Below, piece by piece: positions 1-64,000 of a stretch of DNA of 64,000 bases. The position numbers were made by a program, and so were the translations under genes. Each line of letters begins with the position of its first letter. The first letter of the stretch is position 1. Below the pieces are notes generated by a model. That model was not told where the DNA came from, made no database searches, and saw only the letters and a list, made by a program, of their open reading frames with translations. The stretch is from Natronococcus occultus SP4. Lineage in GTDB: Archaea; Halobacteriota; Halobacteria; Halobacteriales; Natrialbaceae. The DNA is taken from NCBI RefSeq assembly GCF_000328685.1, contig NC_019974.1, positions 3,153,001-3,217,000 of the forward strand, read 5' to 3'.

Positions 1-406
1 TGTGGGCGTTCGGCACCGGATCGAGCGCGACCTCCAGGACCTCGCAGACGGCGTCGATGCGCGCGCCACGTTTGCGTGCGACCGGGTGGACAGCTACCGA
101 GTCGCCCCGCTCGAGCTCGAGGCCGTGGTTGCCGGCGTAGATCCGCGGGCCGTCGACCCGCTCGCGAACGTCCGCGAGCGCGCGGCCGCTGACGACGGCG
201 GTCGTCACCTCGGGCTCGGTCGTGATCGCGTCGAGGACGTCCTCGACGCGATCCGTCGGCTCCGCCTCGTCCGGATCCTCGACGATCGGCGCCAGCGTCC
301 CGTCGAAGTCCAGACAGAGCAACAGCTCCGAGGCATCGGCCAGCTCTGACCGGACGCGGGGTCGAAGCTCGTCGACCGGTTTCGGTTTCGTTCGCTGGCG
401 TTGCAT
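1..406 (-). CDS. otsB: Trehalose-6-phosphate phosphatase, N-terminal part (cut by window edge)
   Basis: Removes phosphate from trehalose-6-phosphate, the second step of trehalose synthesis. About 135 N-terminal residues are visible; the gene runs off the window at base 1. The HAD-superfamily nucleophile motif LDFDGTLAPI lies near residue 33, followed by VVSGR and YAGNHGLE, which are typical of OtsB. The ATG at 406 lies one base after the otsA stop codon, so the two are translationally coupled in an otsA-otsB operon. Trehalose is a known compatible solute of haloarchaea. The C-terminal HAD motifs are outside the window. Confidence 0.9.
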   Translation of the reverse strand, partial: MQRQRTKPKPVDELRPRVRSELADASELLLCLDFDGTLAPIVEDPDEAEPTDRVEDVLDAITTEPEVTTAVVSGRALADVRERVDGPRIYAGNHGLELERGDSVAVHPVARKRGARIDAVCEVLEVALDPVPNAH

Positions 407-407
407 G

Positions 408-2000
408 TTAGACGGGCGGTGTCTGGGCACCCTGCTCGTCGGTCGACTCGCGCGACCCGTGCAGGCGGGCGATCGCCGCGAACTGGCTGTCCATCCACGC
501 CTCGAGGTCGGCCTCGAAGACGTCCTCGCGCAGGGTTCGCATCCGGCGTCGGCGCTCGTCTGCGGGCATCTCGAGGGCGGTCTCGAGCGCGGCCGCGACG
601 CCGTCGGTGTCGGTCGGATCGATCGTCACCGCGTCGTCGCCGAGCCGTTCGTGGGCCCCCGTCTGCTCGCTGAGCAGCAAGACGCCGTCCTCGTCGACGC
701 TCGAGGCGACGAACTCCTGAGCGACGAGATTCATCCCGTCCAGCAGCGGGCTGATGAGCATCGCGTCGGCCCGCCGGTAGAGCGCACAGAGGTTCTCCTG
801 GGAGACGTACTCCTCGGTGTAGACGATCGGCTGCCAGTCGTCGGTTCCAAAGCGGCTGTTGATCCGGGTCACCTCGCTGCGGACCAGCTCGCCGAGCCGC
901 TGGTAGGCCGGAATGCCGGTTCGCGAGGGCGTCGCCTTCTGGAGAAACGTGAACTCGCCGCGCCGATCGGGGTTGCGCTCGAAGAACCGCTCGAGGGCCG
1001 CGAGCCGTTCGGGGATCCCCTTCGAGTAGTCGAGCCGATCGACCCCCAGCCCGAGTGTCACGTCGGGGGAGACGCCCAGTTCTGCGAGCACCGCGTCGAC
1101 GTCCGTGTCCTGACGGGCCGCCCTGTCGTAGGTGTCCGCGTCGACACCCATCGCGTCGGTCGTCAGGTGGGTCGTCCCGTCCTCGTAGTCGACGATCCAC
1201 CGGTCACGATCGACGACCGCGCCGTCGAGGTACTGCTCGACACACTCCATGAACAGTCGTGCGTACCGATCGACGTGGAATCCGAGCAGGTCGTTGCCGA
1301 GCAGCCCCGCAAGGACGTCCTCGCCGGCGGGACACTCGGCGAACGTCTCCGGCGTCGGCCACGGGATATGCCAGAAGTGTGCGATCGTCGCCGTCTCGGG
1401 GATCTGCCGGCGGATCAGCCGCGGTGCGAGCCCGAAGTGGTAGTCCTGGATCCAGACGACCGACTCGGCGGTCGCGTGTGTGGCGACGGCGTCGGCGAAC
1501 CGCTCGTTGACGGTGTGGTACCACTCGAAATCGTTCGACCACGTGTCGCCGTTCTCGATCAGGTCGGGAAACTCGTGGCACAGCGGCCAGAGGACCTGGT
1601 TGCTGAAGCCGTAGTAGTAGGAGTCGACGGCCTCCTCGGAGAGGTCGATCCGCTGGAGGGTGTAGGCGTCCTCACCCGGCGGGACGGCGACGCAGTCGTT
1701 CTCGTCCGTGACCGCGAAGTCGGCCTCGCCGTCACCCCAGGCGATCCAGGTGCCGCTCGCCTCCCGGACGACCGGGTCCAGACCGGCGGTCAGCCCGCCG
1801 GCGGGCTCGTCGACGGCGATCGACCGCTCGTCGCCGTCGCCGTCCTCGTACTCGTGGCGGTACGGCTGGCGGTTCGAGACGACGATCAGCGACTCCGGAC
1901 AGTCCGGATCGTCGGCATCCGTTTCGTCGGGGCGGCTCCCCCCGTCCGCTCGTCGCCCGTCGGCACTCCCGTCGGGCAGCCGATGCTCCGTATTTCGCAT
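408..2000 (-). CDS. otsA: Alpha,alpha-trehalose-phosphate synthase (UDP/GDP-forming), GT20
   Basis: Joins a nucleotide-activated glucose to glucose-6-phosphate to give trehalose-6-phosphate in the cytoplasm. The 530-residue protein has the GT20 hallmarks: LIVVSNRQPY near residue 38, the VDRLDYSKGIPER block in the middle, and SPLLDGMNLVAQEF in the nucleotide-sugar-binding C-terminal half. The first ~35 residues are an acidic, low-complexity extension, common in halophiles. ATG at 2000 is the first good start. otsB follows after one base. A TATA-like GGTATTAAAG on the minus strand (about 2057-2066) lies some 60 bases upstream and may be the operon promoter. Confidence 0.93.
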   Translation of the reverse strand: MRNTEHRLPDGSADGRRADGGSRPDETDADDPDCPESLIVVSNRQPYRHEYEDGDGDERSIAVDEPAGGLTAGLDPVVREASGTWIAWGDGEADFAVTDENDCVAVPPGEDAYTLQRIDLSEEAVDSYYYGFSNQVLWPLCHEFPDLIENGDTWSNDFEWYHTVNERFADAVATHATAESVVWIQDYHFGLAPRLIRRQIPETATIAHFWHIPWPTPETFAECPAGEDVLAGLLGNDLLGFHVDRYARLFMECVEQYLDGAVVDRDRWIVDYEDGTTHLTTDAMGVDADTYDRAARQDTDVDAVLAELGVSPDVTLGLGVDRLDYSKGIPERLAALERFFERNPDRRGEFTFLQKATPSRTGIPAYQRLGELVRSEVTRINSRFGTDDWQPIVYTEEYVSQENLCALYRRADAMLISPLLDGMNLVAQEFVASSVDEDGVLLLSEQTGAHERLGDDAVTIDPTDTDGVAAALETALEMPADERRRRMRTLREDVFEADLEAWMDSQFAAIARLHGSRESTDEQGAQTPPV

Positions 2001-2056
2001 TCGCTGAAGGAAAACAGGCCCCTAGCGGGTCGGTTCGCGGCCTGCGTCCGCATGGG

Positions 2057-2066
2057 ACTTTAATAC
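2057..2066 (-). promoter_or_regulatory. Possible TATA element for otsA-otsB
   Basis: The minus strand reads GGTATTAAAG here, the only AT-rich stretch between otsA and the divergent peptidase gene. It lies 57-66 bases before the otsA ATG, so it would give a leader of about 30 bases. Assignment rests on position and composition only. Confidence 0.35.
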
Positions 2067-2163
2067 CCCCAGGTGTCGGCTGTCCGGCCGAGCGGTCGCG
2101 ACCTCCCCCCGTCGATTCGCGAGACCCGAACGCTCTTTTCGCGACGCGGGAAACCCTCGCCGT

Positions 2164-3324
2164 ATGCACTCGCCGTTCGACGCCCGGATCGACGCCTGCC
2201 GCCGCCGGCTCGAGACGGTCGGCGCGGAGCTGCTCGTCTGCTTCCCGAGTCCGAACCTGACGTACCTGACGGGGTTCGTCGAGTCCCCCTCGGAGCGACA
2301 CTTCCTCCTGTTCGTTCCACGAGACGGCGCGCCGACGCTCGTGGCACCGACGATGTACGACTCCCAGCTCGAAGCCCTCGAGCTCCCCGACGTCCGCCTC
2401 TGGGACGACGAGACGGATCCGCTCGAGCTCGTTGCGGACGTCCTCGGAACGGCGCTGCCCGCCGGCGGCGACGGCTCGACCGTCCTGCTCGACGACCGCA
2501 TGTGGACGACGTTCAACCACGACCTGCGCGGGCTGGCGCCCGACGCCGAGTTCGGGCTGGCCGGCGACGTCCTCGAGGACCTGCGGCTCCGCAAGGACGA
2601 GCCCGAACTCGCGGCGCTTCGGCGAGCGGGGGCGATCGCGGATCGGGTCTCGCTCGCGATCCGTGCCCGGGGCGAGGACGTCCTCGGTACGACCGAAGCG
2701 GAGCTCGCGAGCGAGATCGACTCGCTGCTGGCGAGCGAGGGCGGCGCGGAGCCGGCCTTCGAGACAATCGTCGCCGCGGGACCGAACGGCGTCCGTCCTC
2801 ACCACCACCCCGGAGATCGCGAGATCGAGCGGGGCGACCCGATCGTGCTGGATTTCGGCGCGTTCGTCGAGGCTGATCTCGAGGCAGGAACCGCGCGGTA
2901 CCCCGGCGACCAGACCCGGACGATCGTCGTCGGCGAGCCGCCCGCGGAGTACGAGCGGGTCCACGAGGTCGTCTGCGAGGCCCAGCGGGCCGCCGTCGAC
3001 GCCGTCGAACCCGGGGTCGAGGCCGGCGAGATCGACCGCGTCGCTCGCTCGGTGATCGAAGAGGCGGGCTACGGCGACGCGTTCGTCCACCGCACCGGTC
3101 ACGGGGTCGGTCTCGAGGTCCACGAACCGCCGTACATCACCGCGGGCAACGACCGCGAGCTCAAGCCCGGGATGGTCTTTTCCGTCGAGCCGGGTATCTA
3201 TCTCGAGGACCGGTTCGGCGTCCGGATCGAGGACCTCGTGGTCGTCACCGACGAGGGCTGCGAGCGCCTGAACGACTCCCCGCGGGGCTGGGAGAGCGGC
3301 GAGGACGTCGACCGATCGCAGTAA
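2164..3324 (+). CDS. M24-family metallopeptidase (Xaa-Pro aminopeptidase/dipeptidase)
   Basis: Predicted to cleave N-terminal Xaa-Pro bonds or Xaa-Pro dipeptides with a dinuclear metal centre. The 386-residue protein has the creatinase-like N-terminal domain (residues ~1-130) and the pita-bread domain after it. All five metal ligands are visible: Asp in LDFGAF, Asp in GDQTRT, His in HRTGHGVGLEVHE, Glu in SVEPGIY and Glu in RIEDLVV. The segment between the two Asp ligands is longer than usual, with an extra acidic loop. The gene is single and divergent from otsA. The substrate cannot be told from sequence. Confidence 0.9.
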   Translation: MHSPFDARIDACRRRLETVGAELLVCFPSPNLTYLTGFVESPSERHFLLFVPRDGAPTLVAPTMYDSQLEALELPDVRLWDDETDPLELVADVLGTALPAGGDGSTVLLDDRMWTTFNHDLRGLAPDAEFGLAGDVLEDLRLRKDEPELAALRRAGAIADRVSLAIRARGEDVLGTTEAELASEIDSLLASEGGAEPAFETIVAAGPNGVRPHHHPGDREIERGDPIVLDFGAFVEADLEAGTARYPGDQTRTIVVGEPPAEYERVHEVVCEAQRAAVDAVEPGVEAGEIDRVARSVIEEAGYGDAFVHRTGHGVGLEVHEPPYITAGNDRELKPGMVFSVEPGIYLEDRFGVRIEDLVVVTDEGCERLNDSPRGWESGEDVDRSQ

Positions 3325-3438
3325 GCGGCCATCTCCCCGGCGCAACCGTCAGGGTATCCCGCGGCATCGCACCGCTGCGTTGAGGTCTGTGCTGGGTTGT
3401 CCGCGGTGTTCAAGTCGGCTCAGCTAAACCGTGCTAAC

Positions 3439-4485
3439 ATGGTTCCGGAGACTATGAGAGCGGTACTACTCACCGGACACGGCGGGCTGGAGAAGTTAGA
3501 ATATCGAGAGGACGTCCCGGTTCCGCAGCCCGGAGCCGACGACGTACTCGTGAAGGTCGACGCGTGTGGGCTGAACAACACCGACATCTGGACTCGGGAG
3601 GCGGCGTACGGCGAGGACGACGCCGGCTGGAAAGACCAACTCGACTTTCCGATCATCCAGGGAGCGGACATCGCAGGGACGATCGTCGACGTCGGTTCGA
3701 ACGTTTCGGAAGACCGGATCGGTGATCGAGTCCTCGTAGATAACGCGCTCTACGCCGATGCCCAGAACGAGTTCCAATCGCTCGTAAACGCCGACCTCAT
3801 CGGAAGCGAACGGGACGGCGGGTACGCGGAGTACGCGGCCGTTCCGGCCGAAAACGCACACCGCGTAGACAGCTCCCTCTCCGCTGCTGAACTCGCGACG
3901 TTCCCGACAGCGTACGTGACGGCTGAACGGATGCTGAATCGGGCCAACGTCAGCGCTGGCGACGACGTATTCGTCACTGGTGCCTCCGGCGGTGTCGGGA
4001 CGGGGCTCGTTCAACTCGCGCGGCGACGTGATGCACGCGTGCTCGGACTGACAAGTAGCGGGAAATCGGATTCGATTCGCGAGGTAGGAGCCGAGGAGGT
4101 CGTCGCACGCGATGACGACGATATCCCGGCGGCAGTAAGAAACTGGACCGAAGACGAGCAAGTCGACGTCGTGGCCGACGTCGTCGGTGGTGAGCTATTC
4201 CAAGAGTTCCTCGAGGTGCTTCGGCCGGGTGGCAGCCTGGTGACCGCAGGTGCTGTCGCCGGCCCTGTCACCGAAATCGACCTTCGGACAGTGTACTTAA
4301 AACAAATCGACATCGTCGGGTCGACGATGGGGACACGAAGCGAGTTCCAAGACCTGGTTCGCTACATCGAGAACGGCGACATCGAACCACTACTTGCCGA
4401 AACGTACCCACTCTCCGAGATCCACAAGGCACAACGTCAGTTCACTCGGAACGATTACGTCGGGAATATTGTCGTAGAGCCGTAA
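3439..4485 (+). CDS. MDR-family NAD(P)-dependent alcohol dehydrogenase / quinone oxidoreductase-like protein
   Basis: A medium-chain dehydrogenase/reductase of 348 residues. The N-terminal GroES-like domain carries DACGLNNTDIW and GADIAGTIVDVG; the Rossmann domain has the nucleotide-binding motif GASGGVGTGLVQLA. The C-terminal LAETYPLSEIHKAQ block is usual for the family. ATG at 3439 or 3454 (MRAVLL, the family-typical N-terminus) are both possible; a GTG farther upstream is less likely. Codon third positions are visibly less GC-biased than in neighbouring genes, which could mean recent acquisition. Substrate unknown. Confidence 0.85.
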   Translation: MVPETMRAVLLTGHGGLEKLEYREDVPVPQPGADDVLVKVDACGLNNTDIWTREAAYGEDDAGWKDQLDFPIIQGADIAGTIVDVGSNVSEDRIGDRVLVDNALYADAQNEFQSLVNADLIGSERDGGYAEYAAVPAENAHRVDSSLSAAELATFPTAYVTAERMLNRANVSAGDDVFVTGASGGVGTGLVQLARRRDARVLGLTSSGKSDSIREVGAEEVVARDDDDIPAAVRNWTEDEQVDVVADVVGGELFQEFLEVLRPGGSLVTAGAVAGPVTEIDLRTVYLKQIDIVGSTMGTRSEFQDLVRYIENGDIEPLLAETYPLSEIHKAQRQFTRNDYVGNIVVEP

Positions 4486-4618
4486 GTGTATATTTCCCCC
4501 TCCCCCCTCGAGAGAGGGTCCTCGTCTATCGACATTGCCGATCGAGAAGCGTTCCGACGTAACAATTCGGCCCGTTCGAGTTCTCGGTCCGGGCCGAATA
4601 CGGAACCCCGCTTCCCAA

Positions 4619-5458
4619 CTACTGTTCGGCCCCGAGGAACGACCGCAGCTCCTCGCGGTAGGCCTCGGGGCGGTCCTCGGGGACCCAGTGGGTCGCGTCC
4701 TCGAGGCCGACGAGCGCGGCGTCGTCGATATCTCCCTCGAGCCGTTCCGCGTACTCGATCGGCTGGAACTCGTCCTCGGCGCCCCACAGCAGGAGCGTGC
4801 GGGCGGTCACCGCGGACGGGTCGATCTCGGTCGTGTGGCTCGTGTTCGTCCCGATCGCGTTCCGGGACAGCGAGACCAACCCCTCCTCGGAGGCCCACTG
4901 CTCGATCATCCCCTCGACGAAGGCGTCGTCGGCGTCGCCGTACAGCGTCCCGCGAAACACCGACTCGAGCGTGTCGGTCAGCTCGTCGACGTCCATCCCC
5001 TCGATCGTCGCGGGCAACCCGAGGTCGACGATCGTCTCGATCGGCCAGGAGTCGTAGCAGACGGCGTTCGAGAGCACGAGTTCGTCGACGGCCTCGGGTT
5101 CGTGGACGGCGTACCGCAGGCCGACCCCGCCCCCGAGGTCGTGGCCGACGAAGGAAACCGAGTCGAGGCTGAGCTGGTCGAACAGGTCGGCGACCGCCTG
5201 CTCCTGGGCCCGGATCGAGCGATCGAACCGGTCGTCCATCGTCGACTCCCCATAGCCGACCATATCGGGGACGATCACGCGGTAGTCGTCGGTGAACGCC
5301 GGCGCAACCCGCCGCCAGAGGTACGAGGACGTCGGGATCCCGTGGAGAAAGACGAGGGGCTGTCCGTCGCCCTCGTCGGCGTACGCCATCTCGAGGTCGT
5401 GGTCGTCGACGGTCACCGTCGTCGAGTCGAGGCGGTCGGTCCACTCGTCGCGTTCCAT
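4619..5458 (-). CDS. Alpha/beta-fold hydrolase with Asp nucleophile
   Basis: A 279-residue alpha/beta hydrolase. Oxyanion-hole motif HGIPTSSYLW lies at residues 39-48 and the nucleophile elbow GHDLGG at 106-111, so Asp107 is the likely nucleophile; DATHW near residue 255 supplies the catalytic His. An Asp nucleophile is known in haloalkane dehalogenases and epoxide hydrolases. The Trp that follows the nucleophile in classic haloalkane dehalogenases is Leu here, so the substrate is left open. ATG at 5458 removes an upstream GTG-initiated extension of poor composition. Confidence 0.85.
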   Translation of the reverse strand: MERDEWTDRLDSTTVTVDDHDLEMAYADEGDGQPLVFLHGIPTSSYLWRRVAPAFTDDYRVIVPDMVGYGESTMDDRFDRSIRAQEQAVADLFDQLSLDSVSFVGHDLGGGVGLRYAVHEPEAVDELVLSNAVCYDSWPIETIVDLGLPATIEGMDVDELTDTLESVFRGTLYGDADDAFVEGMIEQWASEEGLVSLSRNAIGTNTSHTTEIDPSAVTARTLLLWGAEDEFQPIEYAERLEGDIDDAALVGLEDATHWVPEDRPEAYREELRSFLGAEQ

Positions 5459-5564
5459 GGGCCCCGCTCCACCCGACACCCCGATAGGAGTTGGCCCTGC
5501 GCTCGAAGCGAGAACGCGAGCCGACCGAGAAACGCTTAGGAGCGTCGGGGCCACACACTCGAGC

Positions 5565-5792
5565 GTGAGCGAAAATCGCGTCGTTCAGGGACGAATGGTT
5601 ACGGCCGAGAAACTCGCAGAACTGATCGAGGACGACTCCGTCATGGAGGCCGAATCGATCGCGGACGCCGACACGGACTGTCCCGACTGTGGCGGGGACG
5701 TCCTCGAGGTCGGCTACATGCCCTCCGTTACCGAGTACGTCGTCGGCCGGAAGTGTCAGGACTGCGACTGGAGCGAGACCGATCGGGACTGA
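5565..5792 (+). CDS. Small zinc-ribbon protein (DUF5795-like, conserved in haloarchaea)
   Basis: A 75-residue protein starting at GTG 5565 (VSENRVVQGRMVT). Two Cys pairs, CPDCGG and CQDC, separated by about 20 residues form a probable zinc ribbon around a conserved YMPSVTEY segment. Small haloarchaeal proteins beginning with NRVVQGRMVT are recalled as DUF5795; that family name is from memory. An in-frame ATG at 5595 is an alternative start but would drop the conserved N-terminus. The role is unknown; nucleic-acid or protein binding is typical of such ribbons. Confidence 0.8.
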   Translation: MSENRVVQGRMVTAEKLAELIEDDSVMEAESIADADTDCPDCGGDVLEVGYMPSVTEYVVGRKCQDCDWSETDRD

Positions 5793-5986
5793 AGCGGAAC
5801 GCGGGACCGGCCGTTCAGCGAGACGGCGGCTCCGGACCCGACTTCTCCGCCGACTGCAGTCGTGGGTTTTCGCGTCGCTACGACTGGAGTCGAGCCGAAT
5901 GAAAGGAGAAATCCAATGACGGTCGTGACGAGGGCCGTGCGACGGTCGATCAGCGGGGTCGAACGGAGCGACCGACGGTTCGGGCG

Positions 5987-7636
5987 TTAGTTCTTCTTCT
6001 TTTCTTTCTTCTTACCGTCCTTTCCCTTCCGATCCTTCTTGTCCTTCTTGTCTTTCTTGCCCTTCTTGTCCTTCTTGTCTTTCTTGTCCTTCTTGTCTTT
6101 CTTGCCCTTCTTGTCTTTCTTGCCCTTCTTGCCGTCCTCGTCGCCGTCGCCCTCGTTGACCGCGGTGGCTTCGGCCAGCTGGACGTTCTCGTTGGCCTGG
6201 TAGTTCATCTGTTCGGCCGTCGCCTCGCCGCAGTCGGTGGCGAAGGCGATCGCGGTGAACTGCTCGTTGACGTTCAGCTGGCTGACGAACTGGAGCTGGT
6301 CGATCTCGGCAGCAGCCGTCTGCTCGTCGGTATCGCCGTTCTCGTAGGCCAGTGCCCAGGAGTCGTCGCCGTTCGCGTCGGTTCCGTGGAGCACCGCGGA
6401 CCCGCTACAGTGGCCGTCCGAGACGTTCAGCGCCTCGGCGGAGGCGACCTGCGCGTTGAAGTTGCCCTGGTAGCTCACCTGGCGGGCCGTCGCGTCGCTC
6501 TTTTTCGTCGCGAGAGCGATCGCCGCGTGCTGCAGGCTGATGTTCTCCTGCCCGACGCGCTGGACCTGCGTGATGTCGGCCGACGCGTCCTGGCCGTTGG
6601 CCTGCTTGCTCCCGTCGTCGGTGCGCTTCACCGCGTCCTTCGGGAGTTCGCCGATCATCCCGGCGCGGTCGATGACGTCACGGGTGTACATCCTGTCGAA
6701 GTTGATCGCCGTCGCCTCGGCGACCTGCTCGTTCAGGTTGAGCTGCGAGCTCAGCTGGTAGGCCTCCGCCTTGCTGCACTTGCCGACGGCGATCGCGATC
6801 GCGACGCCCTGTTCGCTGACGTTGAGCTGGTTGACCTCCTGGGCCTGCTCGACCGACGCCTCGGCGTCCTGGTCGTCGGCTTCTCCGATGTTCGCCGCGA
6901 CGGCCTCGGCATGCTGGTAGTTCTCGTTTGCCTGCCAGCTCTGCTGGTAGGACTGGGCGCAGCTTCCGTCCTCCGCGACCGCGAGCGAGGCGCTCTGACT
7001 GCTGTAGTTGAACTGGTCGACGGTCTGTTCCTGCTCGATCGTCGCGGTGGCGGACTGGTCGCTCTCGTAGCTATCCTCCCTGGCGACCCAGCCGGAGAAC
7101 TTCCGGCAGCCGGTCTCCTCGGCGAACACAATGTACGCCCGTTCGGGCTCGTAGAACGTCTCGTCCCGGGTCTCCTCCGTGACGTTGAGCGAGTCGGCAG
7201 TTCCCTCCTGGGCGTTGACGTTGTCCTGTTCGGCCTCCTGGATCGCCGTTGCCTTGCCACCGTCGATGGCGATACTGATAGCGTTGCCCTGCTGGAGAAC
7301 GTTGAGCTGGGAAACATCCTGGTACTGCACGACGTTCGCGAACGACTCCTGTGCCTCGCCGTTGATCCGGTCTCGGTGGTCGTCGACCCACTTGCCGAGC
7401 CCCTTCTCGTCGGTGTCGGCACCGAAGACGAGGTACAGCTCGTCGCCGTTCAGGTCGTGGGTTTCGGGCTCCTCGTCTTTCTCGTCCTTCTTTTCGTCGC
7501 TCTTGTCCTTCTCCGAGCCCGCCTGCGTGGACGTCGACGCAACCGACAGCAACCCGGCGCCGGCGCCGCTGGCCGCGAGTCCTCGGAGGTATCCACGTCG
7601 CTTCATCGTTCCGCGGTTCGTGTCTTTCTCTGCCAT
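5987..7636 (-). CDS. Tat-exported surface protein with Q/N/A-rich beta-solenoid-like repeats and lysine-rich tail
   Basis: Not recognised as a named family. 549 residues. The N-terminus MKRRGYLRGLAASGAGAGLL (residues 11-30) is a twin-arginine-type signal. About five modules follow, near residues 100-151, 195-250, 258-312, 351-404 and 442-494. Each has two halves of the form Q-x3-Q-x-N-x3-Q ending in alternating Ala (AIAIA, AEATA). This regular Q/N ladder suggests a beta-solenoid or amyloid-like fibre subunit. Two YLVFGAD/YIVFAEE-type segments precede modules 1 and 2. Residues ~502-549 are almost only Lys, Asp and Gly in KDKK/GKKDKK units, highly unusual in an acidic halophile proteome. Monocistronic, divergent from glmU. 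Confidence 0.8.
   Translation of the reverse strand: MAEKDTNRGTMKRRGYLRGLAASGAGAGLLSVASTSTQAGSEKDKSDEKKDEKDEEPETHDLNGDELYLVFGADTDEKGLGKWVDDHRDRINGEAQESFANVVQYQDVSQLNVLQQGNAISIAIDGGKATAIQEAEQDNVNAQEGTADSLNVTEETRDETFYEPERAYIVFAEETGCRKFSGWVAREDSYESDQSATATIEQEQTVDQFNYSSQSASLAVAEDGSCAQSYQQSWQANENYQHAEAVAANIGEADDQDAEASVEQAQEVNQLNVSEQGVAIAIAVGKCSKAEAYQLSSQLNLNEQVAEATAINFDRMYTRDVIDRAGMIGELPKDAVKRTDDGSKQANGQDASADITQVQRVGQENISLQHAAIALATKKSDATARQVSYQGNFNAQVASAEALNVSDGHCSGSAVLHGTDANGDDSWALAYENGDTDEQTAAAEIDQLQFVSQLNVNEQFTAIAFATDCGEATAEQMNYQANENVQLAEATAVNEGDGDEDGKKGKKDKKGKKDKKDKKDKKDKKGKKDKKDKKDRKGKDGKKKEKKKN
5990..6133 (-). repeat. Tandem GKKDKK/KDKK-coding repeats
   Basis: Short DNA repeats alternating between aagaaggacaag-type and aagaagggcaag-type units on the minus strand encode the lysine-rich C-terminus of the surface protein. 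The tract is purine-rich on the coding strand and contrasts with the surrounding GC-rich sequence. Such repeats often expand or contract by slippage, so copy number may vary between strains. Confidence 0.85.
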
Positions 7637-7960
7637 AGCGCACTCTGACCAACGAGAAATTCCTACTCTGTAATTGACCGACTTATCGAAAGAATCGAAC
7701 GTCTACCCGGCGTTTGCAGCGTCGCAACCGACCTCGCGAGTCGACAGGCTGCGGATACTTATATGCGGTCTGAAGGAACAACGCGGCTTCCGTCTCGTGT
7801 CGCCGCGGTAGCGACCACCCGTGATCGCCCACGGGTCGATCCGACCGATCGACGCCGCACGATACCCCGAGGACGTCCTCGGTCGCACGGGCGGCGAACC
7901 GGTTCGTCACTTGATCTTCCAGTCGAAAGGAATAATAGCGGTTGCTAGCTGTCAAAGGAT
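7637..7960. other. Divergent intergenic region with promoters
   Basis: No credible gene between the surface protein and glmU. AATAATA at about 7931-7937 lies 24-30 bases before the glmU ATG and fits a TATA box for a leaderless mRNA. A second AT-rich element (ATACTTATAT, about 7751-7760) lies mid-region with no obvious partner start. AT-rich sequence at 7660-7680 could serve the surface-protein gene. Confidence 0.5.
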
Positions 7961-9130
7961 ATGGGATACTCCGCAGTGGTGCTCGCGGCAGGGGAGGGGA
8001 AACGCCTTCGGCCGCTGACCACCCACCGGCCGAAGCCGATGCTTCCGGCGGCGACGAAGCCGATCCTCGAACACGTGTTCGACGCGCTGATCGACGCCGG
8101 CGTCACCGACATCACGGTGGTCGTCGGCTACCGCCGTACCCGGGTGCAGTCCGAGTTCGGTCCGAGCTACCGCGACGTCCCCCTGACGTACGTCACGCAG
8201 GGGAAACAGCTCGGTAGCGGTCACGCACTGTTGGCCGCCGAGCAGGCCGTCGAGGGGTCGACCCTCGTGGTCAACGGCGACCAGCTGATCGACAGCCGGA
8301 TCATCCGCGACGTCGTCGAGGCCCACGACGGCGAGTCGACGGCAGCGACGCTCGGACTCGTCCGGCGGGCCGACGTGACACGGTACGGCGGTGTCCTCCT
8401 CGAGGACGGAGAGGTCACCGAGATTGTCGAGAACCCCCGGGACGACCGGAGCTATCGGCTGAACGCCGGCGTCTACGCCTTCGAGCCGGCGATATTCGAG
8501 GCGATCCGCGAGAGCGAGCCCCGGGCGGGCGAGCAGTCGCTGGTCGACGGAATCGACACTTTGCTCGAGGACGGCACCCGGGTGCAGGGGGTCGTCTCGG
8601 AGGGGACCTGGATCGACGCCACCTACCCGTGGGACCTGCTGCGGATCGCCGACGACCTGCTCGAGGCCGGCGAGGGACGACGGATCGCCGACAGCGCGTC
8701 GGTCCACGAGAGCGCGACCGTCATCGAACCGGTCGTGATCGACGACGACTGTGTCGTCGGACCCGGCGCGGTCGTCGGCCCGAACGTCTGTCTGGGCGAG
8801 AACGCGACGGTCGGCTCGAACGTGACCCTGGAGCGCTCGGTCGTCGATACCGACACACGGGTCGACAACGGCGCCACGGTGCGGGACTGCGTGACCGGGC
8901 GCGGCGTCGAGATCGGCCCCAACTCGACGGTCGTCGGCGGTCCGGGCGACGTCGAGATCGGGGATCGGATCCACCGCGAGACCAGCCTCGGCGCGGTGCT
9001 CGCGGATCACGTCCGCGACGAGGGCGGCGTGACCTACGAGCCCGGATCGGTCGTCGGGAACGGCGCTGTCTGTCACGTCGGGGCGACAGTCGGGGGTACT
9101 CTCTCCGCAGAGACGGAGGTGTGGGGCTGA
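7961..9130 (+). CDS. glmU: Bifunctional sugar-1-phosphate nucleotidylyltransferase/acetyltransferase
   Basis: Makes UDP-N-acetylglucosamine-type precursors: acetyl transfer to glucosamine-1-phosphate and uridylyl transfer. 389 residues. The N-terminal nucleotidyltransferase domain shows VVLAAGEGKRLRPLT with RPKPMLP, and VNGDQLID for metal binding. From about residue 245 a left-handed beta-helix of hexapeptide repeats begins (ATVIEP, DDDCVVGPGAVVG). The stop overlaps the glmS start by one base (TGATG), so the two are coupled and share a pathway. Archaeal versions of this domain order are known; exact sugar specificity is inferred. Confidence 0.87.
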   Translation: MGYSAVVLAAGEGKRLRPLTTHRPKPMLPAATKPILEHVFDALIDAGVTDITVVVGYRRTRVQSEFGPSYRDVPLTYVTQGKQLGSGHALLAAEQAVEGSTLVVNGDQLIDSRIIRDVVEAHDGESTAATLGLVRRADVTRYGGVLLEDGEVTEIVENPRDDRSYRLNAGVYAFEPAIFEAIRESEPRAGEQSLVDGIDTLLEDGTRVQGVVSEGTWIDATYPWDLLRIADDLLEAGEGRRIADSASVHESATVIEPVVIDDDCVVGPGAVVGPNVCLGENATVGSNVTLERSVVDTDTRVDNGATVRDCVTGRGVEIGPNSTVVGGPGDVEIGDRIHRETSLGAVLADHVRDEGGVTYEPGSVVGNGAVCHVGATVGGTLSAETEVWG

Positions 9131-10929
9131 TGTGCGGGATCATCGGCTACGTCGGCACCGACCGCTCGGACGCGGCCGACGTCCTGTTGCACGGGCTCTC
9201 CCAGCTCGAGTATCGCGGCTACGACTCGGCGGGGATCGCGCTCGCCGACGGCAGGCTCGACGTCCATAAACGGGAGGGCGAGCTCTCGGCGCTCGAGGAC
9301 GCGCTTGCGGGCGCTGACATCGGGGGCCAGACGACGGGGATCGGCCACACCCGCTGGAGCACCCACGGGCCGCCGTCGGACCGCAACGCCCATCCCCACA
9401 CCGACGCGGACGGTCGCGTCGCGGTCGTCCACAACGGGATCATCGAGAACTACCAGACGCTGCGCGACGAGCTCGCGGCCGAGGGCGTCGACTTCCGCAG
9501 CGACACCGACACCGAGGTCGTCCCCCACCTGATCGCCGGTTTCCTCGAGGAGGGGCTCGACGACGAGGCCGCCTTCCGGGCCGCGATCGAGCGCCTCGAG
9601 GGCAGTTACGCCGTCGCGGCCGTCTTCGAGGGCTCGGAGACGGTGTACGCCGCGCGCAACGAGTCGCCGCTGGTGCTTGGCGTCGCCGACGACGGCACCT
9701 ACCTCGCCAGCGACGTGCCGGCCTTTATCGAGTACACCGACCGCGTGATCTACCTCGAGGACGGCGAGTTTGCCCGGCTGGAGGGCGACGAGATCGCCGT
9801 CACCGACGCGGAGGGACGGACCGTCGAGACCTCGATCGAGACCATCGAGTGGGACCCGGAGGACGCGGGCAAGAGCGGCTACGACCACTACATGCGCAAG
9901 GAAATCAACGAACAGCCCGCGGCGCTGCGGGACTGCCTGCGCGGTCGGCTCGACGAGCTCAGCGGTCGCGTAACCCTGGAGGGGTTCGAGGACCTCGAGC
10001 TGCGCCGACCCGTGACGCTGGTGGCCTGTGGCACGTCATACCATGCGGCGCTGTTCGGCGTCCAGCTGCTCCGGGAGTGGGGCGTGCCGGCCCAGGCGTT
10101 TCTGGCCAGCGAGTTCGAGGCCGACGCGGTGCCGATCGACACCGACTCGGTCGTCGTGGGCGTCACCCAGAGCGGCGAGACCGCAGACACCCTGCGCGCG
10201 CTCCGGGAGGCCAGCGCCGCCGGAGCGACGACGGTCGCGGTGACCAACGTCGTCGGCAGCTCGGCGGCCCGCGAGACCGACCGCGTGCTGTACATCCGGG
10301 CCGGACCGGAAATCAGCGTCGCGGCGACCAAAACGTTCGCCTCCCAGCAGGCCGCGCTGACGATGCTTGCGGCCTCGCTGAGCGACCACCGCTCGCGGGA
10401 GCTGGTCCGCGAGCTGCGGTCGGTTCCCGATCGGATCCAGTCGGTCCTCGACGAGGACGCCGCCCGCGAGGTCGCCGCGACCTACGCCGACGCCAGCGCC
10501 TACTTCTTCATCGGGCGCGGGTACAACTACCCCGTCGCCCTCGAGGGGGCGCTGAAGATGAAGGAAATCACGTACAAACACGCCGAGGGCTTTGCCGCGG
10601 GCGAGCTGAAACACGGCCCGCTGGCGCTCGTGACCGAGCAGACGCCGGTGTTCGCGATCGTCACCGGCGACGGGCGCCGCGCCGAGAAGACCATCGGGAA
10701 CGTCAAAGAGGTCGAGGCCCGGGGAACCCCGGTCGTCGCCGTCACCGACGGCCAGTCCGAGGTCGGCCGCTACGCCGACCACGTCCTCGAGGTGCCCCCA
10801 GCCGGCGAGATTACGTCCTCGATGGTCGCGAACGTCCAGCTCCAGCGGGTCGCCTACTGGACGGCCCATGAGCTTGGTCGATCGATCGACAAACCCCGGA
10901 ACCTGGCGAAAAGCGTCACGGTCGAGTAA
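9130..10929 (+). CDS. glmS: Glutamine--fructose-6-phosphate aminotransferase (isomerising)
   Basis: Makes glucosamine-6-phosphate from fructose-6-phosphate and glutamine, the first step of amino-sugar synthesis. 599 residues, the usual length. MCGIIGYVG places the catalytic Cys at position 2 once the start Met is removed, fixing the start at 9130. The glutamine-amidotransferase domain (GHTRWSTHG) is followed by two SIS sugar-isomerase domains (VACGTSYHAA, TQSGETADT, FIGRGYNYPVALEGALKMKE) and the KSVTVE C-terminus. It is coupled to glmU by a one-base overlap and supplies hexosamines for surface glycans. Confidence 0.95.
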   Translation: MCGIIGYVGTDRSDAADVLLHGLSQLEYRGYDSAGIALADGRLDVHKREGELSALEDALAGADIGGQTTGIGHTRWSTHGPPSDRNAHPHTDADGRVAVVHNGIIENYQTLRDELAAEGVDFRSDTDTEVVPHLIAGFLEEGLDDEAAFRAAIERLEGSYAVAAVFEGSETVYAARNESPLVLGVADDGTYLASDVPAFIEYTDRVIYLEDGEFARLEGDEIAVTDAEGRTVETSIETIEWDPEDAGKSGYDHYMRKEINEQPAALRDCLRGRLDELSGRVTLEGFEDLELRRPVTLVACGTSYHAALFGVQLLREWGVPAQAFLASEFEADAVPIDTDSVVVGVTQSGETADTLRALREASAAGATTVAVTNVVGSSAARETDRVLYIRAGPEISVAATKTFASQQAALTMLAASLSDHRSRELVRELRSVPDRIQSVLDEDAAREVAATYADASAYFFIGRGYNYPVALEGALKMKEITYKHAEGFAAGELKHGPLALVTEQTPVFAIVTGDGRRAEKTIGNVKEVEARGTPVVAVTDGQSEVGRYADHVLEVPPAGEITSSMVANVQLQRVAYWTAHELGRSIDKPRNLAKSVTVE

Positions 10930-11179
10930 ACGCGGGCTCGGGTCCAGGATAGAGAGTCGCGTTTCGGCGACAGTGGCAGGTCTGGCAGCCGCCGTCTACC
11001 GACTCTACATCGGCCACAAAGTACTTATCACTGACATATAGATCGGCTGTAATGAGAGTGCAGAGGAGCGTCCGACCGCAGCGTGGCGCTTCCGTTCGGA
11101 TCCGTGAACGGACAGTCGAGAAACGGAATCGGGACGGGTGTCGCTCGCTCGTTGTTGCCGTCCGCGCGGGTGTGGGTCC

Positions 11180-11365
11180 ATGACTGTCGTCGTCGATCTC
11201 GTCGACGGCACCCGCGAGGAGTTCGAGGCCGTCGAGGAACTCGAGTCGGGCTGGCTGCGGTGTACGCGCCCGCGCGATACGCCCCGCTCGGATCTCCCGG
11301 GTGGAACGTCGACGAAGTACTATCCGCCGGAGCGGGTCGCGACGGTCAGCCGCGACACGAACTGA
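11180..11365 (+). CDS. Small conserved haloarchaeal-type protein
   Basis: A 61-residue acidic protein starting at ATG 11180 (MTVVVDLVDGTREEFEAVEE). No family was recognised. It looks like a small beta-rich protein; the pattern of a hydrophobic strand, DG turn, then charged strand and a conserved-looking STKYYPPERV resembles small hypothetical proteins of halophiles. Codon use and acidic composition support a real gene. The 250 bases upstream contain an AT-rich element near 11023-11030 that may be its promoter. Confidence 0.55.
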   Translation: MTVVVDLVDGTREEFEAVEELESGWLRCTRPRDTPRSDLPGGTSTKYYPPERVATVSRDTN

Positions 11366-11579
11366 AAAGGCCCGTTGACGGGAACCGAGCGGTCGGTTCG
11401 GGTCCGTACCGATCACACTGTATCCCTCCACCCGCCGTCCAATACCGGAACATCCGTGCCCTAACGGTCAGTCTCCGGCAATCGCAGTCCCCCGCAGTAA
11501 TGCCGTCGCCCTGCAACGGAATAGTTCTGTCGGCCAGTTGAATTGATTGAGAACACAACATTCTGGTCCGCGAGGACGC

Positions 11580-12146
11580 TCAGTTCGGTCCGTGCGCGGA
11601 GCGATCGGAGCGGACGCGGTCGACGAGCGCCCGGAGCGTCGCGAGCCCGGGGGAGCCGTCCCGGCGCCAGATTGCGAGCGCGAGGGCGGCGAGGACGAAC
11701 TCCGAGAGGAAGTACGGATCGCCCAGCGACTCGAGGAAGAGGGCGGTCACCGACGGCGCGCCCGACTCGTAGCCCTCGACCGGGAGCGCGGGCCAGAGCA
11801 GGAAGCTAGGGTCGGTACCGCCCCACAGCGCCGGGAGGGCGTCGACCAGCGTGTGAGAGAGCGCGCCGAGGCCGAACGCGAACCCGTACTCGGCGCGGCC
11901 GTACCGCCGTGCGAGGACGTAGACGGCGATCGAGACGGGAACCAGAAACAGCAGGGAGTGGGCGAGGGTACGCCCGGTCGGGATCACGCCCAGATACCAC
12001 GCCAGGGGTTTGTCGATCAGGTCCGGGAACTGGGTGCCAAACAGCAAGACGAGGACGGCGATCTGCCCCGGCGGACGATCGAACCGCGTTCGCGTCGCGA
12101 GCGTGTAACAGAGATAGCCGATTGCTGCGTGTCCGAGCGGCCACAT
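11580..12146 (-). CDS. Membrane-bound metal-dependent hydrolase, YdjM/DUF457-like
   Basis: 188 residues with several transmembrane segments. The N-terminal MWPLGHAAIGYL, the PDLIDKP block near residue 38 and the RTLAHSLLF and LSHTLVDALP motifs place conserved His and Asp residues as in the YdjM/DUF457 family of inner-membrane putative metal-dependent hydrolases. ATG at 12146 chosen because it gives the family-typical N-terminus; upstream sequence is Arg/Ser-rich and out of character. Substrate unknown. Convergent with nothing nearby; 46 bases separate it from the permease operon stop. Confidence 0.8.
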   Translation of the reverse strand: MWPLGHAAIGYLCYTLATRTRFDRPPGQIAVLVLLFGTQFPDLIDKPLAWYLGVIPTGRTLAHSLLFLVPVSIAVYVLARRYGRAEYGFAFGLGALSHTLVDALPALWGGTDPSFLLWPALPVEGYESGAPSVTALFLESLGDPYFLSEFVLAALALAIWRRDGSPGLATLRALVDRVRSDRSAHGPN

Positions 12147-12192
12147 ACAGTTCGGGCGACGGGGACGACGCCTATAACGGGCCTGGTTCGAC

Positions 12193-13392
12193 TCAGGAGT
12201 CGAGGCTCTCGAGGGTCGCCGAGCGACTCGCCTGCCAGCCGGTGATGATCGCGACGAGGGTCCCGACGACGACGGCGACGGCAAACCCGAGGGCCGAGAC
12301 CTCGAGAGGCGTCCGTACGAGCCGTTCGAACCCGACGAGCCGAGTCGAGAGGGCGTTCAACCCCGCGGCGAGTGCGGGCGTCGCGGCGACGCCGATCGCC
12401 CCGCCGAGGAGGCCGACAACCGCTCCCTGGACGCCGACGGTACCGGCCAGCACTCCCCGTGAGAGCCCGATCGCCCGCAGCGCCGCCAGCGCGTCGCGTT
12501 GCTGGTAGGCGACCAGTACGAACAGGTTCGCCGTCAGCGCCGCACCGCCGACGATCGAGAGCCCGACGAGTGCGACCCCGCCCGCGACGAGCAGCAGTCG
12601 GTCTGTCAGCATCGCCGCGAACTGGTCGTCGGCCGTGCGGACGTCGTAGGCGGGGTAGTCGGCGCGGACGTCGTCGGCGACGGCCTCGCGGTCGACGCCG
12701 TCCGCGAGGTTGACCGTGACGAAGGAGGCCCGGTCCGCGCCCGCAGTCCCGGTCATCGACTGCAGCTCGGGTAGCGGGATCGTCGCGGTCTCGGTCCCCA
12801 GGAACTGCGAGTAGTACGAGCCAATCCCGACGACCGTGTAGGCGTCGACGGCGCCGGGGCCGGCGCCGACGTAGACGGTGTCGCCGACGCCGACGTCGAA
12901 CCGATCCGCGGTTTCGGGGTCAAGGACGACGACGTCGGTCGGCGCCGCGGCGTCCTCGCCGTCGGCGGTCAGGGCGCCGTCGAACCCCGCGCCGTCCTCG
13001 AACTCGAAGTGGGCGTGGGTCCCCTCGACGCCGACGGCGGTGAGCGGTTCGACCGCGTCGGGGTCGGTCCCGAGGTAGACGTCGTGTAACGCGACCGTCG
13101 AGACGTCGCCGACGTCCTCGCGCTCGCGCAGGTCGCTCGCGATCGCCGGGGCGTCGACGACCTCGTTCTCGCCGCCTGCGGCGGGCCCCCCGGTGATCCA
13201 GATATCGCGGCCGGCGTCGTCGAACTGCTCCTGGCCCGTCTCGACGACGCCGATCCCGAGGCCGGCCAGCAGCGTCACCGACAGCACCGCGAGGACGACG
13301 CCACCGATCGCGAGGACGGTCCGACCGGGGGAACGGCGCAGCTGGGCGAGCCCGAGACCGACGATGGCCCGGAGCCGGGCGAGGCGGCTCAC
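12193..13392 (-). CDS. FtsX/MacB-type ABC transporter permease
   Basis: 399 residues. An N-terminal membrane helix (about residues 22-48) is followed by a large extracellular MacB-type periplasmic core domain (about 50-260) and three C-terminal helices carrying YQQRDALAALRAIGLSRG, the coupling loop of FtsX-family permeases. Such proteins usually move lipoproteins, peptides or act mechanically with an ATPase. It overlaps the upstream permease gene by four bases (ATGA), so the two form an operon, yet no ATP-binding gene is adjacent. Confidence 0.87.
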   Translation of the reverse strand: MSRLARLRAIVGLGLAQLRRSPGRTVLAIGGVVLAVLSVTLLAGLGIGVVETGQEQFDDAGRDIWITGGPAAGGENEVVDAPAIASDLREREDVGDVSTVALHDVYLGTDPDAVEPLTAVGVEGTHAHFEFEDGAGFDGALTADGEDAAAPTDVVVLDPETADRFDVGVGDTVYVGAGPGAVDAYTVVGIGSYYSQFLGTETATIPLPELQSMTGTAGADRASFVTVNLADGVDREAVADDVRADYPAYDVRTADDQFAAMLTDRLLLVAGGVALVGLSIVGGAALTANLFVLVAYQQRDALAALRAIGLSRGVLAGTVGVQGAVVGLLGGAIGVAATPALAAGLNALSTRLVGFERLVRTPLEVSALGFAVAVVVGTLVAIITGWQASRSATLESLDS

Positions 13393-14621
13393 CGCCCCAC
13401 CTCTGCGAGGACGTCGGTGCGGGCCGCGAGCGCGAGCGGGTAGGGTAAGGCGACCAGCGTCGAGGCGACCGCGACCGCGAGGGCGTAGGGGACCAACAGC
13501 GGGTGGAGGGCCGCGATCGCGCTGGGGGCGATCGTTGCGGTCGCGAGGGCGTTCGCGACGCCGATGGCGGCGACCCCGAGGACGACCCCGAGCAGGGCGC
13601 CGACGACAGCGGTCGCCAGCGTCGTCGTCGCGACCACGAGCAGCCGGCTTCCGGTGGAGAAGCCGACCGCGCCCAGCGTCGCCAGCGTTCGGCGATCGGC
13701 CTCGACGCGCATCCCGGCGGTCGTCGCCACCAGCAGCGAGCAGAGTCCGAGCGAGACCGCGAGCGCGAGCGCGCTCGTCGCGAGCGCGAGCCCGTCGCCA
13801 AACAGCGCGTCGACGTCGGGGACGCCCTGGCCCTCAAGGACGGCGCCGGGGAACGCCGCGTCAGCCCCCGCCTCGATCGCCGCGCCGTCGCCCCAGACCA
13901 GCACTGCGTCGGCCAGTCCGTCCGCGTCGGCGCCGGAGACCGACTGGAGGACGCCGAGTTCGACGAGCGCGACGGGTTCGTCGTCCTCGGGGCCGTCCTC
14001 GACGGCGACGACCGTCGCCGATTGGCTCTCGACGCCCCCGAGAGCGAGCTGATCGCCCGGCTCGACGTCGAGTTCGTCTGCAGCGGGCTGTGAGAGGACG
14101 ACGGGCGCGTCGGCAGGGGTGTCCGCGAGGGTCTCGAGTGGAAGGTCGGCGACCGTCGCGGACTCGGGACCGGAGCCGTGGTCGGTATCGACGCCGACCG
14201 CCGCGAGGTAGGTGATATCGCCGTCGCGCTCGGTGCGAATCGGCTCCTCGAGGACGGGCGAAGCGTGATCGACCCCGTCGCGGTCGGCGAGTCGTGCGGC
14301 CCGCTCGCGGCTCTCGCCGAGGCGCGGTTCGCCGGCACCCGCGACCGAGCCGTGGACCCCGCCATCGTCGGCGACGATCCGGGCGTCGGCGTCGACCCCG
14401 GGCCCGTCGTCGTCGGCCAGCGCGAGCGCGACGCCGGTGACGAGCAGGAGGTTCGCGACCGTCAGCGCGACGACGAGGACGGTCGCGAGGGTCCGTCCTC
14501 GGGCCGTCGTCGTCTGGGTCCGGACCACGCCCAGCGCGAGCGTGAACAGTCCCCACCACCGGCTCGCGCGGGTCGCTATCGGGCTCGGCTCGGCGTTCGA
14601 CTCCTGGTCTGGCTCCGACAT
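13389..14621 (-). CDS. FtsX-type ABC transporter permease, divergent partner
   Basis: 410 residues from ATG 14621 (MSEPDQESNAEPS). One helix near residues 45-70, a large acidic extracytoplasmic domain, then three to four C-terminal helices; VEADRRTLATLGAVGFSTGS is the FtsX-like coupling region. It overlaps the downstream permease by four bases and the two probably pair as a heterodimer. An upstream GTG/ATG extension is rejected because it is Arg-rich. The nucleotide-binding subunit must be encoded elsewhere or be absent. Confidence 0.83.
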   Translation of the reverse strand: MSEPDQESNAEPSPIATRASRWWGLFTLALGVVRTQTTTARGRTLATVLVVALTVANLLLVTGVALALADDDGPGVDADARIVADDGGVHGSVAGAGEPRLGESRERAARLADRDGVDHASPVLEEPIRTERDGDITYLAAVGVDTDHGSGPESATVADLPLETLADTPADAPVVLSQPAADELDVEPGDQLALGGVESQSATVVAVEDGPEDDEPVALVELGVLQSVSGADADGLADAVLVWGDGAAIEAGADAAFPGAVLEGQGVPDVDALFGDGLALATSALALAVSLGLCSLLVATTAGMRVEADRRTLATLGAVGFSTGSRLLVVATTTLATAVVGALLGVVLGVAAIGVANALATATIAPSAIAALHPLLVPYALAVAVASTLVALPYPLALAARTDVLAEVGR

Positions 14622-14794
14622 CGGTGACTGTGCGTGTCGCGTTTCGGCGACCGCTACACGGCGGAGCAAACGGCGTCCCCGCCATTGTTTGTGAGTCGTT
14701 ACCGTCACAGCGTCAGGACCGTTCGACTCGCGAAACAGTCCGCGCGAACCGACTGTATGCCCGTTCGGTTTCGGCACTCCGATCGCCCGATAGC

Positions 14795-14801
14795 TTTATC
14801 T
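14795..14801 (+). promoter_or_regulatory. TATA box of small secreted-peptide gene
   Basis: TTTATCT, 25-31 bases upstream of ATG 14826, with no Shine-Dalgarno sequence before the ATG. This is the spacing of a leaderless haloarchaeal transcript. Confidence 0.55.
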
Positions 14802-14825
14802 CATTGACAGTTGTTACCACACACG

Positions 14826-14951
14826 ATGGTCGGAAGACTCCTCGCCGTGCTGACCCTCGCCCTCCTGTTGTTGTTTCTGGCCGGCGGTCCGGCAGTCGCC
14901 GAGTTCACAGCCTCGCAGCTGTGTGGTCCCCTCGAGTCGATCCAGTGTTGA
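14826..14951 (+). CDS. 41-residue predicted secreted or membrane peptide
   Basis: Too short for usual gene callers. MVGRLLAVLTLALLLLFLAG is a clean hydrophobic signal/anchor, followed by a GGPAVAEF region that could be a signal-peptidase site and a 15-residue C-terminus with two cysteines (LCGP and the terminal IQC). Support is the well-placed TATA element, leaderless spacing and biased composition. It sits alone between the divergent permease operon and the acyltransferase. No family recognised; alternatively a membrane microprotein. Confidence 0.5.
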   Translation: MVGRLLAVLTLALLLLFLAGGPAVAEFTASQLCGPLESIQC

Positions 14952-15049
14952 ACCGCGCCGTCCAGTCGCAGTCGTCGGTCTATCGTCCCGATCCCCGGCG
15001 CGATCGCAGGATAGCTCGCAGTCTCCGGCACTGACGGCAAGTGTCTGTC

Positions 15050-15760
15050 TCAGTCGGTGGGGATCGGCGACCGCGCGAGCGGAACGTCCGCGGCGTCCTC
15101 GAGCGTGCGCTCGAAGAAGGCCCGGTGTTCGCGGATCCGTTGCTCGCTCCATTCCCACCACTCCAGATCGAGCAGGCGGGATCGGACCTCCGGGGGGAAC
15201 CGCCAGCCGATCCGCTCGGCAGGTACCCCGCCGACGATCGCATAGGGATCGACGTCCCTGGTGACGACTGCCCCCGCGCCGACGACGGCCCCGTCACCGA
15301 TCGTCACCCCCGAGAGGATCGTCGCACCCGTCCCGATCCAGACGTCGCTGCCGACGGTGATCGGCCCCTCGGCCGTCGGCGGGAGCTCCCCGTCCAGAAC
15401 CTCCTCGTAGAACCGAATCTGTAACGACGGGCGATCGATCCGGTGATTTGTCTGCTGAAACGTACTCTCGCGGGCGATCGCACAGTAGTTGCCGAGCTCG
15501 ACTTCGCCGACGAGATCGCAGTCGGGCTCGAGATTGGTTCGTCGCCCGATCGTGACGTCGCCGTCGAGAATACATCCCCGGCTCAACCGCGCGTGAGGGC
15601 CGATCTCGACCTGACGGCGGAGCAGACAGCCGATCGAGATCCGGGCCGAAGGAGCGACGTTGAGGTCGACCGACTCGACGTACCGGTTGAGCAGCTCGCG
15701 CGTTACCGGCGGGTAGCCGACGAGAGAGGCCGACCGTTCCACGAGGGAATCTAGACTCAT
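15050..15760 (-). CDS. Hexapeptide-repeat acyltransferase (CatB/Vat-like)
   Basis: 236 residues. The central left-handed beta-helix is built of hexapeptide repeats (ISIGCLLRRQVEIG, GPITVGSDVWIGTGATI, VTIGDGAVVGAGAVVT), ending with DVDPYAIVGGVPAERIG, the signature of CatB/xenobiotic and sugar O-acetyltransferases. His in the QQTNHR segment near residue 105 is the likely catalytic base. The C-terminal WWEWSEQRIREH helix is also typical. Acceptor unknown; modification of sugars is plausible given the glycan genes elsewhere in the window. Confidence 0.85.
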   Translation of the reverse strand: MSLDSLVERSASLVGYPPVTRELLNRYVESVDLNVAPSARISIGCLLRRQVEIGPHARLSRGCILDGDVTIGRRTNLEPDCDLVGEVELGNYCAIARESTFQQTNHRIDRPSLQIRFYEEVLDGELPPTAEGPITVGSDVWIGTGATILSGVTIGDGAVVGAGAVVTRDVDPYAIVGGVPAERIGWRFPPEVRSRLLDLEWWEWSEQRIREHRAFFERTLEDAADVPLARSPIPTD

Positions 15761-16136
15761 GCGTATAGCTACCAGCCAACGTACCCTCGTTTATACTTTA
15801 TCCGGCCACGCGGTAGAGTCATCGGTCGAGACCGTTCGCAGCCCGCGGTTACCGCGGGTAGGCGTTCCCTGTCCCCGTTTCGGTTTCGGAACCGAGCCGA
15901 GCCGATCGGGAGTTCGAGCGAGACGCCGGTGTCGTCCTCGGACTGGCGATCGTTGTGGTCGTCCGCTCCGACCGACCGACGAATCGACGGTTTCGGCGCC
16001 GCGGACGTACCGACGTGGGAATCCGCTCTCGGTGAACGGTCCGGTTACCGTTACTATCGTCGCAGTAACACTGGTTGGAGATCCGGGAGGTCGGTCCATA
16101 ACAAACCGTGGGTCGGGGTTGGTGTCGGGTGGACCA
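15761..16136. other. Divergent intergenic region
   Basis: 376 bases between the acyltransferase and the lipoprotein gene. Apart from the TATA-like element near 15790, reading frames here are Arg/Ser-rich and show no homology; no RNA gene or repeat was seen. Confidence 0.5.
15788..15798 (-). promoter_or_regulatory. Likely TATA box for the acyltransferase
   Basis: The minus strand reads AAAGTATAAAC about 28-38 bases before the ATG at 15760, within an otherwise GC-rich divergent region. Confidence 0.5.
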
Positions 16137-17441
16137 ATGGATCGACGAACCTATCTCGTGACCGCGACGGGAGCAGTCGTGGCGCTCGCTGGCTGCTCGG
16201 AAATGGGCGGCCCGGGGGAGACTGACGACGAGAACGGCGACGACGGCGCGGCCAACGGCGACGACGATCACGAGGAGACCGAGACGGAAGAAGAGGACGA
16301 AGAGGAAGAGGACGCCGATCACGGCGATCTGGTCGGCACCTACGACGACTTCGAGGACCTCGACCCCTGGGACGCGTTCCAGGACATTGGCTCGATCGAG
16401 GCCGACACGGAGCAGTACTACGAGGGCTCGCAGTCGGCTCACCTCCTCCCCGATTCCGAGGACGGGCAGGTCAGAGTTCGCCGCGAGACGGACGAGCCGA
16501 TCGACATCCGGGACGTGGCACCGGGAGTGGCCATGACCGCCTCCGACAGCGGGATGGTGCTGATCCAGCTACAGGACGAGAACGGCGACTACGTGGAGTA
16601 CAGCCAGCAGGTGATGGACAACATGCCGCTGGCACGGCACAACTTCGGACTCACCCGCGTGCGCGGTGATCCGAATCTCGAAGAGATCATCGTTCTCCAG
16701 ATCATCCGCTGGTTCGGCGAGCCCGACGACGAGGACGAGGACGGCGATGGCGAGGAAATGTGGGTCGACGACTTCCACTTCGTGCCAAAGCCCGACACGC
16801 CGAAGGTGATGCTCCAGTTCCACGGCGGCTACGAAACCCACTACGAGGAGGCGATGCCTCGGGTCGCACAGTACGATCTGCCGGCGACGACGTTCGTGCC
16901 GCCGGATCGCCTTCGGGCCGACGCCGCCGTGGAAGGGGATCGGCTCACCGAAAGCCAGGTCGAGGAGCTCGCAGCGGAAGGGTGGACGATCGGCTGCCAG
17001 ACCGCGAACGGGTCGCAGGTAGATTCGATCGACGAGGTCGGGGCCGAGGACGTCATCGTCGAGCCTGCGGAGTGGCTTGAGGACGAAGGGTACGCCGACG
17101 ACGGCCGGTTCTTCGCGTTCCCCGGCTCGCAGTACACCGAGGAGAGCTACGAGCTCGTCCAGGAGAACTACGACCTGGCGTTCGCCGGCCAGACCCAGTC
17201 ACAGGGGTACGCCGGCAACCCCCACCTCTGCTCGGTAGTTTCGAACCCGAGTGGCGACGAGGGCGGCGATCTCGTCGAGTGGACCGCCGAGATGGGCGGG
17301 ATCACCTCGATCGGGTTCTACCAGCTCGAGGAGAGCGAGGCGATCGAGGGGCTCGAGTCGACGCTCGAGGCGCTCGAGGAGTACTCGGGCGAGATCGACG
17401 TGATTACGCCCGGCGAGATGGCCGACGACTACGTCTACTAA
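16137..17441 (+). CDS. Tat/Sec lipoprotein with degenerate NodB (polysaccharide deacetylase-like) domain
   Basis: 434 residues. MDRRTYLVTATGAVVALAGC is a lipoprotein signal with the lipobox Cys at 20. An extremely acidic linker (Glu/Asp, ~25-65) leads to a beta-sandwich-like domain and, from about residue 221, a NodB-like fold. The usual metal-binding TFDDG motif is QFHGGY and the HSxxH-type motif is CQTANGSQ, so the zinc ligands and catalytic Asp appear lost. The FAFPGSQYTEESYELV segment still matches the family. Probably a glycan-binding or inactive surface protein. Confidence 0.75.
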   Translation: MDRRTYLVTATGAVVALAGCSEMGGPGETDDENGDDGAANGDDDHEETETEEEDEEEEDADHGDLVGTYDDFEDLDPWDAFQDIGSIEADTEQYYEGSQSAHLLPDSEDGQVRVRRETDEPIDIRDVAPGVAMTASDSGMVLIQLQDENGDYVEYSQQVMDNMPLARHNFGLTRVRGDPNLEEIIVLQIIRWFGEPDDEDEDGDGEEMWVDDFHFVPKPDTPKVMLQFHGGYETHYEEAMPRVAQYDLPATTFVPPDRLRADAAVEGDRLTESQVEELAAEGWTIGCQTANGSQVDSIDEVGAEDVIVEPAEWLEDEGYADDGRFFAFPGSQYTEESYELVQENYDLAFAGQTQSQGYAGNPHLCSVVSNPSGDEGGDLVEWTAEMGGITSIGFYQLEESEAIEGLESTLEALEEYSGEIDVITPGEMADDYVY

Positions 17442-17519
17442 GCCGCGACGAGTCGGCTGGTCGGCACTCGCAGCTCGTTCGGACGCGCGACTTTGTATCA
17501 TCAGGTCACTCCGCGGACG

Positions 17520-17765
17520 CGGTACGTCGGGAGCGATCGCCAGCACGGCGCCGACCGCAAGCGCGTAGCCGCCGCGTTCGATGCTCCAGTGGACGCCCCA
17601 CATCACCGACACACGCACAGCCCAGCGACGAGAAGTACCGCGAGCCCCACCGCCAGGTAGCCGAGGCCGTCGCGGACCGGGCGGGTCTGTTCCACCGTCG
17701 CCCCAGTAGTACGCGACCGCGACGGCGAGCAGCGTCGCCGGATCGAACAGCCAGGGTTCGAGCAC
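17520..17765 (-). pseudogene. Frame-disrupted remnant of a membrane-protein gene
   Basis: Coherent membrane-protein sequence is spread over two frames. Frame one gives LEPWLFDPATLLAVAVAYYW (from GTG 17765), then the sense moves to a second frame (TRPVRDGLGYLAVGLAVLLV, stopping at 17603) and returns to the first (VMWGVHWSIERGGYALAVGA). Two compensating shifts, or two overlapping tiny genes (TGATG at 17603-17607), could explain this. The FDPATLL start faintly resembles CtaG-type oxidase-assembly proteins. The remainder of 17442-17835 holds nothing recognisable. Confidence 0.35.
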
Positions 17766-17835
17766 GCGCCGCGACTACGGGGACGGTCCGAAAACCGTTC
17801 GGCCGCGAGGCGCGCTCGGGGTCCGCCACCAGAGA

Positions 17836-19029
17836 TTACTCTCGAGGCATCCGTAACGTCAGCAGCGTTCCGGCGCCGACGATCAGCGCCAGCAGGAGAT
17901 AACCGGCGTCGAAGTACCCCCGCTCGGCGATCACGCCGAAGACGACCGGGCCCGACGCCCCCAGCACCGAGGCGCTCGAGCGGATCACGCCCAGACCCGT
18001 CCCCTGGATCTCCGCAGGGATGATCTCGGCGAGGTACGACTGGGTGATCGCGCCCGAGCCGAGCATCGTGCTCGCGAGGACGGTGACCCCGACGAGCCCG
18101 ACGAAGCCGTCGACGAACGGCAACAGCGCGAGACCGACGACCGATCCCAGCAGGATCAGCGGAAGCGAGCCCCGGAGCCCGACTCGGTCGTAGGCCATCC
18201 CGGCGATCGGTTTGACGACGACGCCGACCGCAAAGAACAGTCCGAACAGGACGCCGGCGACCGTCGAGGACAGCCCCTTCTGTTCGACGAGGTAGGTCGG
18301 GTAGAACGCCGAGAACGTCTGCCAGACGAAAATAAAGAGAAAGAGGATGACGCCCATGATCGCGAGGACGGGGCTGCGGAGCTCCCGGATCACGTACCGC
18401 AGGTTCTCGCTCGAGGCGTCGCCGTCCTCGGGGTCGGGGGCTGGCAGCGTCAGCCAGATGACGACCGCGGTAACACAGAGCAACGGAAGGACGAAACCCA
18501 GGCCGAGCCGCCAGGCGACCGCGACCGCCAGGACGCTCGCGATCGGCGGCAGCACCGTCTGGCCGACGTCGCCAGAGGCCATCGTCACACCCAGGACCCG
18601 TCCGATCCGATCGGGGTAGAGTTCCGACAGCGCGGTGATCCGGGCGATAGGATACTGCGAGTGCCCCAGACCGACCAGCGCCGTCGCCCCGAACAGGACC
18701 GCGGCGTTGGGCGCAAACAGGACGACGGTGACGCCGACGACGACCATCGAGACGCTCGCGACCAGTACGGAGCGCTCGCCGTGGCGGTCCGCCAGTATCC
18801 CCCCGGGAACCTGCCCGATCGCGTAGCCGAGCCAGATCAGCGTGACGAGCAGACCGGCCGTCGAGAGCGTGAGGTCGAACTCGGCGCTGAAGTAGGGTAG
18901 CAAGACGGGGTAGATCATCCGGGTACCGTTCAGCAATCCCCAGCCGAGCGCGATAGCCAGCAACGTCTTTCCGGTCCCGCCGGCCCACAGGCCGGCCAGC
19001 TCGCGACGGATCGAATCCAGGCGACTCAT
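17836..19029 (-). CDS. MFS transporter
   Basis: 397 residues with about 12 predicted helices. The first half carries LADRHGERSVL between helices 2 and 3, the MFS motif A. The second half has the equivalent GMAYDRVGLRGSLP. ATG at 19029 gives the usual short cytoplasmic N-terminus; upstream in-frame sequence lies in the origin-element region and is not coding. Substrate unknown; the organic-anion/sugar-phosphate or nitrate-like subfamilies share this layout. The gene stands alone. Confidence 0.87.
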   Translation of the reverse strand: MSRLDSIRRELAGLWAGGTGKTLLAIALGWGLLNGTRMIYPVLLPYFSAEFDLTLSTAGLLVTLIWLGYAIGQVPGGILADRHGERSVLVASVSMVVVGVTVVLFAPNAAVLFGATALVGLGHSQYPIARITALSELYPDRIGRVLGVTMASGDVGQTVLPPIASVLAVAVAWRLGLGFVLPLLCVTAVVIWLTLPAPDPEDGDASSENLRYVIRELRSPVLAIMGVILFLFIFVWQTFSAFYPTYLVEQKGLSSTVAGVLFGLFFAVGVVVKPIAGMAYDRVGLRGSLPLILLGSVVGLALLPFVDGFVGLVGVTVLASTMLGSGAITQSYLAEIIPAEIQGTGLGVIRSSASVLGASGPVVFGVIAERGYFDAGYLLLALIVGAGTLLTLRMPRE

Positions 19030-19298
19030 TCGGCGTGTACGTGGGAAGGCCGGTCCCGTTGAAACCGTTTTAGTTCGAGGCGGTGGTTGCTGATTTCGAG
19101 TCGAGGGAGCGGTGCGTCGAAGACGGCGTCCTCGGGTCCAGCTTCCCGTCTCCGGGAGGCTCGTCCCGTTACTCCGTTCGCCCGGGGAGGTTCGACTTCC
19201 CGCGTTTGGGATCGAGTCCTCGCGGACGAGACGCACGGCGCCCCGGGTGTGGGCGGATACCCGCAGTCGACGGATCGACTGCGTTCGAAAGGGCGACT

Positions 19299-19318
19299 CC
19301 CCGTGTGCGAAGTGAAAC
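19299..19318 (+). repeat. Putative ORB element 1
   Basis: CCCCGTGTGCGAAGTGAAAC. Same core CCCCGTGTGCGA as the other six copies, then A/G-rich GTGAAAC. Located on the stop-codon side of orc1/cdc6. Confidence 0.7.
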
Positions 19319-19355
19319 GATAACACGCACGTACGGGAGGCGGGGAACGGACCCT

Positions 19356-19375
19356 CCCCGTGTGCGAAATGAATT
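19356..19375 (+). repeat. Putative ORB element 2
   Basis: CCCCGTGTGCGAAATGAATT. Matches the consensus; same orientation as elements 1, 3 and 4. Confidence 0.72.
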
Positions 19376-19439
19376 GTCGGCACTGAAGCGGCGACTGGTC
19401 GGTTGCGGACCAACTCGAGCCGCGAATCGACTGGGGACC

Positions 19440-19459
19440 CCCCGTGTGCGAAATGAATT
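19440..19459 (+). repeat. Putative ORB element 3
   Basis: CCCCGTGTGCGAAATGAATT. Identical over 20 bases to element 2. Confidence 0.72.
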
Positions 19460-19532
19460 TCGAGCGGCGATCGCTCCGAAGACGGGGCGTCGGCGCGTCG
19501 ATCGGCAGCGAACCGACACTGCGACCCCGACT

Positions 19533-19552
19533 CCCCGTGTGCGAGATGAATT
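19533..19552 (+). repeat. Putative ORB element 4
   Basis: CCCCGTGTGCGAGATGAATT. One base differs from elements 2 and 3. It lies about 40 bases beyond the orc1/cdc6 stop codon. Confidence 0.72.
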
Positions 19553-19593
19553 CGGCGCCGCGGGAATCGGCTTCCGAGCGAGACGGATCGGGC

Positions 19594-20937
19594 TCAGTCC
19601 CCGTCAAAGAACTCGGCGATCTGGGCGTTGACGACCGATCTGAGCAGTTCGTCCTCGCCGTTGATCTCCTCGAGGCGGAAGTCCGTCCGCAGGGTCTCCG
19701 CGACGACGGCCGGATCGTCGACGAACGTGTACTCCTTGTGGACGCCGCTGCCGTACCCCCGGCCGCGTTTCTCCGAGGTGATGAAGTTGTACGTCTCGGC
19801 CTCGGTCATATAGCGGAGGTAGGAGTCACGGGATTTCTTGTCGGTCTCCAGTCGCTCGGTCAGATACTGGTAGACCCGATAGGCGACAGTGCTCGGAATC
19901 GCGTTCAGGTTCCGCTCGGCGTAGACGGGAACGATCGCAGTTGCGTACAGGGAGAGTTTCTTCTGGGTGGAGAGCCCCTGCATCTGAGTGAGGGTGCGGT
20001 CGCGCTCGGCCTCCTGCTGGGCGTCGCGAACGTGGTCCTCGCGGACCCGCTCTTCGCCGCGTCGGTTGGCGATCTCGCCGGCCTTCCGGAAGAGGTCGAT
20101 CGCCTTCCGCGCGTCGCCGTGGTCCTGGGCGGCGAAGGCCGCGCTCAGCGGGATGATTCCGGCCTCGAGGACGCCGTCCTGGTAGGCGTCCCGTCTGCGG
20201 TCGAGGATCGCCTGGAGCTGGTTGGCGTCGTAATCGGAGAAGACGACGTCCTGAGGGTTAAAGGAGCTCTCCGCGCGGCCGTCGAGGTCCTCCATAAACC
20301 GTGGGTCGTTCGTGAGCGCGGCGACCGAGACGTGGCCGTCGATCCGACCGAGCTGTGAGGCCCGCGAGAGCTGGTACAGCAGCTTCGAGTAGGCGGGTTC
20401 GTCGTTGGGGTCGCGCTGGCGACCGACCAGGAGGTCGACCTCGTCCAGAATGATGATGACGGAGTCGAACTCCTCGCTCAACAGTGCGTACAGCCGGTTT
20501 AGCTTGCGGTCCGTCGAGACGCCGCTTTCGGGAACGCCGACCTCGACGCCGGCCGTCGTCGCGGTGTTCTCGACGAGGCGGTACACCGCCCGATCGTGGG
20601 ACTTGATCGTCTGGCAGTTGATCTGGATGACGCCGAACCGATCCCCCTGGGCCTCCGCGAGCTCGACGACCTGCTCGCAGACGGCGTTGATGATCAGGGA
20701 TTTCCCGGTCCCCGACGGACCGTACAACAGCATGTTCGGCGGACGGTTCCCCTGGAGCGCGGGCCGCAGGTAGGTGATGATGTCCTCGAGTTGCTGATCT
20801 CGGCCGACGATCCGGTCCTCGTCGATGACGGCGTCGGGGTCGAGCAGCCCACGATCCCTGAACACCGACTGCTGGACGCCATCCTGCAGCCGCCCCTTGA
20901 TCGATTCCGAAAGGGAGCGATCGTCGCCGTCGGTCAT
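19594..20937 (-). CDS. orc1/cdc6: Orc1/Cdc6 replication initiator
   Basis: Binds origin boxes and loads the MCM helicase. 447 residues. AAA+ domain with Walker A GPSGTGKS at 73-80 and Walker B IILDEVD at about 162-168; a sensor-like ALTNDPRF follows. The C-terminal winged-helix DNA-binding domain spans about 325-420 (STVAYRVYQYL, SEKRGRGYGSGVHKEY). ATG at 20937 is 24 bases from a TATA box (ATAAATAC, 20961-20968), a leaderless arrangement. It is flanked on both sides by copies of a 20-base element, as expected for an initiator gene next to its own origin. Chromosome or plasmid location cannot be decided here. Confidence 0.95.
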   Translation of the reverse strand: MTDGDDRSLSESIKGRLQDGVQQSVFRDRGLLDPDAVIDEDRIVGRDQQLEDIITYLRPALQGNRPPNMLLYGPSGTGKSLIINAVCEQVVELAEAQGDRFGVIQINCQTIKSHDRAVYRLVENTATTAGVEVGVPESGVSTDRKLNRLYALLSEEFDSVIIILDEVDLLVGRQRDPNDEPAYSKLLYQLSRASQLGRIDGHVSVAALTNDPRFMEDLDGRAESSFNPQDVVFSDYDANQLQAILDRRRDAYQDGVLEAGIIPLSAAFAAQDHGDARKAIDLFRKAGEIANRRGEERVREDHVRDAQQEAERDRTLTQMQGLSTQKKLSLYATAIVPVYAERNLNAIPSTVAYRVYQYLTERLETDKKSRDSYLRYMTEAETYNFITSEKRGRGYGSGVHKEYTFVDDPAVVAETLRTDFRLEEINGEDELLRSVVNAQIAEFFDGD

Positions 20938-20960
20938 ACCCTGTCACTCGCACTGACTTC

Positions 20961-20968
20961 ATAAATAC
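20961..20968 (-). promoter_or_regulatory. TATA box of orc1/cdc6
   Basis: The minus strand reads GTATTTAT, 24-31 bases before the ATG; this implies a leaderless transcript. Confidence 0.65.
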
Positions 20969-21179
20969 GTGACGAGTACCGCGTGCGAGAGCAACACCTT
21001 CGATATTGCCGTGGAGAGCTATCGTACGGTGAGTTGGGAACGCGAAGCCGAAAACCGTGGGCGAAGTCAAAACCGGTCACCGCGACCGACAGGACGGTCG
21101 AACCCATCCCGTTCCGGCGCCGCGAGAGGGACCGTCCCGGTCACCGCGATCAGACCGCCGTGATCGGCGAAATCGGAGT

Positions 21180-21199
21180 CCCCGTGTGCGAAGTGATTC
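21180..21199 (+). repeat. Putative ORB element 5
   Basis: CCCCGTGTGCGAAGTGATTC. Left flank of the proposed unwinding region, orientation the same as elements 1-4. Confidence 0.7.
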
Positions 21200-21246
21200 T
21201 CGCTCCCGTCCACGAGCGGGAGGACCCCCGCAGTGTAACCCCCTCC

Positions 21247-21266
21247 CCCCGTGTGCGAAATGAAAT
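21247..21266 (+). repeat. Putative ORB element 6
   Basis: CCCCGTGTGCGAAATGAAAT, preceded by a further run of C (CCCTCC). Nearest left-flank element to the AT-richer segment. Confidence 0.72.
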
Positions 21267-21419
21267 CCGCAACCGAACGGGGGTGGGGGAGGGGTGGGGT
21301 GACGCTTGGAAACCCGTTCTCGGACGAGGACGCGACGAAACTGAACGCATGGGGCGTCCTCATACAACTGAAGTCCGGAGGCGACCACGGACTCCTCTAG
21401 AAGCGATGGTTTTATCAAG

Positions 21420-21433
21420 TGTTTCTAGAAACA
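21420..21433. repeat. Perfect 14-base palindrome in the origin
   Basis: TGTTTCTAGAAACA reads the same on both strands. It sits in the AT-richest part between the inverted ORBs, next to GGTTTTATCAAG. Confidence 0.8.
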
Positions 21434-21700
21434 GTAACCGTACTGGGTTCGGGACGAGTCGAAAGAACGAGGACGTTCGGAGACCGTCCCGGAAAGCCGC
21501 CAGATCCCAAATATTTCACACCGTCTCTATCCGGGCTCCCGTCCGCGCCAGCGAGTTGAACCATCGGGTGCCGTCCTGCTGGGCGAGTCAGCTCTCCGCT
21601 CGAAAACGGACGGGCGTCGGTTCCGGCACGCAGCTCCCACTGGTCTCTCGACAGACAGTGATCCGGACACCGATCCGACCCCCCACCCCCTCTCGTCCGG

Positions 21701-21720
21701 ATTTCATTTCGCACACGGGG
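21701..21720 (-). repeat. Putative ORB element 7 (inverted)
   Basis: ATTTCATTTCGCACACGGGG on the plus strand, the exact reverse complement of element 6. It faces elements 5 and 6 across the AT-richer segment. Weaker look-alikes (CTTCGCAAACGTGGG and CTTCGCAAACGAGG) follow at about 21768-21800. Confidence 0.75.
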
Positions 21721-21893
21721 GGAGGGGGCTCCCAGTAACGGAACCGACGTTCGTCGTTCCGCGGTCGCTTCGCAAACGTGGGCGAACTTCGCAAACGAGG
21801 ACGAACGCGAGAGCTCCTCGAATCGACGGCCAAACTCGATCGGAGCGTTCGGACGCCTCCTGTCGAGCTACTCGTGGGTTCGTCGCGTCTTCG

Positions 21894-22151
21894 CTATTGG
21901 TCCGACACCGCGTCGCCCGAGGCGATAACGATCCTGTCGTCGATGTTCTCGATCCGATCGAGCGGGAGCCGAAACCGACCGTCAGCGTCGGTTTCGGTAC
22001 GCTTGGGCAGTCGATCCTCCGGCTGAACGACCAGTTCGTTGATTCGTCCGGAGTCGAGGGTCATCGTGATGTTCTCGACCGTTCCGTAGTCGGTGCCGTC
22101 GACACCGACGATCGACTTCCCCTGTAGCTGTCGTGCCAAACAGGTTGCCAT
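21894..22151 (-). CDS. PRC-barrel domain protein
   Basis: 85 residues forming a single PRC-barrel: QLQGKSIVGVDGTDYGTVENITM then a strand pattern ending FRLPLDRIENIDDRIVI. PRC-barrel proteins of archaea are small beta-barrels; one archaeal family (CdpB) acts with the division machinery and others with RNA processing, but which type this is cannot be told. ATG at 22151. Monocistronic, at the edge of the origin region. Confidence 0.82.
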   Translation of the reverse strand: MATCLARQLQGKSIVGVDGTDYGTVENITMTLDSGRINELVVQPEDRLPKRTETDADGRFRLPLDRIENIDDRIVIASGDAVSDQ

Positions 22152-22313
22152 ACCCGTCGTTTCGCGGACGCCTACTAAACACCGTGGGATCCGTCACAGT
22201 TTTCGAGAGCGACCACTCGCGCCATCGACTTCGGCTGTGGCCTCTCGATTCGAGGACTCGCGGCGCCGATTCGACGGCGACGCGACTACCGGGGAGATCG
22301 AAAGGAAGGAAGG

Positions 22314-22334
22314 CCCCCGACTAATCGTCGGGGG
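22314..22334. terminator. GC-rich inverted repeat, possible hairpin
   Basis: CCCCCGAC and GTCGGGGG form a perfect 8-bp stem around the five-base loop TAATC. No gene ends right before it on the plus strand, so a terminator role is uncertain; it could also be a processing or element-end structure. Confidence 0.3.
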
Positions 22335-22539
22335 GCACCACTGAACCACGATTGCGAACCAGCAACGGAATGTCGCCCGAACGGGAGACACCTGGGATGC
22401 GCTGCTGGTCATGAGATACTTGCTCCGCGTACAAAAGTACCTCTCGATTCGCGTCGTGGTCTCGCCGCTCCCGGATCGAGCGACGACACCCTCGAGGCAC
22501 GCCAATCAGGCCGTTTTGCACCCTGCATTATCGATTCCC

Positions 22540-22630
22540 AGAGTAATCGAGGTGGATGCCACGGGGCTTGACCCCGAGGCAGTTGACGCGTCAGCGGAGG
22601 GGAAGCCCACGACTTCAGTCCTGGGAGGAC
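22540..22630 (+). mobile_element. Remnant of an IS200/IS605 (TnpB-type) element right end
   Basis: The segment GAGGGGAAGCCCACGACTTC with a following AGTCCTGGGAGGACG strongly recalls right ends of haloarchaeal TnpB elements, where CCCACGACT and AGTCGTGGG pair. Here the stem at 22606-22625 has one mismatch. The plus frame upstream (VDATGLDPEAVDASAEGKP) looks like a TnpB C-terminal tail. No transposase or tnpB body is present, so this is a decayed end. Recognition is from memory of such ends. Confidence 0.4.
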
Positions 22631-22798
22631 GTCACGCTGCGGAACCGATTCGCCCACTGGCTCGTTCGCACCACCGTACCGACCGAACCGGTTCGCCTGA
22701 ACGGGGATCCAGTTCATCCGGTATAACTGTGGGGGATCGTGTGGCCACTCGCCAGTCCTGCCTTCCCTTACAGGGGGGTCGCGCCCGTAATTCCGAGT

Positions 22799-23641
22799 AT
22801 GGCACCGACCACCACGAGACGGCGACTGCTCGCCGGACTGGCGACCGCTGGAACGGCGGCGCTTGCGGGCTGTACCGGCTCGACGCCGTTCGTCGGCCGA
22901 CGTCTCGCCGACAGCGAGACGATCGATCCCGAGGACGCCGCGGCGGTCACGATCGCCGGCTCGGTCGGCGATCTGACGGTCACCGGCGACGACCGCGAGG
23001 CGATCGGACTGGAGATCGAGAAACAGTCGAGTTCGGTTCGGACCGACCTCGAGGCGCTCGAACTCGAGTCGGATCGTGACGGTGACGTCCTCGAGTTACG
23101 GGCGACTTACGACGGTGAGACGGGCTGGTTCGAGAGCGAGCCCGCGATGGACCTCGACGTCGTGCTCCCGGACGGGCTGTCGGTCGAGCGACTCGTTACG
23201 GGAACCGGACAGGTGACCATCACCGACGTCACCGGAGATCTCGAAGCTCGCTCGAGTACGGGCAGCGTCGAGATCAGCGACGTCGACGGGACGGTCACGG
23301 CCGAGACGAGCACGGGCGGGATCGAGATCGAGGACGTCGCGGCCGTCGGCGACGTGACTGCGAGCACGGGCAGTATCGAGGCCGCAGTGCCCGCAATCGA
23401 CGGCGACACGGTGCTCTCGGCGAGCACCGGGAGCGTCGAGGCGGCCCTCTCGCCGACGATCGACGCCGACCTCGAGGCCCGAACCAGTACCGGAAGCCTC
23501 GAGATCGACGCCGACGGGCTGGAACTCACGGAGTACCGCCGCGAGGACGATCGCGTCAGCGCCGTCCTCGGGGAGGGCGGGCCGCGCCTCCGGATCGAGA
23601 CGAGCACCGGCGGGGTCGAAATTTCGGCGCTCGAGGAGTGA
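22799..23641 (+). CDS. DUF4097-type beta-strand repeat lipoprotein
   Basis: 280 residues. The N-terminus TTTRRRLLAGLATAGTAALA ends in AGC, a twin-arginine lipoprotein signal with Cys25. The mature part is a right-handed beta-helix-like array in which the phrase STGSVEI / STGGIEI recurs at least six times at roughly 20-residue intervals, as in DUF4097/DUF4098 proteins (putative adhesin-like). Anchored on the outer face of the membrane; partner unknown. ATG at 22799 fits the signal start. Confidence 0.83.
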   Translation: MAPTTTRRRLLAGLATAGTAALAGCTGSTPFVGRRLADSETIDPEDAAAVTIAGSVGDLTVTGDDREAIGLEIEKQSSSVRTDLEALELESDRDGDVLELRATYDGETGWFESEPAMDLDVVLPDGLSVERLVTGTGQVTITDVTGDLEARSSTGSVEISDVDGTVTAETSTGGIEIEDVAAVGDVTASTGSIEAAVPAIDGDTVLSASTGSVEAALSPTIDADLEARTSTGSLEIDADGLELTEYRREDDRVSAVLGEGGPRLRIETSTGGVEISALEE

Positions 23642-23707
23642 CGGGACCCGGGACACGTGGGCCCAAGGAGCGACGGAACTCGGGACGCGTGGCCCGAAGA
23701 ACAACGG
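23640..23707 (+). repeat. Degenerate direct repeat after the DUF4097 gene
   Basis: Two imperfect ~32-base copies follow each other: CGGGACACGTGGGCCCAAGG and CGGGACGCGTGGCCCGAAGA with similar flanks (GACGGGACC / GACGGAACT). They begin at the stop codon. Confidence 0.5.
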
Positions 23708-23942
23708 AACGCCCGCTCGGTCCGTGATCGTGTCCCGCAGTCGAGTCCTCGATCGGACGGACACGCCTCCCAGGATACCCTACAGCGTTCTCGACCACTC
23801 TTGGTCCAATCGCGCGCGAAGAAATCACGATATCGGCTCTCTCCGCCTCGGTCTCTCCCGTTCACTCGACGCTGTTCTCTCCGTTCGCCCTCGATCACTC
23901 GCCGCCTTTTGTTCGTCGGCGAAAGCCGTTCGTGGACGCTTA
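23642..23942. other. Intergenic region between convergent genes
   Basis: 301 bases between the convergent DUF4097 and sensor-domain genes. Besides the direct repeat at its left end nothing recognisable was seen. Confidence 0.45.
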
Positions 23943-24623
23943 CTACCCCTCTCGGGGGTCGAGCAGGCTGACGGCGACGACTGCGGAGAGGCGTCCGAGG
24001 AGGTTCGCGAGGTACAGCGTCACGGCCAGCGCGAGCAACCCCACAGTCGCGGCGCCAAGCGCCCGCGGAAGCGTCCCGATCACGATCGGGTCGACGAGGA
24101 CGGCGTAGACGACCAGATCCGCGCCGTAGACGGCGGGCGCGACGAGCAGGCTCGTCGCGAGCGAGACTCCGACGACGAGGACGACGAACCCACAGATCCC
24201 AAGCAGGATCTTCCAGCCGAGATACGCCGCACCGAGCCAGGTCTCGCGGCCGAGCACGAGTCGTTTCAGGAACGCGGCGACCCCCTCGTCGGTCGGCGGT
24301 ATCGAAGCGGTGACGTCGACGGCGAGCAGTTCGCGGGTGAGCGCACCGTCGAGTCGGGCTAGCGCGACGATCGACAGCAGTGTCGCGACCAGTGCGATCG
24401 GGCCGAGCAGCGTGAGGCTCAGTCCGAGAGTCATCGACGCGCCGACGGTGATCGCGACGAGATACGCGATCCCGAGCGGGAACGCCAGCAGGACGTACGC
24501 GAGCGATCGGTACGTCCAGGGGTCGATCGGCGCGGCGTAGAACGGCCGATCGCTCCCGGTTCGTGGCGGGTCGGTCGGCAACGGACCGCCGTCGCCGGCG
24601 GCGTTGGGTCGGTTCGGTGGCAT
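23943..24623 (-). CDS. Sensor-domain integral membrane protein
   Basis: 226 residues with about six predicted helices in a pattern of paired hydrophobic segments (YVLLAFPLGIAYLVAITVG, then TLLGPIALVATLLSIVALA). The layout, with PIDPWTYRSLAYVLLAFPLG at the start, matches the 'putative sensor' domain found in haloarchaea and actinobacteria. It is a paralogue of the protein at 25900-26673. It follows two small membrane-protein genes and a winged-helix gene on the same strand and probably belongs to that operon (80-base gap). Confidence 0.75.
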   Translation of the reverse strand: MPPNRPNAAGDGGPLPTDPPRTGSDRPFYAAPIDPWTYRSLAYVLLAFPLGIAYLVAITVGASMTLGLSLTLLGPIALVATLLSIVALARLDGALTRELLAVDVTASIPPTDEGVAAFLKRLVLGRETWLGAAYLGWKILLGICGFVVLVVGVSLATSLLVAPAVYGADLVVYAVLVDPIVIGTLPRALGAATVGLLALAVTLYLANLLGRLSAVVAVSLLDPREG

Positions 24624-24703
24624 ACGACCGGATCGACGGTCCCGAACCCGGTAAAACGGGACCGCGAGCTGTCGAACCGACCACCGCACGAAAACGTTAA
24701 GTA

Positions 24704-24988
24704 CTAGGTCCCTTCGAGCGAGTAGAGGATCGCTACCAGCCCGGCGATAGTCACCCAGAGGACGCCGAGCAGGCTGGCGGCGTCCGACAGCGAGAGCAGC
24801 GGTGCGAGTCCGTAGCTGACGACGACGGGTCCGGCGGCGATCAGCCCGATTCCGATCGCGAGGTAAAACATCGCGAGGCTGTCGTTGCGACGGTATCCAC
24901 GGTAGGCGTAGCCGGCGACGACCAGGCCGACGACGGCGGTCGCGAGCGCCGTCGCGAACAGCACCGCGGCCGGATCAACGGCGACCAT
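24704..24988 (-). CDS. Small membrane protein (DUF7521-like)
   Basis: 94 residues with three predicted helices; the segment VAGYAYRGYRRNDSLAMFYL links helices one and two. It resembles its neighbour at 24975-25367 (RLYRGYRAGGGRGMLLLGVG), so the two are paralogues of one family. The reading frames overlap by 14 bases. Such pairs next to an HTH gene are recalled from haloarchaea as DUF7521; the name is from memory. Confidence 0.72.
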   Translation of the reverse strand: MVAVDPAAVLFATALATAVVGLVVAGYAYRGYRRNDSLAMFYLAIGIGLIAAGPVVVSYGLAPLLSLSDAASLLGVLWVTIAGLVAILYSLEGT

Positions 24989-25367
24989 GGATCACCCCCA
25001 GGATGACCACGAGCCCGACCAGCTGGCAGGCGGTGACGATCGTCTCCTGCCAGACCGTCTCGACGCCGCCGACGTTCGACAGCGCGAGCCGCAGGAGCAT
25101 CGGCACGGTGGTGAGCAACACGAGTCCGACGCCGAGCAGGAGCATCCCCCGCCCGCCTCCGGCGCGGTAGCCCCGGTAGAGCCGCACCGCCAGGTACACC
25201 GACAGCACCGTCGCGAGGACGAGCGAGAGAAAGACCAGCGCGATCACCGTCGGGGAGCCCCCGACGGTCGCAACTCGACCGCCGTCCGCGAGGACGACGC
25301 CGGCGTCCGTCCTCGGGAGCGACTCCGTCGGCAGCGTGGCGGTGTTGGGAACCGTTTTCGGACTCAT
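24975..25367 (-). CDS. Small membrane protein, paralogue (DUF7521-like)
   Basis: 130 residues: a ~45-residue N-terminal extracytoplasmic-like part, then three helices with the LYRGYRAGGGRGMLLLG linker shared with the next gene. Its ATG overlaps the winged-helix gene stop by four bases (ATGA), evidence for coupled translation. Likely to sense something at the membrane with the regulator; function unknown. Confidence 0.72.
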   Translation of the reverse strand: MSPKTVPNTATLPTESLPRTDAGVVLADGGRVATVGGSPTVIALVFLSLVLATVLSVYLAVRLYRGYRAGGGRGMLLLGVGLVLLTTVPMLLRLALSNVGGVETVWQETIVTACQLVGLVVILGVIHGRR

Positions 25368-25705
25368 TTGAACCCCTCATAGAGGCGGGTGAAGCGGTCT
25401 GCAGCCGATTCCTCCCGTTCGATCTCGACGTCGTACCCCTCTTCTGCGAGGCGGATCCGCACCTCGCGAAGGCGGGCCGCGTACACCTTGTGGTGGTGGC
25501 CGTCCGGATCGAGTTGCTGGTGAGCCTCGAGCAGGTCGGCCTCGGTGAGTCGCTCGACGCGCCGGTAGATCGTCGATGGATCCGCGTCGCAGGCGTCGCT
25601 CAGCGCCCGGACCGACTGGGGTTCGTCGTGGGTGCGGACGAGGATCGTCTTGACGTAGTCGTCGCCGAGTATCTCGACGACGTCGACCTCGCCGTCGTCG
25701 GCCAT
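25364..25705 (-). CDS. Winged helix-turn-helix transcriptional regulator
   Basis: 113 residues, ArsR/MarR-like. VEILGDDYVKTILVRTHDEP leads to the HTH (SVRALSDACDADPSTIYRRV) and the wing (EADLLEAHQQLDPDGHHHKVY). The GHHHK wing tip is typical of haloarchaeal winged-helix proteins. First gene of a four-gene operon with two small membrane proteins and a sensor-domain protein. It probably regulates this operon and perhaps the divergent sensor gene at 25900. ATG at 25705. Confidence 0.83.
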   Translation of the reverse strand: MADDGEVDVVEILGDDYVKTILVRTHDEPQSVRALSDACDADPSTIYRRVERLTEADLLEAHQQLDPDGHHHKVYAARLREVRIRLAEEGYDVEIEREESAADRFTRLYEGFK

Positions 25706-25868
25706 CGGGTATCGGTACTCGGGCCGGCCAAATGGGTGTTTCCCGGAGCGGTTTCGACGCGGCTCCGAACGGGCCGAACGACGATCGGTCAATCCGTCAG
25801 CTCGAGGACGTCGACGATGGCCCGGGCCGACTCCGGATGCGGGCGGTGTCGTCGAACGGGGGCCAACG

Positions 25869-25874
25869 TTTATT
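25869..25874 (+). promoter_or_regulatory. TATA box of the divergent sensor gene
   Basis: TTTATT, 26-31 bases before ATG 25900, no Shine-Dalgarno; a leaderless start. Confidence 0.6.
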
Positions 25875-25899
25875 CTCCCGCACAGGGAGTGTTCGTGCA

Positions 25900-26673
25900 A
25901 TGGGATCGACGACGACCGGAACCGCCAGGACGACCGCCGACCGGTTCGTCCGGGGACTCCGGTGGTTCCTCTCGGTGCCGGTTCGTCGGGAGACCTACCG
26001 TCGCCTGGCGTACCTGCTGGTTGCCTTTCCGCTCGGATTGCTCTACTTCGTCGGCCTCGTCGTCGGGCTCTCGATCGGGATCGGGCTCTCGGTGATTCTC
26101 GTCGGGATTCCGATCCTGGCGTTCGTCGTCGGGGTGGCGCTGCTTGTCGCCCAGTTCGAACGTTGGCTGGTAAGCCTCCTGCTTCCGGTCGATATCGACG
26201 CCAGACGCGAACTCGAGGGGGAGCGACGCCGCGACCGGGCGCTCGATCTGGCGACCGACCTCCGGACCTGGACGCCGCTGGTCTACCTTCCGTCAGTCTT
26301 CTTGCTGGGGACCGCCTCGTTTACCCTCCTGACGACGGGACTGTCGACTGCGCTGGCAATGCTACTGGTGCCGCTGTACTACGACCAGCCCGGGCTATAC
26401 GTCGGGATCGTCACCGATCGGGCACCGGAGTTTCACCAGACCGTCTACCTGGCCTGGAACCAGCTGCTGGTCGGCTTCGAAGCGGTCGTGACGGTCGGCT
26501 ACTGGGAGATCACGACGCTCCCGCAAGCGCTCGCCGTCGCCGTCGGCGGGATCGTCCTCGGACTGCTCACCTTGCACGCGCTGAACGCGCTCGCTGGACT
26601 GTTCGCTCGCTACGCCCGACTCCTACTCGCGGACGGGTACGATCCGACCGCGCTGATCGGTTCGGCACGATAG
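25900..26673 (+). CDS. Sensor-domain integral membrane protein, paralogue
   Basis: 257 residues. RRETYRRLAYLLVAFPLGLL parallels WTYRSLAYVLLAFPLGIAYL of the protein at 23943-24623, showing paralogy. About six helices in pairs; a charged cytoplasmic loop (RRELEGERRRDRALD) follows helix pair one. It diverges from the winged-helix operon, so the two sensor genes bracket the regulator. ATG at 25900 supported by the TATA spacing. Ligand unknown. Confidence 0.77.
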   Translation: MGSTTTGTARTTADRFVRGLRWFLSVPVRRETYRRLAYLLVAFPLGLLYFVGLVVGLSIGIGLSVILVGIPILAFVVGVALLVAQFERWLVSLLLPVDIDARRELEGERRRDRALDLATDLRTWTPLVYLPSVFLLGTASFTLLTTGLSTALAMLLVPLYYDQPGLYVGIVTDRAPEFHQTVYLAWNQLLVGFEAVVTVGYWEITTLPQALAVAVGGIVLGLLTLHALNALAGLFARYARLLLADGYDPTALIGSAR

Positions 26674-26750
26674 CTCGGATCTGCGAACCCCGGGACGTCC
26701 TCGTCGAATCTCGGCGCCCTCTCGGCCGATCCCAGATAACCGAGACCGGT

Positions 26751-26808
26751 AGGTACACTATCTACGATAGGTGGCTAAGGTGAGGTACGTTAACTACGAT
26801 AGGTACCT
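26751..26808 (+). repeat. Pair of 26-base direct repeats in a low-GC patch
   Basis: Copy one at 26751-26776 and copy two at 26783-26808 share AGGTAC and CTACGATAGGT at the same spacing, with about five mismatches in 26. The period is 32 bases, three turns of DNA. The patch is clearly AT-richer than its surroundings and ends in the palindrome AGGTACCT. Possible operator pair between the sensor gene and the amphi-Trp gene. Confidence 0.55.
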
Positions 26809-26904
26809 ATTACAAGGCAGCTACTGGAATGGCAGTCCGTGTGCGCCTTCCGATGGTGAACATGCAGGCCACACGCTCATCGGTCGGATCGTTGAGTGTT
26901 CGGT

Positions 26905-27345
26905 ATGGCATCGCTCGAGACGACACAGGAACGGACCCGCTCGGAAATCGCCGCGTACCTCCGTGAGTTCGCCGACGAGCTCGATCCGGAGACCCGAACC
27001 GAGGACGCGACCCGCGACGGCTCCACCGGGACGGTCGGTACCGACACGACCGACTCGGCGGGGATCGGTGATACCCGGACCGACGACCGCGACGACGATC
27101 TACTCGGCACCGACGACCGCGACGACGAGCCAGTCGACACCGACGGTGCGCACGTCGGCGACAAGGTCACCGTGATCGCGGGCAACGAGAGCGCGACGAT
27201 CAATCCGCCACGGACCTGCGCGTTCGACGTCGCGATCGACACCGACTCGGACCTGCTGGATACGGGCGCGGAACGGAGCACCTCGTTTACGATCCGCTGG
27301 GACGCCGATCACGTCGAGGCCGACGACGAACTGACCGTCGAATAG
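26905..27345 (+). CDS. Amphi-Trp domain protein with acidic insert
   Basis: 146 residues. The two halves of an amphi-Trp domain are visible: SLETTQERTRSEIAAYLREF at the start and TSFTIRWDADHVEADDELTV at the end. Between them is an extra Asp/Thr/Arg-rich stretch with two near-repeats of DDRDD, so the protein is longer than the usual ~90 residues. ATG at 26905 chosen over a GTG nine bases earlier. Function of the domain is unknown. Confidence 0.75.
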   Translation: MASLETTQERTRSEIAAYLREFADELDPETRTEDATRDGSTGTVGTDTTDSAGIGDTRTDDRDDDLLGTDDRDDEPVDTDGAHVGDKVTVIAGNESATINPPRTCAFDVAIDTDSDLLDTGAERSTSFTIRWDADHVEADDELTVE

Positions 27346-27432
27346 CACGTTCCGCTCGATCCGATCCGCGGCCGTCCACGATCCAGCCGTCGGTAGCCGT
27401 GCGATCCGAACGCAGTCGACGCAGATCGCGTT

Positions 27433-28572
27433 TCACCGAACGCCGTGGCGCTCGTAGAACCGCCGAACGCGGTCGTCGGCCAGCAACGGTCCGTGGACCT
27501 GCATCGCCTTGAGGCCGGGGTAGCTGTTGGCTTCGATGATCTTGAACGAGCCCCCGTCGTCGGTGACCACCAGATCCCAGCCCGCGTAGGGGATCATCGG
27601 GTGATCCGACGCCAGCGCGAGGAGCTTCTCGCGGATCCGCTCCCACCCGGGGATGGCGGTCCCCTCGATTCGCGCCCCGGTCTCGGGGTGGCTGACGTGC
27701 CACTCGAGGCGGTCGCTCCCTCGAGGGAGCTGCGCGCCAGGTCCAAGCTCGCCCGTCTCGAGGTCGATCTCGGCGCTGAGCCCGCCCTGCGAGAAGTTGT
27801 CCATCGAGCCCGAGGCGTCGGTTCCGATCCGCTGGACCGCGGCCGCGACGAACGCCTCCTCGCGGTCCTCGTCATACATAGTAATCGCCCGGATCGTGTT
27901 CGGCGTCTCGGGGTAGAGTTCGGCTGCGTACGGACCCTGTTCGACGTGTTCACAGACGAGGTAGTTCTCGAGCCCGTCGACCCGTTCGATCAGCGCCTCA
28001 CGATCGTGGTCCTCGCCATTGATCTCGTACCCTTCGTCGGTCCGCGAGCAGAGCAAGACGTTGTTCCCCCCACCACCTCTGACCCACTTGAGGACGAGCT
28101 TTCCGTCCTCGTCGAGCCGATCGGCGACCCACTCGCCCGCGTCGGCGACGGCGCCAGTTCCGGAGCCGACGGCCGACTCGAGGGCCGCCCCCCCATCGGC
28201 GACCGCCGATGGCAACGACCCGCCCGCGTCCTCGTTGATCTCGTGGATGGTCCCGTTCCGGACGACCCCGTAGACGGTCATCCGGTGATCGGGGTACGAA
28301 CGCATCAGCCAGTCGAAAAATAGCTTGTTCGAGAGTGCGATCGACCACGTCCCGTTGAGGTTTTTCGTTCCGACGTACCGCTCGTAGTCGCTGAGAAACG
28401 CCGCTGGATCGTAGCGTTCGAAGTCGTAGATGACACCGGCCCTGCTCAGAAAGCCGCGCCGCCAGAGCGCGAGCCGGCGCGGAAGCGACTGCGAGTACGA
28501 CGGGAGCTCCCGCTCGGTAGCGAGGAGATCTCGAACCCCCTGTATTGTGAAGTAGGCGTCGCGGACGTTCAT
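27433..28572 (-). CDS. ATP-grasp enzyme (sugar-transfer-associated/alpha-L-glutamate ligase-like)
   Basis: 379 residues from ATG 28572 (MNVRDAYFTIQGVRDLL). The ATP-grasp core shows LVLKWVRGGGGNNVLL (ATP-binding Lys and glycine loop), YLVCEHVEQGPYAAELYPET, and the metal-binding NSYPG following FKIIEA near the C-terminus, as in the ATP-grasp 'ST' and alpha-L-glutamate-ligase-like groups. The N-terminal ~90 residues are a separate helical domain with YDFERYDPAAFLSDYERYVG. Members often sit near exopolysaccharide genes; here it is isolated. Substrate unknown. Confidence 0.78.
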   Translation of the reverse strand: MNVRDAYFTIQGVRDLLATERELPSYSQSLPRRLALWRRGFLSRAGVIYDFERYDPAAFLSDYERYVGTKNLNGTWSIALSNKLFFDWLMRSYPDHRMTVYGVVRNGTIHEINEDAGGSLPSAVADGGAALESAVGSGTGAVADAGEWVADRLDEDGKLVLKWVRGGGGNNVLLCSRTDEGYEINGEDHDREALIERVDGLENYLVCEHVEQGPYAAELYPETPNTIRAITMYDEDREEAFVAAAVQRIGTDASGSMDNFSQGGLSAEIDLETGELGPGAQLPRGSDRLEWHVSHPETGARIEGTAIPGWERIREKLLALASDHPMIPYAGWDLVVTDDGGSFKIIEANSYPGLKAMQVHGPLLADDRVRRFYERHGVR

Positions 28573-28835
28573 ACCGAGTGCTGTCGAGCACGGGCCGTCA
28601 ACGTTGTGCTTCCCGTTTCGTGGGGGCGGTGTTCGCTTCTCCGACGGAGTCACACGAGCCCGGGGCCGCGACCGCGGTCGAACGACGTCGCGCTCGACGC
28701 ACTGGGGAGGAAATTTCCATCGACGCTCACGATAGATAACACGCCGAGTTCTACTCCAGGTAATCGAATTTCCCATCCTCCGGGAATGGACTTCACTTTT
28801 GAACATCCGTCGGCTGTTACACCGAACTGGAAACG

Positions 28836-29309
28836 ATGACCGATCACACACGCCGAACAGTACTAAAGGCCGCAGGAGCATCTACGATCGCCGTCGCGAT
28901 CGCCGGCTGTGCCGGCGACGACAACGACAACGGGAACGACGAGAACGGCGACGAGAACGGCGAGGACGCCGACGGGTTCGAGATCGACCCTGGAACCGAG
29001 ATCGTCCTCGACGGCTACGCCTCCCACTGGGAGGGCATCGAGCCCGACGAGATCGACGGCGAGGATAATCCGACGCTCGTCCTTGAGGAGGGTGAAGAGT
29101 ACACGATCGAGTGGATCAACGCCGACGGCGTCGCTCACGACCTCCAGATCTGGGACGAGGACGACGAGCTCGTCGACGACCTCGCGACAGACAGCATCGA
29201 CGACGAGGGCGAGGGCGACTCGCTGGAGTTTACGGCCGAGCCGGAGATGGTCACGTACGTCTGTGAGTATCACGAGACGAATCAGGTCGGCGACCTCGTC
29301 GTCGAGTAA
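28836..29309 (+). CDS. Cupredoxin-type blue copper lipoprotein
   Basis: 157 residues. Twin-arginine lipoprotein signal (HTRRTVLKAAGASTIAVAIA, lipobox Cys25), an Asn/Asp/Gly linker and a cupredoxin domain. Copper ligands: His101 (VAHDLQIWD), Cys143 and His146 (YVCEYHETNQVG). The axial position, Met in most halocyanin-like relatives with this spacing, is Gln150. A Gln axial ligand is known from stellacyanin and lowers the redox potential. Probably an electron carrier on the outer face of the membrane. Its partner is not encoded nearby. Confidence 0.83.
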   Translation: MTDHTRRTVLKAAGASTIAVAIAGCAGDDNDNGNDENGDENGEDADGFEIDPGTEIVLDGYASHWEGIEPDEIDGEDNPTLVLEEGEEYTIEWINADGVAHDLQIWDEDDELVDDLATDSIDDEGEGDSLEFTAEPEMVTYVCEYHETNQVGDLVVE

Positions 29310-29590
29310 GATCGCTCCCTCGAGGGATCCCGAGCCGATCGGGGTTCGCCGTCACTCTCCTGTGAAGGATCCGAAACCGGCCACAGTTCCGTTTGCCGCC
29401 GACGGGTACGGTTCCTGGCATCGATCCGAGCTACTGCTTTCAGACTACTATTCGAGCCCCCCGGATTTGCAGGCACAACCCCCTTCCGTAATCCAGTGAT
29501 GTCCTACGGTACCACGAGAGTGAGTTCGTAGCATGACTCGAAATCCGCAGCGTCGGCACACACAGTACAGCCGCAGTTTCTTAGCCACCT

Positions 29591-30310
29591 ATGTCAATTG
29601 AGATCGACATCGAATCCGCCAGTCTCGACGAAAAGCTCGATAAATCCCTCGACGTCCTCGAGGAAACGTGGTCGAAGTTCGACGATCCGACGTTCACCTG
29701 CAGCTTCGGAAAGGACTCGAACGCCGTGTTGGACCTTCTGGCACGGTCGGACGCCGACCTCGAGAGCGACGTTACGCTCTCTTTTCTCGACCACGGCAAC
29801 CACTTCGAGGCGACGTGGGGGATGAAAGAGGCTCTCGAGGATCGCTACGGCGTCACCTTCGAGACCTACGAGCCGGACTCGAGCTACGAGGAACTCGTCG
29901 CCGAACACGGGCCTCGCGTGAACCAGCGCAAGCCGGACCTCTGTTGCCAGACGCTCAAGTCAGCGCCGATGGAGCGGATGGTCGACGGCTACGACGGCTG
30001 GATCACCGGCTACCGGATGGACGAAGGGCTCGACGACGGCGAGGGCGAGGGGAGCTACGAGTGGCGGAAACACCTCGACTACTTCGAGGAGAAGGAAGCG
30101 GTCACCCGGATCAACCCGATCGTCCACTGGACGACCGAGGACGTCTGGGAGTACCACGAGCGCCGCGACATTCCGTACAACGACCTCTACGACGAGGGGT
30201 TCGAGTGTCTCGGCTGCAAGCAGTGTACCCTCGACGGCGACCCGCTCTTTGCCTACGACAGCATCCGTCGAGTCGGCGACGGAACGGAGCCGGAGGAAGC
30301 GAGCGACTGA
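29591..30310 (+). CDS. cysH: Phosphoadenosine/adenosine phosphosulfate reductase family protein
   Basis: 239 residues. The PP-loop FTCSFGKDSNAVL is near residue 35. LCCQTLK near residue 118 and CLGCKQC near 206 supply the paired cysteines that bind [4Fe-4S] in APS-type reductases. This suggests reduction of APS (or PAPS) to sulfite in sulfate assimilation. Alternatives in this superfamily include other adenylyl-sulfur chemistry. ATG 29591 lies in a clear purine/AT-rich upstream context. A 122-residue unknown protein follows 25 bases later, probably in the same operon. Confidence 0.82.
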   Translation: MSIEIDIESASLDEKLDKSLDVLEETWSKFDDPTFTCSFGKDSNAVLDLLARSDADLESDVTLSFLDHGNHFEATWGMKEALEDRYGVTFETYEPDSSYEELVAEHGPRVNQRKPDLCCQTLKSAPMERMVDGYDGWITGYRMDEGLDDGEGEGSYEWRKHLDYFEEKEAVTRINPIVHWTTEDVWEYHERRDIPYNDLYDEGFECLGCKQCTLDGDPLFAYDSIRRVGDGTEPEEASD

Positions 30311-30335
30311 TGACGACCGCCCCTACCAGCCTACG

Positions 30336-30704
30336 ATGACCGTCGAGAAACAGTCACCGGACGAGATCGTGGATCGGCTGCTCAGAAAGACCGACGACGA
30401 CGAGCTCGTGGTGTACCTCGAGGACGAGACCGAGCTCCCGGTCTCGATCAGGCGTCCCCTCCACCTGCCGAGCTCGGTCCAGGAGGGCGTCGAGGGCGGA
30501 AGCGTCCGCTACTCGGTGCTGGCCGACGAGGACGCCGTCGACCAGCTCGATCTGCCCGCCCGGGAGGGCGTCATCGCCGCCGAGGAGCTCGAGGCCGGCT
30601 CCTGGACCCGCTCTCGCCTCGAGTTCCACGAGCAGTTCGACGAGGACGAGTTCGGCGAGCTCGAACGCTCCGCGGACGTCCTCGCGGTCGCCGACGCCTC
30701 CTGA
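30336..30704 (+). CDS. Conserved haloarchaeal-type hypothetical protein
   Basis: 122 residues, strongly acidic. No motif was recognised. It begins MTVEKQSPDEIVDRLLRKTD and alternates short strands with acidic turns; no signal, membrane helix or metal site. It sits 25 bases after cysH on the same strand, so it may be co-transcribed; whether it works in sulfur metabolism is unknown. Confidence 0.65.
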   Translation: MTVEKQSPDEIVDRLLRKTDDDELVVYLEDETELPVSIRRPLHLPSSVQEGVEGGSVRYSVLADEDAVDQLDLPAREGVIAAEELEAGSWTRSRLEFHEQFDEDEFGELERSADVLAVADAS

Positions 30705-30856
30705 CCCCGAACGGTTTTCCATTCGGTGTCCGGTCGCAGACTGTTTTCAGTTCGGTTTCACGCGGGACCGACGAGAGCCGGCGCGGAGCTGCCTGCTGGG
30801 AGGCGTTCATCCAGGTGAGTGTCGCGCGCGAAGAAAAGACAAGCCCGAGAGCGCCG

Positions 30857-32350
30857 TCAGTTTTTGATCGCGGTGACGATCAGTGAGAGCGCGATGAGCG
30901 CGAGCAGTCCGACCGCGATGGAGCTGTTGAACAGGAAGGCGGTAGCGCTCTCGCCGGTCAGCAGCCAGCCGGTGACGAACCCGGACTCGGCGATGTCGCC
31001 AAGGATCACCCCCAGGACGAGGCTCACGAGCGGGTAGTCGTAGGCGACGAGCAACACGCCGATCAGTCCGAACAACAAGACGATGTAGAGGTCGACGGGC
31101 GCGTTCCGGACGGCGAACCCGCCGACGACGGCGAGCACCGCAACCGAGGGAATGATATAGCGAATAGGGATATATGCGAGCTTCCCGAAGTACTGCGAGC
31201 CGGCGAGGCCGTAGATCAGGATCAAAACGTTGCCGACGAACAGCGAGAGGATCATCGCGTAGACGATATCGCCCGAGGAGTCGAACAGCGCGGGGCCGGG
31301 ATTCAGCCCGTGGAGGGCGATCGCACCCAGCAGCGCGGCCGTCGCGCCGCTGCCGGGGATCCCGAGGGTGAGCGTCGGGATCAGCGCGCTGCCCTGGGTC
31401 GCGTTGTTACTCGAGTCCGCCGCGATGACACCCTCGATGATCCCGCTACCGAACCGATCGGCGAGCTCGTCGCTCGCCCACCGTTTGGCCTCGTTGTACG
31501 AGACGAAGTTCGCGACGTCCGCGCCGGCGCCGGGCAGCGAGCCGATGAACGTGCCGATGAGCGCACCCCGAACGAACCCGACGGGACGGGAGACGACCGC
31601 CCGAGCCGCGTCGTACACTTCCGAGGCACCGCGCTGGATGGTGTTGTCGCCGGTGACGACGGTCCCCTGGTAGGCCAGCCAGAACACCTCCGCCAGCACG
31701 AACAGCCCGATGAGGACGACGACGAAGTCGACGCCCTCGAGCAGCGCCGTCTGGCCGAACGTGGCGCGGGGCTGTGCGAGCTGGGGATCGTTCCCGATCG
31801 TCCCGATCAGCAGGCCGAAGGCGCCGGCGAGCAGGGCCTTCGAGAGCGACGATCCCTTCGCCGCGGGAATGATCGTCAGGGCAAACACCGCGAGCAGGAA
31901 CATCTCCGGATCACCGAAGTTGAGGGCAAAGTCGGAGATCGGCGGCGCGAAGATCAGCAGGAACGTCGCCGCGATCAGCCCCGCGAGCCCGGAGACGATC
32001 GCGGAGACGGCGAGCGCGTAGATCGCCCGCCCCTGCTTGGTGAGCTCGTAGCCGTCCCAGCAGGTAACGATCGAGCCCGGCGCGCCGGGGGTGTTGATGA
32101 GGATCGCGGGGATCGAGCCACCGTAGATGGCGCCGCCGTAGGCCGAGACCAGAAATATCAGCGCGACGGTCGGCTCGAACGGGATCGTCACCGGCGTAAA
32201 GAGGATGATCGTCATCGTCGCGGAGAAGCCGGGAATCGCCCCGAAGACGATCCCGACGGCCGTCCCCAGCAGGATCGCGAACAGAATGTACGGGCTCGAG
32301 AGGATGCCGAGCGCGCCGTCGATGGCCGCGGGTGCAAGAACGCCGAGCAT
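30857..32350 (-). CDS. tctA: Tripartite tricarboxylate transporter, large permease (TctA)
   Basis: 497 residues, about 12 helices, the usual TctA size. Family signatures present: GAIPGFSATMTIILF near residue 40, SAYGGAIYGGSIPAILINTPG near 70-90, and LTLGIPGSGATAALLGAI in the second half. It is the main pore of a binding-protein-dependent secondary transporter for carboxylates. ATG at 32350 lies two bases after the tctB stop. A GTG 24 bases farther upstream is possible. Last gene of the tctC-tctB-tctA operon. Confidence 0.92.
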   Translation of the reverse strand: MLGVLAPAAIDGALGILSSPYILFAILLGTAVGIVFGAIPGFSATMTIILFTPVTIPFEPTVALIFLVSAYGGAIYGGSIPAILINTPGAPGSIVTCWDGYELTKQGRAIYALAVSAIVSGLAGLIAATFLLIFAPPISDFALNFGDPEMFLLAVFALTIIPAAKGSSLSKALLAGAFGLLIGTIGNDPQLAQPRATFGQTALLEGVDFVVVLIGLFVLAEVFWLAYQGTVVTGDNTIQRGASEVYDAARAVVSRPVGFVRGALIGTFIGSLPGAGADVANFVSYNEAKRWASDELADRFGSGIIEGVIAADSSNNATQGSALIPTLTLGIPGSGATAALLGAIALHGLNPGPALFDSSGDIVYAMILSLFVGNVLILIYGLAGSQYFGKLAYIPIRYIIPSVAVLAVVGGFAVRNAPVDLYIVLLFGLIGVLLVAYDYPLVSLVLGVILGDIAESGFVTGWLLTGESATAFLFNSSIAVGLLALIALSLIVTAIKN

Positions 32351-32352
32351 GG

Positions 32353-32886
32353 TTAGAGGGGAATCATCAGCCACTGGACGAACACGAGCCAGACGACGAT
32401 CGCGAAGCCAAGCGAGTACCCCGCGAGTGCGAGCGGGTTCCGCTCACCGAACAGATAGAGGGTGGCCGCCAGAAAGGCGACCGTCGAGGCGAGAAAGCCG
32501 ACCGGTTCGAGCGCGACGATGTAGCCGGCGGTCAGCGCGACCAGCAGCGCCGCGCTTCGGACGGTGAAGACCGCCTCCTCCTCGGCGTCGGCGTCGGTCT
32601 CCGGGTCGAACGCGGCGGCCGCGCTCCCGACGCCGTCGTCGTCCGAGCCGTCCTCGCCGTCGAGCGAGACGGACTGGACAGCGATCGTCAGCACCGCGAG
32701 CGTGATCGTCGCGTACAGCAACGGTCCCGCGTACAGCATCGACAGCTCCGGTAGCGCTCGCGTGTCCCAGTAGTAGAACAGGCAGAACGCGAGCACCAGC
32801 CCCGGAAACAGCAGTTCTCCCGTATCGATCTCGACCGTTCGCGATCCGGTTCCGACGGTGACGGTCGGCGGCGTAATTCCCGTCAT
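32353..32886 (-). CDS. tctB: Tripartite tricarboxylate transporter, small permease (TctB)
   Basis: 177 residues with four predicted helices and a central cytoplasmic acidic loop (DGEDGSDDDGVGS), which matches the small poorly conserved TctB subunit. Identification rests mainly on its place between tctC and tctA with gaps of only two and three bases and on size and topology. Confidence 0.83.
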   Translation of the reverse strand: MTGITPPTVTVGTGSRTVEIDTGELLFPGLVLAFCLFYYWDTRALPELSMLYAGPLLYATITLAVLTIAVQSVSLDGEDGSDDDGVGSAAAAFDPETDADAEEEAVFTVRSAALLVALTAGYIVALEPVGFLASTVAFLAATLYLFGERNPLALAGYSLGFAIVVWLVFVQWLMIPL

Positions 32887-32889
32887 ACG

Positions 32890-33915
32890 TTATCGATCGT
32901 AAATGAAGCTCTCGACGACGTCGGCGTACGTTTCCATGAACTGTGAGGTTTCCTCGACCTCGGTCTCGGTCTCGTCGGGGCCGCGGTAGTCAAGAATGTC
33001 GTCGAGTCCGCCCTGGTTTTCGGCCTCGGAGAGGAACTGCTCGTCCTCGAACACCGCGGCGTAGGTCTCGGCGAGCCGCTCGAACCGGTCGGGCTGGTTT
33101 TCCTGGAGCCCGCCGGGGACGACCATGAGCTTCCACTGGCCGAGCCCCTCGTCGACGAGCGGGACGTCCTCGAGACCGATATCGGCGAACGACGGTGTGT
33201 CGGGCCACAGCTCCTGGGGCTCTGCGGTGTGTGAGCCCAGCGCGAGGACGTCGCCGACGTGGTCGGGGTTAAAGGCCCACGGCTGGTTGACGCCCGCGTC
33301 GACGTCGCCCGCGAGGACGGCCTGCCGAACCCCGGCGCCGCCCTCCATGTTGACGACCGTCAGATCCAGATCGTAGGTCTCCTCGACCAGCAGCGCCGAC
33401 AGCGCCGTGTTCCCGATCGCGGAGGTGATCCCGACGGTGGCACCGTCCTCGCGAGCGTACTCGACGAACTCCGAGAGATCGTCGTACGGCCGATCGAGCG
33501 GAGCGAACCACATCGTCGGATCCCAGTGGTGGGTCCCCAGGTAGTCGAACGACGCCATCCGGTAGGGAGCGTTCTGGAAGAGCCAGGTGGCCTGCATCTG
33601 GGGCATGTTCCACATCGCGACCGTGGTGCCGTCCGGATCGGCGTTGTACAGCTCCTCGCCGCCGACCTGGGTCGAGCCGCCGGGGTAGTTCTCGACGACG
33701 AACTCGACGCCGAGCCGATCCGCCCACACGGGGGTCGTGATCCGCATTGATCGGTCGGTTCCGCCGCCTTGTGCCCAGGGGACGACCGCCGTGATCCGTC
33801 CGTCGTCGAACTGTTCGGTAACGCCGAACGCTTCGGCGCCGTACGCTGCCGTAACCGAGAGTCCCGTCACGCCGGCCGCGAGAAACTCCCGTCTACCGAT
33901 ATCTGTGACTGGCAT
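32890..33915 (-). CDS. tctC: Tripartite tricarboxylate transporter substrate-binding protein (TctC/Bug)
   Basis: 341 residues. Twin-arginine signal (IGRREFLAAGVTGLSVTAAY), then the TctC fold: ITAVVPWAQGGGTDRSMRI is the carboxylate-binding start, followed by VENYPGGSTQVGGEELY and GVRQAVLAGDVDAGVN. Captures a dicarboxylate-type ligand outside the cell and delivers it to TctAB. First gene of the operon; no lipobox, so it may be released or held otherwise. Ligand unknown. Confidence 0.9.
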   Translation of the reverse strand: MPVTDIGRREFLAAGVTGLSVTAAYGAEAFGVTEQFDDGRITAVVPWAQGGGTDRSMRITTPVWADRLGVEFVVENYPGGSTQVGGEELYNADPDGTTVAMWNMPQMQATWLFQNAPYRMASFDYLGTHHWDPTMWFAPLDRPYDDLSEFVEYAREDGATVGITSAIGNTALSALLVEETYDLDLTVVNMEGGAGVRQAVLAGDVDAGVNQPWAFNPDHVGDVLALGSHTAEPQELWPDTPSFADIGLEDVPLVDEGLGQWKLMVVPGGLQENQPDRFERLAETYAAVFEDEQFLSEAENQGGLDDILDYRGPDETETEVEETSQFMETYADVVESFIYDR

Positions 33916-34249
33916 TATCTCTGTAGACCGTCCCCGCGAGCATCATCGTTTCACCCGGCCGGGGACGAGCACCGGGTCGGTCTGTTACGTTCCCTTACCG
34001 AACTGCACACTGTGAGGGTCGGAATCGGCGGCCATCGACGGTTCGTGACCGACGGTCCGACCGGCTGCGACTCGAATTGTTACTTCTGGTATATTTGTTA
34101 CTAACAACTCAGTTAGGGTTGGGGGTTCTGCCTGCATGTGCAAATAACGTTCATGAATAATCACCGCGAAGTGTCACCTGTGACCCGAGCGTCTTGTTAC
34201 ATGATAGCTTTCAACAGACCCTTGTCGGCTCGCCATCGTACTGATTCGT
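33916..34249. other. Divergent intergenic region
   Basis: 334 bases between tctC and the radical SAM gene. AT-rich near 34080-34115, with CTAAC and GTTAG as a small inverted repeat (34101-34116) after TATATTTG. No gene or RNA recognised; probably promoters for both sides. Confidence 0.45.
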
Positions 34250-35197
34250 ATGAAGTCCGGCTCACCGGCGACGACGGCGAACGCCCGCTCGCTCCGGCCC
34301 GAAACGTTCGACGCGCGGATCGACGATCTGTGGGAGCGCTACGAGGAGTGCGATCTCTGTGCGTACGACTGCGGGGTCGACCGCACCGCCGGCGACGTCG
34401 GCACCTGCCAGGTCGACGACACCGCGTACGTCTCAACGTACTTCCCCCACTTCGGCGAGGAAGACTGCCTGAAGGGCCACAACGGGAGCGGAACGATCTT
34501 TCTCGCGAACTGCAACATGAAATGCGTCTTCTGTCAGAACTTCGAGACGAGCCACGAGGCGAAAGGCGATCCCGCGACACCCGCGGAGATCGCCGAGATG
34601 GCCCTCGAACTCGAAGCGAAGGGCTGTCACAACATCAACTTCGTCTCCCCGACCCACCACTCGCCCCACCTTGTCGAGGCGGTTCGGATCGCCATCGAGG
34701 CCGGCCTCGACCTCCCGATCGTCTGGAACTGCGGTGGCTACGAACGCCCGGAGATCCTCGAGCGACTCGAGGGGATCGTCGACATCTACATGCCCGACGT
34801 GAAGTGGGGCAACGACGCCGCCGCGGCGCGGTACTCGAAGGCGCCCAACTACTGGTCGAACGTCACCGACTCGCTCCGGGAGATGCACCGACAGGTCGGC
34901 GACCTCCGGCTCGACGACACCGGGCTCGCGACGGGCGGGCTCCTCGTTCGCCACCTCGTCATGCCCAACCACGTCGAGAGCGCGAAGCGAGTGCTGTCGT
35001 TCCTTGCCGAGGAGGTCTCCGAGAAGACGTTCGTCGACGTCATGGCGCAGTACCGGCCCCACTACAAGGCGAAATCGGAGCCGTTCTACGAGGAGATCAG
35101 CCGTCCGATCACCGCCGCGGAGTACGAGGCGGTCGTCGACCACGCTCGCGAGGCGGGTCTCGAGCGACTCTACCTCGATCGCTCGATGCTACTCTGA
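34250..35197 (+). CDS. Radical SAM protein, PflA/YfkA-like (COG1313 type)
   Basis: 315 residues. The radical-SAM cluster motif CNMKCVFC lies near residue 88, after an N-terminal Cys-rich segment (ECDLCAYDCGVD and GTCQVDD). NINFVSPTHHSPH and VWNCGGYER are typical of the uncharacterised PflX/COG1313 group. Members are assumed to be activating or modifying enzymes; the target is unknown. The gene converges with the nucleotidyltransferase at 35189, the two overlapping by nine bases at their 3' ends. Confidence 0.83.
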   Translation: MKSGSPATTANARSLRPETFDARIDDLWERYEECDLCAYDCGVDRTAGDVGTCQVDDTAYVSTYFPHFGEEDCLKGHNGSGTIFLANCNMKCVFCQNFETSHEAKGDPATPAEIAEMALELEAKGCHNINFVSPTHHSPHLVEAVRIAIEAGLDLPIVWNCGGYERPEILERLEGIVDIYMPDVKWGNDAAAARYSKAPNYWSNVTDSLREMHRQVGDLRLDDTGLATGGLLVRHLVMPNHVESAKRVLSFLAEEVSEKTFVDVMAQYRPHYKAKSEPFYEEISRPITAAEYEAVVDHAREAGLERLYLDRSMLL

Positions 35198-35902
35198 CCG
35201 CTCGAGCAGCCGCTCGGCCCGCTCGCGGTCGGCCGGCGTATTGACGTTGACTCGCGAGCCCGGCAGCCGAACGGCGTCGACGCGTCGCCCCGCTCGCGCC
35301 AGGAGGCCGACCGCCTCGCTGAGTTCGAACTCGCCGCTGTCGGCGGGGCGGGCGAGCGCGAGTGCGTGAAAGATCCGCGGCGGCAGGACGTAACACCCAG
35401 TCGTCACCAGCTTCGAGGGCGGGTCGTCGGCCTTCTCGACGATTCCCGTGACGTGACCGTCCTCGAGGACGACCGCGCCCGTCTCGCTGGCGGTCTCCCG
35501 ATCGACCTCCTCGACGAGCACCGCGGCCTCGGCCCCGGTCGAGCGAACGCGTTCGATGGCGGGGTCGATCCTGCCGTCGAACACGTTGTCGCCGTTCAGG
35601 ACGACGAACGGCTCCTCGAGATAGGGCTCGGCGAGCGAGACCGCGTGACCGAGCCCCGTCCGCTCGCGCTGGTGGACGTAAGTGATCGGAACGTCCCGGT
35701 AGGTGTCGCCGAAGCGGTCGACGATCTGTGACTTGCGGTAGCCGACGACAACGACGAGCTCGTCGACGCCAGCTGCCAGCAACGTCTCGAAGACGTGGCT
35801 CAGGATCGGTCGCTCGTCCACCTCGACGAGTCCCTTCGGTACGTCCTCGGTCAGCGGGCGCAGTCGCGTACCCTCGCCTGCGGCGGGGACGACTCCCTTC
35901 AT
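35189..35902 (-). CDS. Sugar-1-phosphate nucleotidylyltransferase
   Basis: 237 residues, only the nucleotidyltransferase domain. PAAGEGTRLRPLTEDVPKGL is the nucleotide-binding signature and VLNGDNVFDG the metal-binding Asp. It is a paralogue of aglF at 48.7 kb (shared THVFE/VVGY/YRDVPITY-HQRE pattern) but more diverged and isolated from the glycan island. Likely makes a UDP- or dTDP-sugar; the exact substrate is not clear. Confidence 0.85.
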   Translation of the reverse strand: MKGVVPAAGEGTRLRPLTEDVPKGLVEVDERPILSHVFETLLAAGVDELVVVVGYRKSQIVDRFGDTYRDVPITYVHQRERTGLGHAVSLAEPYLEEPFVVLNGDNVFDGRIDPAIERVRSTGAEAAVLVEEVDRETASETGAVVLEDGHVTGIVEKADDPPSKLVTTGCYVLPPRIFHALALARPADSGEFELSEAVGLLARAGRRVDAVRLPGSRVNVNTPADRERAERLLERSE

Positions 35903-36097
35903 ATCTCCCCATAGCCGCCCGCCCGGGAAAAGTCACGAGGACGGTGTAGGCTGATCGACCTCGCGGACCCGCGGTCGGCGGGCCGAACCACAAAACAGAT
36001 ACCCCCGCCCCCGAGCCGTCTACCCGGTCGGGGCGTTCGCACGGCGCCAGGTGACGCGTGTTCCGACCCTCCTGTTTCCGATCGGCCAGCGGCGGCG

Positions 36098-37150
36098 CTA
36101 GACGCTCGGCGCGGGGTCGGCGGACTGTGGCTCCGACCGTGTGGATTCGGCATCAAGCCACGCCTCGGCGTCGAGGGCGGCCATGCTCCCGGTGCCCGCC
36201 GAGGTCACCGCCTGGCGGTAGTCGGGATCCATCACGTCCCCCGCACCGAAGACGCCCTCGACTGCGGTCTCGGTCGTCATCCCCTCGCGGGTCTCCAGGT
36301 GGCCGGAGTCGGCCAGTTCGACCGCGGTGTCCTCGAGGAAGTCGGTGTTCGGAACGTGGCCGACGCCGTAGAAGATCCCGCCGACGTCGACGGTCTCTCG
36401 GTCGACCTCGGTCGCGGCCTCCGGCGCCGCGCTCCCCGCGAGTTTCTCCGTCGGGTGGCCGTCGGGGTGGGAACCGAGCGTCGCGCCGGTGACGCCGTCC
36501 TCGCGGGAGCCGTGGATCGCGAGCAGCTCCGCGTTCCAGCGGACGGCGATCTTCTCGTGGTCGCGGGCCCGCTCGGCCATGATGTCCGAGGCACGTAGCT
36601 CGTCGCGGCGGTGGACGACCGTCACCGAGTCGGCGAACTTCGCGAGGAACAGCGCCTCCTCCATCGCCGAGTCGCCCCCGCCGATCACGAGGACGTCGTC
36701 GCCGCGGTGGAAGGCGCCGTCGCAGGTCGCACACGTCGAGACGCCGTAGCCCATCAGTTCGTCCTCGCCGTCGGCGCCGACCCAGCGGGCGCTGGCACCG
36801 GTCGCGACGATCAGCGCCCGCGTCCGGACGCTGTCGCCGTTCGCGAGCTCGAGTTCGAACGGCCGGTCCTCGAGTGTGGCGTCCTCGACGGCGGCGTGGC
36901 GAAAGTCGGCGCCGAACCGTTCGGCCTGTGCTTTCCCGCGCTGGATCAGTTCCATCCCGCCGACGCCCTCGGGGAACCCGAGGTAGTTCTCGACGTCGGT
37001 GGTCAGGGTGAGCTGGCCGCCCGGCTCGGGCCCCTCGAGGACGAGGGGGTCGAGGTCGGCCCGCGCGGCGTAGACGGCGGCCGAGAGACCGGCGACGCCG
37101 GAGCCGACGATCACGACGTCGCGAACGGTCGCGGTCGAGTCCTCGCTCAT
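36098..37150 (-). CDS. trxB: Thioredoxin-disulfide reductase
   Basis: 350 residues. FAD-binding GSGVAGLSAAVYAAR at 16-30, redox CATC at 140-143, NAD(P)-binding VIGGGDSAMEEALFLA, and GVFGAGDVMDPDYRQAVTSA at the end. Reduces the adjacent thioredoxin. Start ATG 37150 overlaps the trxA stop (ATGA), so the pair is coupled. Upstream extension rejected: it lies inside trxA. The last ~15 residues are an acidic/Ser tail. Confidence 0.94.
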   Translation of the reverse strand: MSEDSTATVRDVVIVGSGVAGLSAAVYAARADLDPLVLEGPEPGGQLTLTTDVENYLGFPEGVGGMELIQRGKAQAERFGADFRHAAVEDATLEDRPFELELANGDSVRTRALIVATGASARWVGADGEDELMGYGVSTCATCDGAFHRGDDVLVIGGGDSAMEEALFLAKFADSVTVVHRRDELRASDIMAERARDHEKIAVRWNAELLAIHGSREDGVTGATLGSHPDGHPTEKLAGSAAPEAATEVDRETVDVGGIFYGVGHVPNTDFLEDTAVELADSGHLETREGMTTETAVEGVFGAGDVMDPDYRQAVTSAGTGSMAALDAEAWLDAESTRSEPQSADPAPSV

Positions 37151-37506
37151 TCGGTGTAGCGCTCGATCAGGCTGCGGAGTCGGTCCTCCGGCAGGGCGCC
37201 GGTGTGCTGTTCGACCTGCTCGCCGTCGGCGAACACGAGCAGCGTGGGGACGCCGCGGACGCCGTAGGTAGCGGCGAGTTGCTGGTTGGCGTCGACGTCG
37301 ACCTTCGCGACGGTCGCGTCGGTCTCGGCCGCGATCGTCTCGACGAGGGGCTCGAGCATCTGACAGGGGCCACACCAGTCGGCGTGGAAGTCCACGAGCA
37401 CGACGTCACGGTCGCTCACGATCGCGTCGAGGTCGTCCTCGCCGTCGACGTGGAGCGGTTCGTTCGTCGGTCGGTCCGCCGAGCCGCTGGTTGCATCGGT
37501 TGTCAT
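37147..37506 (-). CDS. trxA: Thioredoxin
   Basis: 119 residues. Redox site WCGPC at 44-48 in VLVDFHADWCGPCQM, cis-Pro loop GVRGVPTLLVF. The N-terminal ~25 residues are an acidic extension. ATG 37506 follows a TATA-like CTTAAAC on the minus strand (about 37530-37537) at leaderless spacing. A 24-base imperfect palindrome lies just upstream of that box and may be an operator. Operon trxA-trxB. Confidence 0.94.
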   Translation of the reverse strand: MTTDATSGSADRPTNEPLHVDGEDDLDAIVSDRDVVLVDFHADWCGPCQMLEPLVETIAAETDATVAKVDVDANQQLAATYGVRGVPTLLVFADGEQVEQHTGALPEDRLRSLIERYTE

Positions 37507-37529
37507 CACGTCCTCGTTCGGGCCAGAGG

Positions 37530-37537
37530 CGTTTAAG
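37530..37537 (-). promoter_or_regulatory. TATA-like element of trxA-trxB
   Basis: The minus strand reads CCTTAAAC, 24-31 bases before the trxA ATG. Confidence 0.5.
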
Positions 37538-37547
37538 GCTTTTGTAG

Positions 37548-37571
37548 GTGGTGTGCAATACAGTACACCAC
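37548..37571. promoter_or_regulatory. Palindromic candidate operator upstream of trxA
   Basis: GTGGTGT (37548-37554) and ACACCAC (37565-37571) are perfect 7-base inverted arms around a 10-base centre, placed 11 bases upstream of the TATA-like element. This is where haloarchaeal activators or redox-responsive repressors bind. The regulator is unknown. Confidence 0.5.
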
Positions 37572-37728
37572 GACCCGATCGAACTGTCCTTACCTGACCA
37601 AGCAGCCTCGATAGAGATGATTGACGACGGCATTTCCGTTTTCTCTGCTCCCTACTCCGGTCGATGGCTCTACCGTAATTGTGTATACTGTGCAAAGTAT
37701 TACGGATTCCAAACCCGTATCACGACCC

Positions 37729-38008
37729 ATGAGTGACCGATCCGAGACGGTTCGCGTCTGGCTGGTCGAGCGAACCTACTCTGACGACGAGCAGAATCTC
37801 ATCATCCTGGTGTATGCAACCCCCGACGGTGAGCGGTATCCGGAAAGAACGGGCGATCACGAGTTCGACGGACGACCGACCGACGACGGCCACGGTGACC
37901 GTCGCCCCGTCGAACCTCGGCGCCGTCGATGATCCGGAGCTCCGGGAGCAGTACGCGACGGAGGCGAGCCGGATGGCCGAGACCCACGAGCCGGACGACG
38001 CGATCTAG
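37729..38008 (+). pseudogene. Frameshifted small haloarchaeal gene
   Basis: Two frames join to one sensible protein. From ATG 37729 the frame reads SDRSETVRVWLVERTYSDDE through ILVYATPDGERY, then becomes Arg/Pro-rich. From about 37840 a second frame reads RKERAITSSTDDRPTTATVT and on to LREQYATEASRMAETHEPDD, stop at 38006-38008. One extra base (or loss of two) near 37838 explains this. It resembles ~90-residue haloarchaeal hypotheticals. Sequencing error is possible. Confidence 0.6.
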
Positions 38009-38030
38009 CGACTCACCCCGCTGTTCCCGT

Positions 38031-39884
38031 TCAGTCGTGTGGATGAAACCGCTTGACCGCGCGGTCGACCGCCTCCGTCCGCCCGATGAAGGTGACCCGA
38101 TCGCCGTCGCGCAGCACGTGGTCCCCGGTCGGAACCTCCGTCGTCCCGTCGCCGTGGGTCACCAGCCCGACGAGACAGCCGTCGGGAATCTCGGCGTTGA
38201 GCTGGGCGATCGTCTTCCCGACGAGATCCGTCGCCGTCACCTCGATCTCCTGGACGTCGCCCGTTCGACCGAGTTCGTTCATCCACGCCGATAGTGACGG
38301 CCGCTCGAGGACGTTCTCGAGCGACCACGCGGTCGCCATCGAGAGGTCGATCGCGCGGACGCCGAGCGATTCGAACGCCTCGACGTTGTCTGGCTGGTTG
38401 ACCCGCGAGGCGACCGTCTCGACGTCGAAGCTGGTCCGTGCGAGCTGGCAGGCCAGCAGGTTCGCGTCGTCGTCGGGCGTCGCCGCGATGACGTTTTTCG
38501 CCTCGTCGATCCCCGCCCGCTTGAGGACGCCGGCGTCGGTGCCGTCGCCCTCGAGGGCGCGCAGTCCCCGTTCGCGGCTCCGTTCGACCGCGTCCGGGTC
38601 CTCGTCGACGACGAGGACGTTCTCTCCGTCCCGTTCGAGCCGTTCCGCGAGGGAGAGACCGACTCGTCCCCCGCCGATGATGATCGTGCGCATTGGTGAG
38701 ACTCCGAGGTGGGTCGCGATCCGTCCTGCGAGGCCGGCCTGGAGGACGACCGTCGCGAAGATGATCAGGAAGACGGTACCGGCCAGCAGCTGGGCCTCCT
38801 GTGGCTGGCCGAGCGCCTGGAGCTCGACGGCAAACAGCGTCGCGACGCTCGCGGGGATGATCCCGCGGGGACCGACGGCGCTGAGAAAGAGCCGCTCGTC
38901 CCGTGTGAACCGTTCGCCGGTCGTCGCGAGGTAGATCACCGCCGGCCGGAGCACGAGCGTGATCGCGACGACGACGGCGATCCCGGCGACCCCGAGAGTC
39001 GCGATGTCGCCGAAGTCGATCAGCGCCGCCAGCGCGACGAAAATAAACGAAAGGACGACGACCGAGAGATCGTCCAGGAAGTCGACGACGTCCTCGTGGT
39101 GTGGCAGATCGACGTTGCCGAGCGCAAAGCCGGCCATCGCGGCGGCGGCGATCCCGGTCTCGCTGGCGAGCAGCTCCGCGCCGCCGTAGGCGACGACGAT
39201 TCCCGCGAGGACGACCAGTCTGGCGTGCAGCGGCGCGGTCCCGGGCGAGAGGTTGCCCCGGCTGAGAAACAGCCAGACGGCGCCGGCGACGGCGGCGCCG
39301 ACGCCGAGGCCGATCGCCAGCCGGCCCCCGAACTCGCCGAGGAGCCGCATCGGACCGCCGTCGCCGGCGATCAACACCTCGAAGACGACGACCACCAGGA
39401 TCGCGGCGGTGACGTCGTTGAGCACGCCCTCGCCCTCGAGGACGGCCGCAACGTGATCCCGGACGGTGACGACCTGGAGGATGGGGCCGATCACCGTCGG
39501 CCCGGTCGCGATCAGCAGGGCGCCGACCAGCAGGCCGACCTCGAGGCTTGTGTCGAGAAAGGCGACGACGGCGGCCGCGGTTCCCAGCCAGGTGATCGCC
39601 GCGCCGACCGTTGTGAGCCGCAGCAGGGCCGTCGGACTCTCCCGGAGCTTCTCGAGGCGGAGGTGGTAGCCGCCCTCGAAGAGGATGATCGCGACGCTGA
39701 CGCCGACCATCACGGGGAGCCCCTCGCCGAACGTCGCCCGCGAGACGAGACCGACCCCCTCCGGACCGATCGCGACGCCCGCGAGGATCAGAAACAGGAC
39801 GCTTGGGATCCGGAGCCGGTCCGCGAGGACCCGGGAGGCGACCCCGAGCGCCAGTACGACGGCCACGACGCCGATCAGCGTCAC
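38031..39884 (-). CDS. Cation:proton antiporter with TrkA-N and TrkA-C domains
   Basis: 617 residues. Residues ~1-390 form a CPA-type antiporter with about 12 helices (ILFEGGYHLRLEKLRE, ATGPTVIGPILQV with acidic ion-site residues, and the SAVGPRGIIPASVATLFAVE loop). TrkA-N (GGGRVGLSLAERLERDGENV) begins near 400 and TrkA-C follows near 540. It probably exchanges Na+ or K+ for H+, gated by NAD(H) or a nucleotide through the TrkA part. GTG start at 39884. Confidence 0.9.
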   Translation of the reverse strand: MTLIGVVAVVLALGVASRVLADRLRIPSVLFLILAGVAIGPEGVGLVSRATFGEGLPVMVGVSVAIILFEGGYHLRLEKLRESPTALLRLTTVGAAITWLGTAAAVVAFLDTSLEVGLLVGALLIATGPTVIGPILQVVTVRDHVAAVLEGEGVLNDVTAAILVVVVFEVLIAGDGGPMRLLGEFGGRLAIGLGVGAAVAGAVWLFLSRGNLSPGTAPLHARLVVLAGIVVAYGGAELLASETGIAAAAMAGFALGNVDLPHHEDVVDFLDDLSVVVLSFIFVALAALIDFGDIATLGVAGIAVVVAITLVLRPAVIYLATTGERFTRDERLFLSAVGPRGIIPASVATLFAVELQALGQPQEAQLLAGTVFLIIFATVVLQAGLAGRIATHLGVSPMRTIIIGGGRVGLSLAERLERDGENVLVVDEDPDAVERSRERGLRALEGDGTDAGVLKRAGIDEAKNVIAATPDDDANLLACQLARTSFDVETVASRVNQPDNVEAFESLGVRAIDLSMATAWSLENVLERPSLSAWMNELGRTGDVQEIEVTATDLVGKTIAQLNAEIPDGCLVGLVTHGDGTTEVPTGDHVLRDGDRVTFIGRTEAVDRAVKRFHPHD

Positions 39885-39954
39885 GGCTGGGGATCCGTCC
39901 GTCGGTCGATCCGGACGGCGCGACGATCGGTCGGTCGCTCACTGTCCATCGGTA

Positions 39955-40974
39955 TCACTTCCCATCGGTCGCCGACGGGGTATCCGTTTCGCCGTCTCCG
40001 GCCGAGGTGAGAACCTGCGAGAGGATGATCGCGGCGACGGCGAACGACGACCCGACCAGCAGGACGACGCTGAGTACGTCGAGCGCACTCGTCCCCAGCC
40101 AGTCGGCGAGTTCGCTGAGCCCGATTCCGGCGCTTGCCAGCACCATCATGAGTCCGAAGTAGACGATCACGTCGTCCTCTTCGACGATCGTGGTCGCCGC
40201 CGAGCCGATCCGTGCGCCGAGCGCGCTGCCGACCAGCAGCAGGGAGACGACCGCGAGATCGACGCCCCCGGACAGCCCGTAGGTGAAGGTGCCGAACGCG
40301 CCCGAGAACAGTCCGGCGAAGAGGCTCGTCCCGACGGCCGCGGTCAGGGGCGTCCCGATCAGATAGTAGATCGCAGGCATCCGGATGAACCCGCCACCGA
40401 CGCCGATCAGTCCCGAGACGAGACCGACGCCGCCGCCGGAGCCGAGGATCGTCCACAGCGAGGCCCGCCCGCCGGAGGTCAGCGAAAGCATCGGCGGCAC
40501 CTCGTAGGACTGGATCCTCCGGGCGACTGGGGGGATCTCCTCGTCGCTGACCGTCTCGTCGTCCTCGACGTCCTCGAGCCGGTAGGCGCGCCGGAGAAAG
40601 AGGAGGCCGATCCCCGCGAGCAAGACGACGTACGCGACGCCGGTGACGAGTTCGGCGATCCCGAGGGCCTCGAGACCGAAGACGAGTCGGCTGCCGAGTT
40701 CGATCCCGATCGAGAGGACGACGAACAGGACGGCGCCGAGCCGGTAGTCGACCTCGCCGACGTCGTAGTGTTTCAGGACGGCGATGACGGACGTGCCGAA
40801 GTAAAACGCCAGGCCACTACCGATTGCGACGGGCGCGGGATACCCCAGTATCAGCAGCGTCGGGGTGATCAGGAACGACCCGCCCATCCCGAAGAAGCCA
40901 AACAGTACGCCGACCGCGAAGCCGAAGCTCACGAACAGCGCCAGCAGTGCCGGGGAGAGACCGAGTAGCTCCAT
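39955..40974 (-). CDS. TauE/SafE-family sulfite/anion exporter
   Basis: 339 residues with about eight to ten helices in two repeats: GVLFGFFGMGGSFLITPTLL in the first half and LVSGLIGVGGGFIRMPAIYY in the second, both typical of TauE/SafE (DUF81). A long acidic loop around residues 115-150 separates the halves. It follows a 50-residue membrane protein after three bases, forming an operon. Exports sulfite, sulfonate or a related anion; the ion is inferred. Confidence 0.88.
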   Translation of the reverse strand: MELLGLSPALLALFVSFGFAVGVLFGFFGMGGSFLITPTLLILGYPAPVAIGSGLAFYFGTSVIAVLKHYDVGEVDYRLGAVLFVVLSIGIELGSRLVFGLEALGIAELVTGVAYVVLLAGIGLLFLRRAYRLEDVEDDETVSDEEIPPVARRIQSYEVPPMLSLTSGGRASLWTILGSGGGVGLVSGLIGVGGGFIRMPAIYYLIGTPLTAAVGTSLFAGLFSGAFGTFTYGLSGGVDLAVVSLLLVGSALGARIGSAATTIVEEDDVIVYFGLMMVLASAGIGLSELADWLGTSALDVLSVVLLVGSSFAVAAIILSQVLTSAGDGETDTPSATDGK

Positions 40975-40977
40975 CGA

Positions 40978-41130
40978 TTACGTGCTCGCGTTCGTGACTC
41001 GCTCGATCGCCGGCGATGCGACCCGTTCGAGGAGCCCGTAGCCGACGTAGAGAGCAACCGCCTGCAGGAAGACGACGCCGACGAGCGCAGTCGCCCGTGC
41101 GAGCGGCGGGAGTCCGGCGGACTCGATCAT
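40978..41130 (-). CDS. 50-residue membrane protein (DUF7512-like)
   Basis: MIESAGLPPLARATALVGVV begins a single-helix protein with VALYVGYGLLERV. Such a microprotein precedes TauE/SafE genes in haloarchaea (recalled as DUF7512). The stop codon is three bases from the tauE start, so it is co-translated and may be an accessory subunit. ATG 41130 preferred to an upstream start that adds a charged, helix-free extension. Confidence 0.7.
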   Translation of the reverse strand: MIESAGLPPLARATALVGVVFLQAVALYVGYGLLERVASPAIERVTNAST

Positions 41131-41456
41131 GCGTTCCGACCTCCGTTCGAAAGCGGTTGTGTGCGCATCATGGATTTTCACTCACTACTCTCTACCCGGA
41201 GCGCCTGTATAACGCTTTTGGGACTAAAGAACAATATTACTGCAGGAAATCACACGACTATCCAACGAGAATATCCGAATACGTTACGAAAATATAGCAC
41301 CCTCGAAGCGGCGCGGCGCGTTGCTCGGGCGCGACGCTCGAACGAGCTCCCGTAGCGTCGCCGATCGACGTGAATCGCTCGTCGGTCAGCGCTCGAAAAA
41401 CGATTTTGGTATTGGCTAGACAAAACAATATTATACCGCCGGACCGTACTCGGCGT
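41131..41456. other. Divergent intergenic region
   Basis: 326 bases, AT-richer at 41205-41300 and 41395-41440. Holds the Usp TATA box; nothing else recognised. Confidence 0.5.
41427..41435 (+). promoter_or_regulatory. TATA box of the Usp gene
   Basis: AATATTATA, 22-30 bases before ATG 41457; leaderless arrangement. Confidence 0.6.
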
Positions 41457-42287
41457 ATGAAAGCGGTACTCGCGACGGATCTCTCGGCGGCCAGCGAGGC
41501 GACGATCCGCAACGAAACCTGTCTCGACTGTCTCGGACGGATCGGAATCGAGGAGTTTCACCTCGTGACGGTCGTCCCCTCGAACGTCCACGGGGGGATG
41601 CCCGGTATCGACTTCGAGAAGCGCCGGACGAACGCGATCCGACGGTACAGTCGGGTGATCGAGGACGCCGGATTCGACGTCGAAACCCACGTCGTTCGTG
41701 GCACGCCCCACCGACGGATTATCGGTATCGCCGGGACGATCGGGGCGAATCTCACGATCGTTGGCTCCCGCGGAAAGAGTCCGCTCGAGAACCGCGTCGT
41801 CGGGTCGACGGCGCGCAACCTCGCACGCACGACCGAGACGCCACTGCTGGTCAACCGGATCGAGCGCGGCGTCGACGATCCCGATGTCGTCAGACAGCAC
41901 CTCTTCCAGCGGATGCTGTACGCGACCGACTTCTCCGAGAACGCCGAGCGGGCCTTCGAGTCGTTTGCCTACCTGCGACACGCCACCCGAGAGGCGACGC
42001 TCGTCCACGTCGCCACGCCGAAAGACCCCGATCAGGAGAGCGATCCCGAACGGCGACTGGGCAAACTGGCGACCCGGCTCGAGGACTGGGGGATCGACGC
42101 CGAGACCGTCGTCAGGCGGGGCGACCCCGCCGAGGAGATCCTCGCCACGGAAGCCGAAGTAAACCCGACGACGGTACTGGTCGGCTCGCGCGGTCACAGC
42201 CGGCTCCGACGGCTCCTGCTGGGCAGCGTCTCCGAGGACCTCGTCGGTCGTGCGACCGGAAACGTCATGCTGGTCCCGCCGGCGTGA
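41457..42287 (+). CDS. Tandem universal stress protein (two Usp domains)
   Basis: 276 residues, two UspA domains. Each ends with the ATP-binding signature: GSRGKSPLENRVVGST in the first and GSRGHSRLRRLLLGSVS in the second. Each begins with a strand then an Asp (MKAVLATDLS and RMLYATDFSE). ATP-binding Usp proteins help stress survival or regulate transporters; it is divergent from the TauE/SafE operon, and such linkage is frequent in archaea. Confidence 0.9.
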   Translation: MKAVLATDLSAASEATIRNETCLDCLGRIGIEEFHLVTVVPSNVHGGMPGIDFEKRRTNAIRRYSRVIEDAGFDVETHVVRGTPHRRIIGIAGTIGANLTIVGSRGKSPLENRVVGSTARNLARTTETPLLVNRIERGVDDPDVVRQHLFQRMLYATDFSENAERAFESFAYLRHATREATLVHVATPKDPDQESDPERRLGKLATRLEDWGIDAETVVRRGDPAEEILATEAEVNPTTVLVGSRGHSRLRRLLLGSVSEDLVGRATGNVMLVPPA

Positions 42288-42447
42288 GCAGTCTTTCGGC
42301 GATCGGCTCGGAACCACCTGCTTGCAGCTGAAAGGCCCGTGAGACGCTGTGCTTGCGGATCCATGTCGGAAGGTTGAACTTGCCGTTGGAGCAAAACGGA
42401 CGTAGGATACCCGTCTCGATCCGCCGTTTCCGATCCGTTTCGCACTC

Positions 42448-43626
42448 ATGCTCGAACTCACGCTCCTGATCGTCCTCGTCGTCTCGGTTCTGGCGCTTGT
42501 CCACTCGTATTTCCTCTACCCGCCGGCGCTCGCGTTGCTGGCGCGGTTGACCCCGACGCCGAGGACGTCCACCCCCGACACCCTGCCCTCGGTCGCACTC
42601 GTCGTCGCGGCGTACAACGAGGAGGAGATCATCGCCGAAAAGATCGAGAACAGCCTCGAACTCGACTACCCCGCGGATCGACTGTCGATCATCGTCTTCT
42701 CGGACGCGTCCTCGGACCGGACCGACGAGATCGTCCGTTCGTACGCCGACGAGGGGGTCGAACTCGTCCGGATCGAGGGGCGAGTCGGCAAGACCGAGTG
42801 CCAGAACCGGGTCGCCGACGCCGTCGACGAGGAGATCATCGTCTTCTCGGACGCAAACAGCATGTACGAGCCGGACGCGATCCGCGAGCTGGTGTCGTCG
42901 TTCGGCCCGGACGTGGGCTGTGTCGTCGGCGAACTCACGTACCGCGACTCGAGCGACGTCGACGGCGAGTCGATCTACTGGCGCTACGAGTCGCTGCTCA
43001 AGCGCCTCGAGTCGGCCGTCGGCTCGTCGGTGACGGGCAACGGCGCGATCTACGCGGTCCGGAGCTCGTCGTACGTTCCGCTTCGCCGGGACGCGATCAG
43101 CGACTTCGCGGAGCCGCTGGCGATCGTCAAGAACGGCGAGCGGGTGACCTACACCGCTGACGCGGTCGCCTGGGAGAACACCGAAGAGAGCGTCGACGAC
43201 GAACTCGACCGCCGCAGCCGAATCGTCACCCGGTCGTGGCACACCGTCGCGAACAACGCCGAACTGTTGAACCCCGCCCGGTATCCGCTGTTCTCGTTTC
43301 AACTGCTCTCACACAAGGTGCTCCGGTGGCTCTCGCCGGTGTTTCTCGCAACCGCCTTGCTCTCGACGATCGGGCTCGTCGTCCTCTCCGCGAACCCCCT
43401 CTCGCTGGCGGCACTGGCCGCCCAGCTCGCGTTCTACGGGCTCGCACTCGTCGGCGCCGTCCTCGATCGAACCGCGGTCTCGCCGCCGACGATCGTCCAC
43501 GTCCCCCACTTCTTCCTCGTCGCGAACTACGGTATGCTCGTCGGCCTCCGGAACTTCCTCCGGCGGGAGAACATCGTCACCTGGAACACGACCTCGCGAG
43601 AATCCGATCACGAGCCAGAGTCATGA
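42448..43626 (+). CDS. Membrane-anchored glycosyltransferase family 2
   Basis: 392 residues. An N-terminal helix (LLIVLVVSVLALVHSYFLY) precedes a GT-A domain with VALVVAAYNEEEIIAEKIEN, the Asp motifs IIVFSDASSDRTDE and IIVFSDANSMYEP, and TGNGAIYAVR; three helices close the protein. The arrangement matches processive or dolichol-linked GT2 enzymes that act on the inner membrane face. Its stop overlaps the start of the next glycosyltransferase (ATGA). First gene of the glycan island. Confidence 0.88.
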   Translation: MLELTLLIVLVVSVLALVHSYFLYPPALALLARLTPTPRTSTPDTLPSVALVVAAYNEEEIIAEKIENSLELDYPADRLSIIVFSDASSDRTDEIVRSYADEGVELVRIEGRVGKTECQNRVADAVDEEIIVFSDANSMYEPDAIRELVSSFGPDVGCVVGELTYRDSSDVDGESIYWRYESLLKRLESAVGSSVTGNGAIYAVRSSSYVPLRRDAISDFAEPLAIVKNGERVTYTADAVAWENTEESVDDELDRRSRIVTRSWHTVANNAELLNPARYPLFSFQLLSHKVLRWLSPVFLATALLSTIGLVVLSANPLSLAALAAQLAFYGLALVGAVLDRTAVSPPTIVHVPHFFLVANYGMLVGLRNFLRRENIVTWNTTSRESDHEPES

Positions 43627-44756
43627 CCCACGTCGTCCACATCTCTTCGGTCCACTACCCGTTCGATCCGCGCATCTTCCACAAGCAACTGCAGGCGCTG
43701 TCCGACGCCGGCTACCGGACGACGCTGCTGGTCCACCACGAGGACTCGACCGAGCGCGACGGCGTCACCGTACGCTCGGTCGGCGACGTCGAGAGTCGCC
43801 TCGAGCGCTGGCGGAACCTCCCGACGCTGTTCCGGGAAGCTCGGGCCGAGGACGCCGACGTCTACCACGTCCACGATCCGGAGCTGTTGCCGATCGGGGT
43901 CTTGCTGTCGCTGACGACCGACGCGAGTGTCGTCTACGACGTCCACGAGGACTACGCGGACGCGATCCGGGTCCGCGAGTGGATCCCCGAACCCGTCAAG
44001 CCCGTTCTGCAGCGGGTGTTTCCAACCGTTCAGGCGGCGCTAACCCGACCGCTGGAGCTGGTCGTGACCGCCGACGACTCGACCCGGGCACAGCTCGAGG
44101 GACACACGAGCACGCCCGTCGAAACGGTGCGGAACCTGCCGACGGTCGCGGGGATCGAGACCGACCGCGTCGACGTCGAGCGCTCCCACGAGCACGTACT
44201 GGCCTACGTCGGCGGCCTCGACCGGGAACGGGGCCTGTTGACCATGCTCCAGGTAACCGCCCGGCTCCGGGAGCGAGGACTCGACGTCGGGCTCTGGCTG
44301 CTCGGCCCGTTCCAGGACGGGGCGATCGAGCGCACGGCCCGCGAGTTCATGGACCGGGAGGGGATCGCCGAACACGTCCGGCTGTTCGGCTACGTCGACT
44401 ACGACGAGATCTTCTCCTATCTCTCGGCGGCCGACGTCGGCCTGCTGTTGGTCGACGAGGAGCGGTTCGCACGCAACGTGCCGACGAAGTTCTTCGAGTA
44501 CCTCTACTGTGAGCTTCCCGTCGTGATGACCGAGGTGCCGTCGCTCGAGCCCTACGCGGACGACGACTACTGTGTTGCGGTGCCCGAGGACGATCTCGAT
44601 CGGACCGTCGAGGAGCTTGCAGGGCTGCTCGAGGCGCCCGAGACCAGAGTCCGGATGGGCGAGGCCGGCCGCGAGGCGGTCGCCTCGGAGTACAGCTGGG
44701 AGATCGAACGGGACCGACTGCTGGCCGCGTACGCACAGCTCACCGACCGCCGATGA
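43623..44756 (+). CDS. Glycosyltransferase family 4 (group 1)
   Basis: 377 residues, GT-B fold. HYPFDPRIFHKQLQALSDAG opens the acceptor domain and VYDVHEDYADAIR follows. The donor site is in the C-terminal half (LAYVGGLDRERGL, then VPTKFFEYLYCELPVVMTE). ATG at 43623 overlaps the upstream stop by four bases; upstream in-frame sequence is Arg-rich shadow. Adds a sugar in the cytoplasm; sugar unknown. Confidence 0.88.
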   Translation: MTHVVHISSVHYPFDPRIFHKQLQALSDAGYRTTLLVHHEDSTERDGVTVRSVGDVESRLERWRNLPTLFREARAEDADVYHVHDPELLPIGVLLSLTTDASVVYDVHEDYADAIRVREWIPEPVKPVLQRVFPTVQAALTRPLELVVTADDSTRAQLEGHTSTPVETVRNLPTVAGIETDRVDVERSHEHVLAYVGGLDRERGLLTMLQVTARLRERGLDVGLWLLGPFQDGAIERTAREFMDREGIAEHVRLFGYVDYDEIFSYLSAADVGLLLVDEERFARNVPTKFFEYLYCELPVVMTEVPSLEPYADDDYCVAVPEDDLDRTVEELAGLLEAPETRVRMGEAGREAVASEYSWEIERDRLLAAYAQLTDRR

Positions 44757-44769
44757 CGACCCCCTTCGC

Positions 44770-45672
44770 ATGACCACCGTTTCAGTTATCACACCCACGT
44801 ACAACCGGGCGGAGACGCTTCCGCGAGCGATCGAGAGCGTCCTCGGACAGCGCCACGAGGAGTTCGAACACGTGATCGTCGACGACGGCTCGACCGACGA
44901 CACTCCGTCGGTCGTCGAGGGCTACGACGACGACCGCATCGAGTACGTCCGCCTCGAGGGCAACAACGGGGCGAACGTCGCCCGAAACGAGGGGATCCGG
45001 ACGTCCTCGGGAGAGTACGTCGCGTTTCTCGACTCCGACGACGAGTACTACCCGGGCAAGCTCGAAGCCTGCGTCGACGCTCTCGAGTCGCTGCCCGAGC
45101 GTTACGGCGGGGTCTTCCACGGCTACGACATCTATCGGGGCGAGACCTACCTCGGCCCGGAGGCGACCGACGACGGCCGCGTGACCCTCTCGGATCTCGG
45201 CGAGGCCAACGTCCCGGGCAGCTTCATCACGACGGCGTTCAGACGCGAGGTCTTCGAGGACGTCGGTCTCCTCGACGAGGCGATGGCCTCCTCCCAGGAC
45301 TACGAGTTCTACCTGCGGGTCGCCCGGGAGTACGATCTCTACGGACTCGGCACGGTGCTTGCGAAACACTACCGACAGGACGACTCGATCTCGCTGGATC
45401 TGGACGCGCGACGCACGGGGAAGGCCCAGCTCGTCGAGCGCCACGGCGACGTGTTGACCGCTCGGCGCCACGCCCACCACCACTACCTCCTCGGGCTGAC
45501 CCACGCGAAACGCGACGAACTGGGGCCAGCACGCCGGGAGCTCGCCAGGGCGATCCGACTCGATCCGACGAACCCGTTTCCGTACGTCCACCTGGCGACC
45601 TGCGTGACGCCGACGACGTTCGCGCTCGGCATGTCGGCAAAACGACGGGTAAAACGCCTCCTCGGCCAGTGA
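44770..45672 (+). CDS. Glycosyltransferase family 2
   Basis: 300 residues. VSVITPTYNRAETLPRAIES begins the GT-A fold, VIVDDGSTDDT and the DxD-type FLDSDDEYYPGK bind the nucleotide sugar, and SSQDYEFYLRVAREYDL is the acceptor-side ED region. The C-terminus (~215-300) is a helical extension. It follows the GT4 gene by 13 bases in the same operon. Confidence 0.88.
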   Translation: MTTVSVITPTYNRAETLPRAIESVLGQRHEEFEHVIVDDGSTDDTPSVVEGYDDDRIEYVRLEGNNGANVARNEGIRTSSGEYVAFLDSDDEYYPGKLEACVDALESLPERYGGVFHGYDIYRGETYLGPEATDDGRVTLSDLGEANVPGSFITTAFRREVFEDVGLLDEAMASSQDYEFYLRVAREYDLYGLGTVLAKHYRQDDSISLDLDARRTGKAQLVERHGDVLTARRHAHHHYLLGLTHAKRDELGPARRELARAIRLDPTNPFPYVHLATCVTPTTFALGMSAKRRVKRLLGQ

Positions 45673-45736
45673 GCCTCTCGAAACGGCGCGTTCTCGATAG
45701 CAAGACACTTCAGCGGAAATCGGAAACGTGACCTCG

Positions 45737-46975
45737 ATGGTCGACCAGCCGAAACGGCTCGATGCCGCCGTTGCGATCTGTTACGTCGCGTTCGTCTTCT
45801 CTGGCGTCTATAAGAGCGCCTGGTACCTCCAGTGGAGTCCGATCGATCTGACGGTGCTGTTTGGCGCGGCGACGGTCGGCGTCTCGGGCCTGCTGGTCGC
45901 ACGCGATCGGATCGCGCTCACCCGCCCGTCGCTGCTCGTTCCCGCCCTGTTCGGCCTCTTTGCCGGCTACGCCGTCCTTTCGGGGCTCTGGTCGCCGAGT
46001 ACGGAGTACTTCCTCTCGAAGTCGCTTCGGCTGGTCGGCGTTACCGGGCTGGCGCTCGGGCTCGGCGCGATCGTGATCGCGACGTCGGTCCGACGGCTGC
46101 GGTACGCTGGCTTCGCAACCGCGGGGGTCGCACTGCTCACCGCCCTCGAGATGCTCTCCCAGTACTACCAGGCCGGCGGAGGCGAACCCTCCCCGTTCGG
46201 CACGAACTACCTCATCACGGGCCGGGCGATCGGCCTGGGGCTGTTGCTGGCGGTCGGCTACCTCGTGCTCTCCCGCGAGGACCGAACCCTCACCGCCACA
46301 GCGGCCGTCGGGGCGGTCGTGATGGGGTACGCCCTGTTGATCAGCGGCGCTCGCGGACCCACGGTCGCCGTCGTGGGCTCGATCGCGTTGCTCGTCGCGG
46401 CCGGGATCGTTCTCGGAACGTTGCCAAACGGCAGGCTCGCACTGGCTGGATACAGCGTCGCCGGCGTCGCGTCGCTGATCGCCCTCGTTACCGTCGCCAG
46501 ACAACTGCGTGCCATACAGCGGCTTCTCGCCCTCGTCGACGGCCCGGGACGGTCGCTCGGCCTTCGCTTTGGCTACTGGACGAATACGCTCGACGCTCTC
46601 CACCCGGGGATGCTCGTCCTCGGAGAGGGGTTCGGCGCCTGGCCGGTGTTGATCGACCCCGGATCCGACACCCGCTACTATCCCCACAATATGCTCTTCG
46701 AGATCCTGTTCGAACTCGGTATCGTCGGACTCGTTCTCGTCGGAGCCCTGTTCGGGTACGTCGTCCTCCACGCCGCTCATGACTGGCTCGCACACCCGGA
46801 GCCGACCCACGTCGTCCTCGGGATCCTGCTCGTTTACATGCTGGTCAACGCGATGGTCACCGGCGACCTGAACGACGACCGCTACCTGTTCGCGATCGTC
46901 GGCGTGATGGCCTACGGGGTCGGCAGTCGACGGCTCGGTACCGTCCGGGACGTCCTCGAGAACCGAACCACCTAA
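45737..46975 (+). CDS. Wzy/WaaL-type O-antigen polymerase/ligase-like membrane protein (copy 1)
   Basis: 412 residues, about 11 helices. The external loop with YPHNMLFEILFELGIVG is the H-N-x-x-x-E/L signature of the Wzy_C/O-antigen-ligase group, preceded by FGYWTNTLDALHPGMLVLGEG. Probably polymerises or transfers lipid-linked glycans outside the membrane. ATG 45737 or GTG 45728 are both possible. Four such proteins lie within 11 kb; this one is not obviously close to the paralogous pair. Confidence 0.82.
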   Translation: MVDQPKRLDAAVAICYVAFVFSGVYKSAWYLQWSPIDLTVLFGAATVGVSGLLVARDRIALTRPSLLVPALFGLFAGYAVLSGLWSPSTEYFLSKSLRLVGVTGLALGLGAIVIATSVRRLRYAGFATAGVALLTALEMLSQYYQAGGGEPSPFGTNYLITGRAIGLGLLLAVGYLVLSREDRTLTATAAVGAVVMGYALLISGARGPTVAVVGSIALLVAAGIVLGTLPNGRLALAGYSVAGVASLIALVTVARQLRAIQRLLALVDGPGRSLGLRFGYWTNTLDALHPGMLVLGEGFGAWPVLIDPGSDTRYYPHNMLFEILFELGIVGLVLVGALFGYVVLHAAHDWLAHPEPTHVVLGILLVYMLVNAMVTGDLNDDRYLFAIVGVMAYGVGSRRLGTVRDVLENRTT

Positions 46976-47027
46976 AGCTGCCGCGGAGGCGACGGCGAAA
47001 CCCGGACGTCGCGTCCACCGGCGGCGG

Positions 47028-48476
47028 CTATCGGGGCGGCTCCGTCCGTTCTCCGAACAGCAGGTAGCCGATCGCGACGGTCGCGAGCACCGCGCCGACC
47101 GACCAGTCGAACAGCGTGTAGGACTCGAAGAACTGGTGGATCGCCCAGCCGACGGCGAGCGCGAGCATTCCGATGTCGATCCGTGAGTAGTCCAGCGTCG
47201 CGGCCGCGACGCTTCCGGAGACGAGCCCGATGTAGGCGAGCGCACCCACGAGACCGGTCTGGACGAGCACCGTGAGATAGGAATTGTGCGGCGTCGGCGC
47301 CCCCTCACCGGGAAGATAGGGTTCGATGACGGTACTGGCCGGACCGCTGCCGTGGCCGAACAACAGCGGGCCGTCCTGGACGGCGTGGAGGCTCGCAGCC
47401 CACAGCTCGAAGCGCCCGGACGCGGAGATGCCGACGGCGCCGGCGGCCATCGCCCCGAGGACGCCGACAACCGCGAGGACGGACGCGCCGACCGCGATCG
47501 GAACGGCGTCGCGCCCGCCGACCGCGAAGGCGCCATAGATGGCGGTGGCGACCGCGGCGGCCAGCATCGCCGCGCGGGCGTTCGAGAGGAAGAGACCGAG
47601 CCCGCAGACGACCGCGAGGACGCTGGCCGCGCTCGCGCCGAGCGGTCGTCGGGCGACGGCCAGTCGGTGTGTCTCGACGACCGCGGCGACGAACCCGGCA
47701 AACGACAGCAGCCCGAGCCCGTTCGGGTTCGGGAAGATCGACTGGAGCGTCAGGATGTCCGGATCGAACCCCGGAACGCTCGGCGAGGACGCGGTGTACC
47801 GGCCGACGTCGAAGAGCCACAGCGTGTAGTCGCCGACGAGATAGGTCGGGAGGCCAAGCACCACGACGACCGCGGCGAGTCCGGACAGGAACCAAAGAAA
47901 CACGCGCTCGGGAAGGAGCCGGGGGATCACGACGAGGCTGGTCCCCATCACCACAGCGGCCCAGACGGGCCAGCGCGACTGCGTACTCGAGGGGACGAAC
48001 GCGAGGGTGTGGGCGAGATACAGCGCCGTCAGCACCGCAAAACAGCCGACCGCGACCCACTGGACGGCGGTAAACTGCCTGACGTCGCTGACGACCAGAA
48101 CGTACGCGAGGACGAGTGCGACCGCGAGAACGATCGCGAGGACGCGGCTCGAACCCGGTCCGAACCCCGGCGAGCTGGTCTGATAGAGCAGCCCGACGAT
48201 GGCAACGGCAACGACGACGCCGAGGGCCGAACGGATCGCGGCCTGTCGGGGACGACGCTCCCGGACGGCGTTGACGGCGAGGCGGATCCCGAGGATCGCT
48301 CCGAGGACGACCGCGGCGACGGAGAGCTGCCACGCCAGGACGGCCCCAGTCGTGTGGGCGACGACGACGAGGAGCAGATAGAGGGCGACCAGTCCGTAGA
48401 TCACGCCGTGTCCGATACGTTCGCCGCCGATCCGTTCGGCGAGTGCCGTCGTCGGATCCCGTTCAGCGGTACTCAC
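47028..48476 (-). CDS. Wzy/WaaL-type polymerase/ligase-like membrane protein (copy 2, paralogue of 53000-54427)
   Basis: 482 residues, about 12 helices. GTG start at 48476 (VSTAERDP) supported by the TATA box AATAAATA at 48500-48507, 24-31 bases upstream. Conserved IQ/LQSIFPNPNGLGLLSFAGF, FLSNARAAMLAAAVATAIYG and TPHNSYLTVLVQTGLVGALA match the copy at 53 kb almost block for block. The HNSYL segment is the catalytic-type loop of O-antigen ligases. Divergent from aglF. Confidence 0.83.
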   Translation of the reverse strand: MSTAERDPTTALAERIGGERIGHGVIYGLVALYLLLVVVAHTTGAVLAWQLSVAAVVLGAILGIRLAVNAVRERRPRQAAIRSALGVVVAVAIVGLLYQTSSPGFGPGSSRVLAIVLAVALVLAYVLVVSDVRQFTAVQWVAVGCFAVLTALYLAHTLAFVPSSTQSRWPVWAAVVMGTSLVVIPRLLPERVFLWFLSGLAAVVVVLGLPTYLVGDYTLWLFDVGRYTASSPSVPGFDPDILTLQSIFPNPNGLGLLSFAGFVAAVVETHRLAVARRPLGASAASVLAVVCGLGLFLSNARAAMLAAAVATAIYGAFAVGGRDAVPIAVGASVLAVVGVLGAMAAGAVGISASGRFELWAASLHAVQDGPLLFGHGSGPASTVIEPYLPGEGAPTPHNSYLTVLVQTGLVGALAYIGLVSGSVAAATLDYSRIDIGMLALAVGWAIHQFFESYTLFDWSVGAVLATVAIGYLLFGERTEPPR

Positions 48477-48499
48477 TGGGCTAAGGATTCGAAGTGAGC

Positions 48500-48507
48500 A
48501 ATAAATA
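48500..48507 (-). promoter_or_regulatory. TATA box of polymerase copy 2
   Basis: The minus strand reads TATTTATT, 24-31 bases before the GTG start. Confidence 0.6.
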
Positions 48508-48672
48508 TCTGTCCTGTTCGCCCACGAGCCACCGTACGCGGCTCTGTGGCGGAAATCTGGGGAATCGGGCCGCGGCGCGGATCGACGCACGAACCGGTCC
48601 GGAGACCGTTCCGGATCGATACCGTTACGGACCAGAACGTTATTGTAACGAGAGAGTTACCATTTAGTGTCA

Positions 48673-49410
48673 ATGCAAGCCGTCGTACTCGCGGCCGGAG
48701 AGGGGACGCGACTCCGTCCGCTAACCGAGGACAAGCCGAAGGGACTCGTCGAGGTCGACGAGAAACCGATCATCACCCACTGTCTCGATCGTCTCGTCGA
48801 GCTTGGCGCAAGCGAGTTCGTCATCGTGGTCGGCTACCTCAAGGAGAAGATCATCGACCACTACGGCGACGAGTACCGCGGGGTGCCGATCACCTACGCC
48901 CACCAGCGCGAGCAGAAGGGGCTCGCCCACGCCTTGCTGTGTGTAGAGGAACATATCAACGACGACTTCATGCTGATTCTGGGCGACAACATCTTCGAGG
49001 CGAACCTCGAGGACGTCGTTCGCCGTCAGCAAGAGGAGCGCGCGGACGCGGCCTTCCTCGTCGAGGAAGTCCCCTGGGACGAGGCCTCCAGATACGGCGT
49101 CTGCGATACGAACGCCTACGGCGAGATTACCGACGTCGTCGAGAAGCCCGACGACCCGCCCTCGAACCTCGTGATGACCGGGTTCTACACGTTCACGCCC
49201 GCGATCTTCCACGCCTGTCATCTCGTCCAGCCCTCCGATCGGGGCGAGTACGAGATCAGCGACGCGGTCGACTTGCTTATCCAGTCGGGGCGGACGATCG
49301 ACGCGATCGGCCTCGACGGGTGGCGGATCGACGTCGGCTACCCCGAGGACCGCGACCGGGCCGAGGAGCGTCTTCAGGAGAAGGTTCCGGCCGAAGCGGG
49401 CTCGAACTGA
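48673..49410 (+). CDS. aglF: Glucose-1-phosphate nucleotidylyltransferase AglF
   Basis: 245 residues. AVVLAAGEGTRLRPLTEDKP, MLILGDNIFEANLEDVVRRQ, and the long nearly invariant stretch around VMTGFYTFTPAIFHACHLVQ match my recollection of Haloferax volcanii AglF, a uridylyltransferase of the N-glycosylation pathway that activates glucose/hexuronate precursors. A GTG at 48667 is an alternative start. TATA-like TTATTG at 48640-48645. Places the island in archaeal N-glycan or related surface-glycan synthesis. Confidence 0.9.
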   Translation: MQAVVLAAGEGTRLRPLTEDKPKGLVEVDEKPIITHCLDRLVELGASEFVIVVGYLKEKIIDHYGDEYRGVPITYAHQREQKGLAHALLCVEEHINDDFMLILGDNIFEANLEDVVRRQQEERADAAFLVEEVPWDEASRYGVCDTNAYGEITDVVEKPDDPPSNLVMTGFYTFTPAIFHACHLVQPSDRGEYEISDAVDLLIQSGRTIDAIGLDGWRIDVGYPEDRDRAEERLQEKVPAEAGSN

Positions 49411-49483
49411 GGCCGCCGAAACGCCGTCGTACGGATCCGATGGGACTATACGACTCCACAGGCGATACGCTACTACTTCCGAT

Positions 49484-51289
49484 ATGTCTGCTGACGATGC
49501 CGAGCATATCTCTCGGCGTGACAAACTCGACGCACTGTTAGACGTCGCTCGGTTCAGTCCGAAGTTTACGACCCTGATCGTCGGTCTCGGGTTGCTCGCC
49601 GCGGTTCTCGAGGGGATCGGGCTGAGCTTCATTCTCCCGATCATCGAGATCGTCCAGACCGACGATCCGGCCGCGGAGGCCGACGGGCTGATGGAGGCGT
49701 TCGTCCTCGTCTACGAGACGCTCGGCATCCCGTTCACCCTCGGGTTCGTGGTGACCGGCGTCGCGGCCGTGATGACCGTTCGCTACACCGCGAGCTTCCT
49801 GGTCGGCTGGTTCCGCGAGGCACTGCGGACCTACTACATCCGGGATCTGCAGGTGCGGGCGTTCGACAACGCCCTCGACGCGGAGGTCAAGTACTTCGAC
49901 GAGGAGGGTTCCGACGACATTCTCAACGCGATCGTCACCCAGACCTACTACGCGGGACGGGTGATCCGGCGTGTGATCAAGGTCCTCGAGCAGCTGTTTC
50001 TCTCGCTTGCCTACCTCGTTATCGCGCTGGTGATGGCGCCGACGCTGACACTGATCGCAATCGCCATCCTCGGCGGGCTGACGGTGCTGTTACGCGGCGT
50101 CCTCGAGGGCGGCTACGACCTCGGCGACGAGGTCGCGGACGCCAACGAGCGCCGCCAGGAGGCCGCCCAAGCCGGCACCCAGGGGATCCGTGACGTGCGG
50201 ATCTTCGGGCTCGCCAACGAGCTGCGCGGGAACTTCCTCTCGGCCGTCGACCAGTACACGACCGCCCGAATCAAGCTCCGGCGCAACGAGGCGGCGATCA
50301 ACAACTTCTACAATCTCGGCGTCGCCGTCTCGGTGTTCGTCCTCATCTATCTCGCGCTCACCTTCGCCGATCTGTCGATCGGCGCGCTCGGCGTGTTCCT
50401 CTTTGCAATGATGCAACTCGGCCCCAAGGTCAGCGCGCTCAACGAGTACTACTACAAGGTCGAGAACGATCTCCCCCACCTCGTTCGAACCCAGCAGTTC
50501 ATCGACGACCTCGAGGGCCGCGAGGAAGTCAACGAGCCGACGCGGGCGGTCCCCGACGCGGTCGATCACGTCGAGTTCGACGACGTCGAGTTCTCCTACG
50601 ACGGCGACGAGCGCGTCCTCGACGGGATCAGCTTCGAGGTCGAGAACGGCGAGTTCGTCGCCTTTGTCGGTCAGTCCGGCGCCGGAAAGTCGACGATCGT
50701 CTCGCTGCTGGCCCGCCTCTACGAGATCGATCGCGGCGAGATTCGTGCCAACGGCGTCCCGATCGCCGAGATGGACGTCGACGAGTGGCGCGACCGGATC
50801 TCGATCGTCCGGCAGGATCCGTTCATCTTCAACGACACACTGCGGTACAACCTCACGATCGGCAACCGGGACGTTTCCCGGGCCGAGATCGACCGCGCGT
50901 GTTCGATCGCGAAGGTCGACGAGTTCATCGACGAGCTTCCGAACGGGTACGACACCGTCCTCGGAGACGACGGGACCCGGCTGTCGGGCGGCCAGAAACA
51001 GCGCGTCTCGCTCGCCCGGGCGTTACTCGAGGACACCGAGCTGTTGATCCTGGACGAGGCGACCAGCGATCTGGACTCGAGTCTCGAACAGGAGGTCCAG
51101 GCGGCGATCGAGGGGATGGACCGAGATTACGCGATGATCGCGATCGCCCACCGGCTCTCGACCGTCGAGAACGCCGATCGGATCTACACGCTCTCGGACG
51201 GTGAGGTCGTCGAGGCGGGCCGACACGGTGAGTTGATTGACCGGGACGGACAGTACGCGGAGCTGTACTCGATCCAGTCCCAGCGGTAA
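49484..51289 (+). CDS. ABC exporter, fused membrane and ATPase domains (MsbA/lipid-flippase type)
   Basis: 601 residues. Six-helix ABC membrane domain at about 35-330 (with a helix-rich start LIVGLGLLAAVLEGIGLSFI), then the nucleotide-binding domain: Walker A GQSGAGKST near 396, signature LSGGQKQR near 500, Walker B LLILDEAT near 518, H-loop IAIAHRLSTV. The early LEGIGLSFILPII segment resembles PglK-type lipid-linked oligosaccharide flippases. In this context it may flip or export a glycan lipid. Confidence 0.9.
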   Translation: MSADDAEHISRRDKLDALLDVARFSPKFTTLIVGLGLLAAVLEGIGLSFILPIIEIVQTDDPAAEADGLMEAFVLVYETLGIPFTLGFVVTGVAAVMTVRYTASFLVGWFREALRTYYIRDLQVRAFDNALDAEVKYFDEEGSDDILNAIVTQTYYAGRVIRRVIKVLEQLFLSLAYLVIALVMAPTLTLIAIAILGGLTVLLRGVLEGGYDLGDEVADANERRQEAAQAGTQGIRDVRIFGLANELRGNFLSAVDQYTTARIKLRRNEAAINNFYNLGVAVSVFVLIYLALTFADLSIGALGVFLFAMMQLGPKVSALNEYYYKVENDLPHLVRTQQFIDDLEGREEVNEPTRAVPDAVDHVEFDDVEFSYDGDERVLDGISFEVENGEFVAFVGQSGAGKSTIVSLLARLYEIDRGEIRANGVPIAEMDVDEWRDRISIVRQDPFIFNDTLRYNLTIGNRDVSRAEIDRACSIAKVDEFIDELPNGYDTVLGDDGTRLSGGQKQRVSLARALLEDTELLILDEATSDLDSSLEQEVQAAIEGMDRDYAMIAIAHRLSTVENADRIYTLSDGEVVEAGRHGELIDRDGQYAELYSIQSQR

Positions 51290-51317
51290 CCGTTCGCGAG
51301 GACGACGCCGAACACCT

Positions 51318-52067
51318 ATGCCCGAGCACACACACGTCGAGTTTCTCGGTCCACCGGGAGCGGGGAAGTCGACCGTCCACAGGGAGCTGACGGCGGCGCC
51401 CCGGTACTACGGCGGGATCTACGCCGACGCCATCGAGCGGCTGGCTCGCGAGCAACTCTGCGGGTGGCGACGGCTCGCCTACCGGCTGCTTCCCTCGGGT
51501 CTTCGCTCCGTCCTCGAGACGGTGTCCCTGCAGCATCCGCTCCGGGCCCGGCTGCTCGACGAGTTCGTCGTCGAGAACCCGTCGTTTCCGGCCGCGATGT
51601 GGAACGCTCACCGCGTGGCGACCACGGAACCCGACGCGGGCCCGACCGTGCTCAAAAACGCCGCGGAGCGGTACCAGCTGGGCGTCGAGACGGTCGGACC
51701 CGACGAGCGGTTCTGTATGGACGAGGGGTTCATGATGGGCGCCGTCGCGGTGCTGTGGCGGGGCGGCGAGGCGTTCTCGCTTCCGGCGTACTTCGAGTGC
51801 GTGCCGACCCCCGAGACGCTCGTCCACGTCACTGCACCACGGGAGGTCTGTCTCCGTCGCCAGCGTGACCGGGAGAAGACCCTCGCGGACCGACACGCGG
51901 TCGCGGCGATGGACGACGCCCAGCAGCGCCACGAGGACGCCTGCGCGCGGGTCGTCGAGGCTGCCGAGGCGACCGACGGGATAACCGTCGTCACGGTCTC
52001 GAATGAGGGGCGTCTCGAGGAGGCGGTCGAAAGCGTCGAGCGAGCGCTGGCCGCCCCATCGCAGTAG
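51318..52067 (+). CDS. P-loop kinase-like protein of the glycan island (copy 1)
   Basis: 249 residues. Walker A GPPGAGKST at 11-19. Mid-protein FCMDEGFMMG, then VHVTAPREVCLRRQRDREK resembles the LID region of adenylate/thymidylate-type kinases. No known kinase was recognised. It is related in plan to the protein at 61439, with the same GxPGAGKST start and V-P/E-PE-L/R-R region. Starts 28 bases after the ABC exporter. Could phosphorylate a sugar, polyprenol or small metabolite. Confidence 0.7.
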   Translation: MPEHTHVEFLGPPGAGKSTVHRELTAAPRYYGGIYADAIERLAREQLCGWRRLAYRLLPSGLRSVLETVSLQHPLRARLLDEFVVENPSFPAAMWNAHRVATTEPDAGPTVLKNAAERYQLGVETVGPDERFCMDEGFMMGAVAVLWRGGEAFSLPAYFECVPTPETLVHVTAPREVCLRRQRDREKTLADRHAVAAMDDAQQRHEDACARVVEAAEATDGITVVTVSNEGRLEEAVESVERALAAPSQ

Positions 52068-52247
52068 TGACGGTGTGCCACGACGGCCGGTACGGTGCCG
52101 ACGTCGCGACGTCGGCTCCCGCCCAGCGACACGAGGACGATACCCTTTTGGGCCAGAGCTGGCAGGTTCTCCGTACGGACGCTGCATGTGGGGACTCCGA
52201 ACGGGCCCGTGTCGCCCGAACGCACGCGGTAAGTGGGGCGCGGATCG

Positions 52248-52967
52248 ATGAGCCGCAGCCTCGGCGTGATGGAGACGATTCGGACGGCCGTTCCCGAGTG
52301 GTCGCTGGACGCCTTCGCCGCGACCACGCTGCTGGGCGACCTCGTGGTCGTCGTCCCCGCGCTGGCGCTGTGGTATCTCCTCGACGTCGGCGCGACGCTT
52401 CGCCGGGCGAATCCCGACGCCGACTCGCTGTGTTCGGACCGAACTGCCGTCCTCGTCGCGACCGTCTTCGGCGGACTCGCGCTCGTCGTCGCGCTGGAGT
52501 CGGTGTTCGCGCTTCCGCGCCCGCCCGCCGAGTACCACGCGATCTCGGCCAGCGAGTTCGGCTTCCCGAGCGGACACACGATGGCAGCCACGGTCTTCTG
52601 GGGAGCGGTCGCGGCGTGGCTCTCCGTCGGCCGACGGTCGGTCCGGTACGGTCTCGCCGGCGCGATCGTCGCCGTCGTCGCCCTCTCCCGACTCGCGCTC
52701 GGGGTCCACTATCTCGTCGACGTCGTCGCCTCGGTGGCCTTCGGCGTCACGTACCTCGTCGCCGTTAGCCGGCTGACGCGTGGCGATCCGAAACGGGTGT
52801 TTCTCGCCGCGCTGGTGATCGCACTCGCGGCGCTCGTTCTCGCGGGCGCGAACGATCGGGCCGTCCTCGCGGCCGCCGGAACCGCCGGCGCGTCGGCGGG
52901 GTGGTGGGTCCTCGAGCGCCAGCCGGTTCGTCGGCGCGTCCTCGAGACGTACGCTCGGCTCGTGTGA
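52248..52967 (+). CDS. PAP2-superfamily membrane phosphatase
   Basis: 239 residues, about six helices. PAP2 motifs: LPRPPAEY, FPSGHTMAATVF and SRLALGVHYLVDVV. The Lys that normally precedes the first Arg-Pro by seven positions is Glu here. Likely removes phosphate from a polyprenyl/dolichyl diphosphate released by glycan transfer, recycling the carrier. ATG 52248. Confidence 0.83.
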   Translation: MSRSLGVMETIRTAVPEWSLDAFAATTLLGDLVVVVPALALWYLLDVGATLRRANPDADSLCSDRTAVLVATVFGGLALVVALESVFALPRPPAEYHAISASEFGFPSGHTMAATVFWGAVAAWLSVGRRSVRYGLAGAIVAVVALSRLALGVHYLVDVVASVAFGVTYLVAVSRLTRGDPKRVFLAALVIALAALVLAGANDRAVLAAAGTAGASAGWWVLERQPVRRRVLETYARLV

Positions 52968-52999
52968 CGGTCACGGCGGTGAAAACGGCCGTTATCAGA

Positions 53000-54427
53000 T
53001 CACTCTCCGGTTCCGAACAGAAGGTAACCGATCGTCAGGCTCGCCAGGACCGCACCGATCGACCACTCGAAGAGGGTGTAGGACTCGAAGAACTTGTGGA
53101 CCGCCCAGCCGACGGTAAACGCGAGCATCGCGCCGTCGGCTCGCTCGAAGTCGAGCATTCCGGCGACGATGCTCCCGCCGACGACTCCGAGGTAGGCGAT
53201 CCCGCCGACGAGTCCGGTCTGGAGGAGTACCGTGAGGTAGGCGTTGTGGGGTAACGGCGCCGTCTCTCCCTCGAGGTAGGGCTCGATGACGAGGTTCGCC
53301 GGGCCGCTACCGTGGCCGAACAGCAACGGTCCGTCCCGAACGGCGCTGAGGCTCGCTGACCAGAGCTCGAACCGGCCGGAGGTCGTGATCCCGATAATGT
53401 CGAGATACATCGCGACGAGCAGTCCGGCGACGCCAAACAGCGCCGCGACCGACGCGACGGGCGCGGCGAGGCGGCCGCCGAGGGCGTAGGCGACGTAGAT
53501 CGTGAGTACGACCACGGAGGCCAGCATCGCCGCGCGAGCGTTCGAGAGAAAGACGCCGACGGCACAGATCGCCGCGAGCAAGACCGCCAGAGCGATCTCC
53601 AGCGGACGGCGCGCCAGCGCCGAGCGATGGAGTTCGACGATGGCGCCGACGAATCCGGCAAACGCCACCAGACCGAAGGAGTTGGGGTTCGGGAAGATCG
53701 ACTGGATCGTCGTGATATCGGTGTCGACGAGCGGCACCGACGGTGTCCCCGACCACTGGCGGACCTCGAAGATCCACAGCGAGTACTCGCCAACGACGTA
53801 CGTTCCGAGGCCAAGCATAACGACGACCGTCGCGAGCCGCGGAAGGATCCAGAGGAAGATCCGCGACGGAACGAACCGCGGGATAACGAAGAGGTTCGTT
53901 CCCAGCACGACCGCAGCCCAGATCGGCCAGCGCGACTGCGTGCTCGAGGGATCGTACTCGAGGGTGTGGACGAAATACAGCGCTGTCAGCACCGCGAAGC
54001 AGCCGACGGCGGCCCACTGGCCGACCGTGTACCCCCTCGCGTCGCTGACGACAAGCAGGAAGGTAAGCAGGGAGCCGAACACGACCGCGAGCGCGAGCAG
54101 TCGGTTCGGTCCGAGACCGAGCCCCGGAGAGCTGCTCTGATACAGGATTCCAAGGACGACAAAGGAGATTCCGAGCACCGAGAGGACGGCTGCCTGGCGG
54201 TGTTCGAACTCCTGGTAGGCGTCCGCGGCGAGCCGACAGCCAAGCACCGCACTCAGCAGGACGGCGAAGGCGGCGACCTGCCAGGCGACGACCAGATCGG
54301 TCGCGTACGCGAGCAAGACGACGAGCAGGTGAAGCCCGAACAAGGCGTAGACGACGCCGTCGACGAGCCGGTCGAGATCCCAGCCCTGATCGAAAAGCGT
54401 CGCCGGCTCGCGTTCGACAGCGCTCAC
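53000..54427 (-). CDS. Wzy/WaaL-type polymerase/ligase-like membrane protein (copy 3, paralogue of 47028-48476)
   Basis: 475 residues, about 12 helices. GTG start (VSAVERE) parallels the GTG VSTAERD start of copy 2. Shared blocks: SIFPNPNSFGLVAFAGFVGA, FLSNARAAMLASVVVLTIYV, LPHNAYLTVLLQTGLVGGIA and FFESYTLFEWSIGAVLASLT. AT-rich ATTACATATC lies 24-33 bases upstream of the start and is the probable TATA region. Duplicate of copy 2, perhaps for a second glycan. Confidence 0.83.
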   Translation of the reverse strand: MSAVEREPATLFDQGWDLDRLVDGVVYALFGLHLLVVLLAYATDLVVAWQVAAFAVLLSAVLGCRLAADAYQEFEHRQAAVLSVLGISFVVLGILYQSSSPGLGLGPNRLLALAVVFGSLLTFLLVVSDARGYTVGQWAAVGCFAVLTALYFVHTLEYDPSSTQSRWPIWAAVVLGTNLFVIPRFVPSRIFLWILPRLATVVVMLGLGTYVVGEYSLWIFEVRQWSGTPSVPLVDTDITTIQSIFPNPNSFGLVAFAGFVGAIVELHRSALARRPLEIALAVLLAAICAVGVFLSNARAAMLASVVVLTIYVAYALGGRLAAPVASVAALFGVAGLLVAMYLDIIGITTSGRFELWSASLSAVRDGPLLFGHGSGPANLVIEPYLEGETAPLPHNAYLTVLLQTGLVGGIAYLGVVGGSIVAGMLDFERADGAMLAFTVGWAVHKFFESYTLFEWSIGAVLASLTIGYLLFGTGE

Positions 54428-54644
54428 TATCCGACTAATTAGTGGCGACCATTACATATCTATTCCGGTACCTATTCCGGATCCGGGAGTTCGCGAGTTC
54501 GGCGAGCGGCCGAGCGTGATCGCTCCGGCCCCGAAGACGGACCCGTGGGCGGGGATCAGTCGGCGCGAGGCCTCCGAACGAGAGGCCCGAGAACGCGTTT
54601 CGGATCGGATACACTTTTGACCCTCGGCCCGCAGTTCTCGAACG

Positions 54645-55631
54645 ATGCGCGTCCTCGTAACCGGCGGCGCCGGGTTCATCGGGGGAAACCTCGCCGAGTC
54701 CCTCGTACGGGCGGGCCACGACGTGACGGCGGTCGACAACCTGGACCCCTACTACGACACCGGGATCAAGCAACGAGCCGTCGACGCCGCGGCCGCGGCC
54801 GCCGAGGACGGCGCCGGCAGCTACGAGTTCGTCGAGGGCGACGTCCGGAACGCGGCGCTGATCGACGAGCTGGTCGGCGACGCGGCGGTCGTCTACCACC
54901 AGGCCGCACAGGCCGGCGTTCGGACGAGCGTCGACGATCCCCGGAAACCGAACGCGATCAACGTCGACGGGACGCTGAACGTGCTGGACGCGGCCCGGGA
55001 GACCGAGATCGAACGGGTCGTCCTCGCCAGCTCCTCGTCGGTGTACGGCAAACCGGAGTACCTCCCGTACGACGAAAACCACCCGACGACGCCGGTCAGT
55101 CCCTACGGGGTCTCGAAGCTGGCTGCCGACCAGTACGCCCGGGTCTACCACGAGGTGTACGGCCTTCCCACGGTGTCGCTGCGGTACTTCACCGTCTACG
55201 GCCCCCGCATGCGTCCGAACATGGCGATCAGCAACTTCGTCTCCCGCTGTCTCAACGGCGAGCCCCCGGTCGTCTACGGCGACGGCACTCAGACCCGCGA
55301 TTTCACGTACGTCGACGACGTCGTCGGCGTGAACCGCCAGCTGCTGCGAGACGACGCGGCCGACGGCGAGATCCTCAACGTCGGCAGCACCGATACCATC
55401 GACATCCGCTCGCTCGCCGAGCTGATCCGGGACGAACTCGCACCCGATCTCGAAATCGAGTACGCCGCGGCCCGCGAGGCCGACGCCGAACACACCCACG
55501 CCGACGTCGGGAAGGCCCGGGCGCTGCTGGGGTACGATCCCTCGACGACCATCCGCGAGGGCGTCCGGGAGTTCATCCGCTGGTACCGGGCCAATCGCGA
55601 CTGGTACGAGCCGCTGGTTCTGCGGTCGTGA
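54645..55631 (+). CDS. NAD-dependent sugar-nucleotide epimerase/dehydratase
   Basis: 328 residues, extended SDR. NAD-binding GGAGFIGGNL at 8-17, catalytic LASSSSVYG and SPYGVSKLAADQY (Tyr-x3-Lys). TVYGPRMRPNMAISNFV and DGTQTRDFTYVDDVV are family signatures of UDP-glucose/galacturonate 4-epimerases. Provides a UDP-galactose- or GalA-type donor for the island. ATG 54645. Confidence 0.9.
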   Translation: MRVLVTGGAGFIGGNLAESLVRAGHDVTAVDNLDPYYDTGIKQRAVDAAAAAAEDGAGSYEFVEGDVRNAALIDELVGDAAVVYHQAAQAGVRTSVDDPRKPNAINVDGTLNVLDAARETEIERVVLASSSSVYGKPEYLPYDENHPTTPVSPYGVSKLAADQYARVYHEVYGLPTVSLRYFTVYGPRMRPNMAISNFVSRCLNGEPPVVYGDGTQTRDFTYVDDVVGVNRQLLRDDAADGEILNVGSTDTIDIRSLAELIRDELAPDLEIEYAAAREADAEHTHADVGKARALLGYDPSTTIREGVREFIRWYRANRDWYEPLVLRS

Positions 55632-55722
55632 GTCGATCCCGGCGACGCCGCGACGACGATCGGCAGACCGTTCGGATCGCGTGAACGAAAACCTAACAGC
55701 GTGACGTCCCTGATCAGAACCG

Positions 55723-56931
55723 ATGGTGAATCGGGCTGGGGCGGCCGTCGGCGCCGCGATCGTGCTCGCGGGCGCGGCGCCGACCACGTGGCTCCTCGAA
55801 TCGACCGTCGGCTACGTCCTCGCCGGGGCGATACTGGCGGCGCTGCTCGCGGCGGGGATCGCGCGGAACGCCGAGGACGGCCGACTCGAGACGGTCGTCC
55901 TCGAGCGCCTCGTCGTCGCCGTCCTGGCGCTGTACTGGCTGGGACTGGTCGGCCAGTTCGCGCTCACGGGGTCGCTTTCCGTTCTCGCGTACGTCGTCCT
56001 CACGCCGATCGTCGTCCTGACGCTGTGGTACGGCTGTCTGCCGATCGTCCTCGCGGATCCGCGGTCGTTTCTCGGCGGGTTCGTCGGCACCGTCTCGGCG
56101 CTGACCCTGCTCGGGGTCGGCCTGTTAGTCCTCGAGTGGGGGACCGCGCTCGCGTTCCCCTGGACCGGGAACAACGTCTTCGGGATCCCCGGACTCCGGG
56201 TCGCGTCGATCTACGGCAATCCCAACGCCTTCGGGTTCGCGGCCGCCGTCGCGAGCCTCGGCGCGCTGTGGGCGACCCTCGAGACCCGCCGTCGCCGGTG
56301 GGCGGCGACGCTCCCGGTACCGCTCGCGGGACTCGTGTTGAGCGACGCGACGATGGCCCTGATGGCGTTCGGCGCGGCGACGGCGGTGTTGCTCGTCCTC
56401 CGGTCACCGACGCTCGGACTGGCGGTCGCGGGCTCCGGCGCCGTCCTCGCCGTCGGCTTCTTCCAGACCGACCTCGGCGCGTCGTACCTGACGCTGCTGG
56501 TCGAGCGGGGCGGGAGCGAGCGCGTCGCGTTCTGGACCGCGGCGCTCTCGCGGGCCGCCGAGAACCCGCTCGTCGGCGCGGGGTTCGACCACGGGCTCCC
56601 GACGCACAACTCCATCGTGGCCATCGTTCTGAACGCGGGCGTGCTCGTCGGCGGCCTGTACGTCCTCGTCATCGCGGGCGCGGTCCGGAGCGCCCTCGCG
56701 AAGGCCCGGACGGGAACGCCGTGGGACGGGTTCGTCCTCGCGGCGATGACGCTGCTCGTCGTCCAGATGCTGACCGAGTCGTTTACCCTCGGCGGGCTCT
56801 CGACCACGTCGCTGGTGCTGGCGACGTTCGTCGGGCTCGCGCTGGTCGAGGCCTCAGAACGACGGACGATCCCGCTCCCGAACGCAGTCGAGAGCGAGCG
56901 CGACGACCGCCCCGCGAATCCGAACCAGTAG
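55723..56931 (+). CDS. Wzy/WaaL-type polymerase/ligase-like membrane protein (copy 4, short)
   Basis: 402 residues, about 11 helices. VASIYGNPNAFGFAAAVASL echoes the SIFPNPN...FG block of copies 2 and 3. GFDHGLPTHNSIVAIVLNAG carries the His-Asn of the catalytic-type loop. Shorter and more diverged than copies 2 and 3. It lies before the flippase gene with a 33-base gap, as a polymerase-flippase pair would. Confidence 0.8.
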   Translation: MVNRAGAAVGAAIVLAGAAPTTWLLESTVGYVLAGAILAALLAAGIARNAEDGRLETVVLERLVVAVLALYWLGLVGQFALTGSLSVLAYVVLTPIVVLTLWYGCLPIVLADPRSFLGGFVGTVSALTLLGVGLLVLEWGTALAFPWTGNNVFGIPGLRVASIYGNPNAFGFAAAVASLGALWATLETRRRRWAATLPVPLAGLVLSDATMALMAFGAATAVLLVLRSPTLGLAVAGSGAVLAVGFFQTDLGASYLTLLVERGGSERVAFWTAALSRAAENPLVGAGFDHGLPTHNSIVAIVLNAGVLVGGLYVLVIAGAVRSALAKARTGTPWDGFVLAAMTLLVVQMLTESFTLGGLSTTSLVLATFVGLALVEASERRTIPLPNAVESERDDRPANPNQ

Positions 56932-56964
56932 CCTTATTCTCGACTGCCCGGATTGCGTTCCTGA

Positions 56965-58428
56965 ATGTCTCTGGCCGCGAAGATTCGGTCCGGACTGACG
57001 GCCGACGTCGCCTCCCGGCTGGTGACGAACCTCTCCGGCGGACTTCTGGTGGTCGTCCTCGCCCGGCTTCTCCAGCCCGACGAGTACGGGCTGCTCTACC
57101 TGGCGATCTCGATTTTCTCGATCGCCGCAGTGGTCGGTCGGCTCGGACTGGGCAAGTCCGCCGCCCGGTATATCACGGAGTACGAGGAGGGCGATACCGG
57201 ACAGATCCCCCACGTCGTCGAGACCACCACGGTCGCGCTGGCGGCCACCCTCGGCGTCGTGACCCTCACGCTGGTCGTCGCCCGTGAGCCGATCGCGGCG
57301 CTGCTTGGCGAACCCGGGCTCGAGCCGCTGTTGCTCGTCGGCGCGCTGTACGTCGCGGGCCACGGTCTCGTCAACTCCGGGCGGAACCTCTGTCAGGGGT
57401 TCAAGGAGATCGAGCTGGCCGCCGCCGTCGCGCTCGTCGAGGCGCTCGTCCGCCCCGTTGTCGCCGTCGCCCTCGTCCTGGCGGGCTTCGGCGCAGTCGG
57501 CGCGCTGGTCGGCTACGTCGTTGCCTCGGTCCTTGGGGCGGCGCTGTTCGCGGTCGTCCTCTACCGTCGGTACGCGAGTATCGCCCGCTCCGAGATCGAG
57601 GACGGGCTCCGCCGTCGGGTCGCCGAGTACGCGGTGCCGATCACGCTGACCGAGAACGGGAGCACGATCATCAAACGCGTCGACATCGTCCTCATCGGGG
57701 CCTTTCTGACGCCGCTTGCGGTCAGTTACTACGTCGTCGCCAAACAGCTCACGACGTTTCTCAAGTCGCCCGCGAACTCGCTGGGGTTCGCGATCTCCCC
57801 GCGGTACAGCGAGCAGCTCCAGCGGGGGAACCTCGAGACCGCGTCCCGACTCTACGTCGAGGCCCTGACGGGCGTCCTCGCCTTCTACGTGCCAGCGGCG
57901 GTCGGGCTGGCGATCGTCGCCGAGCCGACGCTCACGCTGCTGTTCGGCGCCGAGTACGCCGGCGGGGCGATCGTCCTGCAGATCCTGACGATCTACCTGG
58001 TCGTCCAGGCGGTGTCCTACGTAACGAGCGGCGGACTCGACTACCTCGGGCTGGCGAAGCACCGCGCGTACGCGAAGGGGGCGACGGCGGTCGCGAACCT
58101 CCTGTTGAACCTCGCGCTCATCCCGACGATCGGGATCGCGGGCGCCGCGCTCTCGACGGCTGGAACGTACGCCGCCTACGTCGCGGTGAACGTCTACCTG
58201 ATCGACCGCGAGCTGGCGCTGGACTGGCGGAGGATCAGCCGTCGCTGTGGCAAGGTCGCCGCCGTCACGGTCGTCATGGCCCTCGCCGTGGTGCCGTTCG
58301 CCGCCGCGATCGAGGGGGTGCTCTCGCTGGTCGCGGTCGTCGCGCTCGGGACGACGGTCTGGCTCGGCGCGACGGTCTCGGTCGGACTGGTCGAGAAAGG
58401 ACAGCTGCGGTCGGCGATTCCCCTCTGA
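56965..58428 (+). CDS. Wzx/AglR-type lipid-linked glycan flippase
   Basis: 487 residues, about 14 helices. LARLLQPDEYGLLYLAISIF at the start, LGLGKSAARYITEYEE, and NGSTIIKRVDIVLIGAFLTP are MATE-like polysaccharide-transport features. ATG 56965 lies 31 bases after TATA-like CTTATTC (56934-56940). Expected to flip polyprenyl-linked glycan across the membrane. An ABC exporter of the same job is 5 kb upstream. Confidence 0.88.
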   Translation: MSLAAKIRSGLTADVASRLVTNLSGGLLVVVLARLLQPDEYGLLYLAISIFSIAAVVGRLGLGKSAARYITEYEEGDTGQIPHVVETTTVALAATLGVVTLTLVVAREPIAALLGEPGLEPLLLVGALYVAGHGLVNSGRNLCQGFKEIELAAAVALVEALVRPVVAVALVLAGFGAVGALVGYVVASVLGAALFAVVLYRRYASIARSEIEDGLRRRVAEYAVPITLTENGSTIIKRVDIVLIGAFLTPLAVSYYVVAKQLTTFLKSPANSLGFAISPRYSEQLQRGNLETASRLYVEALTGVLAFYVPAAVGLAIVAEPTLTLLFGAEYAGGAIVLQILTIYLVVQAVSYVTSGGLDYLGLAKHRAYAKGATAVANLLLNLALIPTIGIAGAALSTAGTYAAYVAVNVYLIDRELALDWRRISRRCGKVAAVTVVMALAVVPFAAAIEGVLSLVAVVALGTTVWLGATVSVGLVEKGQLRSAIPL

Positions 58429-58471
58429 ACCGTCGACGTCCCGGACTCGACTACGACCGCCGCCCCGGCGA

Positions 58472-59194
58472 TCAGTCCCGCGCGACCCCGAGGACGTCCC
58501 GCCAGCGGATCGGGAGCCGTCCGACGGCGGTCAGCTCCGGGTGGTCGTCGACGGGGGTCGGCGACTCGCTGCGGGCTCGCCACCACCGCTCGTGAACCGC
58601 GTTGATCCGCACCGGGATCGCCTCGAGCCCGACCAGCTGGGCGATCACGAGCCGGTGGAAGCCACAGGAGTTGAACACGAGCGCCCCGTCGCGGTCGACG
58701 TTGATCGCCACCTGGTCGTACCTGTCGTGGGTGCGTTCGGTTCCGCCGTCACCGACGGCTGGCTCGACGCCCCGTTCTCGTATCGATTCGAACAGCTCGT
58801 CGAGGTAGGCGCCGTAGCCGTAGTCGGCGTAGAACTCGGCCTCGCGCTCGGGGTAGCCGTGCTCACGCAGGCGCTCGTAGGTTAGCTCGGCCGCGTCGAT
58901 CTCCCCCTCGTGGTACCCCCGGAGCAGCCGGTACTTGGGGCTCTCGGCGAGCGGTTTTGCCCGCAGATCCCACGATCCGTCCTTCACCCGCCCAGCGCAC
59001 CTGTACTTTTTCAACACCGCGTACTCGACGTAGCGCTCGATCGCGTCGGGGTCGACCCGACAGATCGGAAACGGCGGCAGGGTCGGTCCCGTAACTGACC
59101 GCGGGAGTGCGTCCCTGACCTTCAGCCGGAGGAGGTTCCTGTCGATCACGGGAAATCGGAGGGCGATTACGGTTCGAGTAGCGACCCCGAGCAC
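58472..59194 (-). CDS. Protein with ParB/sulfiredoxin-fold-like motif, island-specific
   Basis: 240 residues. The segment FNSCGFHRLVIAQLVGLEAI with PVRINAVHERWW is a ParB-like motif (G-x-HR-L-x-A/V-x-GL-x-x-IPV). N-terminal part: VIDRNLLRLKVRDA and VDPDAIERYVEYAVLKKYRC look like a recognition region. GTG start at 59194. Opposite in strand to the genes around it. Function unknown; ParB-fold proteins can be nucleases, NTPases or CTPases, and relatives occur near surface-glycan genes. Confidence 0.55.
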   Translation of the reverse strand: MLGVATRTVIALRFPVIDRNLLRLKVRDALPRSVTGPTLPPFPICRVDPDAIERYVEYAVLKKYRCAGRVKDGSWDLRAKPLAESPKYRLLRGYHEGEIDAAELTYERLREHGYPEREAEFYADYGYGAYLDELFESIRERGVEPAVGDGGTERTHDRYDQVAINVDRDGALVFNSCGFHRLVIAQLVGLEAIPVRINAVHERWWRARSESPTPVDDHPELTAVGRLPIRWRDVLGVARD

Positions 59195-59288
59195 ATAGCT
59201 TTCGGTGATCGGCGTCGGTCTCAGCCCGGCGGAGTCTACGACCCTCGCGGAAGCAATACGTAAGTACCGAGAGGAAAATCGTCCCTGT

Positions 59289-60245
59289 ATGCGCGTCAGC
59301 GTCGTGATCCCGACCTACGAGCGCCCGGGCTTCCTCGAGGACGCCGTGCGGACCGCGCTGGCCCAGACGTGTGAGGACCTCGAGGTCGTCGTCGTCGACG
59401 ACGGCTCCGAGCGGGACTACGCCCGGGAGACCGTCGCGACGTTCCCGAATCGGGTCGTCTGCGTCGAACACGACGAGAACCGGGGGCTCTCCGCGGCGCG
59501 CAACACCGGGATCGAACGCGCGAGCGGGGAGTACGTCGCCTTCCTCGACGACGACGACCGCTGGCACGAGACCAAGATCGAGCGCCAGCTCGAACGCATC
59601 GAGGACGCCGACCGACCCGGGCTGGTCACCTGCCTCTCGGTGTCGGTGACTCCCGATGGGGAGGTGATCCACGTCGAGCGCGACGCACCGAGCGGCGACC
59701 TCTCGGATCCGATCCTGCGGAAGAACCTGATCGGCTCGCCGTCGCGGGTCCTCGTCCGAACGGACGTCCTCGAGGAGCTGGGCGGGTTCGACGAGGAGCT
59801 CCCGACGAAACAGGACTGGGATCTCTACATCAGGCTCTGCCAGCGCTGGCGGGTCGGCGCCGTTCGCGACCACCTCTGCTTTCGGACCGCCCATGAGAGC
59901 ATGTCCAGTTCGCCGACGGCCGTGACGCGGGACTACCGAGCCGTCCTCGAGAAACACGAGGCGCTGATCCGCGAGCAAGGGTACTGGGAGCCTGCGACGG
60001 CCGCCATCGCCGAGCGCGCGGGGCGGGCGTACCTCGAGTACGGCGAACTTGGCGAGGCCCGCAACGCGCTCCGGGCGGCGCTCTCGACGGAGCCAACGAA
60101 ACGCCGGGCGGCGCTGCTGGCGCTGTCGTACACGCACCCGTCGGTGGTGCGGTCGGCGATCACCGCAACGCGGTACCTGCGGTCGAAACGGGGCCCCGAC
60201 GCGTTCGACTACCGGGAGCGGATCGACGGCGTCGCCGGCGCGTGA
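59289..60245 (+). CDS. Glycosyltransferase family 2
   Basis: 318 residues. VSVVIPTYERPGFLEDAVRT, VVVDDGS and FLDDDDRWHETK are GT2 nucleotide-sugar motifs; GGFDEELPTKQDWDLYIRLC is the acceptor-side ED region. A C-terminal helical segment with TPR-like Ala/Leu runs follows. TATA-like sequence near 59254-59262. Sugar unknown. Confidence 0.87.
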   Translation: MRVSVVIPTYERPGFLEDAVRTALAQTCEDLEVVVVDDGSERDYARETVATFPNRVVCVEHDENRGLSAARNTGIERASGEYVAFLDDDDRWHETKIERQLERIEDADRPGLVTCLSVSVTPDGEVIHVERDAPSGDLSDPILRKNLIGSPSRVLVRTDVLEELGGFDEELPTKQDWDLYIRLCQRWRVGAVRDHLCFRTAHESMSSSPTAVTRDYRAVLEKHEALIREQGYWEPATAAIAERAGRAYLEYGELGEARNALRAALSTEPTKRRAALLALSYTHPSVVRSAITATRYLRSKRGPDAFDYRERIDGVAGA

Positions 60246-60290
60246 CCGACCGAAGCCTTTAGGTCGCCGATCGGAAACGTCTCGAGTCGT

Positions 60291-61385
60291 ATGCCTCGCG
60301 TCCTCGCGGTCCTCACCCACGTCAGCGCGACGACCTTCTCCTTCGAGCTCGCCGAGGCGCTGGCGGCGATCGACGACCTCGAGGTGACGATCGTCTCCTA
60401 CTACGACGCCTCGGTCGCGGAGACCGCGATGGCGCCCGACTCCGCGGTCGAACTCGTCCCGCTGGGTGCGTCCTCGCGGTTCGATCCGAGCGCGATCCGG
60501 CACCTCCGGTGGGTCCTCCAGCGGCGATCGTACGACGTCCTCCACACCCACCACAACTTCGTCGGCTCGCTGGCCCGGCTGCTCGCGCCCCGCGGGACGC
60601 CGATCGTCGACACCGAGCACGCCGACCACGAGCACCACTACTCGCTCCCGCAGGTACTGGTCAACGCGGCGACGCTCCCGCGCGCGGACCGCGTCGTGGC
60701 CAACTCCGAGCGAACCCTCGCGTCGCTGTACCGGATCGAGCGAGTCGGGCTGGCCGACGACCAGTGTTCCGTCATCTACAACGGGATCGACACCGACCGC
60801 ATCGACCGCGTCCTCGCGGAGGCGACGACCCCCTACGCGATCGACGGGCGACGGATCGCGACGGTCGGCCGGCTGAGCGAGACGAAAAACCAGGCGACGC
60901 TCGTCCGGGCGTTCGCGGCGGTCGCCGGCGAGGCGCCCGACGCGCGACTGACGATCGTCGGGGACGGCCCCCTCCGCGAGGAGCTCGAGGCACTGGCGTC
61001 CTCGCTGGGCGTCCGGGACCGCGTCGAGTTCACGGGGTTCGTGGACCGCGAGGACGTCTACCGGATCCTGGCGGCCAGCGACGTCTACGTGCAGCCGTCG
61101 CTGTCGGAGGGGTTTTGCGTCGCCCTCGTCGAGGCGATGGCCTGCGAGCTGCCGGTCGTCGTCAGCGACCTGCCCGTGCTCCACGAGGTCGTCGGCGACG
61201 CCGGCGCCTTCGTTCCGCCGACCGACGTCGACGCGTTCGCGGCACAGCTGGAGCGGCTGCTCGTTGACGATCGCCGTCGCCTCAAGGCGGGACGGCGCGC
61301 GGCCGAGCGCGCCCGGAGCGAGTTCCCGATCGAGAGAACCGCCCAGGCCTACCGCGAGCTGTACGCGGCGCTGCTCGAGGCGTAG
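60291..61385 (+). CDS. Glycosyltransferase family 4
   Basis: 364 residues, GT-B. DTEHADHEHHYSLP and NGIDTDRIDRV mark the inter-domain region; donor-site E-x7-E is in SLSEGFCVALVEAMACELPV. CTTTAG (60257-60262) is a possible TATA element. A P-loop protein follows 53 bases later. Confidence 0.88.
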   Translation: MPRVLAVLTHVSATTFSFELAEALAAIDDLEVTIVSYYDASVAETAMAPDSAVELVPLGASSRFDPSAIRHLRWVLQRRSYDVLHTHHNFVGSLARLLAPRGTPIVDTEHADHEHHYSLPQVLVNAATLPRADRVVANSERTLASLYRIERVGLADDQCSVIYNGIDTDRIDRVLAEATTPYAIDGRRIATVGRLSETKNQATLVRAFAAVAGEAPDARLTIVGDGPLREELEALASSLGVRDRVEFTGFVDREDVYRILAASDVYVQPSLSEGFCVALVEAMACELPVVVSDLPVLHEVVGDAGAFVPPTDVDAFAAQLERLLVDDRRRLKAGRRAAERARSEFPIERTAQAYRELYAALLEA

Positions 61386-61438
61386 CCGACGCGGCGTAGA
61401 CCGGAACCGCTTTCGGCCGGAGCGGAAACTAGTCGGCC

Positions 61439-62146
61439 GTGACGGGGGCTGACGACGGTGCGACCGTAGAGTTCTTCGGCGTCCCGGGCGCCGGCAAGTC
61501 GACGATTGCCCGTCGGGCGAGCGAGCGCCTGACGGCGACGCGGACGGTGACCGAGCCGACCTACGAGCTGGCCCACGAGGTCTCGACGGCGGCGCGGTAC
61601 CGGAAGAAGGGACGCTATGCCGCCGACGCCGTCGCCCGCCGTCCGCGACGGGCCCTCGAGGCCGCGCGACTGATCGCGGCCACCGAGCAGCCGTCGCGTC
61701 GCGGACTGGGGAAGCTGGCGTTCAACTGGCTGTACGTCGACGGCGTGGTCGGCTCGCGACCGCCTGGGGAGCTGCGAGTGCTCGACCAGGGGCTGCTCCA
61801 GGCGACCTGGTCGGTCGGGCTCGCCGCCACGCGGGACCGGATCGGAGCACTCGTCGAACTGGCCGTCGAGGCGCTCTCACGGTCGGGGCCTGCGCTAGTC
61901 GTCCTCGTCGACGTCGAGCCGGAGACGGCCCGCGAACGGATCGCCACCCGATCGGACGGCGACACGCGGGTCGATCCCGACGAGATCGCCGCGGCGGTCG
62001 CACTCGAGCGACGAGTCGAACGGACGCTCCTCGAAACCGTCGCCGACCGCCCGGCCGTCGAGACGCTCCGCGTGGCGAACGACTCCCGATCGGATCTCGC
62101 GGAGAGCGTCGCGGCCGTTCGCGAGCGCGTCCGATCGCTGCAGTAA
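61439..62146 (+). CDS. P-loop kinase-like protein of the glycan island (copy 2)
   Basis: 235 residues from GTG 61439. Walker A GVPGAGKST at 14-22 within TVEFFGVPGAGKST, similar to HVEFLGPPGAGKST of copy 1. LRVLDQGLLQATWSVGL is a candidate substrate/Mg segment and VVLVDVEPETARERIATR the LID-like Arg cluster. No family recognised. Basic helices between 60 and 100 could contact membrane or a partner. Confidence 0.7.
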   Translation: MTGADDGATVEFFGVPGAGKSTIARRASERLTATRTVTEPTYELAHEVSTAARYRKKGRYAADAVARRPRRALEAARLIAATEQPSRRGLGKLAFNWLYVDGVVGSRPPGELRVLDQGLLQATWSVGLAATRDRIGALVELAVEALSRSGPALVVLVDVEPETARERIATRSDGDTRVDPDEIAAAVALERRVERTLLETVADRPAVETLRVANDSRSDLAESVAAVRERVRSLQ

Positions 62147-62164
62147 CCGGGTTGGACCGTGCCT

Positions 62165-63280
62165 TCACTCCCGTAGCGACCGCAGCGCCCGCGTCGTCGA
62201 TTCGACGGTCGTCCGCCAGTCGTAGGCCGGCTCGAGGGTCCCGCCGTCGTGGCGCATCGGTTGGGAGAGCTGATCGCGAATCGCCGCCGCGAACCCGTCG
62301 ACGTCGCCGACCGGGACGGTCGTGCCGGCGTCGTCGACGACGTCGGCGACCTGCTCGAGGGCCGAGCAGACGACGCGAACGCCTGCGGCCCTGGCCTCGA
62401 GTACCGTCCGCGGGACGCCCTCGGTGCGACTCGGCAGGACGAGGACGTCGGCCGACCGGTAGATCCGGGGCATCTCCCGGTAGGGACGGTGGCCGAGAAA
62501 CACGACCCCCTCGTCGGCCCGGTCCTCCAGGGCGTCCCGCAACGGTCCCTCGCCGCAGACGTACAGCGTCGCGTCCGGGTGCGTCTCGCGGACCCGTTCG
62601 ACGGCCGCGACGGCGTCCTGCGGTCGTTTCCCCTCGACCAGTCGCCCGACGAACAACAGCGTCGGCCCATCGGCGTCGACGTCCTCGCTTTCGGGGCCCT
62701 GTGATCCGAACCGTTCGGTGTCGATCCCGTTGGGGACGACCTTGATCGGTGCTCGGACGCCGAACTCGCGAAGTCGGCGTTTGTCGACGTCGGTGTAACA
62801 GAACGCGAGGTCGGCCCGGTTGAACGTCCATCGACCGAGGGTCCGTAGATACCACTCGAACAGCCATTCGGGCGCAGTCTGGGAGTAGAGCCCGTGGTTC
62901 GTAATCGCGAGCGGCGCTCCGCCGAGTCGCCGTTTGAGCGCCGCCAGGTTCGTCGAGAAGTACAGATGTGAGTGGGCGTGAACGACGTCGAACCCGTCCG
63001 CCTCGAGCAGGTACCGGGCGAGTCCCGTCGAGAGCTCGTTTCCGAGCGGGCTGACCGTCGGCTCGTAGCGAACGACGGTGTACCCGCTGCGGCGTTCGAC
63101 GTGGGGTGTGTCCGGATCGCGCCGAACCGTCGCTACCGTCACGTCGTGGCCCATCGCTGCCTGATCCCGGCTCATCGCGTGGACGTGGTAGGCACCGCCA
63201 CCGTTGACGTCCGGGTACGCCTTCTGTGCGATCCGCAGGATTCGCATCGGCCGATCGGTCTCCGGTAGTTCGGGCACCAT
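62165..63280 (-). CDS. Glycosyltransferase family 4
   Basis: 371 residues. DVNGGGAYHVHAMSRDQAAM opens the acceptor domain; VVPNGIDTERFG and LLFVGRLVEGKRPQDAV mark the donor domain; SRTEGVPRTVLEARAAGVRV contains E-x7-E. ATG 63280 lies ten bases after the epimerase stop, so the two are an operon. An internal ATG at 63247 is an alternative. Confidence 0.88.
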   Translation of the reverse strand: MVPELPETDRPMRILRIAQKAYPDVNGGGAYHVHAMSRDQAAMGHDVTVATVRRDPDTPHVERRSGYTVVRYEPTVSPLGNELSTGLARYLLEADGFDVVHAHSHLYFSTNLAALKRRLGGAPLAITNHGLYSQTAPEWLFEWYLRTLGRWTFNRADLAFCYTDVDKRRLREFGVRAPIKVVPNGIDTERFGSQGPESEDVDADGPTLLFVGRLVEGKRPQDAVAAVERVRETHPDATLYVCGEGPLRDALEDRADEGVVFLGHRPYREMPRIYRSADVLVLPSRTEGVPRTVLEARAAGVRVVCSALEQVADVVDDAGTTVPVGDVDGFAAAIRDQLSQPMRHDGGTLEPAYDWRTTVESTTRALRSLRE

Positions 63281-63290
63281 CTGAGCAGCC

Positions 63291-64000
63291 TCAGCCGTTG
63301 TGCGCGAGCGTTTCGAGCCCCGCTTCGAGAGGGACGGTCGGTTCGTAGCCGAGTTCCGTTCGGGCCTTCTCGATCGCGGCCCGGCTGCGATCGATATCGC
63401 CGGGTCGTGGGTCGCCGTGGACGATCTCGGCGTCCGAGCCGACGACCGTCCGGATCGTCTCGGCGAGCTCCCGGATCGTTACCGACGAGCCGGTTCCGAC
63501 GTTGAACGACTCGCCGACGGCGTCGGTTGTCGCCGCCAGCAGGTTCGCCTGCACGACGTCCGAGACGTGGACGAAGTCGCGGGTCTGGGTCCCGTCGCCG
63601 TCGACCGTAATCGGGTCCCCGGACCGGGCCTGCTCGAGGAAGACACTGATGACGGCGCTGTAGTCGCCGCCGACCTGTCGGGGGCCGTAGACGTTGAAGT
63701 ACCGCAGAACGACCGTTTCGAGCCCGTACAGCTCGTGGTAGAGCCGGGCGTACTCGTCGATAGTTACCTTCTCGAGGCCGTACGGCGAGGACGGCGCCGT
63801 CGGATGCGTTTCGTCGATGGGGACGTACTCGGGATGGCCGTAGATCGCCGCGCTCGAGGCCAGCACGACGCGGGCGTCCTCGGCACGGGCCCGCTCGAGC
63901 AGCGCCAGCGTCCCGTCGACGTTGACCGAGTGGCTCTCGACCGGCGCGGCGACCGACTCCTCGACGCTGACGAGCGCGGCCTCGTGAAAGATCAGATCGA
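63291..64000 (-). CDS. NAD-dependent epimerase/dehydratase, N-terminus beyond window
   Basis: About 236 C-terminal residues; the reading frame is open to base 64000 (DLIFHEAALVSVEESVAAPV), so the start and NAD-binding motif lie outside. Catalytic VLASSAAIYG and SPYGLEKVTIDEY present; RYFNVYGPRQ and DGTQTRDFVHVSDVV follow. UDP-glucose 4-epimerase/UDP-GlcNAc epimerase type. Upstream partner of the GT4 at 62165. Confidence 0.9.
   Translation of the reverse strand, partial: DLIFHEAALVSVEESVAAPVESHSVNVDGTLALLERARAEDARVVLASSAAIYGHPEYVPIDETHPTAPSSPYGLEKVTIDEYARLYHELYGLETVVLRYFNVYGPRQVGGDYSAVISVFLEQARSGDPITVDGDGTQTRDFVHVSDVVQANLLAATTDAVGESFNVGTGSSVTIRELAETIRTVVGSDAEIVHGDPRPGDIDRSRAAIEKARTELGYEPTVPLEAGLETLAHNG

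Follow-up and report, generated by a model that had tools for sequence, protein, structure and literature searches.

A stretch of the Natronococcus occultus SP4 genome (contig NC_019974.1, positions 3,153,001 to 3,217,000; these 64,000 nucleotides are the window referred to below) holds a gene for a repeat protein with a regular ladder of Gln and Asn, and the question it raises is what such a protein does outside a haloarchaeal cell. The original prediction, made from the nucleotide letters, was that of an exported and so far undescribed fibre or matrix protein. The gene is under purifying selection, as dN/dS lay between 0.11 and 0.50 in five comparisons with relatives by a simple NG86 estimate. 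The encoded protein has the twin-arginine-type start that was predicted for it (MKRRGYLRGLAASGAGAGLLSVASTSTQA), followed by a linker rich in Lys, Asp and Glu, a conserved LYLVFGAD...WV segment, five modules and a Lys/Asp/Gly tail (Table 1). Judged by its sequence, with an RRxF/YLK-type signal and then a hydrophobic stretch, the protein would be Tat-exported.

Table 1. Parts of the five-module gene and protein, in window coordinates.
Feature	Position	Strand	Residues	Basis
Complete gene, five-module exported protein	5987..7636	minus	549 aa + stop	ORF, homologues, dN/dS
Twin-arginine-type signal region	7520..7636	minus	1-39	by eye; RRGYLR at residues 13-18
N-terminal conserved segment with ELYLVFGAD...WV	7355..7459	minus	60-94	conservation; model
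Module 1	7181..7354	minus	95-152	module search and alignment
Linker 1-2 with second conserved motif YIVFAEE...FSGWV	7061..7180	minus	153-192	conservation
Module 2	6887..7060	minus	193-250	module search, two-module model, alignment
Module 3, separated from module 2 by a 4-residue linker	6698..6874	minus	255-313	module search, two-module model, alignment
Module 4	6422..6595	minus	348-405	module search and alignment
Module 5	6152..6325	minus	438-495	module search and alignment
Lys/Asp/Gly low-complexity tail, net +17	5990..6151	minus	496-549	composition

The repeat pattern, foreseen as about five modules of two halves each, was clearly recovered. The motif Q...Q.N...Q has ten overlapping matches in the protein, i.e. 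ten half-modules, as compared to a mean of 0.02 and a maximum of 2 in 5000 shuffles. Homologues had been expected to vary in repeat number, which is not the case, since all of 50 non-redundant homologues have five modules (the raw count was 49, and the remaining one was a split hit read as six). The modules measure 58-59 residues and the linkers of the 50 homologues range from 4 to 69 aa. Within a protein the modules share 41-51% identity, whereas the equivalent module is 54-62% identical across proteins; the five modules are therefore old and positionally fixed, with no recent amplification.

When the 250 modules of the 50 proteins were aligned, an inner set of columns could be picked that alternates strictly on both strands save for one phase shift at 22-25. 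It reads Q2 A4 A6 V8 Q10 Q12 V14 Q16 N18 N20 Q22 in the first strand, continues with A25 A27 A29 and a D/G turn, and resumes after the turn as A35 A37 Q39 S41 Q43 N45 N47 Q49 A51 A53 A55 N57. Mean entropy is 0.56 bits per inner column vs. 2.91 bits per outer column, and charged residues make up 0.4% of the inner and 27.9% of the outer positions. The alternating inner face is near-invariant and uncharged and the outer face varies, and the Gln/Asn ladder points to one side. Modules and linkers of the window protein together carry a net charge of -48. Inner residues that would face each other in the proposed arch showed no significant complementarity of volume or size (p 0.25), and therefore we make no claim on in-plane packing. 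Natronococcus has a poly-glutamine wall polymer, which was considered and dropped because the five-module protein has no poly-Gln run.

Structure prediction with AlphaFold2 (residues 60-500, 34 homologues) placed strands through every module and left the linkers disordered, with a mean pLDDT of 60.5 overall and about 80-93 in modules 2-5, in agreement with the repeated beta-strands that the ladder had led one to expect. In a two-module run with 50 homologues each module was modelled as three strands of 21, 7 and 25 residues, with a kink at the phase shift between the first two and a short turn ahead of the third; one of the five models was confident (pLDDT 78.6, the remaining four below 46). 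A Foldseek search of the two-module model against 350,542 chains gave FapC as the two nearest, neither of them significant (E 7e-3 and 1.6e-2; best TM 0.14), and below these SufB/SufD beta-helices, CsgA, ice-binding beta-helices and the HET-s fibril, again none significant. The full model ranked FapC and CsgA first, also below significance, and a second-look comparison gave it a Z of 2.9 to CsgA and the two-module model no Z of 2 or above. We take the Foldseek ranking as a hint at fold class and not as membership. The viral structure library yielded no usable match (best E 2e-3, TM 0.05).

The closest parallel in organization is FapC/FapB of Pseudomonas (PMC12392863), which resembles our protein in having few imperfect repeats of fixed number, variable linkers, conserved Asn/Gln and Ala, and secretion. 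In FapC the number of repeats stays within narrow limits (three in 94%), linkers vary and Asn/Gln are conserved (PMC12392863). Its fold is a stacked Greek-key cross-beta one with a layer for each repeat, and for the haloarchaeal protein one layer per module is predicted. However, the three FapC repeats are about 38-39 aa long with the motif GNxGxNxaaGxxNqQN, as compared to five repeats of 58-59 aa with another motif here, and the haloarchaeal family is archaeal with one clade exported by Tat. FapC chains in the PDB had no sequence match with the family profiles A1-A3, and a fapABCDEF cluster was not seen among the neighbours in the clustered loci. Membership of the Fap system was rejected, as motif, repeat number and operon all fail.

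With curli CsgA/CsgB (PMC10192328) the family shares an inner Gln/Asn ladder, alternating small and hydrophobic residues, and the combination of large and small secreted proteins with a common repeat, but the curli repeat is about 23 aa and the repeat number of the haloarchaeal family is fixed. That the spacing departs from the curli consensus, as noted at the outset, holds: strict and relaxed scans for the curlin motif N-x5-Q-x-G-x-x-N-x5-Q were negative, the loosest pattern, X6QX10Q, matched once, and the Pfam curlin repeat matched none of 34 family members. We rejected curli membership as well, since the motif is absent and no csg partners were found among the neighbours of 41 clustered loci. 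Amyloid-like surface proteins do have a precedent in archaea, e.g. the Methanospirillum hungatei sheath protein SH (PMC10593813), an extracellular beta-arch protein which by its description is set apart by a cap domain made of helices, sheets with antiparallel strands and its role in building a sheath, whereas the haloarchaeal family has repeated Gln/Asn modules. The biofilm matrix of Haloferax volcanii binds amyloid dyes, with HVO_1403 as the sole gene suggested (PMC4180959). That matrix is haloarchaeal, extracellular and amyloid-staining; the five-module family would be a candidate for it, and hits to the family outside Natrialbaceae are sporadic.

The family is undescribed, unnamed and haloarchaeal, which bears out the expectation of a novel protein. 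No Pfam family matched the window protein, and 34 homologues gave scattered sub-threshold matches alone; a match to the NCBIfam model formate_TAT covered just the signal region at 17.5 bits (cut-off 48.45) and was discarded. Sequence searches of solved structures returned chance-level or low-complexity matches, phage records contained no match to the five-module protein, and openly licensed papers gave no account of the family or of a described haloarchaeal amyloid. Several copies are plasmid-borne, and the plasmid records annotate homologues as 'hypothetical protein' or 'PGF-CTERM sorting domain-containing protein'. Of 391 Halobacteria genomes in a class-wide sample, 84 carry the family; 79 of these are Natrialbaceae (judged from named relatives) and a few belong to other families. 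In a phylum-wide sample of 295 genomes it was confined to Natrialbaceae. Each of nine Natronococcus genomes has at least one copy.

A maximum-likelihood tree of the 50 non-redundant homologues separates 22 with a Tat motif from 28 without it (split support 100/100). The signature RR[GDK][YF][LMV][KRS]G, read from sequence, is found in 22/22 members of the Tat clade, to which the window protein belongs, and the N-termini of the other 28 were assigned to the Sec type by appearance. Most Natronococcus genomes have the Tat type only, two the Sec type only and one has both, as if either would do. The PGF_CTERM sorting signal ends three homologues (L029, L058, L061) above the NCBI cut-off; an NCBIfam search did not find it in the window protein, which has the Lys tail in its place. 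Tat and Sec-type clades together with PGF-CTERM anchors on some Sec members indicate that the family is extracellular, and as these signals sit on separate branches of the tree, one common destination. The proposal of an exported protein is thereby sustained. Among the Sec-clade members 24 of 28 stop at most 7 residues past module 5, and in those the last layer consequently lacks a C-terminal cap. At the other end, the similar short motifs ELYLVFGAD...WV and AYIVFAEE...GWV lie on either side of module 1 (Table 1), related forms of both being kept in Tat and Sec clades; possibly they are two halves of one small cap domain. The first of them is by itself a possible cap in a part of the model where confidence is low. 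Lone C-terminal cysteines occur in Tat-clade homologues (L012, L014, L016, L018, L042, L043, L047) and likewise in Sec-clade ones (L021, L030, L059, L078). Natronococcus sp. A-GB7 has a shortened second copy (L044:4512-5699) with modules 4-5 only, 92% identical, fused to an unrelated N-terminal ORF, which is probably a broken gene.

Clustering of the neighbourhoods of 41 loci, in which most neighbours were named by recognition and not by profile, gave housekeeping genes and small paralogues as recurrent neighbours and no adjoining dedicated secretion or regulator genes. Next to the Tat-type gene in the window are genes for a sugar nucleotidyltransferase and a glmS-like product, and most of the other Natronococcus loci examined are arranged likewise. 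The Sec-type gene of Natrialbaceae often occupies a conserved site, flanked on one side by what we take, by recognition, to be CDC48 and LarC and on the other by a RadB-like gene with a Rad51 domain (Pfam), and there it is adjoined by one to three small secreted genes. Their products of about 100-180 aa have one module, or module halves in swapped order, and many share the near-constant start MKRALTxxLTVALxGSLMFMGFAGTAAA. At the equivalent site of the window genome (L004) the flank with CDC48 and LarC is kept, along with three small genes, and the big Sec-type gene is absent. These three secreted single-module genes lie between a LarC-like gene and an oxidoreductase (L004:5333-13389; G000:C1 about 3441332-3449388), with transposase-like ORFs among them (L004:9134-9875), and one of the products (L004:6941-7486) has several tandem KKDDDRKHADD repeats between signal and module. 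The matches of a small-module profile covered exactly the 84 genomes (of 391) that have the big protein and none without it; since the big protein is itself matched by this profile, what can be said firmly is that small modules never occur alone in the sampled genomes.

We propose that the window protein is a secreted structural protein, a stacked cross-beta matrix protein that is FapC-like and yet unrelated to FapC in sequence, and hold this to be about an even call. The export signal would take the protein outside the cell. Each module is predicted to fold into one beta layer, in which a short D/G turn connects two long strands and the Gln/Asn/Ala face points inward. Five such layers would stack in parallel into a short solenoid, and the edge layer of one subunit may stack onto the next to build a fibre or a felt within the matrix at the cell surface. 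Such end-to-end assembly would be allowed by exposed edge layers, as in the Sec-clade members that end close to module 5. The small single-module proteins might nucleate, cap or co-polymerise via the same layer motif, and the Lys/Asp tail would be a flexible extension of the Tat clade with no conserved ligand-binding domain. In favour of this reading are the ladder far above chance, the conserved inner face, the constant module number with variable linkers, the modelled strands, FapC as the nearest though non-significant structure, the uncapped ends in the Sec clade, the PGF-CTERM anchors and the small secreted genes next to the big one. Against it stand the lack of significance of the structure matches, the low confidence of most models, the absence of adjoining secretion or regulator genes and the volume comparison. 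Tat export also tells against it, as it implies folding ahead of secretion, which suits a folded solenoid better than an unfolded amyloid precursor. The wider idea of a two-component haloarchaeal functional-amyloid system that arose independently of curli and Fap, with a five-layer major subunit, exchangeable Tat/Sec export and single-layer proteins for nucleation, capping or co-assembly, is more tentative, and we regard it as possible and doubtful.

Polymerisation into fibres is the step we infer, and it is here that a different reading departs, in which the same layer fold belongs to a monomeric surface protein (an adhesin, a spacer or an S-layer associate) that never polymerises and is capped by the LYLVFGAD segment at one end and by the tail or a PGF-CTERM stalk at the other. 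We consider this somewhat unlikely, though worth keeping in mind, as the constant module number suits a monomer of defined length, Tat export implies that the clade of the window protein is folded beforehand, the conserved N-terminal segment could cap, and some homologues have a long D/T/E-rich stalk with PGF-CTERM. However, most Sec-clade members stop right past the last module with neither cap nor anchor, stand-alone single modules are odd partners for a monomer, and the inner Gln/Asn ladder is FapC-like. A soluble secreted beta-solenoid with another job, e.g. ice or mineral binding or a halocin-like antimicrobial with the small paralogues as effectors, is the least probable of the readings: ice-binding beta-helices do appear low in the Foldseek list and the small secreted proteins come in arrays, but the outer face varies, carries charges and lacks a regular Thr array, and no antimicrobial or antifreeze family in Pfam/NCBIfam matched above cut-off.

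The tail had been proposed to bind acidic S-layer glycans, DNA or polyphosphate, and if it did the work with the repeats as scaffold, the protein would be a matrix polyelectrolyte or ligand-binding protein. A Lys-rich tail is indeed present, 54 residues of 30 K, 12 D, 8 G, 2 E, 1 R and 1 N, and Lys-rich low-complexity tails recur in the Tat clade, among them that of the Haladaptatus sp. DYF46 homologue (L046:4932-6602) with its HRHGKKK repeats, 12 His and net charge of +23. The latter tail possibly binds metal. Net positive charge, on the other hand, is not conserved, being -3 in a 94%-identical sister and -3 to +23 across the Tat clade, and the Sec clade is without the Lys tail. Specific binding is therefore poorly supported, a conserved basic binding tail does not stand, and we find this explanation improbable.

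Returning to the stacked matrix protein, the five-module gene is a concrete candidate for the protein fibres of haloarchaeal biofilms, and the family offers specific genes in culturable species for asking whether haloarchaea build cross-beta matrix fibres. It also raises the question of how such fibres would fold and assemble at molar salt concentrations, with one version passing through Tat in folded form and the other apparently through Sec unfolded.

Follow-up and report, generated by a model that had tools for sequence, protein, structure and literature searches.

An orc1/cdc6 gene and its three classes of ORB

The stretch of DNA analyzed here, which we call the window, spans 64 kb (C1:3153001-3217000) of the 4.31-Mb N. 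occultus genome. It contains an orc1/cdc6 initiator gene on the reverse strand (20937..19594), assigned by profile search and by identity to relatives. The 447-residue product matches TIGR02928 with 390 bits (cut-off 181), which bears out the identity that the first-pass annotation had given to the gene. It has the AAA+ and winged-helix architecture and the length above 300 residues characteristic of orc1/cdc6 origins, including the Cdc6 lid and winged-helix domains, and the closest solved structures are the archaeal Cdc6/Orc1 proteins 2v1u and 2qby, with the C-terminal winged helix present. Around 16 Orc1 genes score above the family cut-off in the N. occultus genome.

A search of the whole window with a 20-base ORB sequence, allowing up to three mismatches, gives seven matches, all flanking the gene; chance expectation is a mean of 0.00, and none of 100 shuffles yielded any match. 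Four direct copies on the forward strand form an array behind the gene: copy 1, nearest the gene (19533..19552, one mismatch), copy 2 (19440..19459) and copy 3 (19356..19375), both without mismatch, and copy 4, the farthest (19299..19318, three mismatches). Upstream of the gene there are two further forward-strand copies, a gene-proximal one (21180..21199, three mismatches) and one at 21247..21266 (one mismatch), followed by an inverted copy on the reverse strand (21701..21720, one mismatch); the last two make up an inner pair. The first-pass annotation had reported exactly these seven copies, correctly placed and oriented, and its statement that the window holds no other full copy extends to the whole genome (4,314,118 bases in three contigs), in which the unmismatched 17-base core is confined to these seven places rather than scattered. 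When two mismatches are allowed in the core, matches appear at five scattered places elsewhere, compared with one for a reversed-pattern control. The earlier inventory is thus accurate for full copies and incomplete in one respect, having overlooked an eighth, degenerate copy at 20977-20993. Two open reading frames, 19026-19607 on the reverse strand (193 residues) and 19083-19631 on the forward strand (182 residues), span the downstream array; their translations repeat motifs like FISHTG or PRVRNE at the ORBs, and they could be misannotated as proteins.

The inner pair encloses an AT-richer patch (21396..21450, no strand assigned) that is conserved in the alignment of Natronococcus loci and is a candidate unwinding element. 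The A+T content of this inner region is 39% overall and 62% in the best 50 bases. Haloarchaeal origins have been described as inverted ORBs around an AT-rich element with an adjacent initiator gene (PMC3528665). The claim that the window holds such an arrangement, here around a patch that is less AT-rich than in most relatives, is supported at the sequence level, and the arrangement recurs in many genera. The proposed check by GC skew was run and gave no flip at the locus; an oriC1-like locus is equally flat, making the measure uninformative, and we dropped skew as origin evidence after 40 sampled stretches and the window, the oriC1-like contig start included, all proved trendless. No rRNA operon, as found near some active origins, lies within the window.

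The sites fall into three classes. Both members of the inner pair, which face each other across the intergenic region adjacent to the gene, carry a C/G-string extension, at 21239..21246 on the forward strand and at 21721..21728 on the reverse strand. The gene-proximal upstream ORB and the downstream array are core-only boxes, and the degenerate copy on the promoter side is the third class. Class statistics come from the family loci described below, leaving out one (L068) in which the reading frame is broken soon after the start. Within the 14 bases that precede the core, a CCCC motif is found at 60 of 68 inner-pair ORBs, at 6 of the 56 remaining upstream ORBs and at 8 of 147 downstream ORBs, and mean C content is higher in inner than in downstream sites in 34/34 loci. 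Within Natronococcus the C/G-string is kept on 9/12 inner-pair ORBs. As a general rule this partition was rejected, being absent from the CTATCGAT family, the next one tested (inner 1/42, downstream 2/63). At oriC1 of Haloarcula hispanica, mutation of either G-string abolishes origin function (PMC3936714); since most of the downstream copies are without the string, the array looks like a set of candidate binding sites that are not origin-competent.

The degenerate ORB (20977..20993, forward strand; 11/16 core positions) sits just upstream of a TATA-like element of the orc1 promoter (20962..20967, reverse strand; -30 from the start codon) and is a candidate operator. Its sequence is TACCGCGTGCGAGAGCA in the window and TACCGTGTGCGAGRTTA, or a close variant, in most genera. 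In 32 of 34 family loci the best match falls at -55/-56; the mean match is 12.1/16, compared with 9.6 for this stretch in reverse and 9.8 within the gene. Of the two exceptions, L084 has no good match, and in L091 the TATA element is displaced along with the site, a sign that the start codon may be wrongly placed. The position would suit a repressor and an activator equally, so the sign of any effect could be either. Neither the C/G-string partition nor the promoter-side ORB turned up in the literature searched, supplementary files aside.

Relatives of the locus on plasmids and chromosomes

The Orc1 protein is 95-97% identical to those of other Natronococcus loci and 81-86% identical to those of most other genera, and family membership has been drawn at 80% identity or more (PMC3528665). 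A protein scan of public genomes gave 67 loci, 31 of them with at least 81% identity (L063-L091, L093 and L123). Plasmid records also hold the family, the best place having 80-90% identity in 30 records and 60-80% in 3; one such relative, at 85%, lies on plasmid pHH126 of H. hispanica N601. Across the order, 78/392 sampled genomes contain the core pattern. Wu et al. (2012, PMC3528665), who describe predicted origins of the same class as that of the window, name ORBs in both flanks for about ten orc1/cdc6 genes; Natronococcus is absent from the genomes they surveyed, and the Orc1 family of the window was not found there by name, supplementary tables aside.

We scored the layout in 36 loci: the window, L063-L091, L093 (used in this count only) and five plasmid loci taken from the 33 records with at least 60% identity; L123, a partial gene match, was excluded. 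Downstream ORBs are present in all 36, in numbers from one to seven, and all 156 point in the direction of the gene-proximal upstream copies. One or more facing ORBs and two or more gene-proximal ones are found within 1.3 kb upstream in 35/36 loci, the exception being L068, with a more distant facing copy. The reversed-sequence control gave no matches in 410 kb. Two loci, L069 and L077, have the customary pair of downstream copies followed, about 1.5 kb past the gene end, by a second cluster of 4-5 ORBs, possibly reflecting an insertion that split the array.

Across six Natronococcus loci identity is 98.0% for the aligned array ORBs and 69.8% for the spacers between them, a difference which indicates that the array is under selection and is maintained rather than drifting. 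All four downstream copies are kept in five of the six loci; the exception, L065, has three, lacking copy 1, and copy 4 is kept in all six.

Inside Natronococcus the flanks of the locus are syntenic over most of the 12 kb examined, and the sources of the loci syntenic with the window are Natronococcus records and a single Natrialbaceae MAG; outside the genus the cassette alone is shared. Together with the frequent plasmid location elsewhere, this pattern makes it appear that a plasmid-type cassette entered the chromosome in the Natronococcus lineage. The gene is absent from two further Natronococcus genomes, G306 and G332, implying that the locus is dispensable; both flanking genes are missing from them as well, and we rejected them as examples of a clean empty site.

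Downstream ORBs at other haloarchaeal origins

The generality of downstream copies was surveyed at 144 Orc1 loci from 39 genomes, chosen outcome-blind among the matches listed and leaving out ten partial matches of oriC1 type. An Orc open reading frame was found at 143 loci, 141 were assayed, and 95, among them the locus in the window and two others of its family, passed the filter for upstream facing ORBs. Further ORB copies within 600 bases downstream number at least one at 51 of the 95 origins, at least two at 30 and at least three at 21; the reversed-sequence control gave 4 loci with at least one copy and 1 with at least two. Loci with two or more downstream copies occur in 14/37 protein clusters. 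The suggestion that a downstream array is less usual therefore does not hold, either for the family or for the 95 surveyed origins.

The uniform orientation seen in the family does not extend to a universal rule, which we rejected: 103 of the 130 downstream survey sites point the same way as the gene-proximal upstream copies and 27 the opposite way, and among the 20 clusters with downstream sites 13 have a same-way majority, 4 an opposite one and 3 are tied, amounting to a bias. The spacing of array copies has its mode at 38-45 bases; helical phasing was considered and dropped, a 10.5-base period fitting no better than others. At L084 the array is built of identical 45-base units, spacers included, and over 61 pairs the likeness of spacers within an array is 0.41, compared with 0.25 when shuffled. 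These repeats indicate that some arrays expanded through tandem duplication, a process that would set polarity by itself.

Several loci have other site arrangements. At L144 eight ORB-like sites lie behind orc1, four in one direction and then four in the other, which looks like a second inverted origin. L019 (G000:C1:892525-893616) has nine AACAGAGGAAA-type ORB-like repeats with a period of 41-42 bases, 343-678 bases upstream of orc1; they face three more near the gene, with none downstream, and so form an origin-side tandem array. At L026 (G000:C1:3810414-3811460) at least 16 tandem repeats of GCATCGTCATC type, mostly of 15 bases, lie 735-972 bases upstream of orc1/cdc6.

A putative initiator-control cassette

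The closest counterpart with experimental data is the oriC2-cdc6E/oriC2D locus of Haloarcula hispanica, which like the window has ORBs in both intergenic flanks and a dense array directly behind the gene. There, oriC2D comprises 11 ORBs in 722 bases, compared with 4 in ~250 bases here; the likeness is one of layout. In the account of Wu et al. (PMC3936714), oriC2D has no origin activity alone and represses oriC2, cannot be deleted while oriC2 is present, and acts in proportion to ORB number, a construct with two downstream ORBs being intermediate. The authors proposed that it titrates Cdc6E, and pointed to ORBs behind the gene at many further origins in haloarchaea; the titration idea for such an array has thus already been published for a sister system, in which function was tested by experiment, whereas the array in the window is known from its sequence. 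The window shares the defining feature of oriC2D, several cognate-type ORBs directly downstream of the initiator gene. The oriC2-cdc6E pair is described as conserved only within Haloarcula (PMC4441112), and a homolog is named in Halorubrum lacusprofundi (PMC3936714).

The F plasmid offers a more distant analogy. Its initiator gene repE lies between the origin repeats of oriS and the second array incC, the iterons of which lower copy number and cause incompatibility, and here too the initiator has a binding site in the promoter region of its own gene (PMC13028717). The initiator, the repeats and the domain of life are unrelated to those of the window, and the analogy is one of layout only.

We interpret the locus, with a probability of roughly 0.7, as an iteron-like replicator-initiator control cassette of an often plasmid-borne Orc1/Cdc6 family that has become fixed in the Natronococcus chromosome, and in which the array restrains the origin. 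The origin proper would be the pair of facing C/G-string ORBs that flank the AT-richer patch (21239-21728); the initiator gene points out of this region. The downstream array of four core-only ORBs would bind the same Orc1 and limit its amount or freedom at the origin, a negative control as for oriC2D and resembling that of the incC iterons; it may act by titration, which has a direct precedent in oriC2D (PMC3936714), or by looping. The degenerate ORB upstream of the TATA box would let Orc1 tune its own expression. More tentatively, and with less than even odds in our judgment, these parts may add up to a three-tier feedback on Orc1, in which two strong C/G-string sites serve the origin, the core-only array titrates or loops, and the weak operator is read only once the others are full, making it an independently arisen counterpart of iteron control.

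A somewhat doubtful alternative is that the origin is dormant, the cassette having been captured from a plasmid while oriC1 does the work and the ORBs being kept either for gene regulation by Orc1 still bound there or to avert the harm of residual firing. The A+T content of the inner region, 38-42% in Natronococcus and 42-63% in other genera, would be compatible with a weak or dormant copy on the chromosome, and the altered spacing between inner ORBs in the genus, the two genomes without the locus, the many other Orc1 genes, the flat skew and the existence of dormant origins in haloarchaea (PMC3528665) all point the same way. On the other side stand the gap between ORB and spacer conservation, the C/G-strings retained on most inner-pair ORBs of the genus and the near-identity of the initiator within it.

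It is improbable that the downstream ORBs act as an outward extension of an origin arm that aids assembly or helicase loading, with the gene inside a long oriented arm and no brake. The uniform orientation in the family and the same-way excess in the survey are what such an arm would produce, but they are explicable by tandem duplication without it, as the identical spacers of L084 illustrate, and polarity is a bias with opposite clusters. Most downstream sites, moreover, are without the extension required at oriC1, and oriC2D, which does not replicate autonomously, reduces the autonomous replication of oriC2 (PMC3936714). The same duplication signal could make the array a neutral by-product, a reading that we consider very improbable in view of the strong conservation of ORBs over spacers and the downstream copy in every scored family locus.

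Additional boxes downstream of an initiator gene are no rarity, and those of the window probably work as a brake, like the one demonstrated in a related species. The locus is, as judged from its sequence, a further example of a known origin type with an informative anatomy, in which the C/G-string classes and the promoter-side box appear to be new. It bears on how archaea with multiple origins and plasmids keep each initiator on its own origin and correctly dosed. The widespread family provides a natural series of array sizes, from 1 to 7 in an otherwise constant layout, and a candidate operator, making initiator titration and self-control directly testable; if true, the three-tier circuit would be an archaeal, Orc1-based form of iteron copy-number control, here captured by a chromosome. 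In the CTATCGAT-type cluster, L186 and L195 have three downstream ORBs oriented opposite to those of their relatives and offer natural test cases for polarity.
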